Origin: Fluviispira multicolorata
GTDB taxonomy: Bacteria > Bdellovibrionota_B > Oligoflexia > Silvanigrellales > Silvanigrellaceae
NCBI RefSeq assembly: GCF_009208585.1
Contig: NZ_WFLN01000008.1
Coordinates: 1-64,000 of the forward strand
Length of the DNA stretch: 64,000 nt
Direction: 5' to 3'
A program made the translations under genes and the position numbers. Below the pieces are notes generated by a model. That model saw nothing but the letters and a program-made list of their open reading frames with translations. It ran no database searches and was not told the origin of the DNA. Position 1 is the first letter of the stretch; each line of letters opens with the position of its first letter. Below are positions 1 through 64,000 of this stretch, in pieces.

Positions 1-108
1 CTGATTGCGACGGGGAAATACCGGATCCCATTCCGAACTCCGAAGTCAAGCCCGTCTGCGGCAATGGTACTGCACTCTTAAGTGTGGGAGAGTAGCTCTG
101 TGCAGCCT
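1..108 (+). rRNA. rrf: 5S ribosomal RNA, 5' end cut off by the window
   Basis: The sequence matches the conserved core of bacterial 5S rRNA: the stretch GACGGGGAAATACC, then ATTCCGAACTCCGAAGTCAAG (read as loops B/C), GGTACTGC and GGGAGAGTAG near the 3' end. About ten bases of the 5' strand of helix I lie before the window, so the 3' boundary is set only by similarity to other 5S genes. A strong terminator follows at once, so this is the last gene of an rRNA operon. Confidence 0.93.
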
Positions 109-117
109 TTATTTCTA

Positions 118-150
118 AAGCCCCTAGGTTTTTACCTAGGGGCTTTTTTT
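118..150 (+). terminator. Rho-independent terminator of the rRNA operon
   Basis: A perfect 12-bp stem (118-129 with 134-145) around a TTTT loop is followed by a run of T. It lies directly after the 5S gene. Confidence 0.93.
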
Positions 151-336
151 ATTTAACTCTATTTGCATGTATTAAGGCAATCATAGATAAGTTAATTTCG
201 CCAATCTATTGGGTTTAGAAGATTTTATTGCTTGAGTGAGTTTTTAGAAAAATTAATTTAACAAAAAAAGACTTCTTCTTTAACTCTCCCAATAAGAATC
301 ACTTTATCAAATGGAAAATCTTCACCAAGATCTGTA

Positions 337-1269
337 TTAAGATCTATTTTCATTAAGGCTCCATTCAAGTTTACTTAAATATATCTCTTGTTTTTTAAGT
401 GCTCTATGTGCTTCTTCAAAGTTCGAAGGATAAAACTGTACCGTTTTATTAATTTCAGTTTGAGCCAATTTCCAAAGATCAGCCTTTATTATGTAACCAA
501 ATCGAGGGTAACCACCAGTTGTTTGAGCATCACTCATTAAAACAATTGGTTGACCATTTGGAGGAATTTGAATGAGCCCTGGAAGGGTTGCATGAGAAAG
601 TATTTCAGATTTATTATTAAACTCGATTGAATTTCCTTGTAGACGATAACCCATTCGATTACATTGATTTGTAATAAGCCAATTTTGTCGCCAGAATTTT
701 TCACAGTTTTCTTTTGTAAATTTAAAAAAATCTGGTCCTTGAAGAACTCGGATAAATTTATTTTTTTGGGGTAAAAGGACACCTCTTTTTTTCATTAAAA
801 AATGAGGTTTACCAAGTTTAAGTTGATCCCCTCTTTGTAGATTTCTTCCTCTATATCCCCCAAAATGATTATTTAAATCGGTTCCACATCCATTTAAAAC
901 CTGCTTAACATCTATTCCACCATCTATTGCCAGATAACAATGCATCCCTTTTATCGCATAGTTTAATTTTAATTTCTGACCACTTATTACTTTCACTCTC
1001 CAGCCATTATAAATTTTTTTGTCATCTAAGTAACTTTCATAGAAGGCGCCAGTTAAGGAAATCCATGCATCTCTGGCAAATTCTATTTCTACTGGACCAA
1101 GTGTGATTTCAATACATGGGCAGTTATCTGCATTCCCAACTAATTTATTAGCTATTTTGAATGAGAAAGGATCAATCGCTCCTCCTTGTGTAATTCCAAT
1201 GGATCTTAATCCAACTCGACCTAAATCTTGAATGCTGCAAAGTGGACTTGCCTTTAAAATATAAAGCAT
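337..1269 (-). CDS. pxpC: 5-oxoprolinase subunit C / biotin-dependent carboxyltransferase-like (KipA/YbgK family)
   Basis: In bacteria PxpA, PxpB and PxpC together hydrolyse 5-oxoproline to glutamate using ATP; older names for this family are KipA and YbgK. The 310-aa length is typical. The N-terminus contains SIQDLGRVGLRSIGITQGGA, the usual opening of the family (QD.GR.G....G...GGA), and residues around 245-260 contain DAQTTGGYPR, also conserved. The start ATG has AGGAAAT a few bases upstream. It begins 10 bp after the stop of pxpB, so the two are co-transcribed leftward. No pxpA follows: the next thing downstream is the 5S gene on the other strand. Confidence 0.88.
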   Translation of the reverse strand: MLYILKASPLCSIQDLGRVGLRSIGITQGGAIDPFSFKIANKLVGNADNCPCIEITLGPVEIEFARDAWISLTGAFYESYLDDKKIYNGWRVKVISGQKLKLNYAIKGMHCYLAIDGGIDVKQVLNGCGTDLNNHFGGYRGRNLQRGDQLKLGKPHFLMKKRGVLLPQKNKFIRVLQGPDFFKFTKENCEKFWRQNWLITNQCNRMGYRLQGNSIEFNNKSEILSHATLPGLIQIPPNGQPIVLMSDAQTTGGYPRFGYIIKADLWKLAQTEINKTVQFYPSNFEEAHRALKKQEIYLSKLEWSLNENRS

Positions 1270-1279
1270 AAATTATTTC

Positions 1280-1942
1280 CTAATTATCAGGTATGAATCG
1301 AACTTTATCACCTGGCTGTAACAAAGTTGGAGGAAAATGATTTGGATTAAATAAAGTTAAGTTAGTTTGCCCGATAATATTCCAACCTCCAGGAGTTTTT
1401 TGGGGATAAATTCCTGTCAGGTTTCCACCAATTCCTACAGAGCCTGCTGGAACGGAAAATCTAGGACTTTCTCTTCTAGGTGTTGCTAAAATAGGAGAAA
1501 GTCCTTCTAAATAAGCAAAGCCAGGTTGAAATCCTAAAAAATAAACAAGATATTCAGTATTAGAATGTATATTTATGACTTCATCAATAGATAATTTAGA
1601 GTTTTGAGCAATGAAATTTAAATCAGGTCCATATTGATTACCATATTTAACGGGAATTAAAATTTCTCTGCTTTTAAATTCTTTTAATTGAGCTTGCTGC
1701 CAAAGCATCTCAAGTTTTGGAAGAAAATTAGATGGACTTTCATTTGTTGGGTTTAATACAACAGTTAAATTATTCATGCCTATGATAACATCAATAATAT
1801 TTGAGTTTAAAGATATATTTTCTGTTATCCACCATAGTTTTTGTTGGAAACTAAAATGAACTGGTTGAGAAGATTCAAGCACAATTGAGTACTCATTTAA
1901 TATATAACAATGGATAGATTTTAAATTCAATATATTCTCCAA
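1280..1942 (-). CDS. pxpB: 5-oxoprolinase subunit B (KipI/YbgJ family)
   Basis: Partner of PxpC in the 5-oxoprolinase complex; in Bacillus the homologue KipI also inhibits the sporulation kinase KinA. The 220-aa length fits the family. The diagnostic stretch FLGFQPGFAYLEGL lies at about residues 135-148, followed by PRRESPRFSVPAGSVGIGG and QKTPGGWNIIG, all hallmarks of the family. It is the first gene of the leftward pxpB-pxpC pair. The upstream region to 2240 is very AT-rich and is shared with the divergent transporter pseudogene. Confidence 0.9.
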   Translation of the reverse strand: MENILNLKSIHCYILNEYSIVLESSQPVHFSFQQKLWWITENISLNSNIIDVIIGMNNLTVVLNPTNESPSNFLPKLEMLWQQAQLKEFKSREILIPVKYGNQYGPDLNFIAQNSKLSIDEVINIHSNTEYLVYFLGFQPGFAYLEGLSPILATPRRESPRFSVPAGSVGIGGNLTGIYPQKTPGGWNIIGQTNLTLFNPNHFPPTLLQPGDKVRFIPDN

Positions 1943-2153
1943 TTAAACTCAAATTATTAAAATAAATACATATAAATAGCAGAGCTAAAATTTATTTAAA
2001 TAAAGAAACTAAGAGATTTTTATTAATACAATCAGAACATTTTATTATATATTATTATTTGAAATAATTTCAATATTTTATTTAATATATATAAATTTTT
2101 ATTTTTTACTGAATTGATTACCAATTTGTAATTTTAGTTATAGAAATATAATA

Positions 2154-2182
2154 TTGACATAGTGGTTTTTAATAGATACATT
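2154..2182 (+). promoter_or_regulatory. Putative sigma-70 promoter for the MFS pseudogene
   Basis: A perfect -35 box TTGACA (2154-2159) is separated by 17 bp from TACATT (2177-2182), a four-of-six match to the -10 box. It lies about 60 bp before the GTG start of the transporter pseudogene. The rest of 1943-2240 is AT-rich with nothing else recognised. Confidence 0.5.
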
Positions 2183-2240
2183 AATTTTTCATTATAAATT
2201 TATAGCAAATTAAATAAAATTTATTTTGAAAGGATATATA

Positions 2241-3412
2241 GTGTTTGAAATAAATCCATTTGTTTTACAAGTTATAATTTCTAATGTACCATCTGTACTA
2301 ACAAGTGGTTTTATCCCTATACTAGGCAGTTCCTTTGGTGCTTCTATTGTTAATCTTGGCTTGTTTTTTTTCTTAATGCGTCTAGGTAATGTTATTGGAA
2401 GTGTAGTATCACCAGCAATTCATAATAAATATGAACCACATAAAATAGGTATAATCTCAGAACTTTTATTTTTTGTCACATCAAGTTTAATTTTATTCTC
2501 AGTAGTTACAAAAAATATTGAAATTTTTATTCTTTGTGCTTTTTTAAAAGGTATTATTGGCGGGACTATTTCAATCTTACGCTTTACTTGGTTAAAACAA
2601 CTCCCTGATTATCAAAAATCGAGTAGATTAAATTTGCTAGCAAATGTTCTCATACAGGGATCGTATTGTTTAGTAGGATTATTTTTGTTATTCAGTCATA
2701 CACTTCAGACTGCAATTATTGTTCTGACAGTAGATGCATTTGGATCTATTTTTGGCGCTTTCATTTTTTGGAAGATGAAAAAATTTAGTATTAAACCAAC
2801 GAAAATATTGGATAATAAATATAAAAATGTGTTTACTTCTTTAGTATCTACACCTGCTTGAAGGTTAATTTTGCTAACAGATATTCTTGTTTGTGCGGGC
2901 TTAGGTGGTACAAATATGATGATTTTTAAGTATGGAGAAACTTTTTTTGGGCAAAATAATGGTTATGCTATTGCACTTATTTTATACGGTGCATTTTATT
3001 TTATTGGTGGAAAAATCATTGAGCTAAAAAATAAAGGGAAAGAAATTTCTTTAAATGTAACAAGCATTGTTGGTTCTTTAATTATAATAATTTTATCATT
3101 TTTTTTCTACCAATTGTAACTTCATTTTCCTTAAAAATTATATTGTTCTCTCTTATTTTTTTCTGCTATCCTTTAATTAGTTTGCAATTGCAAAGTGAAT
3201 GGTTTAAGTTATGCACTCCAAGCGAAGCCGCTGGAATTTCAGCTGCAGAGTTAATTTATTCGCAAATTATTCTTGGAATATTTGAAGTTATTTATAGTAT
3301 CATACCTTCTGATAATATTGTTCGAGCAGTTTTTTTAGTGAGTGCATGTATTCTTATTTTCTTTTATCCGTTGTACCGTAGATCTCAGTTAAATAAATTT
3401 ATTGAAAATTAG
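2241..3412 (+). pseudogene. Broken MFS-type transporter (in-frame stop plus frameshift)
   Basis: The reading frame codes for a hydrophobic protein of about 390 residues with many membrane segments, resembling major facilitator transporters; the substrate is unknown. The likely start is GTG 2241, with AAGGA at 2229-2233. The frame is interrupted twice. A TGA at 2859-2861 is followed in the same frame by more membrane segments up to a TAA at 3117-3119. The protein then continues in another frame from about 3110 to 3412. The shift falls just after a run of eight T, where a one-base change would restore reading. Each of the three pieces is clearly membrane protein, so I read one decayed gene. Two independent sequencing errors are the alternative, but the in-frame stop is not at a homopolymer. 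Confidence 0.75.
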
Positions 3413-3496
3413 GCTTTTATAAATAGGAGAAGGTAAAATTTTTAGAATTTATGGTTTAAAATAGAATTAATTATCAATCAAAAATTTTATTAAAAC

Positions 3497-4261
3497 TTAA
3501 AAAAATGCGTTGGCCGAAGGAATTGTTAAAATAATTGGTTCATTGTCTGTTACCATAATTGTATGTTCAAATTGAGCAGCTTTATGTTTTTTATTTATAC
3601 AAAGAGTCCAACCATCTTCCCCTTCTTCAGCATAAATTTCGCCAGTGGAGAGAAAGGGTTCTACAGTTATGATCATTCCTTTTTTTAAAATTCTTTTATC
3701 TTTGGGATCAAAGGTTGATGAAATATATTTAGGTTCTTCATGAAGAGCTCTGCCGACACCATGACTGCCTAAATTTTCGATTATAGAATATTTATATATA
3801 TTTGCTATTTTTTCTACAGATTTGCCAATTACAGATAGTTTTTCTCCACTTTTTACAGCGCTGATACCAGCATACATGGCTTTCGCAGTTGCAGAGCAAA
3901 GCTTTTCGTTTTGAGGATTAATAGGAGACACGCTAAATGACCCCCCTGTATCTGCAAAATAGCCATCAAGTTCAGCAGAGACATCAATATTTATTAAGTC
4001 GCCAGCCTGAATTTTTTTATCTGATGGAACTCCATGTGCAATTTCATGATTTAAAGAAATACAGGTGTAGCCAGGAAAATTATAAGTTAATTTTGGTGCA
4101 GATGTAGCTCCAAAACGCTTTAAACAAGATCCTCCAATTTCATCGAGCTCGAGAGTTGTCATACCTACTTTAACGCTTTGCATCATTAAAACAAGAGTGT
4201 CGGCAACTATGACTCCAATTGTTCGAAGTCTTTCAAGGTCTTCTTCATTTTTTACTATCAT
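3497..4261 (-). CDS. map: Methionine aminopeptidase, type I
   Basis: Cytosolic metallopeptidase that removes the initiator methionine from new proteins. The 254-aa length is standard for the type I enzyme without N-terminal extension. The metal ligands and catalytic histidines can be placed: H76 in EIAHGVPSD, D93 in LINIDVSAELDGY, D104 in FADTGGSF, H167 in SHGVGRALHEEP, E201 in ITVEPF and E232 in EHTIMVT. It stands alone, convergent with the transporter pseudogene and divergent from the receiver gene at 4512. Confidence 0.95.
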   Translation of the reverse strand: MIVKNEEDLERLRTIGVIVADTLVLMMQSVKVGMTTLELDEIGGSCLKRFGATSAPKLTYNFPGYTCISLNHEIAHGVPSDKKIQAGDLINIDVSAELDGYFADTGGSFSVSPINPQNEKLCSATAKAMYAGISAVKSGEKLSVIGKSVEKIANIYKYSIIENLGSHGVGRALHEEPKYISSTFDPKDKRILKKGMIITVEPFLSTGEIYAEEGEDGWTLCINKKHKAAQFEHTIMVTDNEPIILTIPSANAFF

Positions 4262-4511
4262 TTCATTTCCCGATATTAATCTTAAATTTCTTAAAAAGAA
4301 TCTATAGTTTTATAATAATTGATAGAATTCGATAAAATAACTTCTTTACAAAGAAACTAATACAGCATTTAAAAGAAATTAGCAAAATTTTATAAGCTTA
4401 TATTTTTCTTTATGTTTCGTTGACTAGATTGTAAAAATTTAATACTTAATTAAATGTCAGTAAAATATATGAGAATATTTTAAAATATTCATTGAGTTTT
4501 TAGGTAGCCAA

Positions 4512-4898
4512 ATGAGTTTAATAAATAAAAATACCGAAAAAGTCATTGTAGTTGAAGATTCAAAATTTTTTAAGGAAATGTGGAAGCAATCCTTAAAGGT
4601 ACAAGAAGTTTTAATTTTTACAAATCCTGAAATATTAATTGATGAATTTTTACTAAGAAATGATTTATTCGATAATGTAACTTGTATTATATTAGATTAT
4701 TTTTATGATGGATTTAAAAAAAATGTTGTAGAAATGAATATCATAACAGAACTTAGGGAATTTGGTTACAAGAACCCATGCTTTTTATCTTCAGCAGTAC
4801 CATGCAATTTAGCGGAATTTAAACTTTTTGATGGCTTCATTGAAAAATTACCATATTCCCTTGAAGAGATAAAGTGTTTATTCCCTGATAAATTTTAA
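4512..4898 (+). CDS. Stand-alone receiver (CheY-like) domain protein
   Basis: A 128-aa single-domain response regulator with no output domain. The key residues of a working receiver are present: acidic pair E15-D16 after strand 1 (VIVVEDSKFF), phospho-acceptor D62 in CIILDYFYDG, serine S93/S94 in CFLSSA and lysine K112 in FIEKLPYS. The overall similarity to well-known CheY proteins is weak, and the segment after the phospho-Asp lacks the usual MP.MDG. No kinase is adjacent, so the partner cannot be named. It starts at ATG 4512, and the 250 bp upstream are AT-rich with no other gene. Confidence 0.75.
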   Translation: MSLINKNTEKVIVVEDSKFFKEMWKQSLKVQEVLIFTNPEILIDEFLLRNDLFDNVTCIILDYFYDGFKKNVVEMNIITELREFGYKNPCFLSSAVPCNLAEFKLFDGFIEKLPYSLEEIKCLFPDKF

Positions 4899-4971
4899 AA
4901 TCTAGAAAAAATTGATGCCTTATTTTAATAAATAAATGTTAAGAAACATATTTTTGAGGAATTAATAATAA

Positions 4972-5439
4972 GTGAAAAAATTTTCTATAGACTGGTTTTT
5001 AGCATTATTTGCAGGATTATTACTGACTTTAATGATTAATTATAATAGTTTATTAGCAAAGCACAGCACTCCTGTTATTGATTCTTGGATAGCGCATGGG
5101 ATTGGTACAATTGCAGCATTTGTGTTTGTCATCTGTTTTTCAAAATTGATTCTAAAAAAAGTAAATCATATGAAGCAAGATAATTTAAAAACTCCTCTAT
5201 GGGCTTATTTGGCTGGTATTTCTGGTGCCTTTACAGTTGTATTAGCTGCTATGACAATTAATAGTCCACTGGGTTTAGCCGCTTCACTTGCGCTTATGTT
5301 AGTGGGACAAGTTCTCTATGGAATCATTTCAGATATTTTTGGTTTATTTGGTTCTTCTAAAAAGAGGTTTTCGATAACTGATTTCTACGTAATAATATCA
5401 GTTTTATCGGGAAGTGGAGTTATAATTTATTTTAGGTGA
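4972..5439 (+). CDS. YdcZ/DUF606-type DMT family membrane protein, first of a pair
   Basis: A 155-aa inner-membrane protein of the drug/metabolite transporter superfamily, in the small 5-TM DUF606 (YdcZ) group. The stretch LWAYLAGISGAFTVVLAAM and the following NSPLGLAASLALMLVGQ fit the family. Members often come as adjacent pairs that presumably form heterodimers, and a second copy follows here with a 4-bp GTGA overlap. The start is GTG 4972, preceded by TGAGGAATTAATAATAA. This copy looks intact, but its partner is frameshifted. The substrate is unknown. Confidence 0.75.
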   Translation: MKKFSIDWFLALFAGLLLTLMINYNSLLAKHSTPVIDSWIAHGIGTIAAFVFVICFSKLILKKVNHMKQDNLKTPLWAYLAGISGAFTVVLAAMTINSPLGLAASLALMLVGQVLYGIISDIFGLFGSSKKRFSITDFYVIISVLSGSGVIIYFR

Positions 5440-5887
5440 AAAATGATTTTTTTAGCTGTTTTAATGCTATTCTAATAAGTGTAAGTCGTTCAATAAATAG
5501 TGGACTTTGTGTTGATGTTGGAGTTTTTAAGGCATCATTCTGGAATCATTTTATTGGTCTTCTTTTTTTGACGTGTATTGTAGGTAGTTTTAGTTTAGAG
5601 TTTTTAAAAACGGCCCCTATATATACTTATTTCAGTGGTTTTTTGGTGCGCTTTTTGTTGCTATAAACAATTTTGTGTTTCCAAGAATTGGTGCGACTAA
5701 GACTGTAATTTTAGTGATCAGTGGACAAATGATTTCAAGTGTCATTTTAGGATATAAGGTCGGAGAACTTTTTGTAATTCTTGCTCAAATTTTTGGTGTT
5801 GCGATTATATTATTTGGAGTTTATTTATCTAAAAATTTTTGCGCTCAAAATGAAAAAATAAATAGTATGATTGAGAAAAGTTTATAA
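5436..5887 (+). pseudogene. Second YdcZ/DUF606-type gene of the pair, frameshifted
   Basis: Translation from GTG 5436 gives a typical DUF606 N-terminal half (SRSINSGLCVDVGVFKASFW, then NHFIGLLFL) and hits a stop at 5666. The matching C-terminal half (a GAFFVAINNF-like segment, then FPRIGATKTVILVISGQM) is in another frame up to 5887. The break is at about 5639-5646, in a run of six T before GGTGCG; one extra base there would restore a protein of about 150 aa. This is either a true inactivation or a homopolymer sequencing error. If real, the intact first gene has lost its partner. Confidence 0.7.
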
Positions 5888-6092
5888 GAATAATTTCTGT
5901 TTGTTTAATTTTTCTATTATATTAGCAACTAAGTTTATATTTTATAAAAAAATATCCTTTTGCTTCAAATCAAGATGTCAATTTAATTTCATTATTTATA
6001 TTCAAGCAAATAAAATTTATAATTATATGCTATTTTTAAAATTAGATAATTTAATGATTTTTTGCTATCTGGTATTATTAAAAGGAAAAACT

Positions 6093-6902
6093 ATGATATC
6101 AAAGCTATTTAAATCGATTCTTATAATTTTTATTCTTATCTCAAATATGCATATTTTTCCAAACGTAGGAAAAATTGATAAGAAAAAAATTGCTGTAGAA
6201 CTTATTAAAAGTATAGAGACTCGCAATCCTAAATCCGCTGAATATGTCGATACTAAAAAATATATCGATCATAATCAAAAAGTGAAATTTAGTATTAAAG
6301 GTTTTAATAAAGTTCGCAGTAAAGGCCCTAAGATTAAAATTAAAGTGAATACTGTCAGAGCATTTGAAGATGGAAATTTTGTTTTTACACATACAGTTTA
6401 TTATTTTAGCACTCCAAAAATCGGTATTGATATTTTTCGCTTTGAAAATGGAAAAGTTGTTGAACACTGGGGTGGACTTACTCAGAAGAATGATTTTACA
6501 GTTAAAGATGCTGAGTTAAAGGTTGCAGGTTCAACTCAAATAAGTGATTTAAAATCTTCTAAAGAAAACAAAAAAACAATTAAAAAATTTATCGATACTG
6601 TGCTGATTAAAAGGAAGTATAATCAATCGCATTTGTATTTTAATAACAAGAAATTTTTAGATCATGAAAGTTTGTTTGGAAAGAATTTTTCATCCGAAAA
6701 TATGTTGAAAAAAAATCAAATAAAGGTTGATGATATAAAAAATAATTATTCTGAGAATATACAAATTTTAGGTGAGGGAAACTACGTACTGGCAATCAGT
6801 GAGGGAACATTTGCATGTGAAGTTATAACTTACTATGATCTATTTAAATTGGAAAATAATAAAATCGTAGAGCATTGGGATGTTATCACTCCGAATTCTT
6901 AA
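6093..6902 (+). CDS. Secreted protein with two SnoaL/NTF2-like domains
   Basis: A protein of about 269 aa with an N-terminal hydrophobic signal (residues about 5-25), then two related halves. Each half ends in the pattern seen in SnoaL-like polyketide-cyclase/NTF2 folds: FRFENGKVVEHWGG near residue 120 and FKLENNKIVEHWDV near the C-terminus. Each half also has an N-terminal segment of the form K.Y..H (KKYIDHNQ, KKFLDHES). The frame is open back to 5871, but ATG 6093 with AAAGGAAA upstream and a signal peptide directly after it is the better start. The two halves suggest an internal duplication or a pseudo-dimer. Binding or enzymatic role unknown. Confidence 0.7.
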   Translation: MISKLFKSILIIFILISNMHIFPNVGKIDKKKIAVELIKSIETRNPKSAEYVDTKKYIDHNQKVKFSIKGFNKVRSKGPKIKIKVNTVRAFEDGNFVFTHTVYYFSTPKIGIDIFRFENGKVVEHWGGLTQKNDFTVKDAELKVAGSTQISDLKSSKENKKTIKKFIDTVLIKRKYNQSHLYFNNKKFLDHESLFGKNFSSENMLKKNQIKVDDIKNNYSENIQILGEGNYVLAISEGTFACEVITYYDLFKLENNKIVEHWDVITPNS

Positions 6903-6935
6903 TTGTAACTTTATTGAATTTGAATAGAGGGAATT

Positions 6936-8120
6936 ATGAAGAGATTTCTTTTAGCGCTAGTTATTTTTTTCTTTCTAAATATATTAAGTTGTTCTAAGCA
7001 ATCAGGAAATAATTCTGGTGGAGGGAGTACGGGATCTCCTCCCGTAAGATCAAAATTTACTGTAGAAAATAGAGCTAATTTTTTAAGAGAATTTAATGGT
7101 TCTAAGGTGCAAATTCTAAAAAGTCTATGGAGTGTGCGTTTAAATCTAGAACAAAATCTTACTCATTATAATGTTAGATTAAGATCTAATGAATATCCTA
7201 GAAACACTTGGCTGGAATATAATAGTGAAGGTTTTTTTCGTGGAATAGCAAGAATTATGGGATATCCAGAGGAAACTTTTTGGAAAGAAAAATCATATAT
7301 AGATGGAGTTATTCCAGATGCTGTTGACTCTAAAACGTTTGGAGTAGCAAGAAATGCAAAGGGACGTCTTTTCATCCAAAATTTGGAAAACATATGTAAT
7401 TACCATGAAATTCAGATGGATAGAGATTTTGAAACAATTTCTTGCCAAATGCTTGAATTTGAAAATCCATGTGTTTTAAGATTATATCGTGAAGCTTGGC
7501 TCGAGCATCAAGAGGCTTGGTTTTATGTGGGAGAGAGTAATGATGCACTTAATATATCAAATGAAGAAAGCCCATTTATATTTAAAGGACCAGTAGAAGA
7601 ACATATTGTTTTGAATCCAGTACCAGGAACTCCAATGTCTCAAAGAACCCCTGAAGAGCAGGATTATATTAATTACTTAGAGAAAAGAATCCAGCAGAGT
7701 TTTGAAGATTATATGAAAAATCCAAGAAATGTTCTCGATAATCCAGATCGACAAAATAGGCCTTTAATTTCACCACTTAATACAACTTTCCTATATCGTA
7801 TAGGAGATGAAACTAGAGTTTTAAACGACAAACTAGATAGAGATTATGTAAATGCTCGTAATTCAAGTGGAACTGCATTTGTTGCACAATACCCACATCA
7901 AAGTAAACTTATAAATGCAATATTTACTGCTATCGAAAATAAAGATGAAACCGCTTTTATAAGTTCGGTTGTAAAACTTGCAGCATCGCATCCTGTTCAA
8001 TCTCAAAGAAAAACAGTTTTAGAATCTTTTCCTGACATTTTTATTACAAAAGATTTTCCAAACTTTCAGATATTTAATTCTTATTTGCATTTTCTTCTTA
8101 ATTGCACTCAATTCCATTAA
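6936..8120 (+). CDS. Putative lipoprotein of unknown function
   Basis: The N-terminus is a classic lipoprotein signal: MKR, a hydrophobic core, then NILSC with cysteine 19 as the lipidation site, followed by a Ser/Gly-rich linker (NNSGGGSTGS). The mature part (about 375 aa) is hydrophilic and contains three or more cysteines (ENICNYHE, ISCQMLEFENPCV). I recognise no domain. It begins 33 bp after the SnoaL-like gene, with GAGGGAATT as ribosome binding site, so the two probably form an operon of exported proteins. A perfect hairpin overlaps its stop codon. Confidence 0.7.
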   Translation: MKRFLLALVIFFFLNILSCSKQSGNNSGGGSTGSPPVRSKFTVENRANFLREFNGSKVQILKSLWSVRLNLEQNLTHYNVRLRSNEYPRNTWLEYNSEGFFRGIARIMGYPEETFWKEKSYIDGVIPDAVDSKTFGVARNAKGRLFIQNLENICNYHEIQMDRDFETISCQMLEFENPCVLRLYREAWLEHQEAWFYVGESNDALNISNEESPFIFKGPVEEHIVLNPVPGTPMSQRTPEEQDYINYLEKRIQQSFEDYMKNPRNVLDNPDRQNRPLISPLNTTFLYRIGDETRVLNDKLDRDYVNARNSSGTAFVAQYPHQSKLINAIFTAIENKDETAFISSVVKLAASHPVQSQRKTVLESFPDIFITKDFPNFQIFNSYLHFLLNCTQFH

Positions 8121-8148
8121 AGCATTCATATATATATGAATGCTTTAA
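8117..8148. terminator. Perfect hairpin at the end of the lipoprotein gene
   Basis: A 14-bp perfect stem (8117-8130 with 8135-8148) around TATA includes the stop codon of the lipoprotein gene. No long T run follows, so termination strength is uncertain. It lies between convergent genes and could serve both strands. Confidence 0.55.
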
Positions 8149-8295
8149 TCTTTAGTTCATCCGCATGCATTACCAATAATGCATTCTTCTTGATTAATAA
8201 GTTCTGAACTTTTAAAATGTAAGAAGATGTGCTCATCATAAAATTTTGTCGTTTTAATAAATGAAAACACGAATAATTAAAAGAATAAATTCATT

Positions 8296-8691
8296 TTATA
8301 AAATAGAAGTTGGTTTTCCAGCATCATTAATTGCTACCATTGAAAAAATACCACTGACTGCAAGATCTCTTTGATTTGTATACATTTGCTCTATAAAAAT
8401 TTGAACTTGTATTTTTAAACTTTTATTCCCAATATGAATAACACTTCCATGAATGTCGGCAAATGTTCCAGCTGGAATTGGTTTTTGGAAATCTGTTTTA
8501 TCTAAAGAAACAGTCACCATTTTTTTTCTGCAAAATCGTGTTGCTGTTATAAATGCAACTTCATCCATCCAATTAAGTGCTGTACCACCAAAAAGAGTAT
8601 TATAATGATTGGTTGTGTCAGGAAAAACACATTTAATCATTTTTGTTTCAGAGTTTTTCATGAGTTCCTGAATATTTTTTTCTTGTGACAT
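8296..8691 (-). CDS. Acyl-CoA thioesterase, hotdog fold (YciA-like)
   Basis: A 131-aa hotdog-fold thioesterase, hydrolysing acyl-CoA to free acid and CoA in the cytosol. The family motif is clear: NHYNTLFGGTALNWMDEVAF at about residues 28-47, containing the GG..L.WMDE catalytic region, followed by SLDKTDFQKPIPAG. The length fits YciA/BACH single-domain enzymes. It is the last gene of a leftward operon (membrane protein, glycosyltransferase, thioesterase), 24 bp after the glycosyltransferase, with AAGGAGAT as ribosome binding site. Confidence 0.85.
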   Translation of the reverse strand: MSQEKNIQELMKNSETKMIKCVFPDTTNHYNTLFGGTALNWMDEVAFITATRFCRKKMVTVSLDKTDFQKPIPAGTFADIHGSVIHIGNKSLKIQVQIFIEQMYTNQRDLAVSGIFSMVAINDAGKPTSIL

Positions 8692-8715
8692 TATATCTCC
8701 TTTTTAAGTTTGTAC

Positions 8716-9825
8716 TTAAAAATAGTTTTTTATTTTAGAATAAATATTTTCTGAAGAAATGCTTTTTAAGCATTTTAAATTTTTAAATCTACAATGCGAT
8801 TTGCCATGGCGTGAACAAGGGCTACAAGAAAGATTTTCATATTCAATAGATATCTTTTCATAAAGAGGGGCAAAGCCAAAGTTTGGAGATGTTGCACCGA
8901 AGATGACACTTGCAGGTTTGTTATAGGCATCAGCAGCATGACTCGCAAATGAGTCATTTGAAACAATATAATTTGCATTTGCAATGAGATCAAGAGTTTG
9001 TCCAAGAGTTGTTTTGTCAATTAAATTTAGAACTCTTTTATTATTTGGATAATTTAAATATTCACCAATAAACTCCTCTGATTTTGCACCACATAGGATA
9101 ATATCAGCGTTTGTTCGGCTTAATATAAAATGTATAAGTTCTTTAAAGCTTTCTTTGGGCCACATTTTTATAAAATTACTTGCACCTGGAAAAATGCATA
9201 TGTAATTTATTTTAGGTAGGGGAAAGCTTTTATTATATATTAAAGTTGTTGGTTTAATTGTAATAAATTGAGAAATATTGCTTTTATCATTTTTAATGAT
9301 TTTATCAATGAGCTGCTCTTGCAAGTCATGAATTCGAGTGATTTTTTTAATTACGCTATTTCTTTTTTGAGAAACACAAAAATAAGAAAGGAAGATTAAG
9401 AATATTCTATACAGTATTCTTTTGTTTACAGAGTAAGAAGCATTAAAAGATAAATGCAGTTGTTTTTCAATAATTTTTTTTGCTCGTCTACTTCTCTTTG
9501 TTTTTTGTAAATCAATGTAAATATTGTTTTTATTTGTTTTAATATTATTTATTTTTTGGATAAAATGCTCTTTAATTAAAACTTGAGAATTAAAAGAATA
9601 TCGAATGTCTAAATCTTTATCAATACAAATATAAGCATTTAAATCTTTAATGCGTTGAGCTATTTCTTCGGTTATGAATGAAGTCACTAAAACGGGAAAA
9701 TATCCATTTAATTTTAGTTTTGCAATGATACGAGATGCAATAATGACATCACCAATTGCGCTCATGCGTGTTATAAATACAATTCTTTCAAAATTATTCA
9801 TGCTTCTATCTTGTTCAATACTCAT
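8716..9825 (-). CDS. Glycosyltransferase family 9 (lipopolysaccharide heptosyltransferase-like)
   Basis: GT9 enzymes add heptose to the LPS inner core at the cytoplasmic face of the inner membrane. The signature is present: N-terminal VFITRMSAIGDVIIASRI, a central PGASNFIKMWP (substrate binding after the domain linker), and NANYIVSNDSFASHAADA with FGATSPNFGFAPL near the C-terminus. At 369 aa it is a normal length. The start could also be the second Met (9801), since most relatives begin close to the first strand; neither has a strong Shine-Dalgarno. The C-terminal part has a cysteine cluster (SCSPCSRHGKSHC). Confidence 0.82.
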   Translation of the reverse strand: MSIEQDRSMNNFERIVFITRMSAIGDVIIASRIIAKLKLNGYFPVLVTSFITEEIAQRIKDLNAYICIDKDLDIRYSFNSQVLIKEHFIQKINNIKTNKNNIYIDLQKTKRSRRAKKIIEKQLHLSFNASYSVNKRILYRIFLIFLSYFCVSQKRNSVIKKITRIHDLQEQLIDKIIKNDKSNISQFITIKPTTLIYNKSFPLPKINYICIFPGASNFIKMWPKESFKELIHFILSRTNADIILCGAKSEEFIGEYLNYPNNKRVLNLIDKTTLGQTLDLIANANYIVSNDSFASHAADAYNKPASVIFGATSPNFGFAPLYEKISIEYENLSCSPCSRHGKSHCRFKNLKCLKSISSENIYSKIKNYF

Positions 9826-9826
9826 A

Positions 9827-10276
9827 TCAGTTGTGTTTTTTCATTGCGGTAAAAATAAAAAGGGCGGACCAAATTCCGATAGTTATAATATAAAGAATTC
9901 CACCTAGAGCCGCAATAGCAGTCACTGGGGATATGTTCCCATTTGCATTTGGGAAAAAAGCTTGGAGAACTATTCCTAAACCAAATATCGGAATACTTAG
10001 TGAATTAACAATAATGATTATTGAAACATATTTTCGAGGTAAATATATTTTAATATGACTTAACGTTAAGGCAATTAAAAGAGTTGTAATACCCATTAGG
10101 TTCATGTGCGCATGAGCCGAGCGTAAAAGAGTTCTTTGCCAACCAATGAGCCACGTGGGATCTGCATTAGTAGCGCTCATGATTTCGATACGTGAGCCAA
10201 GCACACTTCCGAATATGCTCCATGCAAATATCCAAAAGAAACCAAGTCCAATTAAAAGTAATTTTGTCTTCTGCAA
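9827..10276 (-). CDS. Four-TM membrane protein with an SAHAHMNLMG motif
   Basis: A 149-aa protein with four predicted membrane helices (about residues 6-28, 55-75, 82-105, 118-142). The motif LLRSAHAHMNLMG in the second helix recalls the HAH(L/M)N segments of small haem-copper-oxidase subunit I-like proteins. That resemblance is from memory and there are too few helices for an oxidase. It is the first gene of the operon and ends one base before the glycosyltransferase start. Function unknown. Confidence 0.6.
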   Translation of the reverse strand: MQKTKLLLIGLGFFWIFAWSIFGSVLGSRIEIMSATNADPTWLIGWQRTLLRSAHAHMNLMGITTLLIALTLSHIKIYLPRKYVSIIIIVNSLSIPIFGLGIVLQAFFPNANGNISPVTAIAALGGILYIITIGIWSALFIFTAMKKHN

Positions 10277-10459
10277 AATTTAACCTCATTCTTTAAAGTT
10301 GAGAGTTTAAAGGGCATTAGAAAGTTTCAAAGCGACAAAATAATTTACTTTATCTAGAATGACTTTACATCTACGTCGACAGGAGATTAAACCTCAATTA
10401 CGATCATTTTGTAGCAAAGTGATCGAAAGCTTATAACGTAATGTAACTGGTAGAAATCA

Positions 10460-11242
10460 ATGCACCTTAGACTTGAAAACTTTGATGGCCCCCTCGATCT
10501 CCTCCTGCATCTTATAAAAGCTCAGGAACTTAACATATTTAATATTCCAATAGCTATTATAACAGAGCAGTATCTTAGTTTTTTAAAGCAAGTTCCTGAA
10601 TTAGATTTCCATTCAGCCGGAGAATATCTTGCAATGGCTGCCCAGCTTATAGAGATTAAAGCTAATTTATTGCTGCCTGTATTGCAAAGAAGCATAGAGA
10701 ATATTGAAAGCTTACTGGAAATTCCAGAGGAAGATCCACGGAGAATTCTTGTCGAACAACTTTTAGAGTTTGAAACCTTAAAAAGAGCTTCAGAAATTCT
10801 GGAAGCAATGAATGCTGAAGCTGCGAATATTTATCCCACAGCAGAGTTTAAGCGAAGAGATGATGAGTTTTCAAACTTTGAGCATCCTATTAAAGGCAAT
10901 CCATTTGATCTTATTATTTCTTTAGAGCGTGTGTTGCTAAAATATTCAAATACATCTCGACCTAAGGTAGTCGTTCGTGCGCAAAAAATAACTATCCAGC
11001 AAAAAATGGAGTTAGTAAAAAAGCGTTTAGAAGAAACACAAAATTTAACCTTAAAAGATCTTTTAATAGAATGTTTGTCACGCTATGAACTTATAGTGGT
11101 TATTATGGCGGTTTTAGAGCTGTGTAAAGCAAACCATGTGAATATATGCCAAGAAAATTTATTCTCTGAAATTATATTGGCAAAAGGTGAAAAGTTTTAT
11201 GATGATAGTTCTAATTTTCAGAACATTGAAGCATCTTTGTAA
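10460..11242 (+). CDS. scpA: Segregation and condensation protein A
   Basis: Kleisin subunit of the SMC-ScpAB condensin that compacts and separates chromosomes. The 260-aa protein starts with the typical LRLENFDGPLDLLLHLIKAQ and continues with FHSAGEYLAMAAQLIEIKA (SMC-neck binding region). The C-terminal winged-helix part (LKDLLIECLSRYELIVVIMA, then VLELCKANHV) is also typical. No strong Shine-Dalgarno precedes ATG 10460. scpB is not adjacent but lies about 32 kb away at 42902-43591. The last 32 bp overlap the convergent gene at 11211. Confidence 0.93.
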   Translation: MHLRLENFDGPLDLLLHLIKAQELNIFNIPIAIITEQYLSFLKQVPELDFHSAGEYLAMAAQLIEIKANLLLPVLQRSIENIESLLEIPEEDPRRILVEQLLEFETLKRASEILEAMNAEAANIYPTAEFKRRDDEFSNFEHPIKGNPFDLIISLERVLLKYSNTSRPKVVVRAQKITIQQKMELVKKRLEETQNLTLKDLLIECLSRYELIVVIMAVLELCKANHVNICQENLFSEIILAKGEKFYDDSSNFQNIEASL

Positions 11243-12362
11243 TATGATTTCTAAAGGCAACGCTTAAGGGATATTCTTCATCGTTAAGCCGCATTTCAAG
11301 ACGTGCTGTTGTAATATTATCTTTTGAAATTGACATATTTAAAGATTGAATTTCTTCATCGATCATTTCTCGAAATTTAATATTGCCCGTATTAAGTTCA
11401 CTCATTTTTTGTTGCAGTTTTTGAATTTCTGATATATTTTCATTCAACTTTGATAACTGAATACCCAATCTATTTAAATAAAAAATGTTTTCAAGTTCTC
11501 TTGTTTTATTTTCATCTATTATTTTATGCTGATTCTTATTATTCCTAATTATAAGATGAGTTAGCTTCAAAATTAAGTGAATTTTATTAAATAAATTTTC
11601 GATAGTGCTATCTAGTATTTCTTCTTTAATTGATATTAATGATATTGTAACTTTATTATCTTTCATGTTTTCAATATACATATATGAATGTATTGCGCAT
11701 TCAACTAGGGATAAAATTTTATACATTAATATTCTGATTGACTCTTCTTCCCAAAAACTTAAGGGTGCATTGAAATCTTCTTTTTTTGTGATTTTTTGAC
11801 CAGATAGTTTTGTTAGAAATTGATTTAATTTTTCTTCATACAAAAAAAATTCTTCTTTAATATTTTTTGTATTTTCTAAGAGAAGAAGGGCGCGATATGC
11901 TCTTAAAGCAAAACTGGGTTGTTCTGATATTTTATTCAAGTTTAATTTTGTTTTTTCAACAAGACTTTTTTTTATTTTTTGAATGATATCATTGCTTTCA
12001 TAAAAAAGATATTTAAGCATAAAAAGACTCAAAACTTGTCTTGAAACAGGGGTTCCTTGGGTAAAATCAAACTGATTTATTAGTTTATCTATTTGATTTT
12101 TTTGATTATTATCAAGACTTATGTGCTGAGCATGGATGAAATCAATGAAAAGAGCTTCTCCACTTTCAATTAAGCCATAAGAAGCTCTAACTATGAATTT
12201 CAAGCACTCTAAGTATGGAAGATCTGTTATTTCTTGATTTATCAATAGAAATGAATTTTCATTGTTGACCACAAGCAAACTTCCCGATATAAAGCCCCTC
12301 TGCATGAATTTTTTTGCAGGGCTGTGTGAATGAAAGTGCGTTTCGCTACATTCTACATCCAA
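11211..12362 (-). CDS. Uncharacterised protein, helix-rich
   Basis: A 383-aa open frame without any domain I recognise. It is rich in Leu, Lys, Asn and Glu, with long predicted helices; residues about 295-345 look like a coiled coil. There is no signal peptide or membrane segment. An N-terminal part (SGSLLVVNNENSFLLIN, about 27-43) looks like a small beta domain. The first codon is TTG 12362 without a clear ribosome binding site; ATG 12305 is a possible alternative. It is convergent with scpA (32-bp overlap) and divergent from rplM. Confidence 0.6.
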   Translation of the reverse strand: MDVECSETHFHSHSPAKKFMQRGFISGSLLVVNNENSFLLINQEITDLPYLECLKFIVRASYGLIESGEALFIDFIHAQHISLDNNQKNQIDKLINQFDFTQGTPVSRQVLSLFMLKYLFYESNDIIQKIKKSLVEKTKLNLNKISEQPSFALRAYRALLLLENTKNIKEEFFLYEEKLNQFLTKLSGQKITKKEDFNAPLSFWEEESIRILMYKILSLVECAIHSYMYIENMKDNKVTISLISIKEEILDSTIENLFNKIHLILKLTHLIIRNNKNQHKIIDENKTRELENIFYLNRLGIQLSKLNENISEIQKLQQKMSELNTGNIKFREMIDEEIQSLNMSISKDNITTARLEMRLNDEEYPLSVAFRNHITKMLQCSEN

Positions 12363-12473
12363 TGCGGGGTTATGTCACTGCTTCTGCAGGAACTCCACAC
12401 CTTTTGGGGGAGTGGCATGAGTGATTTTAATTCCTCTCTGATTTCAGCATCTTGCGTTGAGATAACGCCCAAT

Positions 12474-12502
12474 TTGACTGCAATGGTGAGAAAGAGAATA
12501 AC
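12474..12502 (+). promoter_or_regulatory. Putative promoter of rplM-rpsI
   Basis: TTGACT (12474-12479), a 17-bp spacer and AATAAC (12497-12502) give a five-of-six and a four-of-six match to the housekeeping consensus. They lie about 70 bp before rplM. No other gene is seen between 12363 and 12574. Confidence 0.45.
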
Positions 12503-12574
12503 GCTCGCAAGTGAATTTGTAATTAATTGAATTTACAGGTTAAATTCATTATTTTGTTAAGTGGAGTTCTTTAT

Positions 12575-13018
12575 ATGAAAACTTATTCTGCCAAAGCTTC
12601 TGAAATTCAGAAGAAATGGTTCATTGTCGATGCTGAAGGTAAAACTCTCGGGCGTCTTGCGACTCAAATTGCTTATATTTTACGTGGTAAACACAAACCA
12701 ACATTTACACCGCACATGGATATGGGCGATAACGTTGTTGTTATTAATGCTGGTAAAGTTAAGCTTTCTGCAAACAAAGAGCTTACAAAGCTTTATCATC
12801 GCCACACAGGTTTCTTTGGTGGGTTAAAAACTCAAACCGCCGCTGAAATCCGTGCAACTCAACCTGAGCGTTTGTTAGAACTTGCAGTTAAAGGTATGCT
12901 TCCCCACAATCGTTTGGGTGATGAATGCTATCGCCATCTAAAAGTTTATGCTGGTACCGAGCATCCACATGCTTCTCAAAAACCAGAAGCTTTACCTGAG
13001 CGTACAATTAAAAACTAA
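12575..13018 (+). CDS. rplM: 50S ribosomal protein L13
   Basis: 147 aa from ATG 12575, the start that matches L13 proteins ([20 protein letters not shown]) and has GTGGAG 9 bp upstream; the frame is open further upstream but that part is not L13. Conserved features include [29 protein letters not shown] and [20 protein letters not shown]. It forms the usual two-gene operon with rpsI. Confidence 0.97.
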
Positions 13019-13046
13019 CAAACGATTTAAATGAGGTAGCCCTAAA

Positions 13047-13442
13047 ATGGCAGTTAAATATATTTCTGGCGTAGGCAAACGTAAAACTTCTATAGCCCGC
13101 GTTTATTTGGTTAAAGATGGCAAAGGTGCTATCACTATTAACCACCGCAGTCTTGAAGATTATTTTAAGCGTCCAACATCTCGCATGGTTGTTGAACAAG
13201 CTTTAAATTTAACTCAAACTCTTGGTAAAGTTGATATTCGTGTAACTGTTGTGGGCGGCGGTCTTTCTGGCCAAGCTGGCGCAATTCGTCATGGCATCAC
13301 AAATGCACTTTTAAATTTAAATCCAGAATTCCGTTCTGTGCTTAAATCTTCTGGTCTTATCACTCGTGATGCACGTATCAAAGAACGTAAAATGTATGGT
13401 TTACGTTCCGCTCGTGCTCGTTTCCAATTCTCCAAGCGTTAA
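13047..13442 (+). CDS. rpsI: 30S ribosomal protein S9
   Basis: 131 aa, with the S9 pattern [15 protein letters not shown] at the N-terminus, [17 protein letters not shown] in the middle and a basic C-terminal tail ending in FSKR that reaches the ribosomal P site. It follows rplM after 28 bp with GAGGTAGCC as ribosome binding site and is closed by a terminator, so the operon contains only these two genes. Confidence 0.97.
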
Positions 13443-13460
13443 AAATACCGCTTTGTGCAA

Positions 13461-13497
13461 AAAAAGAGTGCAGGTTTTATATCTGCACTCTTTTTTT
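13461..13497 (+). terminator. Terminator of rplM-rpsI
   Basis: A 13-bp stem (13461-13473 with 13483-13495, core GAGTGCAG/CTGCACTC) is followed by a T run, 18 bp after the rpsI stop. Confidence 0.92.
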
Positions 13498-13572
13498 ATG
13501 GTAAAATACTTTAAAATTTAATAATTAATTTATTTTTCAACAATCTAATTTAAAAAGTATTAACCTTTTAAA

Positions 13573-15111
13573 TTAACGTGCTGACTCAGAAACTTTTTTT
13601 GCAATCTGAACTGAAAGTTGCACACCATACCCAGATGAGCCTTTTGAAGGGTAGCCAATAGCTTGATTTTTATTTGACACACCCGCTATATCTATGTGTA
13701 CAAATGGTATGTCTTCGGTAAATTCTCTTAAAAAAGCTGCAGCTAGCATACTGCCAGCGCATCCTGGGGTCTTACCTAAGTTTAAAAGATCTGAAATACG
13801 GCCTTTGGTGTCGTCAGCAACTTCTTCCCAGACAGGAAGAGGATAGGCTCTCTCGCCTGTCTCTTCGGCAGACTTGATAACAATATTTTCGAGTTCTTTA
13901 TCAAATGCAAAAACCCCCGCTCCTACATGACCAAATGCTGTTATCATTGCTCCTGTGAGAGTTGAATATTCAATAATATAATCTGGCTTTAGATCTTTGG
14001 CTGCATAGTGAAGTGCATCACTTAATACAAGCCTTCCTTCAGCGTCAGTGTTGATTATTTCAATGGTTTTTCCAGAGTATCCAGTTAATATATCTCCCAC
14101 TCGGTATGAAAGAGCATCGATCATATTTTCGCAGAGAGCTCCAATTGCATAGACATGCACAGGTAGTTTTTGTTGAGCTATTGCAATAATAGAGCTGAGT
14201 GCAACTGCTGAACCAGACATGTCATATTTCATGCCTTCTTGGTAAGTTGAAGGATATTTTAAAGAGTATCCACCTGTATCCATTGTTAAACCTTTGCCGA
14301 CATAAGCTATAGTCTTGTTAAACTTTTCAGGTTTGTACTCAACGATGATGAATTGCGGTTCTTGAGCGCTGCCGCCTGCAACAGCCATCATTGCATTAAA
14401 GCCCATTTCTTTTAACTTTTGTGCTCCCCAAATTTGTACATTTAAATTTAATTTTTTAGCTTGTTCTGAAATATTTTCAGCAACATATTTTGGGGTAGCA
14501 ATATTGGGTGGACCATCTTGTAGGAGTCTGCAAGTATTTATAGAGTTATTTATGAATTCTGCATTTATAAGTTCATCATTGCATCCAGATAAATTTGAGA
14601 TATATGTTACATTAATTGGCTGCTCTCTTTCAGATAATGTCTGTGGAGTAGAGTTAGAATTTGGATATTTATAGATGCCTAAATTAAAGCCAATGTGAGA
14701 TTGGGATATAAGCTCATTTGATGAAATTAAGGTTGAGTATGGTAGGAAAATAACCTGGTGAGCTTTTAATGAAAGAGAGATTTCAGCTGATTTTATTCCA
14801 ATTTGGCGTGCTCTTGAAGGTTTTATATCTTGTTTTTTTCCTGCTCCTATTATAGCAATTCTTTTGCTTATTTTTTGATTTTCTGTAATAGATACACTGG
14901 ACTGTAACCACTTACCTTCAAAATCACCAAATGAAATAAGTTTTTGAATTGTACCGCCAAACTGTGTGTCGAGTTTGATCAATTCTTGAGATTTTAAAAT
15001 TCCCTTTTCGATATCATTTTCATCTATTATAATAATTGAAAGATCAGCATTGGTATTTTCAATACTGGTTTTATATTTAAATTCAAGTGGTTTTATTTTT
15101 GGAAGCGACAT
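13573..15111 (-). CDS. pepA: Leucyl aminopeptidase, family M17
   Basis: Cytosolic two-metal aminopeptidase that trims N-terminal residues from peptides; some homologues also bind DNA in Xer recombination. The M17 signature NTDAEGRLVLSDAL is at about residue 350. The metal-binding stretch YVGKGLTMDTGGYSLK lies near 275, and the catalytic arginine is in the signature (EGR). 512 aa from ATG 15111, chosen because GAGG lies 7 bp upstream; an in-frame ATG at 15126 has no such site. It stands alone and is divergent from mtgA. Confidence 0.93.
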   Translation of the reverse strand: MSLPKIKPLEFKYKTSIENTNADLSIIIIDENDIEKGILKSQELIKLDTQFGGTIQKLISFGDFEGKWLQSSVSITENQKISKRIAIIGAGKKQDIKPSRARQIGIKSAEISLSLKAHQVIFLPYSTLISSNELISQSHIGFNLGIYKYPNSNSTPQTLSEREQPINVTYISNLSGCNDELINAEFINNSINTCRLLQDGPPNIATPKYVAENISEQAKKLNLNVQIWGAQKLKEMGFNAMMAVAGGSAQEPQFIIVEYKPEKFNKTIAYVGKGLTMDTGGYSLKYPSTYQEGMKYDMSGSAVALSSIIAIAQQKLPVHVYAIGALCENMIDALSYRVGDILTGYSGKTIEIINTDAEGRLVLSDALHYAAKDLKPDYIIEYSTLTGAMITAFGHVGAGVFAFDKELENIVIKSAEETGERAYPLPVWEEVADDTKGRISDLLNLGKTPGCAGSMLAAAFLREFTEDIPFVHIDIAGVSNKNQAIGYPSKGSSGYGVQLSVQIAKKVSESAR

Positions 15112-15187
15112 AAATAACCTCGTCAAATGGTTTAAAAGACTGAGACTTTATATTGCTTTAATAGGTTAATCTTAGCAAGGAATTATA

Positions 15188-16048
15188 ATGAAAGTTTTCT
15201 CATTTACATTTTGTTTCATTCAACTTCCATTATTTTGTTTTGTTGTATTTTTATTATGGTTTATTCCTTGGGTATTTTTATTATATTCGGGAATCTTAAT
15301 GTATTTTCCTTATGAGGCAGATGGAAACTCACGTTATATTCGTGTCACAGGGCCTATCGTGGGTTTATTTTCTAATACTTGGGCGGAATATAAGGACATC
15401 CCTCATACTTGTAAAGCTGCTCTGATTGCTTCGGAAGACAATCGTTTTTATCAACACAATGGCGTCGATTTTGAAAGTTTAAAATCGAGTTTTTTATTCA
15501 ATCAGAAAGTTGGAAAAAGAAAAAGAGGAGGAAGCACAATAACCCAACAGTTGGTTAAAAATGCTTTCCTTTCAAGGAATAAAAATTATTTAAGAAAGTC
15601 TAGAGAATTAATTGGAGCATTTATTTTAGATGGAATCATGTTAAAAGAAAATCAATTGGAGTGGTACTTTAATGTAGTTGAGTTTGGCCCAAAGGTCTAT
15701 GGTTTAGAAAATGCAGCTCAGAAATATTTCAAAATAGAGGCGAAAAAGCTTTCTCCTTCACAATGTATTTCTTTAGTGGCTATTATTCCATCTCCTAGAA
15801 AATGGAATCAAAGTATTGTAAATAAAAAACCGACTCAATTTTTTGTTCAGAGGTATAATAAAATTTTGAGCACAATTCAGAAAATGGATTTGCTAAGTAA
15901 AAAGGAAATTTTATTAGCACAAAACTCTTGGTTTGGCATTCAACGTGTAGGTTTAGAAACTAACTCTACAAGAAAAATAAATGTCAATGGAAATGCTGTT
16001 AAGAGCGATGAAAGTACTGAAGATGTAGATAGTGAAGATGATGAATAA
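15188..16048 (+). CDS. mtgA: Monofunctional peptidoglycan glycosyltransferase
   Basis: Inner-membrane enzyme that polymerises lipid II into glycan strands, family GT51 without a transpeptidase domain. One membrane segment (about residues 10-40) is followed by the GT51 domain. Catalytic glutamate E83 is in ASEDNRFYQHNGVD, and the motifs GGSTITQQLVKN (114-125), RKSRE and LEWYFNVVEFGPKVYG follow. 286 aa is slightly longer than the usual 230-250 because of an acidic, probably disordered tail (SDESTEDVDSEDDE). AAGGAATTATA precedes the ATG. Confidence 0.9.
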   Translation: MKVFSFTFCFIQLPLFCFVVFLLWFIPWVFLLYSGILMYFPYEADGNSRYIRVTGPIVGLFSNTWAEYKDIPHTCKAALIASEDNRFYQHNGVDFESLKSSFLFNQKVGKRKRGGSTITQQLVKNAFLSRNKNYLRKSRELIGAFILDGIMLKENQLEWYFNVVEFGPKVYGLENAAQKYFKIEAKKLSPSQCISLVAIIPSPRKWNQSIVNKKPTQFFVQRYNKILSTIQKMDLLSKKEILLAQNSWFGIQRVGLETNSTRKINVNGNAVKSDESTEDVDSEDDE

Positions 16049-16082
16049 AACTCATTGAATGTAGTTCCTTAGCATGTTCTAC

Positions 16083-16111
16083 TTGACCAGTTTGAGACGC
16101 TTATGTATGAA
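16083..16111 (+). promoter_or_regulatory. Putative promoter of the binding-protein gene
   Basis: TTGACC (16083-16088), a 17-bp spacer and TATGAA (16106-16111) match the housekeeping consensus at five and four of six positions, about 85 bp before the start at 16198. Confidence 0.4.
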
Positions 16112-16197
16112 CAATCAAGTTTGAGTGAGGGAATATTTAAATCATTTATATTCTACACTGATGTACTTGGCAATGGCTTATTTAAAGAGGAAACGAA

Positions 16198-17100
16198 ATG
16201 AAATTAGGTTTTAGGCGGTTCTTTTTGCGTACCTTTTCCGTGTTCACAATTATCCCCTCAATGAGTTTATTTGCTGTAGCTGTAGATGGTACAAATTTAA
16301 AATTAGCACAAGATTCAAATATTCAGGCAGATTCAAAGTCTGTTCATAATAATCAAGATAAAAGTTTAAAAAAAGTTCAAGATGCAAAAGTTCTTAAAGT
16401 TTGTTCGGACGCAGGTTTTCTTCCTTTCGAAATGAAAACACAAAAAGGCGAATGGACTGGATTCGATGTCGAAATGATGAATCATTTTTCTAAATCTTTA
16501 AATGTAGATTTAAAAATGATTCAAATTAGTTTTGATGGTATTATTCCTGCTTTAATTTCTGGTAAATGTGATCTCATAGCAGCGGGTATGACAGTTACTT
16601 CTGAAAGAGAAAAAATTGTAACATTTAGTGATTCAACATTTACGAGTGGTTTGAGTATTGCTTTAAAAAATACAGAAGAGAATCAAGATAAATATAAAAG
16701 TCTAGAAGATATTGATAAAGAAAATAATAATATTGCCGTTAAAACAGGATACACAAGCGATATTTATTTATCAAAAACCCTAAAAAATGCACGTATTTTA
16801 AGATTCGATCAAGATGCAGATCTCGTCTTAGCAGTTACGCAAGGAAGAGCAAAAGCATTTGTTTCAGACACCACTTATGTTAATCTAATGGACAAAGACA
16901 AACAAAGTAAATTTTTAATTATTCCGACAAAAGTAGTTGCTGACAGTTTTTCAGTTGCTGCAAAAAAGTCAAGCAAAGAACTAATGAATAGTTTCAATAT
17001 CTTTTTAAAATCATGGAAAGAAAGTGGAGGCTATGCTAGAGCTGAAAAGTTTTATTTTCAGGATCAGCTTTGGAGATCTCAAGTGCTCGGTGTTAAGTAG
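16198..17100 (+). CDS. Amino-acid-type ABC transporter substrate-binding protein (SBP_bac_3)
   Basis: Periplasmic binding protein of the polar amino-acid family. After a signal peptide (RRFFLRTFSVF..., about 1-28) and a Lys/Gln-rich linker, the domain starts at about residue 65 with KVCSDAGFLPFEM. It continues with GEWTGFDVEMMNHF, SGKCDLIAAGMTVTSERE (the classical signature region) and FSVAAKKSSKEL. No permease or ATPase genes are adjacent, so its transporter must be elsewhere or it acts as a sensor. AGAGGAAAC lies just before the ATG. The last 8 bp overlap the convergent gene at 17093. Confidence 0.87.
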   Translation: MKLGFRRFFLRTFSVFTIIPSMSLFAVAVDGTNLKLAQDSNIQADSKSVHNNQDKSLKKVQDAKVLKVCSDAGFLPFEMKTQKGEWTGFDVEMMNHFSKSLNVDLKMIQISFDGIIPALISGKCDLIAAGMTVTSEREKIVTFSDSTFTSGLSIALKNTEENQDKYKSLEDIDKENNNIAVKTGYTSDIYLSKTLKNARILRFDQDADLVLAVTQGRAKAFVSDTTYVNLMDKDKQSKFLIIPTKVVADSFSVAAKKSSKELMNSFNIFLKSWKESGGYARAEKFYFQDQLWRSQVLGVK

Positions 17101-17863
17101 TTTTTAATTGTTCTTCGTTATCCAATAAGTATAGGTTTTGTCTTTGATTAAAAAACAATGTATTTATTGGAATTGAGTTTCGCTCACCAAAATAAGGCAC
17201 GAATTTTTGTGACCAATGATACCATTCTCTTTCGGTATGTTCCCAGATATGGTATTTTTTTATAAGTATTTCAAATAAATTTTTTAAGTGAATATGAGTT
17301 TTAAGAAATGATTTATCTAACTTTAGAACTTGGGGTAACTTAGTGTCCCCATTGTGTGGATCAACGTATATTTTAATTGAATCTAGTTTTTGAGTGCTTG
17401 TTCTATTTATTATTTGAGATTCTAAAATAATATCAATTCTATCTCGAAATCTTTTATTCAAAGTAGAAAATCTCCCAAAACTTAAGGTCATACCTTCGTA
17501 ATCTTTTATATTTTCTTTGTGATCGTGAAAAAATAAAAATCCTTGAGCTCGTGGATCATTTAAAATATCTCTAATAAAAAATTCTGAGTTTTCATCAAAA
17601 AAATGAATATTTTGTAATAAAATAATTCTGAGTAATGAAAATATATCATTATCAATACGAATATCCCATCGATAACTTTGGAATGTACAAAGATTATATT
17701 TATTCCACGGACGTGACCATCCTATTTTTCTTTTACTTCTATAATCTTCAAAAATTTGCATGAGAGATAGGAGAATATAATTTGGTAATTTTTTTATTGT
17801 TAAAGCTTGATATGTTGATTTATAATTTGATTCAGTATTTATTTCTTTGACTTCGTCTATCAT
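17093..17863 (-). CDS. Uncharacterised protein
   Basis: A 256-aa soluble protein rich in Ile, Asn, Phe and aromatic residues, without signal peptide. I recognise no domain. Visible features are a WSRPWNKYNLCTFQSYRWDI segment (about 49-68), a FFHDHKENIKDYEGMTLSFG segment in the middle, and a Trp/His-rich part HIWEHTEREWYHWSQKF near the C-terminus. It ends within the convergent binding-protein gene and is preceded by AGGGGTCTAA at its ATG. Nothing in the neighbourhood suggests a role. Confidence 0.55.
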   Translation of the reverse strand: MIDEVKEINTESNYKSTYQALTIKKLPNYILLSLMQIFEDYRSKRKIGWSRPWNKYNLCTFQSYRWDIRIDNDIFSLLRIILLQNIHFFDENSEFFIRDILNDPRAQGFLFFHDHKENIKDYEGMTLSFGRFSTLNKRFRDRIDIILESQIINRTSTQKLDSIKIYVDPHNGDTKLPQVLKLDKSFLKTHIHLKNLFEILIKKYHIWEHTEREWYHWSQKFVPYFGERNSIPINTLFFNQRQNLYLLDNEEQLKTT

Positions 17864-17909
17864 TTAGACCCCTCGCATTTATTTTCTAACATTGGTATAT
17901 TAATTTGAC

Positions 17910-18965
17910 TTGAGTAAGAACAATAGCGTCATAGGTTTGTCATTTTTAGGGGCAATATTTTCTGATATAAGGCGTACATACTTGATAAAAAATAAGCACA
18001 CTTTACAAGCATCTTTTAGGGCAGCTTGGTGGTTGAAAAATCAGCATTTACAAACATTATATCCAGTGATTTTTCCCTTTAATAAAAAAATTGTATTGAA
18101 ACGTGAAACAATTATTTTAGCTGACGGAGATTTTATAGAAGTTGACTGGACAGCAAATAAATCAGACGATAAGCCTCTTATTTTACTTTTGCATGGTCTT
18201 GAAGGATCTTCTAAGTCTTCATATATTAAGCGTACAATGTACGAAGTTTTTAAAAATGGATTTCGAGCTGTCTGTATGAATTTCAGAGGTTGTTCTGGCA
18301 GACAAAATAAATCTAAAAGAGCTTATCATGCAGGTGAAACCGAAGATTTAAATTTTTATATAAATTATTTATTACAAAATGAGAAAATAAAATCTCCAAT
18401 TTTTATTGTAGGTTTTTCTTTGGGTGGAAATGTACTTTTAAAGTGGCTTTCAGAAAATAGTAACAATATATTTATATCTGGTGCCATTGCTATTTCTGTG
18501 CCTTTTGAACTTGAAATTTTAGCGAATAAAATGAACCGGGGGTTCTCAAAGTTTTATCAATGGTGGCTTTTAAAAAGTTTAAAAAATAATTTGCTAAAAA
18601 ATGATAGATATAAAGATTTTAATTTATCTAAAGAAGAAATTATTTTAGTTAAAACATTTTGGGAGTTTGATGATAAGATTACTGCACGAATTCATGGTTT
18701 TTTAAATGCAATAGATTATTATAAAAAATCTAGTTCAAGGCAGTATTTATCGCAAATAGCACATAAAACTCTTATTATTCATTCCAAAGATGATCCTTTT
18801 ATGAGCGAATTATGTATTCCTCAAGATAATGAGTTGTCAAAAACAACTCAATTAGAATTAACTGAACAGGGAGGGCATGTTGGTTTTATTTCGGGTAATT
18901 ATCCTTTTATTCCAATGTATTGGCTTGAAAAGCGAATAATTAATTTTTGTTTTAATTTGATTTGA
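17910..18965 (+). CDS. Alpha/beta hydrolase, YheT family
   Basis: A 351-aa esterase-like hydrolase. The family N-terminal signature WWLKNQHLQTLYP is at about residues 41-53. The catalytic parts are LLLHGLEGSSKSSY (oxyanion region), nucleophile serine in GFSLGGN, aspartate in SKDDPF and histidine in QGGHVGF. The physiological substrate of YheT proteins is not established. The start is uncertain: TTG 17910 opens the frame, and TTG 17982 has ATAAGG upstream, but no ATG is available before the conserved part. Confidence 0.85.
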   Translation: MSKNNSVIGLSFLGAIFSDIRRTYLIKNKHTLQASFRAAWWLKNQHLQTLYPVIFPFNKKIVLKRETIILADGDFIEVDWTANKSDDKPLILLLHGLEGSSKSSYIKRTMYEVFKNGFRAVCMNFRGCSGRQNKSKRAYHAGETEDLNFYINYLLQNEKIKSPIFIVGFSLGGNVLLKWLSENSNNIFISGAIAISVPFELEILANKMNRGFSKFYQWWLLKSLKNNLLKNDRYKDFNLSKEEIILVKTFWEFDDKITARIHGFLNAIDYYKKSSSRQYLSQIAHKTLIIHSKDDPFMSELCIPQDNELSKTTQLELTEQGGHVGFISGNYPFIPMYWLEKRIINFCFNLI

Positions 18966-19021
18966 ATAGTTTTTAATATAAATATCCATTTATCAATCGG
19001 TGCGCTTGCAATTATGTCATA

Positions 19022-19046
19022 AGAGATGTACTTCTATAGAGATGTA
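19022..19046 (+). repeat. Direct repeat AGAGATGTA, candidate operator of the GntR operon
   Basis: AGAGATGTA occurs at 19022-19030 and again at 19038-19046, a 16-bp period, within 55 bp before the GntR gene. Repeats at one-and-a-half helical turns in a regulator's own leader suggest an operator, but this is inference. Confidence 0.35.
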
Positions 19047-19074
19047 TATCACCTTTAGTGGAGTGCGCTCAAAA

Positions 19075-19449
19075 ATGAGGCTTCAAGTAAATCCGCATTC
19101 TTCCATTCCTCTCTATGCCCAAATTGTAGAGCAAATGAGAAATCAAATTCTCTCTGGCACAATACAAGCTGGAACCCCTTTGCCTTCTGTTCGAGAAATT
19201 TCTGAAATGATTGAAGTCAATTCGCTTACAATTCAAAAGGCACTTAAAATTTTAGAAGTTGAAAAGTTTATTGTCATACGGCGTGGTGTGGGCGCCTTTG
19301 TTTCTGAAAGTATTAATTCTTTGAATCAAAACCAAAAAGAAGAGCTTCTTAAACCTGGTTTAATTAATATCGTCTCTCATGCACGTGAATTAGGTGTTGA
19401 TCAAGAAAGATTTCATGTCCTAGTAGAGGAATGTTGGAGTGCACAATAA
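19075..19449 (+). CDS. GntR-family transcriptional regulator, YtrA-like
   Basis: A short regulator (124 aa from ATG 19075) with only a winged-helix DNA-binding domain: SSIPLYAQIVEQMRNQILSG, GTPLPSVREISEMIEVNSLT, then VIRRGVGAFVSE. Its short C-terminal tail lacks an effector domain, as in the YtrA subfamily, which typically controls a following ABC transporter operon. That is exactly the arrangement here: the ABC ATPase starts two bases after its stop. The frame is open back to GTG 19000, but relatives begin at the later ATG, and GTGGAG lies 11 bp before it. Confidence 0.88.
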   Translation: MRLQVNPHSSIPLYAQIVEQMRNQILSGTIQAGTPLPSVREISEMIEVNSLTIQKALKILEVEKFIVIRRGVGAFVSESINSLNQNQKEELLKPGLINIVSHARELGVDQERFHVLVEECWSAQ

Positions 19450-19451
19450 TT

Positions 19452-20168
19452 ATGATCGAAGTAAATAATTTAACACTATTTGGAAAATCTCACAATTTAA
19501 GATTGGATATTCCTGCTCTTAAGTTTTATTCACCAGGTATCACAGCACTTGTTGGACACAATGGAGCAGGGAAATCATCCTTATTAAGACTAATGTCTGG
19601 TTTAGAAAAATCGAATACCGGTTTGGTGAGTTATTTAGGTAAAGATATATTTAAAGATTTTGAATCACTTAAAGAGAAAATTCATCTTATTTCTTGGAAT
19701 TTAGAATTGTATCAAGGATTGACGACAAAAGATCATCTTAAGCTTATAAAATCGGTATCAAAAAATTGGAGTGTAGAAATTGAAAATGCACTTTTAAAAG
19801 ATTTATCAGTTCCACCTGATAAAAGAATTGACAAACTTTCTCGGGGTGAGCAAGTTCGTTTTCGTTTGTTACTTAGTTTACCAAGAAAACCAATGGTTAT
19901 TTTATTAGATGAAGTTACAAATGAGCTTGATACCGATTCGAGAAGAATTATTTTCAAAAAGTTGGATTCCTATTCTTATGATACGGGTGCACAAGTTGTT
20001 GTAGCGACTAATATGATTGAAGATATTGAGCGCTATGCAACAGATATTATCCTTTTGAAAAAAGGTAAAGTTATCCTTCAAGGTGCTCTCGATAATATTA
20101 AGGAAGAACATAAAACAAATTTTGAAGAAATAATTAGAATATATGAAAGAAAGGATTTGCAATTGTGA
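19452..20168 (+). CDS. ABC transporter ATP-binding protein
   Basis: A 238-aa nucleotide-binding subunit. Walker A is GHNGAGKSSLLRL (about residues 33-45), the signature is a variant, LSRGEQVRF, and Walker B with the catalytic glutamate is MVILLDEVTNELD. It belongs to the type found after YtrA-like regulators, which export or sense cell-wall or membrane-active compounds. It is coupled to both neighbours: 2 bp after the regulator and a 4-bp GTGA overlap with the membrane gene. Confidence 0.9.
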   Translation: MIEVNNLTLFGKSHNLRLDIPALKFYSPGITALVGHNGAGKSSLLRLMSGLEKSNTGLVSYLGKDIFKDFESLKEKIHLISWNLELYQGLTTKDHLKLIKSVSKNWSVEIENALLKDLSVPPDKRIDKLSRGEQVRFRLLLSLPRKPMVILLDEVTNELDTDSRRIIFKKLDSYSYDTGAQVVVATNMIEDIERYATDIILLKKGKVILQGALDNIKEEHKTNFEEIIRIYERKDLQL

Positions 20169-21244
20169 TTTCCACATTCATGTTTCTTTTTAAACAATAT
20201 TGGTCATTTTTTCTTTTGTGTGTGATTGGGACTGCTTTTGGTATATATTATGGTGGCATTTGGTCGTTTTTACCATTTATGTTTTTATTGTTATTCTTTT
20301 ATGAATGGAATATTGCACCTAGAAAAGAACGCACATGGAGTTTTATAGAGTCACTTCCTTTATCGTTTAATAAACGATTTATTATTAGAGTTATTCTTCC
20401 ATTGTCGATAAGTATTATTATTATTTTTCTACTTACTTTTTTTAAGAAAAATAAAGAATTAGATTTTTTAATAAGTATTTCAGATGCAGTAAGAATATCA
20501 TCTTTGTTTGTTTTAAGTTCTATTTTAGCTAGAAGTTTGTCAGGATTTTTTGCTTGGATTATTTTTACTTATTTTTTATCATATTTAATGTCTAATTATT
20601 TTTTATATGAATTTGTCGTCTTTATTTTGAGCCTTTTCTTGTCTTATTATTCATTATCTGAAAAGAGAGCATCAAAAATAAAAACTTTAGTCGTTCCTGT
20701 TTTTATATCCATGATTTTGCTTGTATCAGGAAACTTACTTAGAGTAAAAATTTATGAACTTTGTCTCTCTGTCCCTTATTATAATTTACAAATTACAGTG
20801 GCAAAATCACTTTTAAAGGAAAGAGCATTTATCGGTAAAGATATTTCTGTCGAATTACTTTGGAATAGAAATGATTCAATGACTGAACCTTTAAAAGTTG
20901 TTATTCCCTCTCATTACAATGATAAACTTCTTGAGAAAATGGAAAATGTTATTCTTAAAGAAAATTATTGTACGCAAATTTGTCATGTTTTGGGAGATCT
21001 GGTTTCAAATTATTCTAAAAATTGGAATCAAGAGCGTCTTGAAAAATATTTAAATTCAGAAAGAGTAACAGAACAAATTTATGCTCTTCGAGTTTTAGAA
21101 GGATCTTCGCAGATAATGTATTTGCCTCGGATTTTGCAGCTTGTCAAAAGTCCTGAAGATGAAGTCAGTGCAATGGCAATTGAAGTTCTTCGTAAGTGGG
21201 GAGATATTGACCTCTATCAATTTCCAAGTAATCCTATCTTTTAG
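20165..21244 (+). CDS. Membrane subunit of the ABC system with HEAT-like C-terminal part
   Basis: A 359-aa protein with about six hydrophobic helices in the first 190 residues, consistent with an ABC permease of the YtrC/D or ABC-2 type. It is followed by a hydrophilic part of about 160 residues. The last 50 residues (YALRVLEGSSQIMYLPRILQ, then KSPEDEVSAMAIEVLRKWG) look like a HEAT repeat pair, unusual for such a permease. The start is GTG 20165, overlapping the ATPase stop. It probably pairs with the ATPase as a homodimeric exporter. Confidence 0.7.
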   Translation: MISTFMFLFKQYWSFFLLCVIGTAFGIYYGGIWSFLPFMFLLLFFYEWNIAPRKERTWSFIESLPLSFNKRFIIRVILPLSISIIIIFLLTFFKKNKELDFLISISDAVRISSLFVLSSILARSLSGFFAWIIFTYFLSYLMSNYFLYEFVVFILSLFLSYYSLSEKRASKIKTLVVPVFISMILLVSGNLLRVKIYELCLSVPYYNLQITVAKSLLKERAFIGKDISVELLWNRNDSMTEPLKVVIPSHYNDKLLEKMENVILKENYCTQICHVLGDLVSNYSKNWNQERLEKYLNSERVTEQIYALRVLEGSSQIMYLPRILQLVKSPEDEVSAMAIEVLRKWGDIDLYQFPSNPIF

Positions 21245-21276
21245 AAATATTAACTAAAAGATTAAGGATTGCCAGA

Positions 21277-21816
21277 ATGGATGATCTTCCTGATGACCCA
21301 AGTGAGACTATAAAAGAGCATATACAACACGAAGCACTTTACAATGCTAAAGATAAAATGGTGATGAAGTTTGCTATGACTTCTGCTCTTTACGCAATTT
21401 TCACCGCCACGACATCGCTGTTAGCTGGCTATCACTCCAATGAAGCTATGATTGAGCAAATAAAAGCATCTGATCTATGGACTTATTACCAAGCTAAAAG
21501 CATAAAAATGAATTTATTAGAGTCTCGGAACGAGATATTAAAAATTATGCAAAAAACTATTGATCCAAAAACTTTTAATAAAATTGATCAGTATAAAAAT
21601 GATATTGCGGTGTCATCCGAGAAAGCAAAAGAAAAAGAGTTTATTTCTGAAAACCATTTAAAACGGCATATGTCATATGCACGGAGTGTCACATTATTTC
21701 AGATTGCAATTGGTATGACTGCATTTGCTATACTTATTAAACGAAATAGTTTTTGGTATTTAAGTATGCTTTTTGCTTTAGGTGGCTTTGTATTTTTTGT
21801 GATTGGTATAATTTAA
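21277..21816 (+). CDS. DUF4337-like membrane protein
   Basis: A 179-aa protein with an acidic N-terminus, a first membrane helix at about 30-50 (MTSALYAIFTATTSLLAGYH), a helical soluble middle (about 55-125, WTYYQAKSIKMNLLE) and two C-terminal membrane helices. This arrangement and the WTYYQAKS segment match the DUF4337 family as I remember it. It starts 32 bp after the permease gene, so it could belong to the same transcript, and a hairpin follows its stop. Function unknown. Confidence 0.7.
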   Translation: MDDLPDDPSETIKEHIQHEALYNAKDKMVMKFAMTSALYAIFTATTSLLAGYHSNEAMIEQIKASDLWTYYQAKSIKMNLLESRNEILKIMQKTIDPKTFNKIDQYKNDIAVSSEKAKEKEFISENHLKRHMSYARSVTLFQIAIGMTAFAILIKRNSFWYLSMLFALGGFVFFVIGII

Positions 21817-21833
21817 AGTTTCTTTTTTAAGTA

Positions 21834-21875
21834 TTTGTTCTCAAATATTTTCTCATCTGAGAACAAATTCTTTTT
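21834..21875. terminator. Terminator between the DUF4337-like and lectin genes
   Basis: A 10-bp stem TTTGTTCTCA (21834-21843) with TGAGAACAAA (21858-21867), a 14-nt loop and TTCTTTTT after it. It lies between convergent genes. Confidence 0.65.
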
Positions 21876-21890
21876 CGTTATTAAATTTAT

Positions 21891-22310
21891 TTAACAATGA
21901 GTGACTGTATTCGAGGCCCAAATAGCATTCCATGAATTTGCTGAATAAATTACAAGATTTCCATCATTTTGAATAAGAATCCAAGCTCCTCTGTGATTAT
22001 TTGTGCCGCTTGCCCATTTTGCATTTCCATTGCTGTTGTAAACTACAAAGTTTCCATCCCCTTGCATAACAACTCTATTTGCTCCAGAATTCATTGTATG
22101 GCTAGCCCATGTCGCTTGATTGTTGCTATTTCTGTAAAGCACTAGATTTCCATCATTTTGCATAGCAAGACGGAAACAGTGATTAGCCGATTCGAGTTGT
22201 TGACCTTGATATAAGGTTTGCCCTGAATACATGGTATCTATTGCTGCCGCCACTCCTGCAGAAAGAGTTGAAGCAGAAACTAACGTAAGCATAATAATAT
22301 TACGTAACAT
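21891..22310 (-). CDS. Secreted bulb-type (GNA-like) mannose-binding lectin
   Basis: A 139-aa protein with a signal peptide (cleavage near VAAA/IDT, residue 23) and a single B-lectin domain of about 116 residues. The mannose-binding motif QxDxNxVxY is present three times without a missing residue: QNDGNLVLY (51-59), QGDGNFVVY (83-91) and QNDGNLVIY (114-122). The two mature cysteines, C45 and C139, could form a disulfide. In plants such lectins bind mannose glycans; in bacteria the fold occurs in lectin-like bacteriocins, which usually have two domains. It is monocistronic. Its role here could be adhesion, predation or toxicity. Confidence 0.9.
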   Translation of the reverse strand: MLRNIIMLTLVSASTLSAGVAAAIDTMYSGQTLYQGQQLESANHCFRLAMQNDGNLVLYRNSNNQATWASHTMNSGANRVVMQGDGNFVVYNSNGNAKWASGTNNHRGAWILIQNDGNLVIYSANSWNAIWASNTVTHC

Positions 22311-22589
22311 AATTACCCCTTTTATTAAATTGTTTAAAAATTCATACTATTTTTTAAAGATGAGTGAAATGAAGAGCGTCAAATTGTTGGCGTGTAAATA
22401 CTTGTAATACATAAATATAGATATTTTAAAATTAGATAAATTTGAAAATATAAAAATATTATTTAAATAGTTTTTAGTATTATACGCAGTCCATTAAAAA
22501 TGTTCCACACTTCGAATCTTAATTCTAATTGAATAATTTATTTCATCTGTTAATCTCTTTTCTATTCAATTTGTTAATTTGGAGAATAT

Positions 22590-23621
22590 ATGGAATATAA
22601 ACAATTTGGCAATTCAGGATTAATTGTACCTGCGCTCAGCTTTGGCACAGCTACCTTTGGCGGAACTTCAGAATTTTTTAAGACATGGGGTGAAACCGAT
22701 ACAAAAGAAGCTTCCCGACTTATCGATATTTGCCTAGAATATGGAGTTAACTTTTTTGATACTGCAGATGTTTATTCAAATGGCGATGCCGAAAAAGTTC
22801 TTGGCACCGCTCTGAAAGGCAAACGAGACAAAACTCTTATTTCAACAAAAGCAACCTTTGCTATGGGGCAAAATCCAAATGATGTTGGTTCTTCAAGACA
22901 TCATCTTATTAATGCCTGCGAAAATAGTTTAAAAAGACTTGGTACAGATTACATCGATGTTTATTTTATGCACTCCTTCGATGCTCTCACTCCTATTGAA
23001 GAAACTTTAAGTACACTAGACTGTCTCATAAAAAGTGGAAAAATCCGCTATATTGGCTGCTCTAATTTTTCTGGTTGGCAAGTCATGAAATCCCTCGGCA
23101 CATCTGAAAAATATGGATTAGGTCGTTATGTTGTTTATCAAGGCTATTATTCTTTAATAGGTCGTGAATACGAATGGGATCTCATGCCACTTAACCTCGA
23201 TCAAAAATTAGGGCTAATGGTTTGGAGTCCACTGGGTTGGGGGCGTTTAACTGGTAAAATACTGCGCGGTAAAGAACTTCCTGAAGGAAGAATTCAAAAA
23301 GGAGGATCTATCAATGGCCCTGAAATATCAGACGAATATTTATATAATATTGTTGATGTTCTTGATGAAATTGCGAAAGAAACAGGAAAATCAGTCCCTC
23401 AGGTTGCCATCAATTGGTTATTGCAACGCCCAACGGTTTGTAATGTTGTTTTAGGGGCTAGAAATGAAGAACAATTAATACATAATTTAGGTGCAGTGGG
23501 CTGGAAGCTAAACCAAAATCAAATTTTGAGACTAGAAAAAGTATCCAAACAAAAACCAATCTATCCCTATTGGCATCAAATGCAATTTAATGAACGCAAT
23601 CCCAAGCCTGTTAAGTGGTAA
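22590..23621 (+). CDS. Aldo/keto reductase
   Basis: A 343-aa NADPH-dependent oxidoreductase of the AKR superfamily (TIM barrel). The catalytic tetrad is readable: Asp and Tyr in FFDTADVYSNGDAE, Lys in LISTKATF and His in VYFMHSFD. Cofactor-binding GARNEEQLIHNLGAVGW is near the C-terminus. The N-terminus MEYKQFGNSGLIVPALSFGT is typical of YghZ/PdxI-like members; the substrate cannot be told. TTGGAGAAT precedes the ATG. It is convergent with dnaK and shares its terminator. Confidence 0.9.
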   Translation: MEYKQFGNSGLIVPALSFGTATFGGTSEFFKTWGETDTKEASRLIDICLEYGVNFFDTADVYSNGDAEKVLGTALKGKRDKTLISTKATFAMGQNPNDVGSSRHHLINACENSLKRLGTDYIDVYFMHSFDALTPIEETLSTLDCLIKSGKIRYIGCSNFSGWQVMKSLGTSEKYGLGRYVVYQGYYSLIGREYEWDLMPLNLDQKLGLMVWSPLGWGRLTGKILRGKELPEGRIQKGGSINGPEISDEYLYNIVDVLDEIAKETGKSVPQVAINWLLQRPTVCNVVLGARNEEQLIHNLGAVGWKLNQNQILRLEKVSKQKPIYPYWHQMQFNERNPKPVKW

Positions 23622-23742
23622 TTTTCTTTTTAAATGAAAATTTTTGTAAATATTATTAAAAGTGTTTCTTTTGGATTGAGTATTATTTATAGGCATTATA
23701 AATATTTTTTTTAAATTTTCTAGAATTAAATTTTTTATCAAA

Positions 23743-23776
23743 AAAAACCTCCTCAAAATTAATTGAGGAGGTTTTT
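23743..23776. terminator. Bidirectional terminator between the aldo/keto reductase and dnaK
   Basis: A perfect 14-bp stem (23743-23756 with 23763-23776, core CCTCCTCAA/TTGAGGAGG), with T runs on both strands, between convergent genes. Confidence 0.9.
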
Positions 23777-23793
23777 ATAGGATTTGAACCTAA

Positions 23794-25710
23794 TTATGAG
23801 TTAGATTCAAATTCAGCATCAACAACTCCATCTTTATTTTTAGAGTTACTTTGTTTATTGGTATCACCAGTCTCACTTGCGGTTTGTGCTCCACCTGGTT
23901 GAGCTCCTGTATTTTTGTACATTTCTTCAGCAAGCTTGTGTGCTTTTGCTTCAAGAGAAGCGATAGCAGCTTCAAGTGCAGCTTTATCTTCACTCTTTGT
24001 TTCAAGAACAGAGCGAGCGCTTGTAAGTTCGGATTCAAGAGATGACTTCATTTCTGCTGGAAGCTTGTCGCCATTTTCGCGTAAATTCTTTTCTGTTTGG
24101 AAAATAATGCTGTCGAGCTTATTGCGTACATCAATTGTTTCACGACGTGTTTTATCCTCTGTTGCATGGCGTTCTGCATCTTCCATCATACGTTTGATAT
24201 CAGCTTCAGAAAGACCGCCTGAATTTGTTACTGTAATTTTTTGCTCTTTGCTTGTGCCAAGATCTTTTGCAGATACATTTAAGATACCGTTTGCATCAAT
24301 ATCAAATGTAACTTCAATTTGCGGAACTCCACGTGGTGCTGAAGGAATTTCAGATAGATTAAAGCGACCAAGCGAGCGGTTGTCGCGCGCCATTTCACGT
24401 TCACCTTGGAAAACACCGATTTCAACACTTGTTTGGTTGTCTGCAGCAGTAGAGAAAATTTGGCTTGCACGCTTTGGAATTGTGCTGTTGCGTTCAATAA
24501 GCTTTGTAAATACACCGCCTAAAGTTTCAATACCTAAGCTAAGAGGAGTTACGTCAAGTAAGAGAACGTCTTTAACTTCACCGCCAAGAACGCCTGCTTG
24601 AACTGCTGCTCCTACAGCAACAACTTCGTCAGGGTTTACAGAGCGGTTTGGCTCTTTTTTAAAGAACGCTTTTACTTTTTCGCCAACTAAAGGAATACGA
24701 GTTGAGCCACCGACCATAACGATTTCGTCAATTTGGTCGATGCTTAAGTTTGCATCGCGAAGTGCAGAACGACAAGGTTCAATGGTTTTGTCGATAATAT
24801 CCATGATCATTTGCTCAAATTGTGAACGCATAAGACTAACGGCAAGGTGTTTAGGACCCGTTTGGTCAGCTGTTAAGTAAGGAAGATTGATGTCAACCTT
24901 AGTTTGGCTTGAGAGCTCAATTTTTGCTTTTTCTGCGGCTTCTTTTAAGCGTTGCATAGCCATTGGGTCTTTAGAAACGTCCATGGATGTTTGTTTTTTA
25001 AATTCAGCAACGAGAAAATCGATGAGGCGTTCGTCAACGTTGTCACCACCGAGGTGTGTGTCACCGTTTGTAGAAAGAACTTCAACAACGTTGTCACCAA
25101 CTTCAAGAACAGATACGTCGAATGTACCGCCACCAAAGTCATAAACAGCAATTTTTTGATTTGTCTTTTTGTCAAGACCATACGCAAGAGCAGCTGCTGT
25201 TGGTTCGTTAATAATACGAAGAACTTCAAGGCCAGCAATTTTACCAGCATCTTTAGTTGCCTGTCTCTGTGAGTCATTAAAATAAGCAGGAACTGTGATG
25301 ACTGCTTTTGTCACTGTTTGGCCAAGATAACTTTCTGCAGCTTCTTTTAATTTTTGAAGAACTTTTGCAGAAATTTCTGGTGGAGCCATGTCTTTGCCAC
25401 CAATTTCAAACAAGATTTTGTCGCTAGGTCCTTTTTTTACAATGTATGGCATTTTATTGGCTTCATCTGTGCGTTCTGCGTAGTGACTGCCGATAAAACG
25501 CTTTGCGGAGTAAATAGTATTACGTGGGTTAGTTACGGCTTGGTTACGTGCAGCGCGACCAACAATAAATTCGCCATCGCGCGTGTATGCAACAACAGAG
25601 GGTGTTGTTCGTTCGCCTTCTTGATTAGCAATTACTTTGGGTTGGCCATTTTCCATAACTGCAACAACTGAGTTGGTTGTCCCTAAGTCAATACCGATAA
25701 TCTTACTCAT
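23794..25710 (-). CDS. dnaK: Chaperone protein DnaK (Hsp70)
   Basis: 638 aa, the standard DnaK length, ending in [10 protein letters not shown]. The ATPase domain begins [20 protein letters not shown], with [13 protein letters not shown] and [10 protein letters not shown]. The substrate-binding domain contains [16 protein letters not shown], and a GGAQ-type linker and acidic tail follow. The start at 25710 is preferred over an upstream in-frame ATG because GGAGG lies 8 bp before it. Neither grpE nor dnaJ is adjacent, unlike in many genomes. Codon use is visibly less AT-rich than in neighbouring genes, as expected for a highly expressed gene. Confidence 0.98.
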
Positions 25711-25786
25711 ACTAAAAACCTCCAAGGTAAGGAAATGAAAATTAAGCTCTTTTTGTTGAAATAGAATTAAGAAAAGAAATTAGCAT

Positions 25787-25813
25787 TTTTAGCTACTTAT
25801 CGTTAGGCTAAAA
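25787..25813. promoter_or_regulatory. Inverted repeat in the dnaK upstream region
   Basis: TTTTAGC (25787-25793) and GCTAAAA (25807-25813) form an inverted repeat with a 13-bp spacer, about 80-100 bp before the dnaK start. It resembles the layout but not the sequence of the CIRCE heat-shock operator (TTAGCACTC-N9-GAGTGCTAA). I cannot identify a convincing heat-shock sigma promoter. Confidence 0.3.
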
Positions 25814-25986
25814 TACAGGTTGCATTCCTTTCCCTGCTTGCGAGGAACATAAGCATCGATTTTATTGTGTCAACACAGAAAGTCAGAAATCTCTTTTGAA
25901 GGCTGGGTATATATTTGCGTGCTTTGTTAGTATCAGTTAAATGAAGATACGCTGAGTTTATTTTCTCAATCAGTTTTGGAGTCGCC

Positions 25987-26652
25987 GTGTTGTTAGATAG
26001 CCTTATCGAATTTTTTACAACTTATGGTTATTTTGCTGTTTTTGGAGTTCTTTTACTTTGTGGGTTTGGACTGCCAATTCCTGAGGATATTACTTTAGTG
26101 GCGGGCGGAGTTATATCTTCAATTGCATGCACAGCGGATGGTTCCTTTTTGCAAGCCCTTGAAACCTGCCATCAAGTTCATGTTATGTTTGCTGTATCCA
26201 TGGCAGGAGTGCTTATTGGTGACAGCACAATGTTTTTTTTAGGTTATATTTTTGGTGAAAAGCTTTTAAAAGTGAAGTTTTTTGCAAGAATAGTAACGGC
26301 TGACAGATACAAATGGGTGCAAGCAAAGTTTGAAAAGTATGGATTTTGGTTTATTTTTGCGGCACGTTTTATGCCAGGTTTAAGATCTCCTATTTTTGTT
26401 GTTTCAGGAATCACAAGAAAGGTTTCTTATATTAAATTTCTTTTAACAGACGGATTTGCTGCAGTTATAAGTGTTCCTCTTTGGATATATCTCGGATTTT
26501 GGGGAGAAAGACAGCTAAGCAATATAGCTGATATTGAGCACTATATTAAAAAAGGGCAAATGGGTGTCTTCACTGTTATTGGAATTGCTATTATAAGTTT
26601 AATTTTAATTTGGTTCGTGAAGAAAAAAATAAAAGAAAAAACTGGTTTTTAA
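25987..26652 (+). CDS. DedA/SNARE-associated family membrane protein
   Basis: A 221-aa inner-membrane protein of the DedA family, several members of which flip undecaprenyl phosphate or phospholipids. Family features are GFGLPIPEDITLVAGGVIS (residues about 25-43), MAGVLIGDSTMFFLGYIFG, and the conserved F.ARFMPGLRSPIFVVSG with its arginines. The start is GTG 25987; there is no ATG before the conserved region. It is the first gene of a rightward group with the site-2-protease-like, DHH and methyltransferase genes, at spacings of 28 bp, 17 bp and a small overlap. Confidence 0.9.
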   Translation: MLLDSLIEFFTTYGYFAVFGVLLLCGFGLPIPEDITLVAGGVISSIACTADGSFLQALETCHQVHVMFAVSMAGVLIGDSTMFFLGYIFGEKLLKVKFFARIVTADRYKWVQAKFEKYGFWFIFAARFMPGLRSPIFVVSGITRKVSYIKFLLTDGFAAVISVPLWIYLGFWGERQLSNIADIEHYIKKGQMGVFTVIGIAIISLILIWFVKKKIKEKTGF

Positions 26653-26680
26653 ATAAATAATAAATATTGGATGACAAAAA

Positions 26681-27346
26681 ATGGGATCTATTTCAGAAAC
26701 GACGATTGCTTTTGGTTTGCTTCGATACTTAGGTTTTTTAATTGCAATAACAATGTGTCAGGCTGGAGTTGCAATTATGGCTAAGAGAAAAGGTGATAAT
26801 TCAATTCAAACCCAGCAAATGGCTACTTTAAACCCTCTTCCACATATTGATATTTTAGGAACTGTAATATTTCCTATTATAACTATTTTATTAAATTCAC
26901 CTGTTGTTTTTGGATGGCCAAAACAATTTGACATTGATAGACGTTCGTTTCGCAATCCAAGAAAAGATATAAATATTGTCTATTCGTTTGGAGTCGGAAT
27001 TAATTTTGCAATAGCATTCTTATGTATATTAATCCTTCGCTTTTCGGGTATAGGTGCTGTGATGCCAACTCCTACTTTAGACTTCACAAAACCAGAGCTA
27101 TTATCTGGCTTAATTGTAACGCTCATTGGGATATCCAATATAACAATAGGAGCACTCTTTTTGTTGCCATTGCCCGGAATGGCTGGATGGAATATCTTAA
27201 TCAATAATTTATCTTATAATAAAGCAAAGTTTTTAAATGAAAAAGCCACAATAATATCAATTGTAGGATTGCTTCTTATTGTGAGTGGAGTCTTGACATT
27301 CTATTTTAGAATATTCTTATTCCTATTTTTATTTGGCACTTATTAA
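26681..27346 (+). CDS. Site-2 protease (M50) homologue lacking the catalytic residues
   Basis: A 221-aa multi-pass membrane protein that follows the plan of short bacterial M50 rhomboid-unrelated intramembrane proteases: first helix, then TLNPLPHIDILGTVIFP (49-65), SFRNPRKDINIVYSFGVGIN (89-108) and a late LLPLPGMAGWN (161-171). In active relatives the first helix carries HExxH; here the same place reads CQAGV (26-30). The DG of the third metal-binding motif is replaced by AG (A168). All three zinc-binding positions are thus lost, so it should be a pseudoprotease. The rest is well kept, so it is not a decaying gene. Confidence 0.75.
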   Translation: MGSISETTIAFGLLRYLGFLIAITMCQAGVAIMAKRKGDNSIQTQQMATLNPLPHIDILGTVIFPIITILLNSPVVFGWPKQFDIDRRSFRNPRKDINIVYSFGVGINFAIAFLCILILRFSGIGAVMPTPTLDFTKPELLSGLIVTLIGISNITIGALFLLPLPGMAGWNILINNLSYNKAKFLNEKATIISIVGLLLIVSGVLTFYFRIFLFLFLFGTY

Positions 27347-27363
27347 TTTATGGTTACCCTCTA

Positions 27364-28428
27364 ATGGCAAATGATAAGACGTACACAATTTACAGTCACT
27401 CCGATGCGGATGGTGGTATTGCTGCAGCATTATTCTCTAAATTTATTAATGATAAATATGCAAAAAATGGTTGGAATATTGAAATTCAGCCAGTAAATCA
27501 TGTGTCAAGTTTAGGTGAATGGAGTTTAATGGAAATTAAGTGGCCTTGTTCCATTTTAGACTTCACTTTACATCCTTCTTTATTAAGTGAAAGATTTTTT
27601 GCAAATAAATATGCTTTAGAAAAAAAAGGTGAAAGTAATAAATCAGTTCCAGATTGTTATTGGATTGATCATCATCCTACAGGTTCAAGTTTTCCATTTT
27701 TATCTGAGCTAAATACGGCTGAAATTCTTCCCAATGTCATCACAAAATGGGACACAACAGCAATTAGCACTCCAGGTTTGTTGAGAACGCATCAGCAAGA
27801 ACTAGGACTGCCCATAAAGCTTATAAAAGAATACGAAGAGTTTATAGATTTTGCTGAAATTATTGATGGAGCTCTTTATGCAACTTGCGAAGCAGCACAT
27901 GATTTTTCATCAACAGCTGTAAAGTTACAAGTTCTTTTTAACCCAGGACATCCTGCAATTGATAAATCCGTTTTGTATAAAAGAATAGTTCGGCAAATTG
28001 TAAAAAGCGCGTCTATCGAAGACCTTTTTGATTCTGATTTTATTTATTCCGCTATTTTTAATTTTGAAGAGCAAATTTTTAATAAGCAACTCCGTTTATA
28101 TAAAAAAAATACTCGTCTTAAAGGAAAAGTTGCTTTTTCGAATTTTAGTGAGAGTAGAGAATTTGCTGGTATGGGGCGATTTATTCCTTATATGTTATTT
28201 GGTGAAGCCCAATATGCGTTGCATATCATGCCAAGTTTTAATAAAGGCTCTTCATCATTATCTTGTGGAATCAATCCTTGGAATAAACCTAAAGAGGCTT
28301 CAAAACATCTGGGTAATTATTTTGCAAAAAACTTTTCAGGTGGTGGGCACGCCTTTGTTGCTGGTGGAAAAGTTATGAGGCATGAATTTTCAAAAATTGA
28401 GCAATTATTAGAGTATTTAAATGAATGA
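27364..28428 (+). CDS. DHH-family phosphoesterase
   Basis: A 354-aa protein with the metal-binding motifs of the DHH superfamily: SHSDADGGIAAAL (11-23), D66 in SILDFT, and DHH itself at 102-104 (WIDHHPTG). A DHHA1-like C-terminal signature, FSGGGHAFVAGGKV, is present. The superfamily includes RecJ, nanoRNases and cyclic-dinucleotide phosphodiesterases; this subtype cannot be assigned from sequence alone. It overlaps the methyltransferase start by 8 bp, so the two are translationally coupled. Confidence 0.8.
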   Translation: MANDKTYTIYSHSDADGGIAAALFSKFINDKYAKNGWNIEIQPVNHVSSLGEWSLMEIKWPCSILDFTLHPSLLSERFFANKYALEKKGESNKSVPDCYWIDHHPTGSSFPFLSELNTAEILPNVITKWDTTAISTPGLLRTHQQELGLPIKLIKEYEEFIDFAEIIDGALYATCEAAHDFSSTAVKLQVLFNPGHPAIDKSVLYKRIVRQIVKSASIEDLFDSDFIYSAIFNFEEQIFNKQLRLYKKNTRLKGKVAFSNFSESREFAGMGRFIPYMLFGEAQYALHIMPSFNKGSSSLSCGINPWNKPKEASKHLGNYFAKNFSGGGHAFVAGGKVMRHEFSKIEQLLEYLNE

Positions 28429-29620
28429 TTTTTTTATTGATTCTTTTTCAAATAAAAAAGTCCCACTTAGTAATATATTAAATTCAGTAATTGATGGCGA
28501 TAACCTTTCTGTATTAGAAAAATTAAAGAAGTATTATGTAAATAAAGTTAAACTTATTTATATTGATCCTCCTTATAATACAAAACGAAAGTTTACTTAT
28601 AATGATAATTTTGGAAGTCATTTGCAATGGTCAGAAATGATGCGACCTCGCCTTGAAGTTGCTTATGATCTTTTAAAAAATGATGGATTTATTTTTATCA
28701 GTATTGATGATAATGAAATACATTATTTAAGAATTTTAATGGATAAAATTTTTGGAGAAGACAATTTTAGAAATTGTATTATTATCCCACGTGGGGTGAA
28801 AAATGTTCAATCTCAATTTGTAAATTCTCATAGAATTACTGTTGGACATGAATATCTTTTATTTTATAGTAAAAATAAGAATTCTAAAATTAAAAAATTT
28901 GAATTCAATCGAATCGATTTGCGAAAAGGCAATTGGAATAATCACTGGAGAGGCACTGATCGTCCAAACTTACGCTATGAAATTTTTGGGATAACCCCGA
29001 AAATGGGGCAGTGGCGTTGGTCAAAAGAAAGAAGCGAAGCTGCTATCTTGAATTATTTAAAAATGTTTAATGAGCTGAAAAAAACTTCAGCTATTTTTCA
29101 GTTTGAAGATTTATTACAAAGATCAGATTTAATCGATAAATGGTATTTAGAAAACTACACTGAAAATAGAAAAATAGATCTTCTTCGACTGAATAAAAAA
29201 AATAAACCAGAGCATTATGTATCGCCGACCTTAAAGCGTACTGGCAGTGATATATGGACGGATTTAAAAAATACAGGAACTCATGATTTAAAAAGAATAA
29301 TTCCTGAGGCAGCATTTGATATGCCAAAATCTTTAGCTCTTATCAAACGTATTATTCATTTAATTACAGAAGCAAATAATGAAGATATTATTATTGATTT
29401 TTTTGCTGGTTCAGGTACAACGGGGCAAGCTGTTTTCGAACAAAATCTTTTAGATAATGGTAATAGAAAAGTAATTTTAATTCAAATTTCCGAAAAAATA
29501 TTAGGTCTTTCACAATATGAAATATATACGTTACCACAATTAGCCTATAAAAGAATTGAAATTTTTTTGAAACAGCAGAACATAGATTATAAGTTTAATT
29601 TTTTAAAGGACTCACTTTGA
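28421..29620 (+). CDS. Site-specific DNA adenine methyltransferase (type III Mod-like, orphan)
   Basis: 399 aa. Catalytic motif IV DPPYNTKRKFTYNDNFGSHL starts at residue 49, and the AdoMet motif FFAGSGTTGQAV is at about 327-338. This order (catalytic motif before AdoMet motif) is that of the beta class of N6-adenine methyltransferases, as in type III Mod proteins. SIDDNEIHYLRILMDKIFGE is also typical of Mod. Type III Mod subunits are usually longer (about 550-650 aa). No restriction subunit is present: the DHH gene lies upstream and the Lnt homologue lies convergent downstream with a 26-bp overlap. It could methylate DNA for regulation or be a phage-defence remnant. Confidence 0.85.
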   Translation: MNDFFIDSFSNKKVPLSNILNSVIDGDNLSVLEKLKKYYVNKVKLIYIDPPYNTKRKFTYNDNFGSHLQWSEMMRPRLEVAYDLLKNDGFIFISIDDNEIHYLRILMDKIFGEDNFRNCIIIPRGVKNVQSQFVNSHRITVGHEYLLFYSKNKNSKIKKFEFNRIDLRKGNWNNHWRGTDRPNLRYEIFGITPKMGQWRWSKERSEAAILNYLKMFNELKKTSAIFQFEDLLQRSDLIDKWYLENYTENRKIDLLRLNKKNKPEHYVSPTLKRTGSDIWTDLKNTGTHDLKRIIPEAAFDMPKSLALIKRIIHLITEANNEDIIIDFFAGSGTTGQAVFEQNLLDNGNRKVILIQISEKILGLSQYEIYTLPQLAYKRIEIFLKQQNIDYKFNFLKDSL

Positions 29621-31070
29621 AATGCGTATATAAAAAAAGTATAAGATATAAAAATATTATTGATCCTGTAAAAAAGTGAAAGAGATATTTGTATTGAGAA
29701 AATATTGTATTGCTTGTTCCAACGGGTACTTTTGCTATAAAGTAAGTGTTTTCAGAACTTGATGTGGCCACTTTTTTTATGATTCTACCTGCTTCATCAC
29801 TCGCCATAAGTATGCCTTGACTTGGAGCGCGAACAACAGAAAATCCTCCCTCTATTCCTCTAAATATTGCTATCCGTCCATGAAACCAACCATCTTTAAT
29901 AAAATCTAATGCGGGGACGAACATAACCTTAGCGTTAAGTTTTGAATAGGCATGTGTTATTTTTTGAAAATCCATATCCTTACAGATTGCTATTCCAAAT
30001 ATAGAATCTTTAAAGTTAAATGTTACAAATGTTTTCCCAGGTGTAATTTCGGGAATATTATAAATGGTATTTACTTCATAATATGGTAATAAAAAATGCT
30101 TGTCATATGTAGAAATAAGATTACCATTTTCAGAAAATATCCAAGCAGAATTGTAAAAGATATTATTGCTATCAATTCTGCGAATTCCTAAGATAATAGT
30201 AACATTATATTTTATAGCAGCATCGGATAGCAATTTAGAAATATTAGATAATATTTTATAATTGATTGTAGTAATCTTTTCTGGAAAAAGTATAATTTTT
30301 GCGCCATTTTTGCTAAGCATAGGGATTAATGATATATAATGTTCTATTACTTTCTTTGAAGATTCTTCATTATTAATAATTGAAAATGAATTTAAATGGT
30401 CAGCAGAAGCCATGCCTATTATAATATTTTCGTGGCTATGACTGTCTAATATTTTAATTCTTGAGTATCCAAATAATATTGTGCAAATCATAATAAGTAT
30501 TGGAAAAATAAATACTAAAATGCAGTTTTTTTTATTTTTTAATATTAAATAATATATAAAAATTGAGACTGCATATGGAAGAAAATAAAGAATAAAAGTA
30601 ATTCCGTATATTCCAGTAATAGAAGCTAACTGAATGAGTAATTGAAAATCAATTTGTGTATAGGATAAACTATTAATTGTTCCATTTTTAGAAACGAGTG
30701 AAGAGCAGTATTCATATAGAGAATAGCATGATGGAGGAAAGAAAATAACATACCATTTTCGAATTTTTTGAAATAAAAATTTGCATAAAATAATTATTAC
30801 TGAAAAAAATAAACTGTATTCTAATATACTAAAAATAATTGAAGGAAAATCATTAAAGTATTTATAATAACTGAGTCCTCCAAGAATAAAAGAAGAAAAT
30901 GCAAGTATAAAAGTTCTTTTGTAGCTATTAAAAAATGAATAAATAAAAATCGGTATTGGAGCAATCCATAATAAAAAAGAAATATTATTAAAACCAGTTG
31001 AAAAAAAGTAGCAAATGGAACTAATGAGCATCAGAATTATAAATATAATTTTATCACTTTTGTTTTTCAA
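29595..31070 (-). CDS. lnt: Apolipoprotein N-acyltransferase homologue
   Basis: Lnt transfers a third acyl chain to the N-terminal cysteine of lipoproteins at the periplasmic face of the inner membrane. The 491-aa protein has about six membrane helices in the first 200 residues, then a carbon-nitrogen hydrolase domain. The catalytic triad is visible: Glu in ILFPEKITT, Lys in YDKHFLLPYYEV and Cys in GIAICKDMDF. A last membrane helix ends the protein. The family usually has CYE/CFE after the cysteine; here it is CKD, and overall divergence is high, so a different acyl acceptor is possible. It is monocistronic, with GGAGGGTTT before the ATG. Confidence 0.8.
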   Translation of the reverse strand: MKNKSDKIIFIILMLISSICYFFSTGFNNISFLLWIAPIPIFIYSFFNSYKRTFILAFSSFILGGLSYYKYFNDFPSIIFSILEYSLFFSVIIILCKFLFQKIRKWYVIFFPPSCYSLYEYCSSLVSKNGTINSLSYTQIDFQLLIQLASITGIYGITFILYFLPYAVSIFIYYLILKNKKNCILVFIFPILIMICTILFGYSRIKILDSHSHENIIIGMASADHLNSFSIINNEESSKKVIEHYISLIPMLSKNGAKIILFPEKITTINYKILSNISKLLSDAAIKYNVTIILGIRRIDSNNIFYNSAWIFSENGNLISTYDKHFLLPYYEVNTIYNIPEITPGKTFVTFNFKDSIFGIAICKDMDFQKITHAYSKLNAKVMFVPALDFIKDGWFHGRIAIFRGIEGGFSVVRAPSQGILMASDEAGRIIKKVATSSSENTYFIAKVPVGTSNTIFSQYKYLFHFFTGSIIFLYLILFLYTHFKVSPLKN

Positions 31071-31134
31071 TTTAAACCCTCCAGAATTGGAAGTTTAAAT
31101 TATAAAAAAATATAAATAATGTCAATTTTATTTT

Positions 31135-32496
31135 CTAGTTACCAAAAGTAATAAATTCTTCTTCTGTAGAAGCGGGATTTGGAGACGGTTCTGGTGCCTT
31201 TACTTCATCATATCCACCCATTATAAAATCCATTTGCGATCCTGTTAATAAATATTTCTCTTTGCTTGGTTCAGTCGTTTGAGCTTCTTGCGGTTTTCCT
31301 GCTTGATTCGGGTCACTTTTTGTTTCTTTTTGTAACTTTTCTAAAAGCTTTTTAGGTTTTACATTCTCTTTTGGTGCTTTTTCTGAAGCTTTTTTTGCAA
31401 AATCGAGTGCTTTGGGAGAGTCTCCTAATTTAGAATATGCTAGAGCAATATTATAAAGTAATAAATGTTCTCTTTCTTGATCATCCAATACTTTTATTGC
31501 ATTTTTATATAAAGAAATACCGTCATTATATTTTCCTGCCTTAACAAGAAGTATTCCTTTGTTATTAAAAAAGCTTGCAAGCTCTACCCCTTTTTTCAGG
31601 CTAGCAAGAATTTTTTTACTTTCATCTGTTTTTCCTTGTGTGGCAAGTGCTCTTCCCAGTCCGTAAGTTGCTCTTTCATCTGTTGGGTTCAGTTTTAAAA
31701 CAGAATTAAAATTTTCTTCTGCTTTATCTGCTTCGCCTGATCCTAAATGTAATTCTCCCATAACAAGAAGTCTGTCAATATTATGTGGACTATATATTTT
31801 TGCTTTTTCTAGAACTTTCATTGCATCATCAAAGCGATTTGTTTTTATATAAACTTTTGACATTAAATTAAGAGCAACAATATGGTTTTGATCAATTTTT
31901 AAGACTTTATTTAAAAATTCTTCTGCTTTTTTTGCTTGCTGAGCTCTTAATAAAAGTTCAGCATAGAGGGTTAAAAAACGAAGAGACTTTGGATCTTGCT
32001 TTAATCTGGGTAATATTAGATCTTCAGCTTGTTTATATTTTTTCTCAATGAGAGCATTATTAAAATGTGTTTGAAAATTTTTGTCACTATTTGGATTTTT
32101 GTGTTGTTCGCCAAGTTCTCCAAGTCTAACAATAAATGCTTTTTCTGCTATTGGCTTTGAAACAGTTTCAAAAAAACTAAACTCAGAAAGTATAGCTTTA
32201 TCTTCTCTACCAATGCTGCCAACTAAAGGAACACAAAAAGTGTCTCTTATTTTTTTTTCAACATGAGTTTTTATATATTGAACCAGCGCAATTCCGGCAA
32301 ATATTGGCATACGAACATCGACAATAACCATATCGTAGGATTCTTTTGCTACTTCAAGTTCTTTTAATGCTTTTTCTGCGCTTAGAAAAGTTTTATAATT
32401 TCCAATCCCTAATTTTACAAATATTTTTTCAACTTGTGAAAGAATATCTGGATCATCATCAACTACCATAATGTGATTAAACGCAGATTGTGTCAT
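31135..32496 (-). CDS. Response regulator with receiver domain and TPR repeats
   Basis: 453 aa. Residues about 8-125 are a complete receiver: acidic cluster D13-D15, phospho-acceptor D60 in MVIVDVRMPIFAG, S94, and K114 in VSKPIAEK. From about 145 to 375 the protein consists of tetratricopeptide repeats, e.g. KAEEFLNKVLKIDQNHIVAL and KAEENFNSVLKLNPTDERAT, a protein-protein interaction module. The tail is Pro/Glu/Ser-rich. There is no DNA-binding output. It is divergent from the CheX-like phosphatase gene at 32608, a plausible partner. A paralogue with an altered phospho-site lies at 50190. Confidence 0.88.
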   Translation of the reverse strand: MTQSAFNHIMVVDDDPDILSQVEKIFVKLGIGNYKTFLSAEKALKELEVAKESYDMVIVDVRMPIFAGIALVQYIKTHVEKKIRDTFCVPLVGSIGREDKAILSEFSFFETVSKPIAEKAFIVRLGELGEQHKNPNSDKNFQTHFNNALIEKKYKQAEDLILPRLKQDPKSLRFLTLYAELLLRAQQAKKAEEFLNKVLKIDQNHIVALNLMSKVYIKTNRFDDAMKVLEKAKIYSPHNIDRLLVMGELHLGSGEADKAEENFNSVLKLNPTDERATYGLGRALATQGKTDESKKILASLKKGVELASFFNNKGILLVKAGKYNDGISLYKNAIKVLDDQEREHLLLYNIALAYSKLGDSPKALDFAKKASEKAPKENVKPKKLLEKLQKETKSDPNQAGKPQEAQTTEPSKEKYLLTGSQMDFIMGGYDEVKAPEPSPNPASTEEEFITFGN

Positions 32497-32607
32497 TTTT
32501 TCCTCCGCCTGATCCTTCAGATTTTATCATAATTGCTCGATATCGCTTTATGTCAGTTAATTGCTATCAGTTCAATCTAAAACAGTGGATGAAAGAATGA
32601 AGGGAAA

Positions 32608-33453
32608 ATGTCAAATCAAAACCCTTTAGAAAAAAAATTAGATAGATACTATGAAGATATCATAAATAAAATAATGGAAATTTTGCAAACACAAAAAGAT
32701 ATTCTTGGTGAGGAAAAAGAAATAAAAAAGGATATTGCAAAACTAAAGGAACATCTACTTGAAGCTAAAACAAATATTCATACAATCGAAAGTAAGCTTG
32801 CTGGTAAGAATTTTACAGCAGCCACTTCTTCCCCTTCACGTCAACCAAATGCTCCCATGGGCACTTCAACTGTAAGTGCTGCGAATCTTTCCACTATAGC
32901 TGCTGTAAATCAACCTCAACACACAGCTGCGAATCAGCCAGCATCTTCAAAAAGTTTAAAGGATTTTTTAGCGCAGGAATTCGCAATATTCGATGTAAAA
33001 GTTCTAAATGCGTTTATTAAATCGACTAAAGAAGTTGTGAAAACAAATACAAAAAATGATCCTACATTTTTAAAACCTGTCATTGAAGCAGGAATAATGT
33101 TGCCAATTATTATTGCGGGAAAAATGCCCTTATCAAGAGATAAGGGAAAAGGTGCAATGGCATTTTGTATGGCTTTAGAAGCTGCACAAGCAATTACTAA
33201 AGCTGTGTTCATGATGCCGGAAGATGGAAAAGTAACAGATGCTGATATTAAAGATGTTACAAGTGAAATATGCAATCAAATCTGTGGAAAATCAAAACTT
33301 ACACTCAAAAATGAAGGGTATAGTTTTGAAATTGGTCTGCCAGAAATTCATCAAGGAAATCCTGACGAATTGTTAGCTAAACTTGGCCACCCTAAAGTCG
33401 CTTTGCATTTTGAATATTTAAAGAAACCATTTTTTGTCTTTTTCTGGGGATAG
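32608..33453 (+). CDS. CheX-like phosphatase domain protein with N-terminal coiled coil
   Basis: 281 aa. Residues about 8-66 form a charged coiled coil, 70-115 a Ser/Ala/Pro/Gln-rich linker, and 125-280 a domain that I read as CheX/CheC-like. The domain opens with KVLNAFIKSTKEVVKT, then has a G.M.LS segment (GKMPLSRDKG), and the catalytic signature E220-x-x-N223 in DVTSEICNQICGKSK, followed by FEIGLPEIHQG. CheX dephosphorylates CheY-P. It is divergent from a receiver-TPR gene 111 bp away. The N-terminal extension is not part of ordinary CheX. The assignment rests on motif pattern only. Confidence 0.65.
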   Translation: MSNQNPLEKKLDRYYEDIINKIMEILQTQKDILGEEKEIKKDIAKLKEHLLEAKTNIHTIESKLAGKNFTAATSSPSRQPNAPMGTSTVSAANLSTIAAVNQPQHTAANQPASSKSLKDFLAQEFAIFDVKVLNAFIKSTKEVVKTNTKNDPTFLKPVIEAGIMLPIIIAGKMPLSRDKGKGAMAFCMALEAAQAITKAVFMMPEDGKVTDADIKDVTSEICNQICGKSKLTLKNEGYSFEIGLPEIHQGNPDELLAKLGHPKVALHFEYLKKPFFVFFWG

Positions 33454-33707
33454 ATTATTTTATTATATTTGTTTAGATTAAATTAATATATTTTAATTGT
33501 ATAATTTAATATTTTATTATTTTTATTTAAGATATAATTAAACATTTTTATATTTTTTATTTTTATATTGTTGTCATGTTTATTGTGTATAAGTCATATC
33601 TTAAATTTTGTAGATTACCAGAAAAATAATTAAACTTATAATTGTAAACAATAAATAATCTGTTACATTAAATTCATCTCCGTCTAGTTATTTAAAAGGA
33701 AAGACTA

Positions 33708-34196
33708 ATGAAATTGAAATGTGCTTTGTTACTTTTATCTGTTATGTCGAGTACGACTTATGCAAAAACATATAATTTAAATACAGTTATTAATAGTCAA
33801 AATATTAATCAAATGATAGATGCTATGGTTAAAACTTTTGATAAAGGTTCTGTCGATCCAACATTTCCTGTTGGTATTTCTGGGACATATGATTTAGATG
33901 ATAATAATCGTCTTGTTTCTATTAACGTGGAACATGCGTCTTTTAGAGTCGTTAAAATTCCATTAATTGGAACTTATCAAACTGATTTATCTATATCAGG
34001 GAAAGTTGAAGCTGGTAACTGTGGAACAGTCACACTTGTTTCTCATAAAGTGAATTCGGGGAGTCCAGAAATAGTCAATCCATTATTTAATGAAAGATTG
34101 AAAGTTCGTGGAGCTAAAGCATTAGAAATTGGCATAAAGGAATCAGGGTTAAAAGCTTATTGTATTGCTCCAAAATATAATTTGTTTTTCTATTAG
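33708..34196 (+). CDS. Small exported protein of unknown function
   Basis: 162 aa with a clean signal peptide (MKLKCALLLLSVMSSTTYA, cleavage after residue 19) and a mature domain of about 143 residues that looks beta-rich (FPVGISGTYDLDDNNRLVSI, KVEAGNCGTVTLVSH). Two cysteines in the mature part could pair. No family is recognised. AAAAGGAAAGACT precedes the ATG. It is monocistronic, with a strong hairpin 60 bp after its stop. The 254 bp before it are extremely AT-rich and contain no gene I can see. Confidence 0.65.
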   Translation: MKLKCALLLLSVMSSTTYAKTYNLNTVINSQNINQMIDAMVKTFDKGSVDPTFPVGISGTYDLDDNNRLVSINVEHASFRVVKIPLIGTYQTDLSISGKVEAGNCGTVTLVSHKVNSGSPEIVNPLFNERLKVRGAKALEIGIKESGLKAYCIAPKYNLFFY

Positions 34197-34257
34197 TATA
34201 AATTTAAAAGTTAATAGTTTTTAAAACTTAATATATAAAAGATTAAGACGGAGAGAT

Positions 34258-34296
34258 AATAAACGAGTTAAGAATATTTTTCTTAACTCGTTTATT
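34258..34296. terminator. Bidirectional terminator between the exported-protein gene and dapD
   Basis: A perfect 16-bp stem (34258-34273 with 34281-34296, core ACGAGTTAAG) and a 7-nt loop lie between convergent genes. The flanks are A/T-rich. Confidence 0.75.
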
Positions 34297-34346
34297 AATT
34301 ATTTGATGCGAAAGAATTTAAAGATTAATTTCTCTATTCACTCAGT

Positions 34347-35465
34347 TTAGTTTGAATGCAAAATTGTGTTTAGTTCTACTGAATTTGTCTTAGAGAGAAC
34401 TTCAATATTTCCTGTTTGAGAATTACGCCTAAATAAAAGATCATTTTTACCTGAAAAATCTTTTGCCTTTAATATTTTACCTTCAAATAGAACTTTGCTG
34501 CCAGCTGTAAGATAAAGACCGGCTTCTATTGTGCAGCGATCGCCAAGAGGAATCCCCAAGCCAGAGTTTGCTCCGAGCAAACAATTTTCACCAATTGAAA
34601 TAATTATATTTCCCCCTCCAGATAATGTGCCCATAGTTGAGCATCCTCCACCTAAATCACTGCCTTTTTTAACAAAGACTCCCGCAGAAATACGCCCTTC
34701 AATCATATTGGGCCCTTCGCATCCTGCATTAAAATTTACAAAGCCTTCATGCATGATTGTAGTGCCTTCACCTAAATATGCGCCAAGACGAATGCGTGAT
34801 CCATCTGCAATACGTACGCCAGAGGGGATGACATAATCCGTCATGCGCGGGAATTTATCGATTGAGTGTACTTGCAGACTTCGTCCTGTTGTCATTGCTT
34901 CCATTTTTCGAAGTGGTAAATCTTGTAAAGCTATAGCGCCTTCAGATGTCCAAGCAATATTGGGCAATATATTAAAAATACCTTTTAAATTAATGCCGTG
35001 CGGCTTAACTAGCCTGTGACTGAGTAAGTGCAAACGCAGATAAGCATCGGGAACTTCTTGTGGACCAGAATCATTCTCTGCCGATGCAATAAATGAAACA
35101 ACAATAACTTTTCGATTTTCATTTGGGCTTTGCATGAATTTTTGCAAACTTTTTAGAAGATCAATATTTGCATGTTCTTTGCCATCATTTTCAAATGGTG
35201 TAAAATAACTTAATATTTCAGAAATTTGTTCATTGCTAACCTGATATGAATGTGTACCATTTTTATATCCAAATAAGTTTGCAAGTATTGCAGCTGTGGC
35301 AAAATTTGTCTGAAAGCTTGGTGAAGGAAAATAACTGTCGAGTAAGCAGCCATTCGTATCAATAGTTGCTATGCCTATGCCAAATGCTTGTGGCCGTTGG
35401 TAATCAATATTTTTTTCTATTTTTTCAATTATTTTATTAAATTCCGTCATATCTTTTACAAACAT
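34347..35465 (-). CDS. dapD: Tetrahydrodipicolinate N-succinyltransferase (long DapD type)
   Basis: Lysine/diaminopimelate pathway enzyme: succinylates tetrahydrodipicolinate using succinyl-CoA. The left-handed beta-helix part is highly conserved: GVRIADGSRIRLGAYLGEGT, MHEGFVNFNAGCEGPNMIEG and GSDLGGGCSTMGTLSGGG (residues about 220-290). At 372 aa it matches the longer DapD form (as in actinobacteria and some proteobacteria) rather than the 275-aa E. coli type. The N-terminal 200 residues are more divergent. It is monocistronic. Start ATG 35465, or possibly 35450. Confidence 0.9.
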   Translation of the reverse strand: MFVKDMTEFNKIIEKIEKNIDYQRPQAFGIGIATIDTNGCLLDSYFPSPSFQTNFATAAILANLFGYKNGTHSYQVSNEQISEILSYFTPFENDGKEHANIDLLKSLQKFMQSPNENRKVIVVSFIASAENDSGPQEVPDAYLRLHLLSHRLVKPHGINLKGIFNILPNIAWTSEGAIALQDLPLRKMEAMTTGRSLQVHSIDKFPRMTDYVIPSGVRIADGSRIRLGAYLGEGTTIMHEGFVNFNAGCEGPNMIEGRISAGVFVKKGSDLGGGCSTMGTLSGGGNIIISIGENCLLGANSGLGIPLGDRCTIEAGLYLTAGSKVLFEGKILKAKDFSGKNDLLFRRNSQTGNIEVLSKTNSVELNTILHSN

Positions 35466-35942
35466 TTATTTATCTTTCATGCATAAGCTTAAGGGAAAGC
35501 TCATTATTTAAAAAATTTACATTTGTATAAGGACATAAATACCTTTGATAGTCAAGAATTATTTTCTTATTTCTGTAGACAAAAAGCTTTGTCGGCGAGA
35601 TAATAATCAACTCTTAAATCTTTAATTGATGGTAATTATTTTGATATAAATCTTCGAACCTATTTCTGAAGAAGAAAATATTACACACAGTTTAAGAAAA
35701 AATTATAAAGCAAAATTATTGTAATATTTGTTTAATATAATCAGTGTATTTTTTAAGGTAATTCAAATTTGTAAGATGGGATTGGGATATGAAATAAGAT
35801 TAATAATATGAAGACTTTGTTGCTGTAATTATCTAATATTAGTCGATAATATTTTAAATAAAATATTATCTTGACATGATATATTGATTGTGTAAGGTTC
35901 CAAACCTTGATTTATTTATCGTACTTTACTTAGAGGATCTTC
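35466..35942. other. Long intergenic region between dapD and the YceI gene
   Basis: 477 bp of AT-rich sequence between divergent genes. Apart from the palindrome at 35845-35870 with its adjoining TTGACA, and a small AAGGTT-CCA-AACCTT repeat at 35894-35908, I see no gene or RNA. Confidence 0.7.
35845..35876 (+). promoter_or_regulatory. Perfect 26-bp palindrome next to a -35 box, upstream of the YceI gene
   Basis: GATAATATTTTA (35845-35856) and TAAAATATTATC (35859-35870) are exact inverted repeats with a 2-bp centre. The perfect -35 hexamer TTGACA follows directly at 35871-35876. The position suggests an operator for a dimeric regulator controlling the YceI gene at 35943. No clean -10 box at 16-18 bp was found. 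Confidence 0.5.
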
Positions 35943-36611
35943 ATGTTATTAAATAAATTTAAAAAATATATACTCAAAACTATTATTTTAGCGTTGCCAA
36001 TGACTTGCCAAGCTAAGTCTATTGAGTCACTGCCTCAAGCAAAGAATAATACATCTTCTATCTCATCCCCCGTTGGGCAAAGTTATGAGATTAATCCGCT
36101 TTACTCCAAAATTAGTTTTGAGGTTGATCACCTAGTCGTTAGTTCAGTTATGGGTGAATTTAAAGACTTTAAAGGTAATTTTAAATTTAATCCAAAAGAT
36201 TTTTCTCAAACTGAATTAACTGCAAGCGCAAAAGCGTCGTCTATTGACACAGGGTTTAATCCAAGAAATGAACACTTAAAAAGTTCTGATTTTTTTGATG
36301 TTAATAAATATCCAGAATTAACATTTAAATCAATTTCGGCTAAAAAAACAGGGAAAAATACTTTAGATTTAATAGGCAATATGAGTATTAAAGGCGTAGT
36401 AAAGCCAGTAATATTTAAAGTTATATATAAAGGTGAGTTTGTAACAAAGGATGATATTAAACAATCATTTAAAGCTACTGCAAAAATTAATAGAAAAGAT
36501 TTTGGAATGAATTTCCAAATGATTTTTGAAGCTACCCCAGCTATTGGTGATATAATTACGATAAGTATTACATCAGAAGGTGTTTATAAAATAAACGATT
36601 CTACGAAATAA
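35943..36611 (+). CDS. YceI family periplasmic lipid-binding protein
   Basis: 222 aa with an N-terminal signal (about 1-24, ending TCQA) and a lipocalin-like YceI domain from about residue 48: YEINPLYSKISFEVDHLVVS, a central DTGFNPRNEHLKSSDFFDV and FPELTFKS-like KYPELTFKSIS, then IKGVVKPVIFKV and FGMNFQ. These proteins bind long isoprenoids or fatty amides in the periplasm and are often induced by alkaline or osmotic stress. AGAGGATCTTC lies before the ATG. It is monocistronic, with a palindrome upstream and a terminator downstream. Confidence 0.92.
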   Translation: MLLNKFKKYILKTIILALPMTCQAKSIESLPQAKNNTSSISSPVGQSYEINPLYSKISFEVDHLVVSSVMGEFKDFKGNFKFNPKDFSQTELTASAKASSIDTGFNPRNEHLKSSDFFDVNKYPELTFKSISAKKTGKNTLDLIGNMSIKGVVKPVIFKVIYKGEFVTKDDIKQSFKATAKINRKDFGMNFQMIFEATPAIGDIITISITSEGVYKINDSTK

Positions 36612-36616
36612 AATAT

Positions 36617-36655
36617 AAAACTTAAGAACTCCTTGATTGAGTTCTTAAGTTTTAA
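36617..36655 (+). terminator. Terminator of the YceI gene
   Basis: A perfect 15-bp stem (36617-36631 with 36639-36653, core CTTAAGAACTC) followed by a short T run, directly after the stop codon. Confidence 0.8.
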
Positions 36656-36756
36656 AGCTAATTAATTGGACTTTTAAAAAAAATTTAATTTCATTGTAGT
36701 TAATTTTTAAGAGTGTATCAATCTATTTGAATCTAAAAATAAAGAATAGTTAAATA

Positions 36757-37590
36757 TTAGTAAACATTTTTAGGATGATATGATAACCATAAATTCTTAT
36801 AAAGTGGCATGTTCCATGGAGCTTCGCAAGGAACCTTATTCTTCCAAAACTGAATCCCTGCCTCAACTTTGGGATGTTTACGATTACGATATACCCATCT
36901 CAATTCTGAGGCAGTTATATCTTGAGCCTTTAAATTTAATTTCTCACTATCTTGCATTTTCAATAAATTTTCATTAAAAATATTTTCCAAATTTTCAATG
37001 GAAAGAGACATATGCTCTTTTTTAAAGGAAAATGGAATTTTCTTGGGAACGATTTCAAGATCAAGGCCATCTAGTACAAAATGTATTTTGCCATTTCTAA
37101 TTAGTAATTGATAATTTAAAAACATTTTACTTTTACGACGATCAAATAATTCGCATTCACCACTCTTAAAATAAGCATGGTATTTTGTAGAGTATTTTAA
37201 AGCTCGATCTTCAAATTGATCTGGTTTTTTCATATATTCAACATAATCTAAATATAATTGTAAATTATGCTGAATATTTTTGCGAGTATGCTCATTTAAA
37301 AATTTAAATTGAGCTATAATTTCAATCGGATAGTTTTTTTTTGATTTATCAATATATTTATAGCTATTTATAAATTGGGTTTCTAATCGTTTAGCTCTTA
37401 TAGCTTTGGTCCGTTCATCTACTTTCTCACAAAAATTATATACAAATTGTAATAAATGTAAATCATGGTAAATTTTTGTTGTTTTTTGATTATTTAAAAG
37501 TTCAGCTTGAAATAAACTAATTGAAGTTCCTAGACCAAAAATTAAATCATAATGTTCTATTTTATTATTAAAAGGTAATGAAAACGGCAT
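36757..37590 (-). CDS. Uncharacterised protein
   Basis: 277 aa, soluble and basic, no signal peptide. Predicted mostly helical in the first 130 residues, then a beta-containing part (RNGKIHFVLDGLDLEIVPKK, about 163-182). It ends with a distinctive Trp-rich segment, SELRWVYRNRKHPKVEAGIQ, and PWNMPLYKNLWLSYHPK. I know no family with this pattern. It is isolated, facing a 400-bp AT-rich region upstream and convergent with the YceI gene. The conserved look of the C-terminal segment suggests a real protein. Confidence 0.6.
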   Translation of the reverse strand: MPFSLPFNNKIEHYDLIFGLGTSISLFQAELLNNQKTTKIYHDLHLLQFVYNFCEKVDERTKAIRAKRLETQFINSYKYIDKSKKNYPIEIIAQFKFLNEHTRKNIQHNLQLYLDYVEYMKKPDQFEDRALKYSTKYHAYFKSGECELFDRRKSKMFLNYQLLIRNGKIHFVLDGLDLEIVPKKIPFSFKKEHMSLSIENLENIFNENLLKMQDSEKLNLKAQDITASELRWVYRNRKHPKVEAGIQFWKNKVPCEAPWNMPLYKNLWLSYHPKNVY

Positions 37591-37996
37591 TACTAGTTAC
37601 CTATATAGATTAAATTTTTAAATTAAATGCTCTTATAATAGGAGCCATAAATAGATTATACTAATTACCATAACCAGTAAATATTTTTTATTATTTTTCC
37701 AAGTCGAATATCAAAGCTCTATAAATTATATGTGAATTATTTTTGTAAAACCAATTTTTTTTAATCTAATTATAAAAATTTTACATTAAAAATAAATTTA
37801 TAATTTTTATTCAATATTATATTAATGTTCAAAAAATTTCTTGCATTGTGAATACAAACATCAAATAACTGACATAAAAAGAATTATGTTCTAGTCAAAA
37901 GTCTTAGTATAAATATTTATCTTCATTTTCTTTATGCCTATCAGAAGGAAGTATTCCACCAAAATAAGTAAGGATTAGTGTGATAAGAGGTAATAT
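37591..37996. other. AT-rich intergenic region without recognisable features
   Basis: About 400 bp of very AT-rich sequence between the unknown gene at 36757-37590 (leftward) and the HPt gene (leftward). I see no open frame, RNA gene or strong hairpin. Confidence 0.6.
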
Positions 37997-38299
37997 TTAT
38001 TCAAATTTAATATCAATATTTGCAAGATAGTTTTCAATTTTTTCAATGAGCTTTATAATGGTTTCTTCTTTTCGTACTTTTGCAGCATCTTCTATTTTCT
38101 TACCAATCTCACTGAGGTCTTTAAAACCATATGAGCCACATGTTCCTTTTAGTTTGTGGCCTAGAGATTCGACTAAGGAATAATCACCATCTTCCAATGC
38201 TTTTTGAATAATAACAATATCAGTTTTTCTTTTAATAAGAAATTCTGGAATAATTTCCTCAAAATCTTTATCTAAAACGATGGTTTTTTTCTTTCCCAT
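37997..38299 (-). CDS. Histidine phosphotransfer (HPt) domain protein
   Basis: 100 aa, a single HPt domain. The phospho-accepting histidine is H48 in SLGHKLKGTCGSYGF, the standard HxLKG..G..G motif. HPt proteins shuttle phosphoryl groups between receivers in multistep phosphorelays. It starts 24 bp after the receiver gene at 38324 and follows the flagellin gene on the same strand, so these three genes may be one transcript. No hybrid kinase is nearby. Confidence 0.88.
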   Translation of the reverse strand: MGKKKTIVLDKDFEEIIPEFLIKRKTDIVIIQKALEDGDYSLVESLGHKLKGTCGSYGFKDLSEIGKKIEDAAKVRKEETIIKLIEKIENYLANIDIKFE

Positions 38300-38323
38300 T
38301 TTGTACTTCCATTATTTTAATAA

Positions 38324-38734
38324 TCAATTTTTAATATATTTTTGAATTTCTTTCAGGAAATCATCTTTTTTAATTGGTTTAGTAACATGCGCTGTGCAAC
38401 CTGCTTTCAAAGTTTCTCCTCCTCTTTCTTGTAAATCATTTGCAGTTAAAGCAATAATTGGAACAGGTTCTTTCTTTTCTGCTGCTTCCCACTTTCGAAT
38501 TTCGCGCGTGGCTATCAGACCATCCATTATAGGCATTTGAACATCCATGAGGATGAGATCATATTTTTTATTTTTTATTTTTTCAAATGCAATTTCACCA
38601 TTTTGTGCGAATTCATATTTATAAGGTGATTTTTTTAAATAAATAGACATGAGAAGGCGATTTTCTTCATTATCATCGACTATCAGAATAATATAATTTA
38701 GCTTAGAGTCTTTACTTGAATTACCTTCATCCAT
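38324..38734 (-). CDS. Receiver domain protein (CheY-like)
   Basis: 136 aa, one complete receiver domain: D20-D21, phospho-acceptor D64 in LILMDVQMPIMDG, Thr in IALTAND and Lys in HVTKPIKKDDF. It resembles the receivers of hybrid sensor kinases (MDVQMPIMDGL.AT..IR) more than chemotaxis CheY. With the following HPt gene it forms a receiver-HPt pair, the usual tail end of a hybrid kinase, here as separate proteins. It lies 46 bp downstream of flagellin. Confidence 0.9.
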   Translation of the reverse strand: MDEGNSSKDSKLNYIILIVDDNEENRLLMSIYLKKSPYKYEFAQNGEIAFEKIKNKKYDLILMDVQMPIMDGLIATREIRKWEAAEKKEPVPIIALTANDLQERGGETLKAGCTAHVTKPIKKDDFLKEIQKYIKN

Positions 38735-38780
38735 TTTAACCTACTTAAAAAAGAAATTGTTAGGATGGATATAAGAATAC

Positions 38781-39704
38781 TCATCCTAACAAGCGTATTG
38801 CAAGTTGTGGTGTTTGATTGGTTTGAGCAAGAACGGCAACGCCAGATTGTTTTAGAATGGAAGTTTGGGCTAATTTAGCTGTTTCTTCTGCAAAGTCTGT
38901 ATCACGAATGCGGCTGTTGCTGGCTGCGTTATTTTCAGCTTGAATGCTCAACTGATTGATAGTTGAATTTAGACGGCTTTGAATCGCACCCATTGTAGCT
39001 CTGTAGCCAGAAACTTTTGTAATTGCATCATCAATAACATTGATTGATTTTTGTGAATATTCTTTTGAACTCACGCTTGTTTTTTCATCTTCTTCAGATG
39101 TACCAAGATTAAGTCCTTCTTCATTTACCGTTGCATTTATGTTACTTAAGTCAATTCTAATTATGTCGGTTGGATTTATCTCATCTTTTCCATCAACACT
39201 TTCAAAAAAGTTTTTTCCGACTTGAATTTCGAGTGGATATGTATTTGATCTTTTCTTAATTTCATCTGGAACGTCGTCTTGGTTTCCAACTAACAGAAGG
39301 GTTCCATTAAATTCTGTAGTTTTTGATATACGTGTGATTTCATCTTTGAGTTGTCCAAATTCTTTATTTAGAAACCCTCTTTCAATATTTCCTATCGTAT
39401 CGCTGGCTCCTTGAACAGAAAGCTCACGGAGTCGACTTAAAATATTTCCAATTTCATTTAATCCACCTTCTGCAGTTTGTATTAGAGACACACCATCGCT
39501 TGCGTTTCGTCTCGCCATCACAAGGCCGCGATAGTCAGCTTTTAATTTTTCACTAATTGCGAGTCCAGCAGCGTCGTCAGAAGCTTTATTAATTCTGAAT
39601 CCTGATGATAGTTTTTCCATTGCAAGATTATTCATATCATTGCTTATGTTTAAGTTACGTTGTGCATTTAAAGATTGAACGTTGGTTGCAATGCGGAAAC
39701 CCAT
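38781..39704 (-). CDS. fliC: Flagellin
   Basis: 307 aa, a filament protein with conserved D0/D1 ends and a short variable middle. The N-terminus FRIATNVQSLNAQRNLN, then KLSSGFRINKASDDAAGLAI and LRELSVQGASDT, is diagnostic. The C-terminus has RDTDFAEETAKLAQ and ends TPQLAIRLLG. The middle (about 150-215, ending in an acidic Glu/Ser-rich stretch) is short, so the surface domain is small. GGGAGGTTAAAT precedes the ATG. Upstream there is a GATGCA...TGCATC inverted repeat (39777-39799), but no clear sigma-28 or sigma-54 promoter. Confidence 0.96.
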   Translation of the reverse strand: MGFRIATNVQSLNAQRNLNISNDMNNLAMEKLSSGFRINKASDDAAGLAISEKLKADYRGLVMARRNASDGVSLIQTAEGGLNEIGNILSRLRELSVQGASDTIGNIERGFLNKEFGQLKDEITRISKTTEFNGTLLLVGNQDDVPDEIKKRSNTYPLEIQVGKNFFESVDGKDEINPTDIIRIDLSNINATVNEEGLNLGTSEEDEKTSVSSKEYSQKSINVIDDAITKVSGYRATMGAIQSRLNSTINQLSIQAENNAASNSRIRDTDFAEETAKLAQTSILKQSGVAVLAQTNQTPQLAIRLLG

Positions 39705-39938
39705 AGTATTTAACCTCCCGACTACGAATTGCTGTCCTGCTGGGTTTGAAAATTTCTTGAGTTTTTTCTTAAGCAGGATGCAATTTTTTTGACTGCATCA
39801 AATTTGCATTCCATTAATCGAGTTAATGTGAAATCACTTTAGGAAATATTCATTAAAAAATAATTTATTTTTTTAATGATTTAATAAATTATTTGAATTT
39901 ATAGATTAATTTTTAATTTTTATGAATTAATAAATTTG

Positions 39939-40898
39939 CTAAAGAATACTTTGTTTAGCAGCAATATATTCATGTTTAAGTTTTTGTACTAATTTGTTAC
40001 AACTTAAAATTTCATTAACTTCCGAAACAATCTGACCAACTTCAAGCTCACCTTCTTGAATATTGCCATTGAGCATTCCTTCTTTTGCGCGTCCTTTGCC
40101 AAGAATTTCTTGCAACTGATCTTTTGTAGCGCAGGAGTCCTCAGCTTGTGCAATTTTTTTAGCAAATTCATTTTCAAGCAATCTCACTGGAACAAGTTTT
40201 TTCATTCGTAGAAAAGTGGAGTTGAATTGAGCCTTGCACATAGCCATTTTAAAATTTTCATGGGCCGAGCTTTCCTTTGTGGCTGCAAAAGCAGTTCCAA
40301 TCTGCACAGCCTCTGCGCCCATAGCAAAAGCAGCTAAGATAGCAGCGCCAGAGCCAATGCCGCCTGCAACGATAATTGGAATAGTCAATTTATTGTAAAT
40401 TTGTTGTAGTAAAACTAAGGTTGTTATTTCATCTCTTCCATTGTGGCCGCCCGCTTCAAAGCCTTCAACCACAACTGCATCTACACCCGCATCTTGACTT
40501 TTCTTTGCGAATTCAGGAGTGCTTGCAACATGCACCACAATGCAGCCTTCTTTTTTTAAGAAAGGGGTCCATGTTTTTGGAGAGCCTGCACTTGTGAAAA
40601 AAATGCGAATTCCTTCATCTAAAGCAACTTTAATTTGCTCTTCAGTTTTATTATATAATAAAGGAATATTTACGCCAATTGGTTTTTTTGTAAGTGATTT
40701 TGCTTTTTTAATTTGTTCCTTTAACAATTCAGGATGCATACTTCCCGCCCCTAAGAGACCAAGGCAACCTGCATCTGCGGCCGCAGCTGCTAAATTTCCT
40801 CCACTTACCCAAACCATTCCGGCTTGAATAATAGGATTTTCAATATTAAAAAGTTCAAGAATTCTGGAATTTGGCCATTTTATTTTATTTGAATTCAT
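39939..40898 (-). CDS. Nitronate monooxygenase / FabK-like flavoprotein
   Basis: 319-aa FMN-dependent TIM-barrel enzyme. It starts with a family pattern (ILELFNIENPIIQAGMVWVS), followed by LGLLGAGSM, a GFEAGGHNGRDE active-site loop at about 168-179, and PIIVAGGIGSGAAILAAFAM with GAEAVQIGTAF (FMN phosphate binding). The family covers nitronate monooxygenases and enoyl-ACP reductase FabK; I cannot separate the two here. It is the last gene of a leftward run that also contains an enoyl-CoA hydratase-like gene. Confidence 0.87.
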   Translation of the reverse strand: MNSNKIKWPNSRILELFNIENPIIQAGMVWVSGGNLAAAAADAGCLGLLGAGSMHPELLKEQIKKAKSLTKKPIGVNIPLLYNKTEEQIKVALDEGIRIFFTSAGSPKTWTPFLKKEGCIVVHVASTPEFAKKSQDAGVDAVVVEGFEAGGHNGRDEITTLVLLQQIYNKLTIPIIVAGGIGSGAAILAAFAMGAEAVQIGTAFAATKESSAHENFKMAMCKAQFNSTFLRMKKLVPVRLLENEFAKKIAQAEDSCATKDQLQEILGKGRAKEGMLNGNIQEGELEVGQIVSEVNEILSCNKLVQKLKHEYIAAKQSIL

Positions 40899-40929
40899 TT
40901 TTAAGCTCCATCTGAATAATTGGGTAAAG

Positions 40930-41136
40930 TTACTTATCAGATTCTTTTTTAACAGAAGGAGTTGGGGAATCGGAAGAATTTTTTTGAACTTCTTTTTTTC
41001 GCTTTATGGTTTCTTCTTCGATTTTAGAAATATAGGTTGGATAAAGTGGAGCTGGATCCATTTTATATCCGCAGGAATAAAGTGAGTTTGTAGAGATCAA
41101 GATTAAAAGAATTTTACAAAATTTATTATTCAGCAT
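40930..41136 (-). CDS. Small lipoprotein, LptM-like
   Basis: About 68 aa from ATG 41136: signal MLNNKFCKILLILIST, lipobox SLYSC, then CGYKMDPAPLYPTY and a Lys/Glu/Ser-rich tail. The short lipoprotein with C-G-x-K-x-P-LY-P after the lipidated cysteine recalls LptM/YifL, which helps assemble the LPS translocon; this is only a motif resemblance. The frame is open to 41184, but the signal peptide starts at 41136. It overlaps the end of the enoyl-CoA hydratase-like gene by 11 bp. Confidence 0.6.
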   Translation of the reverse strand: MLNNKFCKILLILISTNSLYSCGYKMDPAPLYPTYISKIEEETIKRKKEVQKNSSDSPTPSVKKESDK

Positions 41137-41950
41137 TTTTATTTCTTTTTGCAAAGAAGTTATCAATTCTGTTTTTGTGTTCAAGATTCAAAAAATATTT
41201 ATCGAATATTTTAATATCATATTCCTGTAATTGATAGGCATCGTTTATTTTATGTCTTTGCATAAGATCATAACGAACATCACTTGGGGAGAGTTCTATT
41301 TCATCTCTCCATTCATTTAATGCCTTAATACAGCTTTTTATATTTAAAAATGATCTATCAATTAAATTAAGTCGGATCAATTGATCATATAAAAGACTCA
41401 TTTTAGCAACAATAATTGCTGATACTTTTTTAGGTGAGAGTTGTGGACAGAGCTCTGACAGTCGCTGCATGCCTCCCCATCCAGCAGGGATCCCAAAGCG
41501 CATTTGGGTAAAATGAAGGTCAGATTTTTTTCCAATACTCCAACGGAAATCAGTTGCCAATGCTAATTCAGCACCACCTCCGTAAGCCGGACCTGCAAGT
41601 AAAGTAACAGATGGAATGGAGCATGAATGAAGTATTTCACAAAATGCTTTAATTGAAGATGCATAGTTTTGGCAGAGCTCTTTGCTTCCATTTTTTAAAT
41701 CAGATAAGTTTCCACCACTCGAAAAAATGCCTCTTACCGTAGATTGAACTATAATTAAAAAACAATTATTTTCCTTAAGAAACTTTTCAAAAATTGAAAT
41801 ATTATTTTCACTTTTCCAAGAAATTTCTTGCATAACAGCAGACATTCTTAAGCTAATTGCATTTCGTGTTGATGGCGAGGAAAAGGTAACAAAGCAAATA
41901 TTATTTAAAATATGTATAGTAAAATCTTCACCATCAACAAGTTTTATCAT
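41126..41950 (-). CDS. Enoyl-CoA hydratase/isomerase family protein
   Basis: A 274-aa crotonase-fold protein. Family features are ICFVTFSSPSTRNAISLRMS near the N-terminus, the oxyanion-hole region GIFSSGGNLSDLKNG, and AGPAYGGGAELALATDFRWS with FTQMRFGIPAGWGGMQRL. One catalytic glutamate position is occupied (GGGAELAL), while the second appears replaced (IPAGWGG), so activity may differ from true hydratases. It overlaps the PspA-like gene by 4 bp and the lipoprotein gene by 11 bp, which indicates one transcript. Confidence 0.85.
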   Translation of the reverse strand: MIKLVDGEDFTIHILNNICFVTFSSPSTRNAISLRMSAVMQEISWKSENNISIFEKFLKENNCFLIIVQSTVRGIFSSGGNLSDLKNGSKELCQNYASSIKAFCEILHSCSIPSVTLLAGPAYGGGAELALATDFRWSIGKKSDLHFTQMRFGIPAGWGGMQRLSELCPQLSPKKVSAIIVAKMSLLYDQLIRLNLIDRSFLNIKSCIKALNEWRDEIELSPSDVRYDLMQRHKINDAYQLQEYDIKIFDKYFLNLEHKNRIDNFFAKRNKNAE

Positions 41951-42783
41951 TTATTTAATCCCGAGGTAAGCTTGCTTAATTCAACATCGATAGTATCTTT
42001 TTTGGTAAATGGAGCTGAAGTTTGGCTTGGTAAGGATGCAAATGGATCACTTTTTAGAGTGATTTTATTTACACCAATTGCATCTTCAAAGGCGGAAAGA
42101 TGCTTTGAGCGAGAACCAGCTTGGCTGAGTTCTTTATCAAGATCTGTTTTTTCAGCGCCAGTAAGTTCTGTCGAAAGTTTTGCAACAGCTTTTGATTTTT
42201 GACGTGCATTGCGAATGGCTTCAAGGTTTTTAGAAGAAGAATCAACTGAAAGGCCAGAGAGTCGATCATTTAATTCTTTAATTTTTTGGCTACTGATAAT
42301 GTCAGCAACCGTTTCTGCCTCTTCTTTATTCAAGGAATCAATTTGTGTTTGAAGCTCTAAAAGTCTAACTTTATAGCGCTCAATTGCTTGTTGTTGTTCG
42401 TCAATTTCAGCTTCGAGTTCTTTAACCCTTTGTTCATTTTTTTCTGATTTTTCTGCAAGCTGTGCATACGCGGCTTTATAGCGCTCATCAGGTGTTTTTT
42501 TATAAAGCTCAATTGCTCCAGACATTTTTTGTTGAAGTTCTTCAGATTCTTTAGATATTTTTTTAACTTCTTCAGACTTCATTTCTCGAATACGTATAAG
42601 TTCTGCAACTGCTTCACGCATTTCTTGATAGTCTTTGCTCCAATCTTCTTTTGTTTTACGAAATTGTGAGCGAATGGCATCTGCATTTGAGGTGACCATT
42701 TTGTCAGCCATCCTTTGAGTTTTACCTTCTGCCAGTCCAAATGCACTTGAAAAAAAACGTCCTAAGCTATCTAAAAAACCCAT
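41947..42783 (-). CDS. PspA/IM30-like membrane-associated coiled-coil protein
   Basis: 278 aa from ATG 42783, chosen because GGAGG lies 6 bp upstream; the longer frame to 42861 has no ribosome binding site. N-terminal MGFLDSLGRFFSSAF is an amphipathic helix as in PspA/Vipp1. Residues about 25-185 form a long coiled coil (KTKEDWSKDYQEMREAVAEL, then KNEQRVKELEAEIDEQQQ). The C-terminal 90 residues are probably disordered. PspA-type proteins coat and repair membranes. Assignment is by architecture, not by close similarity. Confidence 0.65.
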   Translation of the reverse strand: MGFLDSLGRFFSSAFGLAEGKTQRMADKMVTSNADAIRSQFRKTKEDWSKDYQEMREAVAELIRIREMKSEEVKKISKESEELQQKMSGAIELYKKTPDERYKAAYAQLAEKSEKNEQRVKELEAEIDEQQQAIERYKVRLLELQTQIDSLNKEEAETVADIISSQKIKELNDRLSGLSVDSSSKNLEAIRNARQKSKAVAKLSTELTGAEKTDLDKELSQAGSRSKHLSAFEDAIGVNKITLKSDPFASLPSQTSAPFTKKDTIDVELSKLTSGLNK

Positions 42784-42901
42784 ATTTTCCTCCAAAATTC
42801 CAAATATCCCCCGATTCGATGTACGTCTCAGTGGTGAGTTGCACGGAATAATACCAGTCATTTTGAATTCTGTTAAGGATCCAATTTGATTTTATCTTTT
42901 T

Positions 42902-43591
42902 TTAGGATTCCTCATTTTCGCTATATCCAATGTCTTGGGCACTCGGTAATTCTTCTTCTTTTTCTTCGAGCGCACTTAATGCCAAGGCTGCTTTTTTTTG
43001 TTCATCTAAATTTAATTGTAAAGAACGTAAATTAGGCAATTCATTCAAGCTAGAAAGTCCAAAAACGTCTAAAAATTTTTGGGTTGTTTTATACTCCAGA
43101 GGATTGCCAACTTCTTTTCGAGTTCCTGAAGCATAGATGAGATCTTTATCTTTTAAGGTTTGTACAATTGATGAACTATCAACTTGCCTCAATGCATTAA
43201 TTTGTGCTCGGGTAATAGGCTGTCTGTAAGCAATAATAGAAAGAGTTTCGAGAGCATTTTTACTTAAGGAACGAGCTTTTCCAGCATATTGTTTTTTAAT
43301 TAATGGAAGATGTTCGTTTCGGGTCCGTATTTGATATTTATGATTAAGTTCAACTAACTCGAATGCTCTGTGTTCATAATCAAGTGCAATAGCGCGGAGA
43401 GCCATGCGAACATCAGAGAGTGAAATTTCCCCAATCCATGCTCGAATTTCTCCGGCTTCTAAAGGAGAGTCTGCAACAAATAATATGGCTTCAACTCGTG
43501 TTTTTAAAATATCAAAAGCAGATTTTGTATAAATACTGCTTTCTTTCTTTGGAGTTGACTCTGAGTTTAAATGTATGTTTTCTTCTTCCAT
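42902..43591 (-). CDS. scpB: Segregation and condensation protein B
   Basis: A 229-aa winged-helix dimer that binds ScpA in the SMC condensin complex. Conserved features: RVEAILFVADSPLEAGEIRA at the start, FELVELNHKYQIRTRNEHLP, and the second winged helix LSKNALETLSIIAYRQPITR with QVDSSSIVQTLKDKDLIY. The C-terminal tail is acidic. It is separated by about 120 bp from the PspA-like gene and lies 17 bp after the unknown gene at 43609. Its partner scpA is at 10460-11242, an unusual separation, since the two are adjacent in many genomes. Confidence 0.93.
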   Translation of the reverse strand: MEEENIHLNSESTPKKESSIYTKSAFDILKTRVEAILFVADSPLEAGEIRAWIGEISLSDVRMALRAIALDYEHRAFELVELNHKYQIRTRNEHLPLIKKQYAGKARSLSKNALETLSIIAYRQPITRAQINALRQVDSSSIVQTLKDKDLIYASGTRKEVGNPLEYKTTQKFLDVFGLSSLNELPNLRSLQLNLDEQKKAALALSALEEKEEELPSAQDIGYSENEES

Positions 43592-43608
43592 AGGTTCCTA
43601 ATTTTTAA

Positions 43609-44160
43609 TTAATCGGTTTCGCGATTCTTGTTGCGGTCTTTTTTTTGAGTTTTTTTTTCTGGAATTACTTGAGCATCAATAATATTTCTGTCTGCTATAC
43701 GTTTTTGTGCGTCGGCAATGAGGGTTTGACCGATGTTTCTTCTGAAGTTCTTAAATGATTCTATACTCGTAGGAGCATTGTTTAGAAGAACATTGTTGAC
43801 ATATTTTACAATGGGAAGGAGGTTTTTCCCGTTGTTGTGTTCAACAAGCATATTCGTAATTTCTTTACGGATTTCTTCAGTTGCGACTTCTTGAGGTTGT
43901 CCCTTCAAAATACTTTTAACAGCAGATACAACAATTTTTTCAATTTCAGTGCCTGTTTTTTGGCCAAGTTCATTTGCTTTTCCAAGTAAAACATTAATTT
44001 CTTCTTTTGAAAATGAGCGAGCTGAGTCGACAGCTTTCCGAGCAAAATTTAAAACGGCTTTCGGGTTCAGATTTTCTTGATTTCTTTTGATCGTTTCGAC
44101 GATTGAAGCAGAATTGATATTTTTAATATTGCTTATTAAAGCGCTAAATTTGCTTTCCAT
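43609..44160 (-). CDS. Uncharacterised helical protein
   Basis: 183 aa, all-helical by composition, no signal peptide. It contains repeated short amphipathic helices (ALISNIKNINSASIVETIKR, VLNFARKAVDSARSFSKEEI) and a very basic tail (EKKTQKKDRNKNRETD). I recognise no family. It sits just before scpB (17 bp), so it may be co-expressed with the condensin subunit, and the basic tail would allow nucleic acid or membrane contact. Function unknown. Confidence 0.6.
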   Translation of the reverse strand: MESKFSALISNIKNINSASIVETIKRNQENLNPKAVLNFARKAVDSARSFSKEEINVLLGKANELGQKTGTEIEKIVVSAVKSILKGQPQEVATEEIRKEITNMLVEHNNGKNLLPIVKYVNNVLLNNAPTSIESFKNFRRNIGQTLIADAQKRIADRNIIDAQVIPEKKTQKKDRNKNRETD

Positions 44161-44295
44161 TTCACCATTCCTTGTGTTTATTGCAAGCTCCCGCCGAGCA
44201 CACTTACCTGACAGTTACTATTGCTGAGAAACTAAACCTCTAAGTATTCTCCATACACCAAAATAGCTCATCATCAAACGACTAAAATTATGATT

Positions 44296-45261
44296 TTACA
44301 GATCTAATTTTAATAGCTTCCCTTTTATACCATTTTGAAAATCCAACGCCGAGACAACTTTTTTTCCGGGAAGCTGCATTTCGAGGATTTCAAGGATTTG
44401 GGTATCTCCACAACAAATGTTTAATGAGTTTTTTGTAAAAATCAATTCACCAATTTTTGAATTTTCAGAGTTTTCTGAAACTCGAGTGGTGATGATTTTC
44501 ATCTCAATGGGTTCATCATTTAAAATAAATGAAGATTTTGTATTTGGCCAGCCTGCAAAGGCGCGAACTTTGTTGTGTAGAGCTAATGCGGGCATTTTAA
44601 AGTCGAGGATTCCTTCTTCAACTTTAATTTTATCTGCTTTTGTTGCTTTAGAATGATCTTGCTCTTCTGTCTTTAACTTATCTGAAAAGAGCTTTTCAAG
44701 GGTTTTAATTAGGAGGTGTGCTCCTTTTTCAAATAAGATATCTAATAATTCAGGAGCTTTTATTGAGTTATTAACAGCAAATTCTTCTTGTGCAGCAATA
44801 GGGCCAGCATCCATAGCTGCCACTGAAAATAAAATACTCACTCCTGTTTTATTGACCCCCACTTCGAGAGCCCTTTGCACAGGAGAGGCGCCTCGGTACA
44901 AAGGTAAGAGGCTGGGATGGATATTGAGGGTTCCAAATTTTGGGATTGCTAGGAAATCTTTAGGTAAATAATTACCATAGGCTGCAGTGATACAAAGATC
45001 AGGTTCTAATAGTTTAATATCACTTAAAAATATAGGATCCTTTGCTGAGTGTGGAGTCAGAACAGGTATTCCTCTTTCCAATGCAAGTTTGTGAGTTGGG
45101 GAAGGAACATCTCCCTTTCCTCTTAAAGAACGGCTGGGAGGTTGGCTGACGACAAGGATAACTTTCAAAAACTGATGAGCTTCAAGCAAAATTCTGAGGG
45201 CTTTTTCTGCTACTTGTGGTGTCCCTAAGAATACAATTTTTTTACGATTATCTGCTTGCAT
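44296..45261 (-). CDS. fmt: Methionyl-tRNA formyltransferase
   Basis: A 321-aa enzyme that formylates initiator Met-tRNA with 10-formyl-THF. Rossmann start IVFLGTPQVAEKALRILLEA; catalytic Asn-His in TLNIHPSLLPLYRGASPVQR; Asp in VAAMDAGPI; C-terminal OB-like domain with KVRAFAGWPNTKSSF. It is not linked to def as in many genomes. It is separated from the gene at 43609 by 135 bp. Together with map (3497) the window holds the formylation and Met-removal steps. Confidence 0.95.
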   Translation of the reverse strand: MQADNRKKIVFLGTPQVAEKALRILLEAHQFLKVILVVSQPPSRSLRGKGDVPSPTHKLALERGIPVLTPHSAKDPIFLSDIKLLEPDLCITAAYGNYLPKDFLAIPKFGTLNIHPSLLPLYRGASPVQRALEVGVNKTGVSILFSVAAMDAGPIAAQEEFAVNNSIKAPELLDILFEKGAHLLIKTLEKLFSDKLKTEEQDHSKATKADKIKVEEGILDFKMPALALHNKVRAFAGWPNTKSSFILNDEPIEMKIITTRVSENSENSKIGELIFTKNSLNICCGDTQILEILEMQLPGKKVVSALDFQNGIKGKLLKLDL

Positions 45262-45346
45262 AAGTTGAACTACTCGCGTTTTTTATTAATAAATAGGTTA
45301 AGACATTAAAATGTCCAGAAGCACTTTATCTGAATACATTAGATTG

Positions 45347-45865
45347 TTAAAGAGAATCAAGATTTTTTTGTTGAGAGCACATTTTGAAGTGATTTATAAG
45401 AATAGACTCATGAACTTGTAGTTCATTTTCTAAAATATCTCGCCAAAAATCTCTGTTAAAATAATCTAAATGTGGAACGTGAAAGTTTGGCTGTCTTTTA
45501 AAAGGGAAGGGTGTGCACTCAGAAAATTTTTTAGCGTCGTTTTTAGCACAAAAAAGTAGGTCAATGTCGAGATTGCGAGGCATCCAGCGGCGCTCTCGAG
45601 GATGGCCAATTAAATCTTCTATCTGTGCAATCTGCTCATAGAGTTTATCTGGAAGGAGATCTGAGTTAGCTATGCATATGAAATTTAAGTAGTTTTCATG
45701 ATCATCTGTTTTATAGTGAATGTGGCTCAGCGGCTTGGTTTCTATCCATTTGCTTTGAAATTGAACTTTAACAAATTCTTCAAGTAATTTAAGTGATTTA
45801 TTAAAATTCTCAATCCGATTGCCAACATTAGAGCCAAATGCAAGAACGTATTTGTATTTATGCAT
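45347..45865 (-). CDS. folK: 2-amino-4-hydroxy-6-hydroxymethyldihydropteridine pyrophosphokinase
   Basis: Folate pathway enzyme (HPPK) that transfers pyrophosphate from ATP to hydroxymethyl dihydropterin. About 172 aa from ATG 45865, where the conserved KYVLAFGSNVGNRIENF begins. Signature RERRWMPRNLDIDLLFC at about residues 95-111. A longer open frame reaches 46033 but runs through the rpmH gene and its terminator in another frame, so the late start is clearly right. It lies just after rpmH on the same strand, behind the rpmH terminator. Confidence 0.93.
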   Translation of the reverse strand: MHKYKYVLAFGSNVGNRIENFNKSLKLLEEFVKVQFQSKWIETKPLSHIHYKTDDHENYLNFICIANSDLLPDKLYEQIAQIEDLIGHPRERRWMPRNLDIDLLFCAKNDAKKFSECTPFPFKRQPNFHVPHLDYFNRDFWRDILENELQVHESILINHFKMCSQQKNLDSL

Positions 45866-45880
45866 GAAATTATTTCTCAT

Positions 45881-45910
45881 AAAAAAAAGACGCATAGAAA
45901 TGCGTCTTTT
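45881..45910 (-). terminator. Terminator of rpmH
   Basis: Stem 45885-45894 with 45901-45910 (core AGACGCA/TGCGTCT), loop of six. Read leftward it is followed by eight T. It separates rpmH from folK. Confidence 0.9.
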
Positions 45911-45929
45911 AAGCTTGTATATGGCTAGT

Positions 45930-46082
45930 TTACTTGGAGTAAACTGTTGCCGCAAGTTGAGTGCGGCCTTTAGCACGACGACGTTTGATAACGTTACGGC
46001 CATTTTTGGTTGCCATGCGAGCACGGAAACCATGCTTGCGTTTACGAACTTTATTACTAGGTTGAAATGTTCTTTTACTCAT
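45930..46082 (-). CDS. rpmH: 50S ribosomal protein L34
   Basis: A 50-aa very basic ribosomal protein, short enough to be missed by a length cut-off. Translation from ATG 46082 gives [20 protein letters not shown], then [20 protein letters not shown] and a tail [10 protein letters not shown], a full-length L34. It is followed by a terminator and not by rnpA, which normally overlaps or follows rpmH in bacteria. GAGAGGGTTTTCACT precedes the start. Confidence 0.97.
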
Positions 46083-46114
46083 AGTGAAAACCCTCTCAAG
46101 TCACAGGAAACCTG

Positions 46115-46143
46115 TAGCTAGCACAAGCCTAAAGTTAGCGCAA
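46115..46143 (-). promoter_or_regulatory. Putative promoter of rpmH
   Basis: Read leftward: TTGCGC (46143-46138), 17-bp spacer, TAGCTA (46120-46115) preceded by TG one base upstream, an extended -10 arrangement. The hexamer matches are only moderate. Confidence 0.35.
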
Positions 46144-46292
46144 GAGTAAAATTTAAAAATTGGAAAAGCTTATTATCTTGTTTTTAAGTTTGGCTTGCTG
46201 CAGATAGTTTTTGACATTGTTGTATCCTGTGGCATAGCTTGATTTACTGATGCGTTAACATCATTTTACCTTAGTAAGAAAGAGATTTAAAA

Positions 46293-47351
46293 ATGGTTTT
46301 TAGAAAAAGAGAAGAGCGTTCACCAAAAAGAAGAGAAGAACGTGCTGTAAAATCAAAACAATCTTCAAGACCAGCAAGGGCTGAAAAGCCTTCCTTTTCA
46401 AGAGAATCTTCTAGAAAAAGCGACGATTCTCATAATAAAGCCCAAAGACCACAAAATCCAAGAAGCCGTTTTTCCAGAAATGTAAAAGAAGGCCAAAATC
46501 TTTCTGAAAAATCTGCTCAACATATTAAAAAACCTGTAAAAAGAGAGCGTCCAAGCGACAGGGCTCCCCGTGAATTATTTATTTGGGGAAGACGTACAGT
46601 CGAGGCTTTTTTGTCTAATTTACATCAAGCTAAAGATGTTGATAATCAGAAATACACATTGCATATTATTGTTGATAAATCTGGCAAAGCTCCATCGCAA
46701 CTTAAACCTGCGGTTGAATCTTCTCAATTACTTGGTATTAAAGTTATTCCACATTCTTCAGCTGAAGAAACCTGGCCACTCGCCGATGCTGCTGACGATT
46801 TAAATCACCAACGTGTTTGTTTAAAAATTCCTGAATACCCAACTCAAAATATTGTTGAAGCTATCGAGTTTATTAAAAAAGCTAATGAAAATACAGAACA
46901 TGGTTGTGTTGGTCTCGTTCTCGATCAAATCCAAGATCCTCGTAATTTTGGAGCAATTATTCGTAGCGCAGCATTTTTTGGTCTTAAATTTGTTGTTTAT
47001 GGTACAGATAGACAGGCAGATATAACTTCTCTGGTATTAAAAACGTCTGCAGGCGGAGCATTTTCTATCTCTCTTATTCCGACGGTTAATATCAATAGAG
47101 CTCTTGTTCAGCTAAAAGAAGCAGGAGCTTGGATTGCAGGGACAGCATTGACGGAAAATGCAACATCACTTACCGATCTGCCAAAAGACAGAACTTGGGT
47201 TGCAGTTATGGGTAATGAAGGAAAAGGTCTTCGCAATGAAGTTATTAAAAATTGTGATTATGTTGTAAAAATACCTGGCGGTCTTGGAACAGTTGACTCT
47301 CTTAACGTAAGCGTTGCAACGGGAGTTATTATTAATTCTCTTATAAAATAA
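46293..47351 (+). CDS. rlmB: 23S rRNA 2'-O-methyltransferase, TrmH/RlmB family, with basic N-terminal extension
   Basis: SPOUT-fold RNA methyltransferase of the group that methylates G2251 of 23S rRNA. The conserved core starts near residue 90 (RELFIWGRRTVEAFLSN). The knot motifs are VGLVLDQIQDPRNFGAIIRS (motif 1), WVAVMGNEGKGLRNEV (motif 2) and IPGGLGTVDSLNVSVATGV (motif 3). The first 88 residues are an Arg/Lys/Ser-rich, low-complexity extension (REERSPKRREERAVKSKQSS) absent from E. coli RlmB and likely to bind RNA. 352 aa in all. It is followed after 19 bp by the YfiH-type gene. Confidence 0.88.
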   Translation: MVFRKREERSPKRREERAVKSKQSSRPARAEKPSFSRESSRKSDDSHNKAQRPQNPRSRFSRNVKEGQNLSEKSAQHIKKPVKRERPSDRAPRELFIWGRRTVEAFLSNLHQAKDVDNQKYTLHIIVDKSGKAPSQLKPAVESSQLLGIKVIPHSSAEETWPLADAADDLNHQRVCLKIPEYPTQNIVEAIEFIKKANENTEHGCVGLVLDQIQDPRNFGAIIRSAAFFGLKFVVYGTDRQADITSLVLKTSAGGAFSISLIPTVNINRALVQLKEAGAWIAGTALTENATSLTDLPKDRTWVAVMGNEGKGLRNEVIKNCDYVVKIPGGLGTVDSLNVSVATGVIINSLIK

Positions 47352-47370
47352 AAGTAAAATGTAGGCAATT

Positions 47371-48300
47371 ATGCGTATTTTAGTTTCTCTTAATTTAAAA
47401 GAGTACCCAACTTTTATACCCAAGTCCTTTGAGGAACGGTTTTTATTAAACACTGTTGTCCTAAAGGATTCGCCCTTTTCAAAAGATTTTATTAAAGAAA
47501 TTCCTATTTCTGGGTTGTATTGCTCCGTAGCATTTACATTAAATGAGCCTTTAGAAAATACTTTTTTTGTAAAAGCATGTCATGGCAATCAAGTTGTGCG
47601 TGCTTGTGAAGATGGAAGTTCTTTAAGTGCCGATGCTCATTATATATCCATACCAATTTCAACAAAACAATCTCCTCAACAATGCAAAAAGAATCTTGGG
47701 ATTCGCACGGCCGATTGTCTTGCAGTGGCAATTTGCTTTGAAAATGACAAGTATTTTATAGGTTCATTGTCACATGCGGGTTGGAAAGGTTTGAGCTCGG
47801 GTATATTGCAAAATACACTCGATAAAATAAAGCAAGAAGCTTTGCAGGTTGGAGTGAAAGAAGCTGAATTTGTGCAGAATCTTCATGTTCATATAGCGCC
47901 TGCAATATTCGGAGTGAGCTATGAGTGCGGAAGCGATGTGCATGATGCTCTTTTAAAGCATAGGGAAAATCTTTTTTCTCAATATCAACAAGCAACTTTT
48001 TACAATAGTATTTATTCTGATCTTATCAATATCAATCAAGATAAAATATTGAGTGGTATTATAGAAAAAGGCAATCAAAAAAAGATTGCAGATAATAAAA
48101 TTTTTCCAGATCTCCAACTTTTAGCAGCTCTTGAATGTATCATATCTGGTATCTCTGAGCAAAACATTGAGATTTTGCGTGAGAATACGTATAGTCATCC
48201 TGTCCTATTTAGTTTTCGTGAAGCAACTCATAAAAAGACTGACAAAAATCTTCGCCAATGGACACATCTGCGATTTCCTTTTGTTGATCAGAATTTATAA
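47371..48300 (+). CDS. YfiH-type multicopper-like purine nucleoside phosphorylase (laccase domain)
   Basis: 309 aa. Proteins of this family were annotated as polyphenol oxidases; characterised members act on purine nucleosides and contain a zinc site. The His-Cys-His zinc ligands can be placed: H in CHGNQVVRA, C in RTADCLAVA and H in LSHAGWKGLSSGI. It starts 19 bp after rlmB, so both are likely on one transcript. E. coli YfiH is about 243 aa; this protein is longer, with a divergent C-terminal part. Confidence 0.85.
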   Translation: MRILVSLNLKEYPTFIPKSFEERFLLNTVVLKDSPFSKDFIKEIPISGLYCSVAFTLNEPLENTFFVKACHGNQVVRACEDGSSLSADAHYISIPISTKQSPQQCKKNLGIRTADCLAVAICFENDKYFIGSLSHAGWKGLSSGILQNTLDKIKQEALQVGVKEAEFVQNLHVHIAPAIFGVSYECGSDVHDALLKHRENLFSQYQQATFYNSIYSDLININQDKILSGIIEKGNQKKIADNKIFPDLQLLAALECIISGISEQNIEILRENTYSHPVLFSFREATHKKTDKNLRQWTHLRFPFVDQNL

Positions 48301-48429
48301 GGATTTTCTCATTTTTTGGACACTTTGAGGGCATGATTTGTCTTGCTCAACAAAATAGAACCGTGTTAGCTCTTCACACTTATGGTACGTTTGGCTGAAA
48401 AGCTCGACTCGACAGGAGAACAAAAGCAA

Positions 48430-48846
48430 ATGAATGAAGTTTCTAACATCGCCTATCGTTATGCAGCTCTTTTGTATGGTATTATAGCGGCATATTTTTG
48501 GTATCTTTTTTATTCACTTTGGGTCTTTTTAGGAAAGCATTATTTCCCACAAAATGTATCAAGTATTTTTAGTCTTCAAAATCATAATTTTTCAACGGTA
48601 AGTATCGTTGTTGCAACAGTTTTAACCATGGCTGTAATTGTTGTCTTAATTATGAATAAAAAGTTAAAGACATTTATAGTTGATGTTGGAGATGAGCTTT
48701 CTCGAGTTGCTTGGCCTACATTTAAAGAGGCACAAAAAACCACGGCAATCGTTATCGCATTAGTTATTGTTGCATCTATTGTACTATTTCTAGCGGACAC
48801 GGTTTTTTTAAAGATAATTAATTTAATTATGTCTACAGCAGCATAA
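48430..48846 (+). CDS. secE: Preprotein translocase subunit SecE
   Basis: Small inner-membrane subunit of the SecYEG channel. The conserved amphipathic region and last helix are clear: VDVGDELSRVAWPTFKEAQK, then TTAIVIALVIVASIVLFLAD. Two further hydrophobic helices precede it (about residues 10-30 and 50-70), so it is the three-helix type as in E. coli. I place the start at ATG 48430 because AGGAG lies 11 bp upstream; the frame is open to ATG 48382, which has no such site. It is followed by nusG after 33 bp, the standard order. Confidence 0.9.
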   Translation: MNEVSNIAYRYAALLYGIIAAYFWYLFYSLWVFLGKHYFPQNVSSIFSLQNHNFSTVSIVVATVLTMAVIVVLIMNKKLKTFIVDVGDELSRVAWPTFKEAQKTTAIVIALVIVASIVLFLADTVFLKIINLIMSTAA

Positions 48847-48879
48847 TAATAGAGTATAATTTTTGAGGAAAATAAACTC

Positions 48880-49500
48880 ATGGTAGAACACAAAACAAGT
48901 GAAACAGACGCATCAACTGCGCCATCTTCTTTTTCTCATGAAAGATTCAAGTGGTATGCTGTTTTAACGCAATCAGGTATGGAAAAAAAAGCGAAAGCTA
49001 CGCTTGAAGAGCGTATCAAAAAGCTAAAAATGTCTGACTATTTTGGACAAATTCTTATCCCTACTATGACCATCGAAAAAATCGACGAGAGCGGAAAGAA
49101 AAAGAAAGTCGAGCAAAAAATGATGCCAGGTTATCTATTTGTTCAAATGGATCCTGTGCATAAAGCGACTTTTGGTTGTGTTAAAGACACACCAAAAATT
49201 TCTTCATTTATTGGCTCTGCTGCAAATCAGGATCCAAAACCTGTTCCAGACGAAGAAATCAGTCGCATTTTCAACCGTGCTGCTGAAGCTACTAAAGCGG
49301 CTCCTGCAAAACCTGTTACAGCGTTTGAAAAAGGCGAAAAAGTTAAAGTTATTGACGGTCCATTTACAAACTTTGTGGGTGATATCGACGAAGTTAAGGC
49401 GGACAAAATGAAGCTTCGTTTGCTTATTTCTGTGTTTGGTAGAGCGACTCCAGTTGAACTTGAGTTTAGTAAAGTTGAAAAGCTCAAAGATGGTGAATAA
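48880..49500 (+). CDS. nusG: Transcription termination/antitermination protein NusG
   Basis: 206 aa. N-terminal NGN domain (KWYAVLTQSGMEKKAKATLE, then MMPGYLFVQMD), which binds RNA polymerase, and C-terminal KOW domain (FEKGEKVKVIDGPFTNFVGD) that contacts Rho or ribosomal protein S10. It forms the usual secE-nusG pair. A strong terminator follows directly, so it is not continuous with rplK-rplA as in many bacteria. Confidence 0.97.
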   Translation: MVEHKTSETDASTAPSSFSHERFKWYAVLTQSGMEKKAKATLEERIKKLKMSDYFGQILIPTMTIEKIDESGKKKKVEQKMMPGYLFVQMDPVHKATFGCVKDTPKISSFIGSAANQDPKPVPDEEISRIFNRAAEATKAAPAKPVTAFEKGEKVKVIDGPFTNFVGDIDEVKADKMKLRLLISVFGRATPVELEFSKVEKLKDGE

Positions 49501-49527
49501 AAGCAATTGAAAAAAGTGCTGTAAAAT

Positions 49528-49557
49528 AAAAAAAGAGCTTTTAAGCTCTTTTTTTTT
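49528..49557 (+). terminator. Terminator of secE-nusG
   Basis: Stem centred on AGAGCT (49534-49539) with AGCTCT (49544-49549), extended by A/T pairs to about 49528-49539 with 49544-49555, then a T run. Confidence 0.88.
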
Positions 49558-49779
49558 ATAGAAAAGTTAAGTTTATTTATTGATATTGTTTATCTGCTTA
49601 TTGATAAAGTATTCAATTATAGAAGGGTAAAAAGCAATAGAAATATAAGCTAATGAGGAATTATTTTCAAATAGACTTAAATAGTGTAATTTTAGAATGA
49701 GACAATAATATTTTCTAACAGAATTTTTCTATATTTATAATTAAGAAGATTGATAATATTTGTAAATGGATTAAATATT

Positions 49780-50166
49780 ATGAATTTATCAAATAATGAC
49801 GGTAACACTGAAGAACAAAGATCTTGGGCTGGGTATTTAACTGGGATTCCTGTTCTTGTGCAAAAACTAAATAACAAAAAGACATATGAATGCACGCTTT
49901 TAAATATTTCGAAATCAGGATTTTTGGTGCGAAGTGAAAAGAAAAAATTTGATATTATTATAGGAGATGAAATTTTCATATTAATAGATCCACACTTATT
50001 TATGATAGAAAATAAAAATATTATAAAAATAAGTTCAACTTGTACAAGATTAGAAAAAAATGAGTTTTATCTTGGTGGAAAATTTATTAATTTAACTTCA
50101 GACTTAAAGAAAGATATAGAAAAAATTGTTAAATGTTTTAAAGACTTAAGTGAATACGAAATTTAG
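49780..50166 (+). CDS. PilZ-like domain protein
   Basis: About 128 aa from ATG 49780. The pattern GYLTGIPVLVQKLNNKKTYE, then CTLLNISKSGFLVRSE and later YLGGKFINLTSD, matches PilZ domains, where [DN]-x-S-x-x-G (here NISKSG) helps bind cyclic di-GMP. The N-terminal RxxxR motif needed for c-di-GMP binding is missing (no arginine in that position), so it may not bind the nucleotide. It is followed after 23 bp by a receiver-TPR gene, likely a signalling pair. Confidence 0.65.
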   Translation: MNLSNNDGNTEEQRSWAGYLTGIPVLVQKLNNKKTYECTLLNISKSGFLVRSEKKKFDIIIGDEIFILIDPHLFMIENKNIIKISSTCTRLEKNEFYLGGKFINLTSDLKKDIEKIVKCFKDLSEYEI

Positions 50167-50189
50167 AATGAATAAAGGGTTATTCTTAT

Positions 50190-51365
50190 ATGACCAAAAT
50201 GAGTGATTTACCCATTGATATGGTTTTTTTAATCATCGATGAAAGTGATTCATTTAGGGATATTATTTCCATGGGTTTAAAATCTCTGGGCTTTAAAAAC
50301 ATAATAAAATCTCCGACTTCACACCTTGCCTACGGAAATTTAATCACTCGAAAAATTGATTTTGTCATCAGTGAACTCAATTTAGATGCGATGAGTGGAA
50401 TTGATCTCTTAAAAGAAATCCGAGAAGATCGTAAAATAGGGCTGATGCCATTTCTTATGATGAGTACTGAAATTACAAAAGATCAAATTGCCATGTTGGC
50501 AGAATATGAGATTGATGGGTTTATTAAAAAACCTTTTACATTTCAGATGTTGGTTGAGAAAATACCTGTTTGTTTAAATCATTATAATGATCCCACAAAT
50601 AAAGAGTATTTCTTTTCTCAGGCAAAAAAGTTACTTGCACAGAAAAACTATCAGCAAGCTTTTAATACTTATGAAACATTATTAAATTCTTACCCACAAT
50701 CTGCACGCGCATGTGTTGGCCTTTCTCACTGCTATAGAGGTTTTAATGATTTTGAAAGAGCCGAGTATTTTTGTAGAAAAGCTATTGATAATAATAAATT
50801 GTATGTTCAAGGTTTTGATGAAATGGGAAAAATATGTATTGATAGAAATATGATTGATCAAGCAATATATTTTTTTAAAAGAGCCGTATTTTTAAGTCCT
50901 AAAAATCCTGTAAGATACGAATCAATTACAAATACTTTAATTGAAAAACAGCGATTTAAGGAAGCGGAGGAATTTTTAGAAGATGCATCTCTTGTTGGAA
51001 TTGATTATCAAAGTATTTATGAGCAGTATGCACGCGCACTATTTTATCAAAGAAAATTAGAAAAGGCAGTTATGTACTTTGACAAAGCATTAGAGAATTC
51101 TGAAAATAGGAGAAGTTTATTAAACTTGATGGGTATATGTTATAAAGATTTAAATCGTTATGATGAAGCAATTAAATATTATGATATTGCAATCCACGAG
51201 TTTCCAACAGACACTAAAGTTCTTTTTAATAAAGCACTTTGCTATTTGGAAATGAATGATCTTAAAAGTGCAATGAAAATATGTGAAGATATTGTTAAAA
51301 TAGAACCCACTCACGAGAAGGCCAGTCGAAAAATCAAAGAGATTGAAGCAAAGATGAAAAATTGA
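50190..51365 (+). CDS. Receiver-TPR protein with Glu in place of the phospho-Asp
   Basis: 391 aa. Residues about 10-125 have the receiver fold: D17-E18, S92/T93 and K114 in FIKKPFTF are present. The phospho-acceptor position reads ISELNLDAMSG with E62 instead of Asp, so normal phosphorylation is not expected; Glu could mimic the phosphorylated state. Residues about 145-385 are tetratricopeptide repeats (QAIYFFKRAVFLSPKNPVRY, DEAIKYYDIAIHEFPTDTKV). It shares its architecture with the protein at 31135-32496, which keeps its Asp. It is transcribed with the PilZ-like gene. Confidence 0.85.
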   Translation: MTKMSDLPIDMVFLIIDESDSFRDIISMGLKSLGFKNIIKSPTSHLAYGNLITRKIDFVISELNLDAMSGIDLLKEIREDRKIGLMPFLMMSTEITKDQIAMLAEYEIDGFIKKPFTFQMLVEKIPVCLNHYNDPTNKEYFFSQAKKLLAQKNYQQAFNTYETLLNSYPQSARACVGLSHCYRGFNDFERAEYFCRKAIDNNKLYVQGFDEMGKICIDRNMIDQAIYFFKRAVFLSPKNPVRYESITNTLIEKQRFKEAEEFLEDASLVGIDYQSIYEQYARALFYQRKLEKAVMYFDKALENSENRRSLLNLMGICYKDLNRYDEAIKYYDIAIHEFPTDTKVLFNKALCYLEMNDLKSAMKICEDIVKIEPTHEKASRKIKEIEAKMKN

Positions 51366-51658
51366 AATTTAATTTGATTTGAATTAATAAATTAATTAGG
51401 AAGATTTATAATTCCTGGCATTAAAATAAAGAGTGCAAAAAAATCTTTAAATTTTTCTTAAAAGTAGAAAATTTTTATTATTACTTTTAGTATTTTATAT
51501 CTATTTTGTTTAGTTAAAAAAATACATAAATAAAATGAAAATAAAGGTATGATTAAAAAATTGATTCAAGCATAAAAATAAAATAGTATACTCTTTCTTA
51601 GATATGCATAGAATTTGAGTTTCAGTTTTATATGCTAAATTCTTGGGAGGAATATTTT

Positions 51659-53446
51659 ATGATGAAATGGTGGGGCTGGGGTGATCCAAATAAGTCATTT
51701 CCAATTGAAGATAAGCCAAATTTGTGGCCTTGGATAAAAAAAACGATATCTATTTCAGAAAATAAAAAAATTGCTGAGCCAGTCAAAAGAGAAGATATCA
51801 AATTAAGTCCTGTAAACATTAGTGAAGATTTTCTTTCTGAAATAAAGCAAATTTTAAAAAATGATCAAATAAGTACAACTGAAGATGATAGACTTTTGCA
51901 TTCTTATGGCAAATCATATGCAGACTTATTTTACGTACGCAAAGGAATTGTAAAAAAGTCACCAGATATTATTTTATACCCTTTATCGCATGATGAAGTG
52001 GAAAATATTATTAAAATTGCAAATACGCATAATGTTTGTGTCATTCCATTTGGAGGGGGAACAAACATTGTGGGAGGGGTTGATCCTCGAGATCAAACTG
52101 TCACTGAAAAAGGACCTCGTTGTATTGTTACCCTCGATATGTGTCTTATGAATAAACTTATTTCAATTGATCCTCAGTCTCAGACTGCTGTTATTCAAGC
52201 AGGAGTGCTCGGACCAAAACTTGAAAAGGATTTATCTGAAAAAGGATGGGCGTTGGGGCATTTTCCTGATTCATTTGAATATTCAACTTTAGGCGGATGG
52301 CTGGCAACACGCTCAGCTGGAATGCAGTCTGATGCTTATGGTAAAATTGAAGATATGCTTGTTTCTTTAAAAATGGTAACTCCAAGTGGAACAATCATAA
52401 CAAGAACAACACCAGCATCGAGTGCAGGTCCAGATATAAATAGACTTATTGTTGGCTCAGAAGGAATATTAGGTGTTATTACTGAAGCAACAATGCGTAT
52501 TCACAGAACTCCTGCGGCAAAAGATTATCGCGGGTACCTTTTTCCAAATTTTGAAAAAGGGGTTGAAGCTATAAGGGAATGCGTAGATAAAAATTGGATT
52601 CCAAGTATGATTCGTTTTCAAGATGAAGGCGAAACTCAACTGGCTTTTAATTTAAAATCACCTAAAAAAGGCATAGAATCCATAGTACAAAAGCAATTAA
52701 AGAAAATATTATCTGTCACTGGTTATGCTCGTCCTTGCATTATGGTTGTTGGTTTTGAAGGTGATGATAAGCAAGTTCAAATCATTGCAAATGAAGCAAC
52801 AAAAATTTTAAAGAAACACAGAGCTTTTTCTTTAGGGAAAGGCATCGGAAAGACATGGTCAAAAGATAAATTTAATATTCCATATTTACGTGATTATATC
52901 ATGGACTATGGAGTGATGACCGATGTTGCTGAAACAGCTGCTGTTTGGTCAAAACTCATAAATGTGCATAAAAAAACGATCGAAGAAATGAATAAGTATT
53001 TTAAATCGCATGGAGATGGAACTGGATACATTGGTTGTCATATTTCACATACTTATAAAACGGGTGCATGCTTGTATTTTACATATGCAGCAAAACAAAT
53101 AATTGGAAAAGAAATTGAACAGTATTATGGGTATAAAAAAATAATAACTGATACATTCATGAAGAATGGAGCAACTTTAACGCATCATCATGCAGTTGGT
53201 TATGAGCATTCACCTTGGATGGAAAGTGAAATCTCATCAACGGGTTTAAAAGCTTTAAAAGGAATTAAAAACACTCTCGATCCAAAAAATATATTAAACC
53301 CTGGTAAAGTATTTCCTGTGGAAGAAGAAATGCGCTTAGGCGTTTTTGGTATTGACGCCCCTGAAATTGTTAATCAGAGCAAGAGCAGAGCTAAGAAAAG
53401 AAGTGGGCAAACAGGACGCAATTTGCACGAAGATACGATTCGTTAA
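51659..53446 (+). CDS. FAD-linked oxidase, alkyldihydroxyacetonephosphate synthase-like
   Basis: 595 aa. AGPS exchanges the acyl chain of acyl-DHAP for a fatty alcohol, making the ether bond of ether lipids. Family features: WWGWGDPNKSFP at the N-terminus, FAD-binding PCMH segment VIPFGGGTNIVGGVDP, SAGMQSDAYGKIEDM, and the active-site triple histidine in ATLTHHHAVGYEHSPWM (509-511). ATG 51659 has GGAGG 9 bp upstream; an in-frame ATG at 51632 has none. The last 36 codons overlap the convergent SDR gene. Other FAD/D-lactate dehydrogenase-like roles are possible, but HHH and the N-terminal WGWG favour AGPS. Confidence 0.85.
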   Translation: MMKWWGWGDPNKSFPIEDKPNLWPWIKKTISISENKKIAEPVKREDIKLSPVNISEDFLSEIKQILKNDQISTTEDDRLLHSYGKSYADLFYVRKGIVKKSPDIILYPLSHDEVENIIKIANTHNVCVIPFGGGTNIVGGVDPRDQTVTEKGPRCIVTLDMCLMNKLISIDPQSQTAVIQAGVLGPKLEKDLSEKGWALGHFPDSFEYSTLGGWLATRSAGMQSDAYGKIEDMLVSLKMVTPSGTIITRTTPASSAGPDINRLIVGSEGILGVITEATMRIHRTPAAKDYRGYLFPNFEKGVEAIRECVDKNWIPSMIRFQDEGETQLAFNLKSPKKGIESIVQKQLKKILSVTGYARPCIMVVGFEGDDKQVQIIANEATKILKKHRAFSLGKGIGKTWSKDKFNIPYLRDYIMDYGVMTDVAETAAVWSKLINVHKKTIEEMNKYFKSHGDGTGYIGCHISHTYKTGACLYFTYAAKQIIGKEIEQYYGYKKIITDTFMKNGATLTHHHAVGYEHSPWMESEISSTGLKALKGIKNTLDPKNILNPGKVFPVEEEMRLGVFGIDAPEIVNQSKSRAKKRSGQTGRNLHEDTIR

Positions 53447-54205
53447 TCCAGGTATGTAAATTTTATCTCCACGCATAAGGGCCTTGTAACCTTGTTCAGC
53501 AACAAAATCAGGATCCATGCCCTTTTGCTTTAGTTTACTTAGCTTATTTAAATTTTCAGAATAATATCCAACTTTAGAGCGTGAGCGAAATTCAGTTTTA
53601 GTAATTCCAGGGCATAAAAGCATTACTTTTATGCCATATTTTTTAGTTTCATAGGCAAGGGATGAGGAAAAAGAATATAAAAAGGATTTGCAGCCGCCAT
53701 AAACAGATTGAAATGGAACGGGTGTAAAAGAATACACTGAACCAACATTTAATATGTAGCCTGATTTTCGTTTTTGCATGCCAGGTAAAATCATTTTTGT
53801 AAGAGCAAGGGTTGTACTTATTTGTAAATCTACCATTTCAAGTTCTCTATTTATTTCTGTTTCTTGAAACGCCCCATGCACTCCAAAACCTGCATTATTA
53901 ATGAGAACGTCAACATCTAAAGACTCTTCTTTTAAAAATTTTTCAATTTTATTTAGTGATTCTCTTTGCGTAAGATCAACTGATAAAGTATAAACTTTTG
54001 TATTATAATTTTTATTAAGATTATACTCAATTTGGTTTAATCTTTGACTATCACGTGCAATTAATAATAAATCATAACCTTCTCGAGCAAATTTGACGGC
54101 AAAAGAATGTCCAATGCCACTGGATGCTCCTGTAATAATAGCAAAAGGTTTGCGGTGGGTATTAATTATGCGATGTGTTCTGCTCTTGAGTTCTATAAAT
54201 TTCAT
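53336..54205 (-). CDS. Short-chain dehydrogenase/reductase
   Basis: A 289-aa NAD(P)-binding oxidoreductase. Cofactor motif AIITGASSGIGHSFA (about 22-36), NNAGFGVHG, catalytic Ser in LNVGSVYSFTP and Tyr/Lys in YGGCKSFLYSF. It belongs to the classical type often found with lipid genes. Given its neighbours (AGPS-like, PlsC), it may reduce the keto group of alkyl- or acyl-DHAP, as PexRAP/Ayr1 does in eukaryotes; this is inference. The 5' end overlaps the PlsC gene by 44 bp and the 3' end overlaps the AGPS-like gene by 111 bp. Confidence 0.87.
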   Translation of the reverse strand: MKFIELKSRTHRIINTHRKPFAIITGASSGIGHSFAVKFAREGYDLLLIARDSQRLNQIEYNLNKNYNTKVYTLSVDLTQRESLNKIEKFLKEESLDVDVLINNAGFGVHGAFQETEINRELEMVDLQISTTLALTKMILPGMQKRKSGYILNVGSVYSFTPVPFQSVYGGCKSFLYSFSSSLAYETKKYGIKVMLLCPGITKTEFRSRSKVGYYSENLNKLSKLKQKGMDPDFVAEQGYKALMRGDKIYIPGLTNRIFVQIASCLPTSFLSSALALINNFRGVNTKNA

Positions 54206-55028
54206 TGCGTTTTATGACTCCTGAATTATGAGAAGAGAAATATTCTTCTTCTTGCTTTTTTATTGTTTGGGCAATTTGATTTACAATTTCACTACAACCT
54301 TCTTTCCCAAAAAGCTCTGTTGTTGGTGTTATTACATTCATTTTCATATAGAAAGTTGAATTTTTAACTGGGTAATTTGAAAATGTCTCTTGTTTATCTC
54401 CTCTAATATAAACGCAGAGAACACGGCAGTTAGGAACATTTTGGATGATTTTGCCAACTCCATAAGTTAATTGGTTTGGATCAAAATATCCTGTTCGACT
54501 TCTTTTTCCTTCTGGGAAGATGGTTACAACCTCCCCTTTTTTTAAAATTTTCTTACAGATATCCAAAATTTCATTATGATGATTGGGAGAAGCATCTCTA
54601 TGTATAAAAATGCATTTGCAGAGAAGTGCGATTAAACGATAGCGCTTTTTTTTGCCAAAAAAATCTCCAGCAGGTAAATTCCAAGAGAAGAATTTAAAAT
54701 GAAATTGGTACCAAAATATTGAAGCCAATGCCCAAATAATTAAGCAAGAATCAATAAAAGTAAGGTGATTTGAGCAAATGATAATTGGGTTATTATTTTT
54801 TATAATTTCTTTAAACTGTTTTCTGATTATTTTAATATCTTGTATTTTATATCGCAGAATATATTTAAAAATTAAAATTATCCCTCCACAAAATGGCAAA
54901 AGTACCAATGTGTTTATGACTCTTTGAAGCTTTAAACGTTCAACTGTATATTTCACAAAAATTGAAGCATTAGAATTTTTTAAACGAATTACCTCGTTTG
55001 TAGTCTTAGTGCTGTGATTTTCAGTCAT
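54162..55028 (-). CDS. 1-acyl-glycerol-3-phosphate acyltransferase-like (PlsC family)
   Basis: 288 aa. Acyltransferase motif I is NHLTFIDSCLI (H-x4-D) and motif III is FPEGKRSRTGYFDP, with a membrane segment before motif I. Family members acylate lysophosphatidic acid; with the AGPS-like gene next door, the substrate could be alkyl-glycerol phosphate or even DHAP. GGAGG lies 8 bp before the ATG. It is the first gene of the leftward pair with the SDR. Confidence 0.86.
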   Translation of the reverse strand: MTENHSTKTTNEVIRLKNSNASIFVKYTVERLKLQRVINTLVLLPFCGGIILIFKYILRYKIQDIKIIRKQFKEIIKNNNPIIICSNHLTFIDSCLIIWALASIFWYQFHFKFFSWNLPAGDFFGKKKRYRLIALLCKCIFIHRDASPNHHNEILDICKKILKKGEVVTIFPEGKRSRTGYFDPNQLTYGVGKIIQNVPNCRVLCVYIRGDKQETFSNYPVKNSTFYMKMNVITPTTELFGKEGCSEIVNQIAQTIKKQEEEYFSSHNSGVIKRNEIYRTQEQNTSHN

Positions 55029-55227
55029 GCTTTCGTCCTCCCAATTGTTTTCCCAATTTATAATATTTTAAGTGGATTATTGAGTAAATCAATTTTTAAG
55101 AAATTTATTGTATGATCTTTTTAATTTGGGATTTAGAACACATTCTCTCTTTTTGTAAAAAAGTAAGCATGTGTTAAATTATATTAAGCGCTAATTGGAA
55201 GCGGCAAGTTACTCTAAGGAGATTGAC

Positions 55228-56412
55228 ATGTTTAAGAAAGTTCATTTTATAAGATTTTTTTCAATATTTATATTGCTTATTCAAAATGATCAAATTATAG
55301 CTCAGAAAAAAGAACTAGAAAAAGACAAAAAAGTAAATTTATATGTGTCTATGGATAATATGAGGAGAAATCTGGAAAATATATTCCCATATTTATTTTC
55401 TGAACAGGACTTTAAAGATCAAAAAAACAGTAAATTTATTTTAGAAAATTTATTAGCTGTGGCTAAAGGAGCAAGAAGTGCAGAAAATCATGCAAGATTA
55501 AAAGAAAATATTGCTGCAAAAATCAATATAAGTATTTTAGTGGATAATTTAAAACGTGCTGAGTATAGTTTTAAAAATAATAGAAAATCAAGCGCTCGTT
55601 ATGTATTAAAATCTGCTATTCAATCTTGTATTGCGTGTCATACAGCTCCTTCTGGAAGTAAAAATTATTTATTTAAAAATGATGAAAAAATGTTTTCTAA
55701 ATTAACTGAAAATGAAAAAATAGACTATCTTTATACGACTCGTCAATTTACTGAAGCAGAAAAAATATTAATTAAACGAATTGATGATTTTGAAAAAAAT
55801 AATATACCTTGGGTTGATATGCAAAAGACTCTTAATTACCTTGCCATATATTTGGTGAGAGTCAATCCATCCGCAGAAAGAGGTTATGAGGTCTTTTCAA
55901 AATTGGCAAACTCAATGAAGGTGCCAAAAGAAGGGCAACAAGAAATTTCAGAATGGGCAAATAGCTTTAAACAATGGAATCTTGAAAGTAAAAACCATAA
56001 TTCATTGAGCAGTAAAAATTTATTTACAAGAATTGACTCAGAAATTGGACTTGAGCCTGACGAAAGTAGCCTTGCTTATGACCCCGCATTTACAATAAAC
56101 AGAATGAGATATTTTAGCCTAATTTACAGTCAACTTGAAAATAAGCAGGTAAAAAGTAAAGAAACTGAAGCAAAATCATTATATTATCTTGGAATTATCA
56201 ACAATGCCTTAGAACCTTTCGCCACTCTGAATATTGGAGATGCTTATTTAAAAGCATGTGTTGTCGTGTCACCAAAATCTATGGAAGCTAAGCATTGCTT
56301 CCATGCTTTTGAAGAAAGTCTAAAGCTGCAAAATTCGGGTTCTGGAGGGGTATTTTTATTACCAGAAGATCTTAAAGAACTTCAGTATTATAAAAATCTA
56401 TCTGGATCCTAA
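55228..56412 (+). CDS. Exported protein with a single c-type haem motif
   Basis: 394 aa from ATG 55228 (AAGGAGATTGAC upstream). N-terminal signal (KKVHFIRFFSIFILLI...), then a hydrophilic, helix-rich protein. One CxxCH motif, QSCIACHTAPSG, lies near residue 142, consistent with covalent haem attachment in the periplasm. A fold like that of four-helix cytochrome c' (haem motif near the end of a helical domain, residues about 25-150) is possible. The C-terminal 240 residues show no recognised domain, with TPR-like helices. An electron-transfer role is inferred only. Confidence 0.65.
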   Translation: MFKKVHFIRFFSIFILLIQNDQIIAQKKELEKDKKVNLYVSMDNMRRNLENIFPYLFSEQDFKDQKNSKFILENLLAVAKGARSAENHARLKENIAAKINISILVDNLKRAEYSFKNNRKSSARYVLKSAIQSCIACHTAPSGSKNYLFKNDEKMFSKLTENEKIDYLYTTRQFTEAEKILIKRIDDFEKNNIPWVDMQKTLNYLAIYLVRVNPSAERGYEVFSKLANSMKVPKEGQQEISEWANSFKQWNLESKNHNSLSSKNLFTRIDSEIGLEPDESSLAYDPAFTINRMRYFSLIYSQLENKQVKSKETEAKSLYYLGIINNALEPFATLNIGDAYLKACVVVSPKSMEAKHCFHAFEESLKLQNSGSGGVFLLPEDLKELQYYKNLSGS

Positions 56413-56577
56413 AATAAAACTTAAATATAGGGGTCGATGATCACTTGGTTAAACCATATTTTTAAAGAAAATTCTTGCGTCATTTATAATTATTTGCATA
56501 TATATTTTTTACAATAATTTTAGTGATTTTTTACTATAAAATTATTGTGAAATCATATAATAATTGGAGATAATGAC

Positions 56578-57438
56578 ATGCATACGGTGGCAAGGGGTTT
56601 GATTTCTGTTTCGATTGTTGGTATTAGTTTTTTATTATTAGGTAGTTGTATAAACCCTGAAAATCGTATTGTTAAAAATTCAAAATTTACCAAAACTCAA
56701 TGTCTTGACCCTCAGTCTAAAAAAGTTCAATATTTTCCAAAATGCTCAGAATTATCTAAACCAAATGAAGTTTGCTCGTTATCAATTGAAGATCTCCTAC
56801 CCACGCAATTTACATATGGTGACTCATATGTGTTGGATATTAAAAAGAGATTCACAGGAAATCCTCTAAAAGCACAAGAATTCATCTGTTCAAAGCCACC
56901 GAGCGTGGTCATTGGTCCAAAAAGTGCAAGAGGGTTTTATTTAACAGACGGGCATCATAGAATGAAACTTGTTGAAAAGCTTATGAAAGAAAACTCAAAT
57001 ATTTTTACTATTCTCGTTAAAATTGACAAAAATATTCTTGAAAATTCAGCAGATATGGATAGAGACGTGTTTTGGCAAGAAATGCTTTTAAACAATGATG
57101 TTTATTTAAAAGACAAAGGTGTTGAAAGAACCCCTAATGAGCTCCCAAAAAATATCTTTTCAGTAAAAAATGATCCTTATCGCTCATTAGCCGGACTTAT
57201 TGCGGACGATAAATCAAAATTTTGCTTTGATCCTTCTCTTTCAAGTTACGGTAATTTTGCAGAGTTTTATTGGAGTGATTTCTTTAGGAATGTCCATGGG
57301 CTTGAAAACTATACAGATGATCATGATTTTGAAACTGTAAAGAAATCAATTCAAAATTATCGAATTCCTGGAACAAATGATGTTGTGAATATTTGCCATT
57401 TGCCGCAAGCAAAAAACTTACCTGGATATGTAAAGTAA
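56578..57438 (+). CDS. Lipoprotein with ParB-like nuclease-type domain
   Basis: 286 aa. Signal peptide with lipobox LLLGSC (cysteine 24). The mature part contains CSLSIEDLLPTQFTYGDSYV followed by PSVVIGPKSARGFYLTDGHH, with the sequence TDGHHR. This is the pattern of the ParBc_2 (putative ParB-like nuclease) family, in which the DxHHR motif is conserved. Such domains bind nucleotides or DNA; a lipidated exported version is unusual. It is separated by 165 bp from the haem protein and by 80 bp from the phytase gene, so all three could be one transcript. Confidence 0.75.
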   Translation: MHTVARGLISVSIVGISFLLLGSCINPENRIVKNSKFTKTQCLDPQSKKVQYFPKCSELSKPNEVCSLSIEDLLPTQFTYGDSYVLDIKKRFTGNPLKAQEFICSKPPSVVIGPKSARGFYLTDGHHRMKLVEKLMKENSNIFTILVKIDKNILENSADMDRDVFWQEMLLNNDVYLKDKGVERTPNELPKNIFSVKNDPYRSLAGLIADDKSKFCFDPSLSSYGNFAEFYWSDFFRNVHGLENYTDDHDFETVKKSIQNYRIPGTNDVVNICHLPQAKNLPGYVK

Positions 57439-57517
57439 CAAATTTTTATTATTACAATTGATTTAAGATTATAACTAAGATTTAATACCTTCAGTGTTTT
57501 TCATAGGGGGTATTTTA

Positions 57518-58468
57518 ATGTTTTATAAAAAAGTTTTTTCCTTCTTTGTTTTTCCTTTTTGTCTTACTGTATTGCAGCAACCTTTAAGCGCTACTGTTAG
57601 TATTGAAAATAAAGAAGATAAAAACTCTATTCTTGTCTTAGACAATATCAGCGCAAGCGATAAACCTGTTAATTTTAGAACTGCAAAAATGCTTGAAGAA
57701 AATTACAAAAATAAGGGTAATACATTTGGGTTAAATAAATTAAAGGTTTCTGGAAGCGGGCAGTTCTCTTCAGATTCACTGCAATGGATCATTAAAAATA
57801 CGATTGGTAATGTAAAAAATAATTTTATAGTTGTTGATTTAAGAGAAGAATCACATGGATTTGTTAATGGGACTCCCATTTCTTGGCTTCCTTCTCAAAA
57901 TAAAGCCTTAAATATAAAGAGTTTTCCTCAAGATGAAGAATTAAAAATAAAAGAATTGAGTGAGAAAAAGCAAGTAAAAATTCCAACAGCTACAAGTTTT
58001 AAAGAAAATGGATTTGAAGAAAGTGAAGAGGTAGAGCTTGATATTAAAAATACAATTTCAGAGGAAACTTTACTTAAAAATAATAATATAAGTTATCAAA
58101 GATTTAAGGTGACAGATCGAAGCATTCCAACGGATGAAGAAATTGAAAAATTTGTTTCTTTTGTAAAGAATTTGAATGATGATACTTGGGTACATTTTCA
58201 TTGCCATGCAGGAAAAGGGAGAGCAACATCATTTTTAGTAATGTATGATATGCTAAAAAACTCCAATAAGGTTGCATTTGAAGACATTATTAATAGGCAA
58301 GCAGCAACTAATTCGAGTAATAATTTATTGACCCATATAAAACAGGATAAAAGTGAAATTATTGAAAAGAGAGCTAAATTTCTTAAATCATTTTATTTAT
58401 ATACTAAAGCTCTTGATAACAACTACAAAGGAAAATGGAGAGAATGGGTCTTAAATAGTATTAATTAA
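57518..58468 (+). CDS. PTP-type inositol polyphosphatase (phytase), exported
   Basis: 316 aa from ATG 57518 (AGGGGGT 7 bp upstream; the frame is open to GTG 57494). Signal peptide about 1-25. Conserved features of cysteine phytases: VDLREESHGFVNGTPISWLP (about 106-125), general acid Asp in YQRFKVTDRSIPTDEEI, and the P-loop HFHCHAGKGRATSF with nucleophile C229. Family members remove phosphates from inositol polyphosphates, and some act on host phosphoinositides or phosphotyrosine. Similar proteins are found in Bdellovibrio, Legionella and pathogens. Its 3' end overlaps the convergent reductase by 4 bp. Confidence 0.9.
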   Translation: MFYKKVFSFFVFPFCLTVLQQPLSATVSIENKEDKNSILVLDNISASDKPVNFRTAKMLEENYKNKGNTFGLNKLKVSGSGQFSSDSLQWIIKNTIGNVKNNFIVVDLREESHGFVNGTPISWLPSQNKALNIKSFPQDEELKIKELSEKKQVKIPTATSFKENGFEESEEVELDIKNTISEETLLKNNNISYQRFKVTDRSIPTDEEIEKFVSFVKNLNDDTWVHFHCHAGKGRATSFLVMYDMLKNSNKVAFEDIINRQAATNSSNNLLTHIKQDKSEIIEKRAKFLKSFYLYTKALDNNYKGKWREWVLNSIN

Positions 58469-59955
58469 GTAAGTTCTTTCTTTTTTGAGGACAGTGATTT
58501 TAACTGTGGTAAACACCATCTATTAAGACCTGGAATATGAATTTCTCTCCAATATCTATCCCAATTAATTTCTGTTGGATTATATGAAAATTCTTTCTCA
58601 ACAACCTTATGAGCCATTAAATTTTCAGATTTAAAAGTATAATTATAATCATAAATGAAAGGTTTATAAACTTTTGCAATAACATCAATTGCTTTTGCTT
58701 TTCTTTTTATTGATTCTATTTTGCTATTAATACCAAATTTTGAAAGTATACGTGAAGAGTTTTTTTCTAATTTGATTTTATCCAATAAAAAAGTGACTGT
58801 TTTTTCAATTTTTGTTAAACTGGGACCAGAAAAAATATGTTTAGGTGATATAAATTTTGTTTTAGGATAAGGTAATAAAAAACCTTCTAAACGTTTTCTT
58901 TCAAAAGTTTTATAATACTTACAAATATAATCAGTGGCAAGTGCAACTGATAATGGATTGAGAGCAGAAGTTGAACTATGGTATATTTCTAAATGTTTCT
59001 GGCTTAAGAGTGCTGAACCAGCAATGGTTAAACCTCTTGCAACATAATCAACAGGAATAATATCTAAATTATGATTTGGTTTTGCCACAAGAAGGCGGTA
59101 ACGTGAACTGAGCATTTGAATAAATGGTGCTGTTCCATTAAAGTCTTCATTCCAACCTGGAAATGGATATTTTTCTGCAGATTCAACAATACTTGGCCTA
59201 AAAATACAGAGTCGATCCCGCGGTAATTTTTGTGATAATAAAATTTCGCCCAACGCTTTTGTGTATGTGTATGTATTTGGCCAACCGAGTCTTTCTGCTC
59301 TCAATGAACCAATTAATTTGAGTTCTTTATCAGTGGCGCTGCGAGAGCGTGCTCCTAATGATTCTTGCATACCCCAATTATATTCATCTTGAGCAGAAAA
59401 TTGCACGCCATTTGGCGAGATATTTTTTGATAATTTTTCAGAGACCAATCCATCAGCCATGCCTGCAACGTAACAAGTTGAGACATGTAAAAGTTTTGCT
59501 TTTTTTGTGGATAAAATAAAGTCTGATATATTTACAGCACCGCCTGTATTTGTTTGTAACATTTGATCTAAGGGGGCAATAAAACGTAAGTCAGCAGCAA
59601 AATTAACGACAAGATCAACTTCATCAATTAATTTCGCTTGAATTATTTTATTGAGTCCTAGTTTGACTGAGCATATGTCGCCAGTGATTGCTTCCACAAT
59701 TTTTAGATCTGCTAAATTATTTCCATATTTTTGGTGTAATTTTAAGAATGCAGGGCATTTTGAATACATTTCTGTAAAACGTATATTTCCTTCCTTGCCT
59801 TTACTTGGTCTGACTAGAATGTATATTTTTTTTATATTCGGTATGTAATCAACAAGCATGGAGAGCCAAACCTTACCGATAAATCCACTCCCTCCTATGA
59901 GAAGAACAGTTTTACCTCCAAAGCTTTCTTGAATGGAGAGATCAGATATCTTCAT
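58465..59955 (-). CDS. Fatty acyl-CoA/ACP reductase (FAR, male-sterility domain)
   Basis: 496 aa. NAD(P)-binding GGSGFIGKVWLSMLVDYIPN (about 21-40), IYILVRPSKGKEGNIRF, and the active-site pair Y229-x3-K233 in NTYTYTKALGE. The pattern LVRPSKG and HVSTCYVAG is that of the NAD_binding_4 family, which reduces fatty acyl thioesters to fatty alcohol via the aldehyde. The C-terminal part (about 380-480) is less conserved. The product fatty alcohol would be the substrate for the AGPS-like enzyme at 51659. Confidence 0.85.
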   Translation of the reverse strand: MKISDLSIQESFGGKTVLLIGGSGFIGKVWLSMLVDYIPNIKKIYILVRPSKGKEGNIRFTEMYSKCPAFLKLHQKYGNNLADLKIVEAITGDICSVKLGLNKIIQAKLIDEVDLVVNFAADLRFIAPLDQMLQTNTGGAVNISDFILSTKKAKLLHVSTCYVAGMADGLVSEKLSKNISPNGVQFSAQDEYNWGMQESLGARSRSATDKELKLIGSLRAERLGWPNTYTYTKALGEILLSQKLPRDRLCIFRPSIVESAEKYPFPGWNEDFNGTAPFIQMLSSRYRLLVAKPNHNLDIIPVDYVARGLTIAGSALLSQKHLEIYHSSTSALNPLSVALATDYICKYYKTFERKRLEGFLLPYPKTKFISPKHIFSGPSLTKIEKTVTFLLDKIKLEKNSSRILSKFGINSKIESIKRKAKAIDVIAKVYKPFIYDYNYTFKSENLMAHKVVEKEFSYNPTEINWDRYWREIHIPGLNRWCLPQLKSLSSKKKELT

Positions 59956-60107
59956 ATATGGAACCCTTTCTTATGCTTTGAACTTGCGTCATAAGTCTAC
60001 ACATTGGCAAGATTATATTTTCAGCCGTAGTTTTAAAGATTTCGCAATGTCGTAAAGTTCAAGGTTGTCATATCGAGGATATTCTTTCAAGTACAACTGC
60101 TTTCTTA

Positions 60108-61136
60108 TTAAAATTGCCAACTTGCTGCCAGGTTGACATATGGAGAAATCCAATAGCGTCCTGTGATTTGAGCATCTGCGTTGGTTGAACTATTTGACTT
60201 AATGTCTGACGTTTGAATGTCAAAGCCCACCGTGCTCAAAAAAGAATATCTACCCGCTTTACTTCCTTGTACTGATTCAAAAGAAGCTGTGGCAGCTAAA
60301 CGAATACCAAAGTTTTGTTCTTGCTTTCTTAAGGTTTTATCTTGATAAACAAAGTTTAGATTGTTTTGAATATAGAAAGGCTCGATATGAGCATATGCTC
60401 TGATTGGAGCGATAAGTCCTGTTTGTTGAGATCCCCAGTTGGCCAATTCAAGATCTCCTGGAAATGACAGTTGATATGTAGGATATTTTTGTGAGATTCT
60501 ATAAAAATACCCGGCTGAATTTGAAAAATCTTCGTGATTATTTGCATTTGTAATTATACTGCTTTGATCACTTGTTGTTGCGTTATTTGCAAGGTATCCT
60601 GAAAAAGAAATTCCTTGTAAGTAAACAGGTGTTAAGAGTATAGAGTAGTTTACTTTAAATGAAAAACCTTGGTCTTCAATTGTGTTTCCATTATATTTAT
60701 ATGAAATACGTTTATAGCCTAATTGTGCATTCATAAAACTTTTATTATCAACGTCTCTTAAAATTTGAAAACCACCAAATACATCGATGATATATAAACT
60801 TCCACCATTCCAATTCGGATCAAAATATTGACGAAAAGGTGTATATGCCATTCCAAATACATCCCCTCCGATGACAAGTCCTCGGGTAAGACCAAATATG
60901 CAATGTTCATATCCACATAGAATTTCAGCTTCATCAGGAAAAGCAGAGGGAGCAAGTCTCTGTGCAGCGAGAGATCGAGGAGTTGCATTTAAGAGTGGTG
61001 TAATAGCTTGTGTGGTAATTTTCTCTTCTTGAATATAGGTGGGGCGTCCATCATTCTTTTCTTGAGCATGTGCTAGGAAATTTATAGCAAGTGTCAAACC
61101 TATTAAATTCATTTTACTAAAGGTCATTAATTTCAT
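60108..61136 (-). CDS. Outer-membrane beta-barrel protein
   Basis: 342 aa with signal peptide (MKLMTFSKMNLIGLTLAINF, cleavage near AHA) and many alternating short strands (YFDPNWNGGSLYIIDVFGGF, GFSFKVNYSILLTPVYLQGI). The last residue is phenylalanine in NLAASWQF, the typical C-terminal signature for insertion by BamA. Two cysteines near residues 73 and 78 (ILCGYEHCIFG) may form a disulfide. No closer family is recognised. AAAAAGGAAAA precedes the ATG. It is monocistronic. Confidence 0.75.
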   Translation of the reverse strand: MKLMTFSKMNLIGLTLAINFLAHAQEKNDGRPTYIQEEKITTQAITPLLNATPRSLAAQRLAPSAFPDEAEILCGYEHCIFGLTRGLVIGGDVFGMAYTPFRQYFDPNWNGGSLYIIDVFGGFQILRDVDNKSFMNAQLGYKRISYKYNGNTIEDQGFSFKVNYSILLTPVYLQGISFSGYLANNATTSDQSSIITNANNHEDFSNSAGYFYRISQKYPTYQLSFPGDLELANWGSQQTGLIAPIRAYAHIEPFYIQNNLNFVYQDKTLRKQEQNFGIRLAATASFESVQGSKAGRYSFLSTVGFDIQTSDIKSNSSTNADAQITGRYWISPYVNLAASWQF

Positions 61137-61288
61137 TTTTTTTCCTTTTTACAATTCAATAGTCTAATAAAAGTAACCGAAATAGCAATGCTTTGAATCG
61201 GCTCAGCAGTTCATTGAAACCTTATACATTTATTTTAATTGACTCTCAATTTTACAGAAAAGAAAGTATGAATAAATTAGGAGTCATC

Positions 61289-61334
61289 ACATAAACTTCG
61301 GGTCTAATAAATTGATTAGACCTGAAGTTTATGT
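61289..61334. repeat. 20-bp inverted repeat upstream of the MMT operon
   Basis: 61289-61308 and 61315-61334 are inverted repeats (core AAACTTC.GGTCTAAT) with a single G/T-type mismatch and a 6-bp loop. It ends 45 bp before the ATG at 61380. No T run follows on either strand, so it is not a normal terminator; it may be an attenuator, operator or recombination site. Confidence 0.6.
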
Positions 61335-61379
61335 CATATTTGTTGAGTATCATAAAATTGAAGTGGAGGTAATATAAGA

Positions 61380-61682
61380 ATGCTAATCTCAATTGACTCA
61401 CTTTTAAGTCTCAATACTCCTATTGAAAATATTTCTACTTATGTCATTTTATATTGGATTGTAAGTGGTTTATTTGTGCAAATTTTTTTAATGCTCATTG
61501 ATAAAGCTCTACCTGTCGGTTTTTTTTCTCACTCAAAAGAGACGCAATTCACTCGTAGATTCATTTATTTTTTAGCTGGCGGTGCGCTTTTACCCATGCT
61601 TATTTTAATAGCTCCACCGTTTTTATTTGTATCATATTTAGGGAAAATTTTTGAAGAAAAGTTTTATAGGAAATCGTTATGA
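61380..61682 (+). CDS. Small membrane protein coupled to the methionine S-methyltransferase
   Basis: 100 aa with two hydrophobic helices (about 21-40, YVILYWIVSGLFVQIFLMLI; and about 63-88, FIYFLAGGALLPMLILIAPP) and a basic loop between. I recognise no family. ATGA overlap: its stop codon TGA (61680-61682) shares bases with the ATG (61679) of the next gene, which strongly suggests translational coupling and joint function. TGGAGGTAATATAAG lies before its ATG. A role as a membrane partner or exporter is inferred only. Confidence 0.65.
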   Translation: MLISIDSLLSLNTPIENISTYVILYWIVSGLFVQIFLMLIDKALPVGFFSHSKETQFTRRFIYFLAGGALLPMLILIAPPFLFVSYLGKIFEEKFYRKSL

Positions 61683-64000
61683 AATATGTATCTGAAGAAC
61701 AAAAAAAAAATTGGACATTTGACATTGAAGATTTTTTATCAAATTGTAAAAAATCTTCGTCAGATGCTTATGAAAATTTAAAAAATATACTCCAATTTTT
61801 AGACGATCCTTTGACTCGCGAAAAAGCAAGAGTATCTTTGACAGATCTAAATAAATATTTTTTAAAATTAGATTCTAGTCACGATGCCATTAATACATTT
61901 CATTTTTCAATTGATAAATTAATTACAGATGGTGAAGAGAATAGTCCGCACAGTCTTTTACTTTTACAGTTACCAAGTATTTTCACTCCAGAAGATTGGT
62001 CATTTACATTTTATGAAGGGCTTGCAAGATATCCAATTTCAGAATTTCATCATAGAACATTAGCGGAGCTTGGCTGTGGAAATGGTTGGATTAGTATCGC
62101 GCTTGCAAAAAAATGCTTTCCACAACATATATATGGTTTGGATATTAATCCGAGGGCAATTGTCTGCGCAAAAATTAATTTATATTTAAATGGGTTGGAT
62201 GATAAAGGAAAACCATATATTGATTCAGAAGGTAAAACTCTTTTTGATAGAGTACAGTTTCATGTCTCTGATTTATTGGAATTTTGTTTACTAAATAAAA
62301 TTCAACTGGATAAAGTAATTGGTTGTATTCCACAAGTATTAGCGCCAGATACTCATTTATTGCCAAATATAATACATGATAATGTTGAGGATGAATCTTT
62401 ATTTTCTTTAAGTAATTATTGCTCAAAACAAGGCTATATAGAAGATCAATTTGGATTAGGACTTATTGCAAGAGCTGTTGAAGAATCTCTTGAAACTATG
62501 AAACCTGCTGGAAAAATAATTTTAAATTTAGGAGGAAGACCTGGGAAGGCTGTGCTTGATAGATTATTAACACGTAGAGGTTTTAAAACATCAGTTGTTT
62601 GGAAAACAAAAATTGAGCAAGCAGGAGATACTGAAATCCTTCCCTTAGTTGAAATAGAACAAACAACTTCTCATCGATTTGAATTTTATATGGGTGCAAA
62701 TTCTGAGGAGTCTATTTCGGCTCGCACAGCATATGTTTACTCTCAAAATGGTGGGAAGGTTTTTCATTCTTTGCAAGTTGTTGAAGCAGATATGCGTGAT
62801 AATATAAAAATGAAAAAGATTCTTCGCTTATTAAAAAAAGAAGATTATGTAGCGGCTCGCAGTGGTTTTGATTTAACATATACCGATCGTTCTCTCGTCG
62901 AAGAAAAAATGTCATTTTTAGCAAAATTATCTGAAAAATTAAATAATCAAGATTCTATTGAATATCAAGATGTCCGAGGTGAAACAGGATTTAGAAGACA
63001 TATTGCTGAATATTTTAGAACATATTGGCGTGTTCCTATAACTGCAAAAAGTATTTTAGTTGCACCTTCACGTTTGTCATTTGTTAAAAACATAATTTCA
63101 ATGTATAATGTGAATAAGGTTTTAGTTGACAATGAATTTTATAAAGATTTACCTCAAGAATGGTTACATACACCAGACTCTCACAATTTAAAACAAAAAG
63201 ATATTTTTGTTTTAGAATCTCCAAAACAGAGTGAACTACTTTGTAAACTTGTTGCAACGTTTGAACCACAGGTTGTTATTTGTTCTATTTCTGAAGCTGA
63301 ATTAAGAAGTCAAGATTCATTTAGAAGATTAATTGAGACGACTCAAAAATATGGAGTTCGTTTGTTCGTTGATTTCAGTAATGGAATGGAATTATCAAGT
63401 ACCCCCCAAGTAAATGGTATTTTTGAATACATTTCCGAACAATCATTACCGTTACATGTTTCTTTATTTTGTGGCCTTATCCGTAATAGGTTATATTCTG
63501 ATTTAGAAATTGCTTTTTTAATAAGTGAGAATGATACAACATTAACTTCATTATGTAACGTCGCTGAAATTACATACAGCAGAGCTTCATTAATTATTCA
63601 AGAATATTATAATACTATTTTATTTGATCTTTTAAATTTTCATGTGCGTAATATAAAGCGTGAAAGAACTTATACACCTCGTTTACCAACTGCAGAGGGC
63701 TTGCTATTTTTAGAGAAATTTACAAGTTTTTCTAGTAATTGTACGAAATCTTTTCATCATCCTTCAATATTTTATTCCCATCCAGCCTTAGATCGAAATT
63801 CTGTACGACTTGATTACGGAGAAAATTTATTTGCGTCCCCTAATTTTTTAAAAGCAGCTATTTTTGAAGGTTTTGTGAGACAAAACATTTCGCAATCCGA
63901 AACACAGATTGAAGATGAAATATTAAATTATATAAGTAATAAATTTAATATAAAAGGTGTAAGAAGTGAAAACATTGTTGTTGCAAATGGAATAGCTCCC
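61679..64000 (+). CDS. Methionine S-methyltransferase, plant-type two-domain form (3' end outside window)
   Basis: 774 residues visible. Methyltransferase motif LAELGCGNGWISIALAKKCF (about 128-147) followed by IYGLDINPRAIVCAKINLYL, then QFGLGLIARAVEESLETMKP and ILNLGGRPGKAVLDRLL. From about residue 350 an aminotransferase-like (fold type I) part follows; its conserved RLDYGENLF segment lies near the end of the window. Plant MMT, about 1,080 aa, has this order and closely similar motifs as I remember them. It makes S-methylmethionine from methionine and AdoMet, the first step of one DMSP route. The bacterial MmtN enzymes I know are about 300 aa and lack the second part. Confidence 0.85.
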   Translation, partial: MKYVSEEQKKNWTFDIEDFLSNCKKSSSDAYENLKNILQFLDDPLTREKARVSLTDLNKYFLKLDSSHDAINTFHFSIDKLITDGEENSPHSLLLLQLPSIFTPEDWSFTFYEGLARYPISEFHHRTLAELGCGNGWISIALAKKCFPQHIYGLDINPRAIVCAKINLYLNGLDDKGKPYIDSEGKTLFDRVQFHVSDLLEFCLLNKIQLDKVIGCIPQVLAPDTHLLPNIIHDNVEDESLFSLSNYCSKQGYIEDQFGLGLIARAVEESLETMKPAGKIILNLGGRPGKAVLDRLLTRRGFKTSVVWKTKIEQAGDTEILPLVEIEQTTSHRFEFYMGANSEESISARTAYVYSQNGGKVFHSLQVVEADMRDNIKMKKILRLLKKEDYVAARSGFDLTYTDRSLVEEKMSFLAKLSEKLNNQDSIEYQDVRGETGFRRHIAEYFRTYWRVPITAKSILVAPSRLSFVKNIISMYNVNKVLVDNEFYKDLPQEWLHTPDSHNLKQKDIFVLESPKQSELLCKLVATFEPQVVICSISEAELRSQDSFRRLIETTQKYGVRLFVDFSNGMELSSTPQVNGIFEYISEQSLPLHVSLFCGLIRNRLYSDLEIAFLISENDTTLTSLCNVAEITYSRASLIIQEYYNTILFDLLNFHVRNIKRERTYTPRLPTAEGLLFLEKFTSFSSNCTKSFHHPSIFYSHPALDRNSVRLDYGENLFASPNFLKAAIFEGFVRQNISQSETQIEDEILNYISNKFNIKGVRSENIVVANGIAP

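What the first reader, a model, noticed from the sequence alone, without database searches (positions are those of the whole stretch)
61679..64000. Full-length plant-type methionine S-methyltransferase in a bacterium
The frame at the end of the window carries a methyltransferase domain and then a PLP-aminotransferase-like domain in the order found in plant MMT. It has plant-like motifs (GLDINPRA, NLYLNGLDD, GLGLIARAVEE, NLGGRPG). The bacterial S-methylmethionine enzymes I know (MmtN) contain only the first domain. Either this lineage makes S-methylmethionine (sulfur storage, osmolyte or DMSP precursor), or the fused aminotransferase part does something new.
Basis: partly seen in the sequence, partly recalled or inferred. 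Interest (0 to 1): 0.9.

Follow-up and report, generated by a model that had tools for sequence, protein, structure and literature searches.

The report
Plant-type methionine S-methyltransferase in a bacterium
This bacterium (a relative of Silvanigrella/Spirobacillus) carries a complete plant-style enzyme for making S-methylmethionine; such enzymes were already reported in its class, but the bacterial versions keep an apparently working vitamin-B6 (PLP) site in the fused aminotransferase part, whose job is unknown and now directly testable.

Summary
The open frame at 61679 is a complete 1091-aa gene, ending at base 64954 of the contig. Residues 102-368 match the solved bacterial methionine S-methyltransferase MmtN (7VVV). 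Residues 740-1076 match Aminotran_1_2.

It is not a new kind. Peng et al. 2022 (PMC9135737) already describe 'Group III' plant-like, two-domain MMTs in Oligoflexia, the class of the named relative Spirobacillus, and in Deltaproteobacteria.

What these searches add:
(1) Relatives across several phyla, including Xenococcaceae cyanobacteria, Gammaproteobacteria and Flavobacteriales.
(2) The region between the two domains is a second, degenerate aminotransferase fold, so the layout is MT / degenerate AAT / AAT.
(3) The last domain keeps the PLP lysine (K917) and other cofactor residues in all 23 bacterial proteins. In Arabidopsis MMT as I recall it, unverified, these are lost.
(4) No conserved partner genes outside the genus, and no E. 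coli-type SMM:homocysteine methyltransferase in 56 related genomes.

Best reading: an S-methylmethionine synthase fused to a PLP domain that is probably still active. Its substrate is unknown.

The parts
61679..64000 (+). MMT gene, first 774 of 1091 codons; continues outside the window to G000:C22:64954
61679..62788 (+). N-terminal methionine S-methyltransferase domain (residues 1-370; MmtN-homologous core 102-368 = 61982-62782). SAM-site equivalents: D155 (MmtN D69), S197 (S101), C216 (C121)
   Evidence: PDB 7VVV by profile E 6.9e-15; column check; pLDDT mostly above 80
62789..63757 (+). Middle region (residues 371-693): second, degenerate aminotransferase-like (fold type I) domain; position aligned to the PLP lysine is R602 here and variable in relatives
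   Evidence: AlphaFold2 model of 375-700, pLDDT 85.7; Foldseek to ACC synthases/aminotransferases E 1e-9, TM about 0.5; profile hits to aminotransferases; hhalign to the last domain, probability 73%, E 3e-5, 209 columns; variable column
63758..64000 (+). Start of the C-terminal PLP aminotransferase-type domain (residues 694-1091); the rest, with PLP lysine K917 (G000:C22:64427-64429), lies beyond the window
   Evidence: Pfam PF00155; Foldseek to prephenate/aspartate aminotransferases E 1.4e-19, TMt about 0.8; residues N850, D878, K917, R925, R1063
61380..61682 (+). 100-aa hydrophobic protein, 4-base overlap with the MMT start; conserved next to MMT in all seven MMT-bearing genomes of the genus, function unknown
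   Evidence: no Pfam family

Best explanation
The gene encodes a Group III (plant-type) methionine S-methyltransferase. The N-terminal domain binds SAM and transfers its methyl group to the sulfur of methionine, giving S-methylmethionine (SMM) and SAH, most likely by the 'proximity and desolvation' mechanism proposed for MmtN, which needs no catalytic residue (inferred from homology). The remaining two thirds is a tandem of two fold-type-I aminotransferase domains (from models and profiles). The first is degenerate. The second keeps the full PLP-anchoring set and most likely binds PLP and is catalytically competent (inferred from invariant residues). I think its most likely substrate is the amino acid made or used next door, SMM or Met. 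SMM would serve as a methyl/sulfur store or sulfonium solute, and in some relatives as a step towards DMSP.
For: MmtN homology over the whole MT domain. SAM-site equivalents D155 and C216 invariant, S197 in 22 of 23. Size and domain order as in the published Group III family, which is reported in the class of the named relative Spirobacillus cienkowskii, Oligoflexia. Full-length conservation across several phyla. AlphaFold2 of the whole protein pLDDT 87.2, pTM 0.84; C-terminal domain matches a complete aminotransferase. K917, R925, D878, Y797 identical in 23/23 and N850 in all readable sequences. dN/dS at or below about 0.15 in all three parts for every pair where it could be computed. Literature: one of four tested Group III bacteria made DMSP.
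Against: No activity was or could be measured. In my alignment the MmtN Met-binding residues E127 and R132 are not conserved (A/S/N222; variable 227), though mutants in them keep more than 50% activity with raised Km. The usual aminotransferase tyrosine next to the PLP phenol oxygen is Phe in all 23 (F881), and the partner-subunit tyrosine region is not conserved, so ordinary transaminase activity is not assured. No SMM- or DMSP-pathway genes are linked.
Confidence: 0.7

Rival explanations
1. The C-terminal part is structural or regulatory only: it sets oligomeric state or senses Met/SMM/PLP to control the methyltransferase, and catalyses nothing, in bacteria as presumably in plants. The MT part still makes SMM.
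For: The middle domain is already degenerate. Tyr225-equivalent is Phe in all. The C-terminal domain evolves fastest of the three in most pairs. Arabidopsis MMT as recalled from memory has lost the PLP lysine yet is an MMT (unverified sequence).
Against: Every bacterial homologue across several phyla keeps K917, R925, D878 and Y797, which a purely structural domain would not be expected to require.
Confidence: 0.3
2. It is a methyltransferase-PLP fusion that acts on a substrate other than methionine (another thioether or thiol amino acid), and resembles MMT only by descent.
For: MmtN Met-contact residues E127/R132 are not conserved in this alignment; no gene linkage to Met metabolism.
Against: The published Group III enzymes are filed with plant MMT, with most SAM- and Met-binding residues described as highly conserved. 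Plant and single-domain relatives are proven Met methyltransferases. The MT domain is its most conserved part.
Confidence: 0.1

Closest known systems
Group III plant-like MMT of Deltaproteobacteria and Oligoflexia (Peng et al. 2022, PMC9135737; e.g. Pseudobacteriovorax antillogorgiicola)
   Same: Domain order, size, class of host, absence of linked DMSP or Met-cycle genes
   Different: Nothing found that sets it apart; only the host genus and the operon partner differ
Plant methionine S-methyltransferase (MMT, EC 2.1.1.12)
   Same: About 115-125 kDa, MT domain followed by aminotransferase-like part; 52% identity in the MT domain to Arabidopsis MMT as recalled from memory (a lead only)
   Different: The C-terminal PLP lysine and other cofactor residues are kept in bacteria; in the recalled Arabidopsis sequence they are lost (K917->L, R925->K, N850->S, Y797->N)
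Bacterial MmtN (Group I; 7VVV, Roseovarius indicus)
   Same: Homologous methyltransferase domain, SAM-binding D and C conserved
   Different: MmtN is single-domain and its gene is clustered with DMSP genes; Met-contact residues E127/R132 differ
ACC synthase and class I/II aminotransferases (1b8g, 6f77, 1gd9)
   Same: Fold and PLP-binding lysine, aspartate, asparagine and arginines in the last domain
   Different: Tyr225-equivalent is Phe; fused in tandem behind a degenerate copy and a methyltransferase; reaction unknown

Membership tests
Group III / plant-type MMT | N-terminal methyltransferase domain homologous to MmtN | tested here: met
   Profile match to 7VVV, E 6.9e-15 over positions 94-359 of the MT profile
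Group III / plant-type MMT | Fused C-terminal aminotransferase domain in one ~115 kDa polypeptide | tested here: met
   PF00155 E 3.5e-33; 1091 aa, 124.6 kDa; Foldseek TMt about 0.8
Group III / plant-type MMT | GxGxG-type SAM motif and SAM-contact residues (MmtN D69, C121, S101) | tested here: met
   ELGCGNGW; D155 and C216 in 23/23, S197 in 22/23; L102 is replaced by D198
Group III / plant-type MMT | Met-contact residues (MmtN E127, R132, E250) | tested here: inconclusive
   E127 and R132 positions not conserved in my alignment; E250 falls in a loop that does not align; Peng et al. say most are conserved, but their supplementary alignment could not be read
Group III / plant-type MMT | Groups with plant MMT in a tree | not testable with these tools
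   No plant sequence held; an Arabidopsis sequence from memory falls among the bacterial sequences with weak support, a lead only
Group III / plant-type MMT | Makes S-methylmethionine from Met and SAM | not testable with these tools
   Needs an enzyme assay
Active class I/II PLP aminotransferase (last domain) | PLP Schiff-base lysine, Asp, Asn, phosphate Arg, carboxylate Arg | tested here: met
   K917, D878 and R925 23/23; N850 all readable; R1063 in all sequences that reach it
Active class I/II PLP aminotransferase (last domain) | Tyr225-equivalent at the PLP O3' | tested here: not met
   F881 in 23/23
SMM cycle (MMT + SMM:homocysteine methyltransferase) | Dedicated HMT/MmuM-type enzyme in the same genome | tested here: not met
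   NF007020 over cut-off in 0 of 56 related genomes, over cut-off in 1 of 14 control genomes; PF02574 matches in MMT-bearing genomes lie in frames of the size of MetH (about 1170-1250 aa) and of HMT-MTHFR fusions (about 600-660 aa)
MmtN-type DMSP gene cluster | Linked decarboxylase, aminotransferase, dehydrogenase or NRPS genes | tested here: not met
   The neighbours that were scanned are unrelated and change between lineages

The most novel reading that the evidence does not exclude
Bacterial Group III MMT is a bifunctional enzyme. The N-terminal domain makes S-methylmethionine, and the C-terminal PLP site, paired inside the same chain with a dead aminotransferase copy, converts it further, for example by transamination to 4-dimethylsulfonio-2-oxobutyrate, decarboxylation, or an ACC-synthase-like elimination releasing dimethyl sulfide. 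Land plants inherited the protein and lost the second activity.
Probability: 0.3. Interest if true: 0.75.

Novelty: new member of a known kind. Interest (0 to 1): 0.4.

Why it matters
S-methylmethionine is a major plant sulfur metabolite and a DMSP precursor, and the papers I could read do not say what the large C-terminal part of MMT does. A set of bacterial MMTs whose C-terminal domain keeps an intact PLP site gives a practical system to find out, and suggests asking whether plants got MMT from bacteria (PMC6284425 found no MMT in algae). If the bacterial domain is active, it could explain how a bacterium such as Pseudobacteriovorax makes DMSP without a linked pathway.

Tried and rejected
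(1) Single-protein scan of genome contigs gave nothing; the alignment-based scan worked. (2) Viral contigs: no relative. (3) Plasmids: no record covers most of the query; the listed hits match only the last domain. (4) A functional clue from neighbours: inside the genus MMT is followed by acetyl-CoA synthetase (present in all seven MMT-bearing genomes; in the window's genome stop and start overlap as TAATG), but that protein passes the acetate-CoA ligase equivalog cut-off and the link vanishes outside the genus, so I do not read it as a pathway. (5) SMM cycle with a dedicated HMT: not found. (6) SMM permease: AA_permease gives six generic hits, uninformative. (8) The Spirobacillus genome paper does not mention the enzyme.

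Full report
Observation. The frame at 61679 is open to the end of the window and runs on in the same contig to a stop at G000:C22:64954. The protein is 1091 aa, 124.6 kDa. Its GC content (0.306) is close to that of the window (0.317), so there is no sign of recent foreign origin. Pfam finds methyltransferase motifs around 124-175 and Aminotran_1_2 at 740-1076. Among solved structures the MT part matches MmtN of Roseovarius indicus (7VVV) over residues 102-368 (profile E 6.9e-15).

What is already known. Peng et al. 2022 (PMC9135737) divide Met S-methyltransferases into Group I (single-domain, DMSP-producing bacteria), Group II (single-domain; CPR bacteria, archaea, Adineta) and Group III (plants and some bacteria, with the aminotransferase part). 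They state that some Deltaproteobacteria and Oligoflexia carry the two-domain, plant-like form, that only one of four such strains tested, Pseudobacteriovorax antillogorgiicola, made DMSP, and that the gene is not linked to DMSP, NRPS or Met-cycling genes. The closest named relative that I found is Spirobacillus cienkowskii (59%), of Silvanigrellales in class Oligoflexia. The window protein is therefore a further member of Group III.

Distribution. In 58 genomes of the phylum, 13 encode a full-length MMT (38-100% identity): 11 of the 14 members of the window's family, and two in another family. The three family members without a full-length hit are G001, G009 and G011; two of these are incomplete (72% and 83%). 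Among named genomes full-length relatives occur in Silvanigrellales, Pseudobacteriovorax, Bacteriovoracaceae/Halobacteriovoraceae, Bdellovibrionaceae, Xenococcus PCC 7305 and another Xenococcaceae, Pleionea and a second gammaproteobacterium, a Flavobacteriales MAG and a Thermoanaerobaculia MAG; a Planctomycetota MAG has one cut off by its contig end. The scan used two short peptide patterns, so it is a lower bound. In a tree the named phyla do not all form single groups, which fits transfer between lineages but does not prove it; many records are MAGs with vague names.

Three parts, not two. The published description is MT plus aminotransferase. The 320 residues between the two match no Pfam family in the window protein. 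A profile of this region nevertheless finds almost only PLP fold-type-I enzymes among solved structures, though weakly, best E 0.001. It aligns to the last domain with hhalign at 73% probability and E 3e-5 over 209 columns. Modelled alone (pLDDT 85.7), it matches ACC synthases and aspartate aminotransferases (Foldseek E 1e-9, TM about 0.5). So the layout is methyltransferase / aminotransferase-like / aminotransferase. In the middle copy the residue aligned to the PLP lysine is R602 and varies (R, H, Y, K, N, Q) among relatives, and the one aligned to the phosphate arginine also varies, while the aspartate D565 is invariant. I call it degenerate, with the caution that about half of the relatives have a lysine there.

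The last domain looks alive in bacteria. By alignment to solved aminotransferases, N850, D878, K917, R925 and R1063 are the equivalents of aspartate aminotransferase N194, D222, K258, R266 and R386. K917, D878, R925 and the stacking residue Y797 are identical in all 23 bacterial sequences, including cyanobacterial, flavobacterial and planctomycetal ones. The equivalent of Y225 is phenylalanine in all 23, and the usual partner-chain tyrosine region is not conserved, so a plain transaminase reaction cannot be assumed. Purifying selection holds in all three parts: dN/dS is 0.04-0.15 in the pairs where it could be computed; dS is often near or past saturation and three pairs gave no value in one or more parts. 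The last domain is the least constrained in most pairs.

Comparison with plants (lead only). No plant sequence is held by the tools. If that recall is right, the plant domain is a pseudoenzyme descended from a PLP enzyme. PMC6284425 reports that MMT was not found in algae and appeared with land plants, which would fit acquisition from bacteria. Neither point is shown here.

Neighbourhood and pathway. In all seven MMT-bearing genomes of the genus the order is (outer-membrane-like protein, reductase) / 100-aa hydrophobic protein / MMT / acetyl-CoA synthetase. In the window's genome the MMT stop and the acetyl-CoA synthetase start overlap as TAATG. The latter passes the acetate-CoA ligase equivalog cut-off and looks ordinary. 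In other lineages the scanned neighbours are unrelated to sulfur metabolism. No E. coli-type SMM:homocysteine methyltransferase reaches its cut-off in any of 56 related genomes; the S-methyl_trans matches in MMT-bearing genomes lie in frames the size of MetH and of HMT-MTHFR fusions, the latter also found in relatives without MMT. Whether a fusion of that type can use SMM was not tested.

Mechanism, step by step. Shown: complete gene, homology of each part, conserved residues, selection, predicted fold. Inferred from family knowledge: SAM-dependent methylation of Met to SMM. Inferred from residues: PLP binding by the last domain. Open: what it catalyses, if anything. SMM is a natural candidate substrate because it is made in the same chain and because ACC synthase, a same-fold enzyme among the structural matches, acts on the related sulfonium SAM; this is an idea, not a result.

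Verdict. The part worth following is the conserved PLP site of the bacterial C-terminal domain.

Noticed in passing
window 51632-55028 and 58465-59955: A FAD-linked oxidase (FAD_binding_4/FAD-oxidase_C), an SDR, a PlsC-type acyltransferase and a NAD_binding_4 fatty-acyl-reductase-like protein lie close together; the set would fit bacterial ether-lipid synthesis (alkyl-DHAP synthase-like), from memory and untested.
   Followed up: partly
window 57494-58468 (+): PTP-like phytase domain protein with an HCHAGKGRA active-site motif; below cut-off it resembles the XopH type III effector family.
   Followed up: no
L002:6037-7065 (G000:C22, just outside the window): Class I terpene synthase two genes downstream of MMT; also at this place in G005 and, weakly, G006, but not matched in the other regions of the genus.
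   Followed up: partly
window 56578-57438 (+): ParBc_2 putative ParB-like nuclease domain in a protein with a lipoprotein-like N-terminus.
   Followed up: no
L041:13216-16926 and L045:11354-15133: A 1236-1259 aa protein that overlaps the MMT stop codon in Bacteriovoracaceae/Halobacteriovoraceae; the L041 copy matches no Pfam family.
   Followed up: partly
L046:9248-12314: MMT in Bacteriovoracaceae UBA1018 is split over two overlapping frames, a frameshift or assembly error.
   Followed up: no
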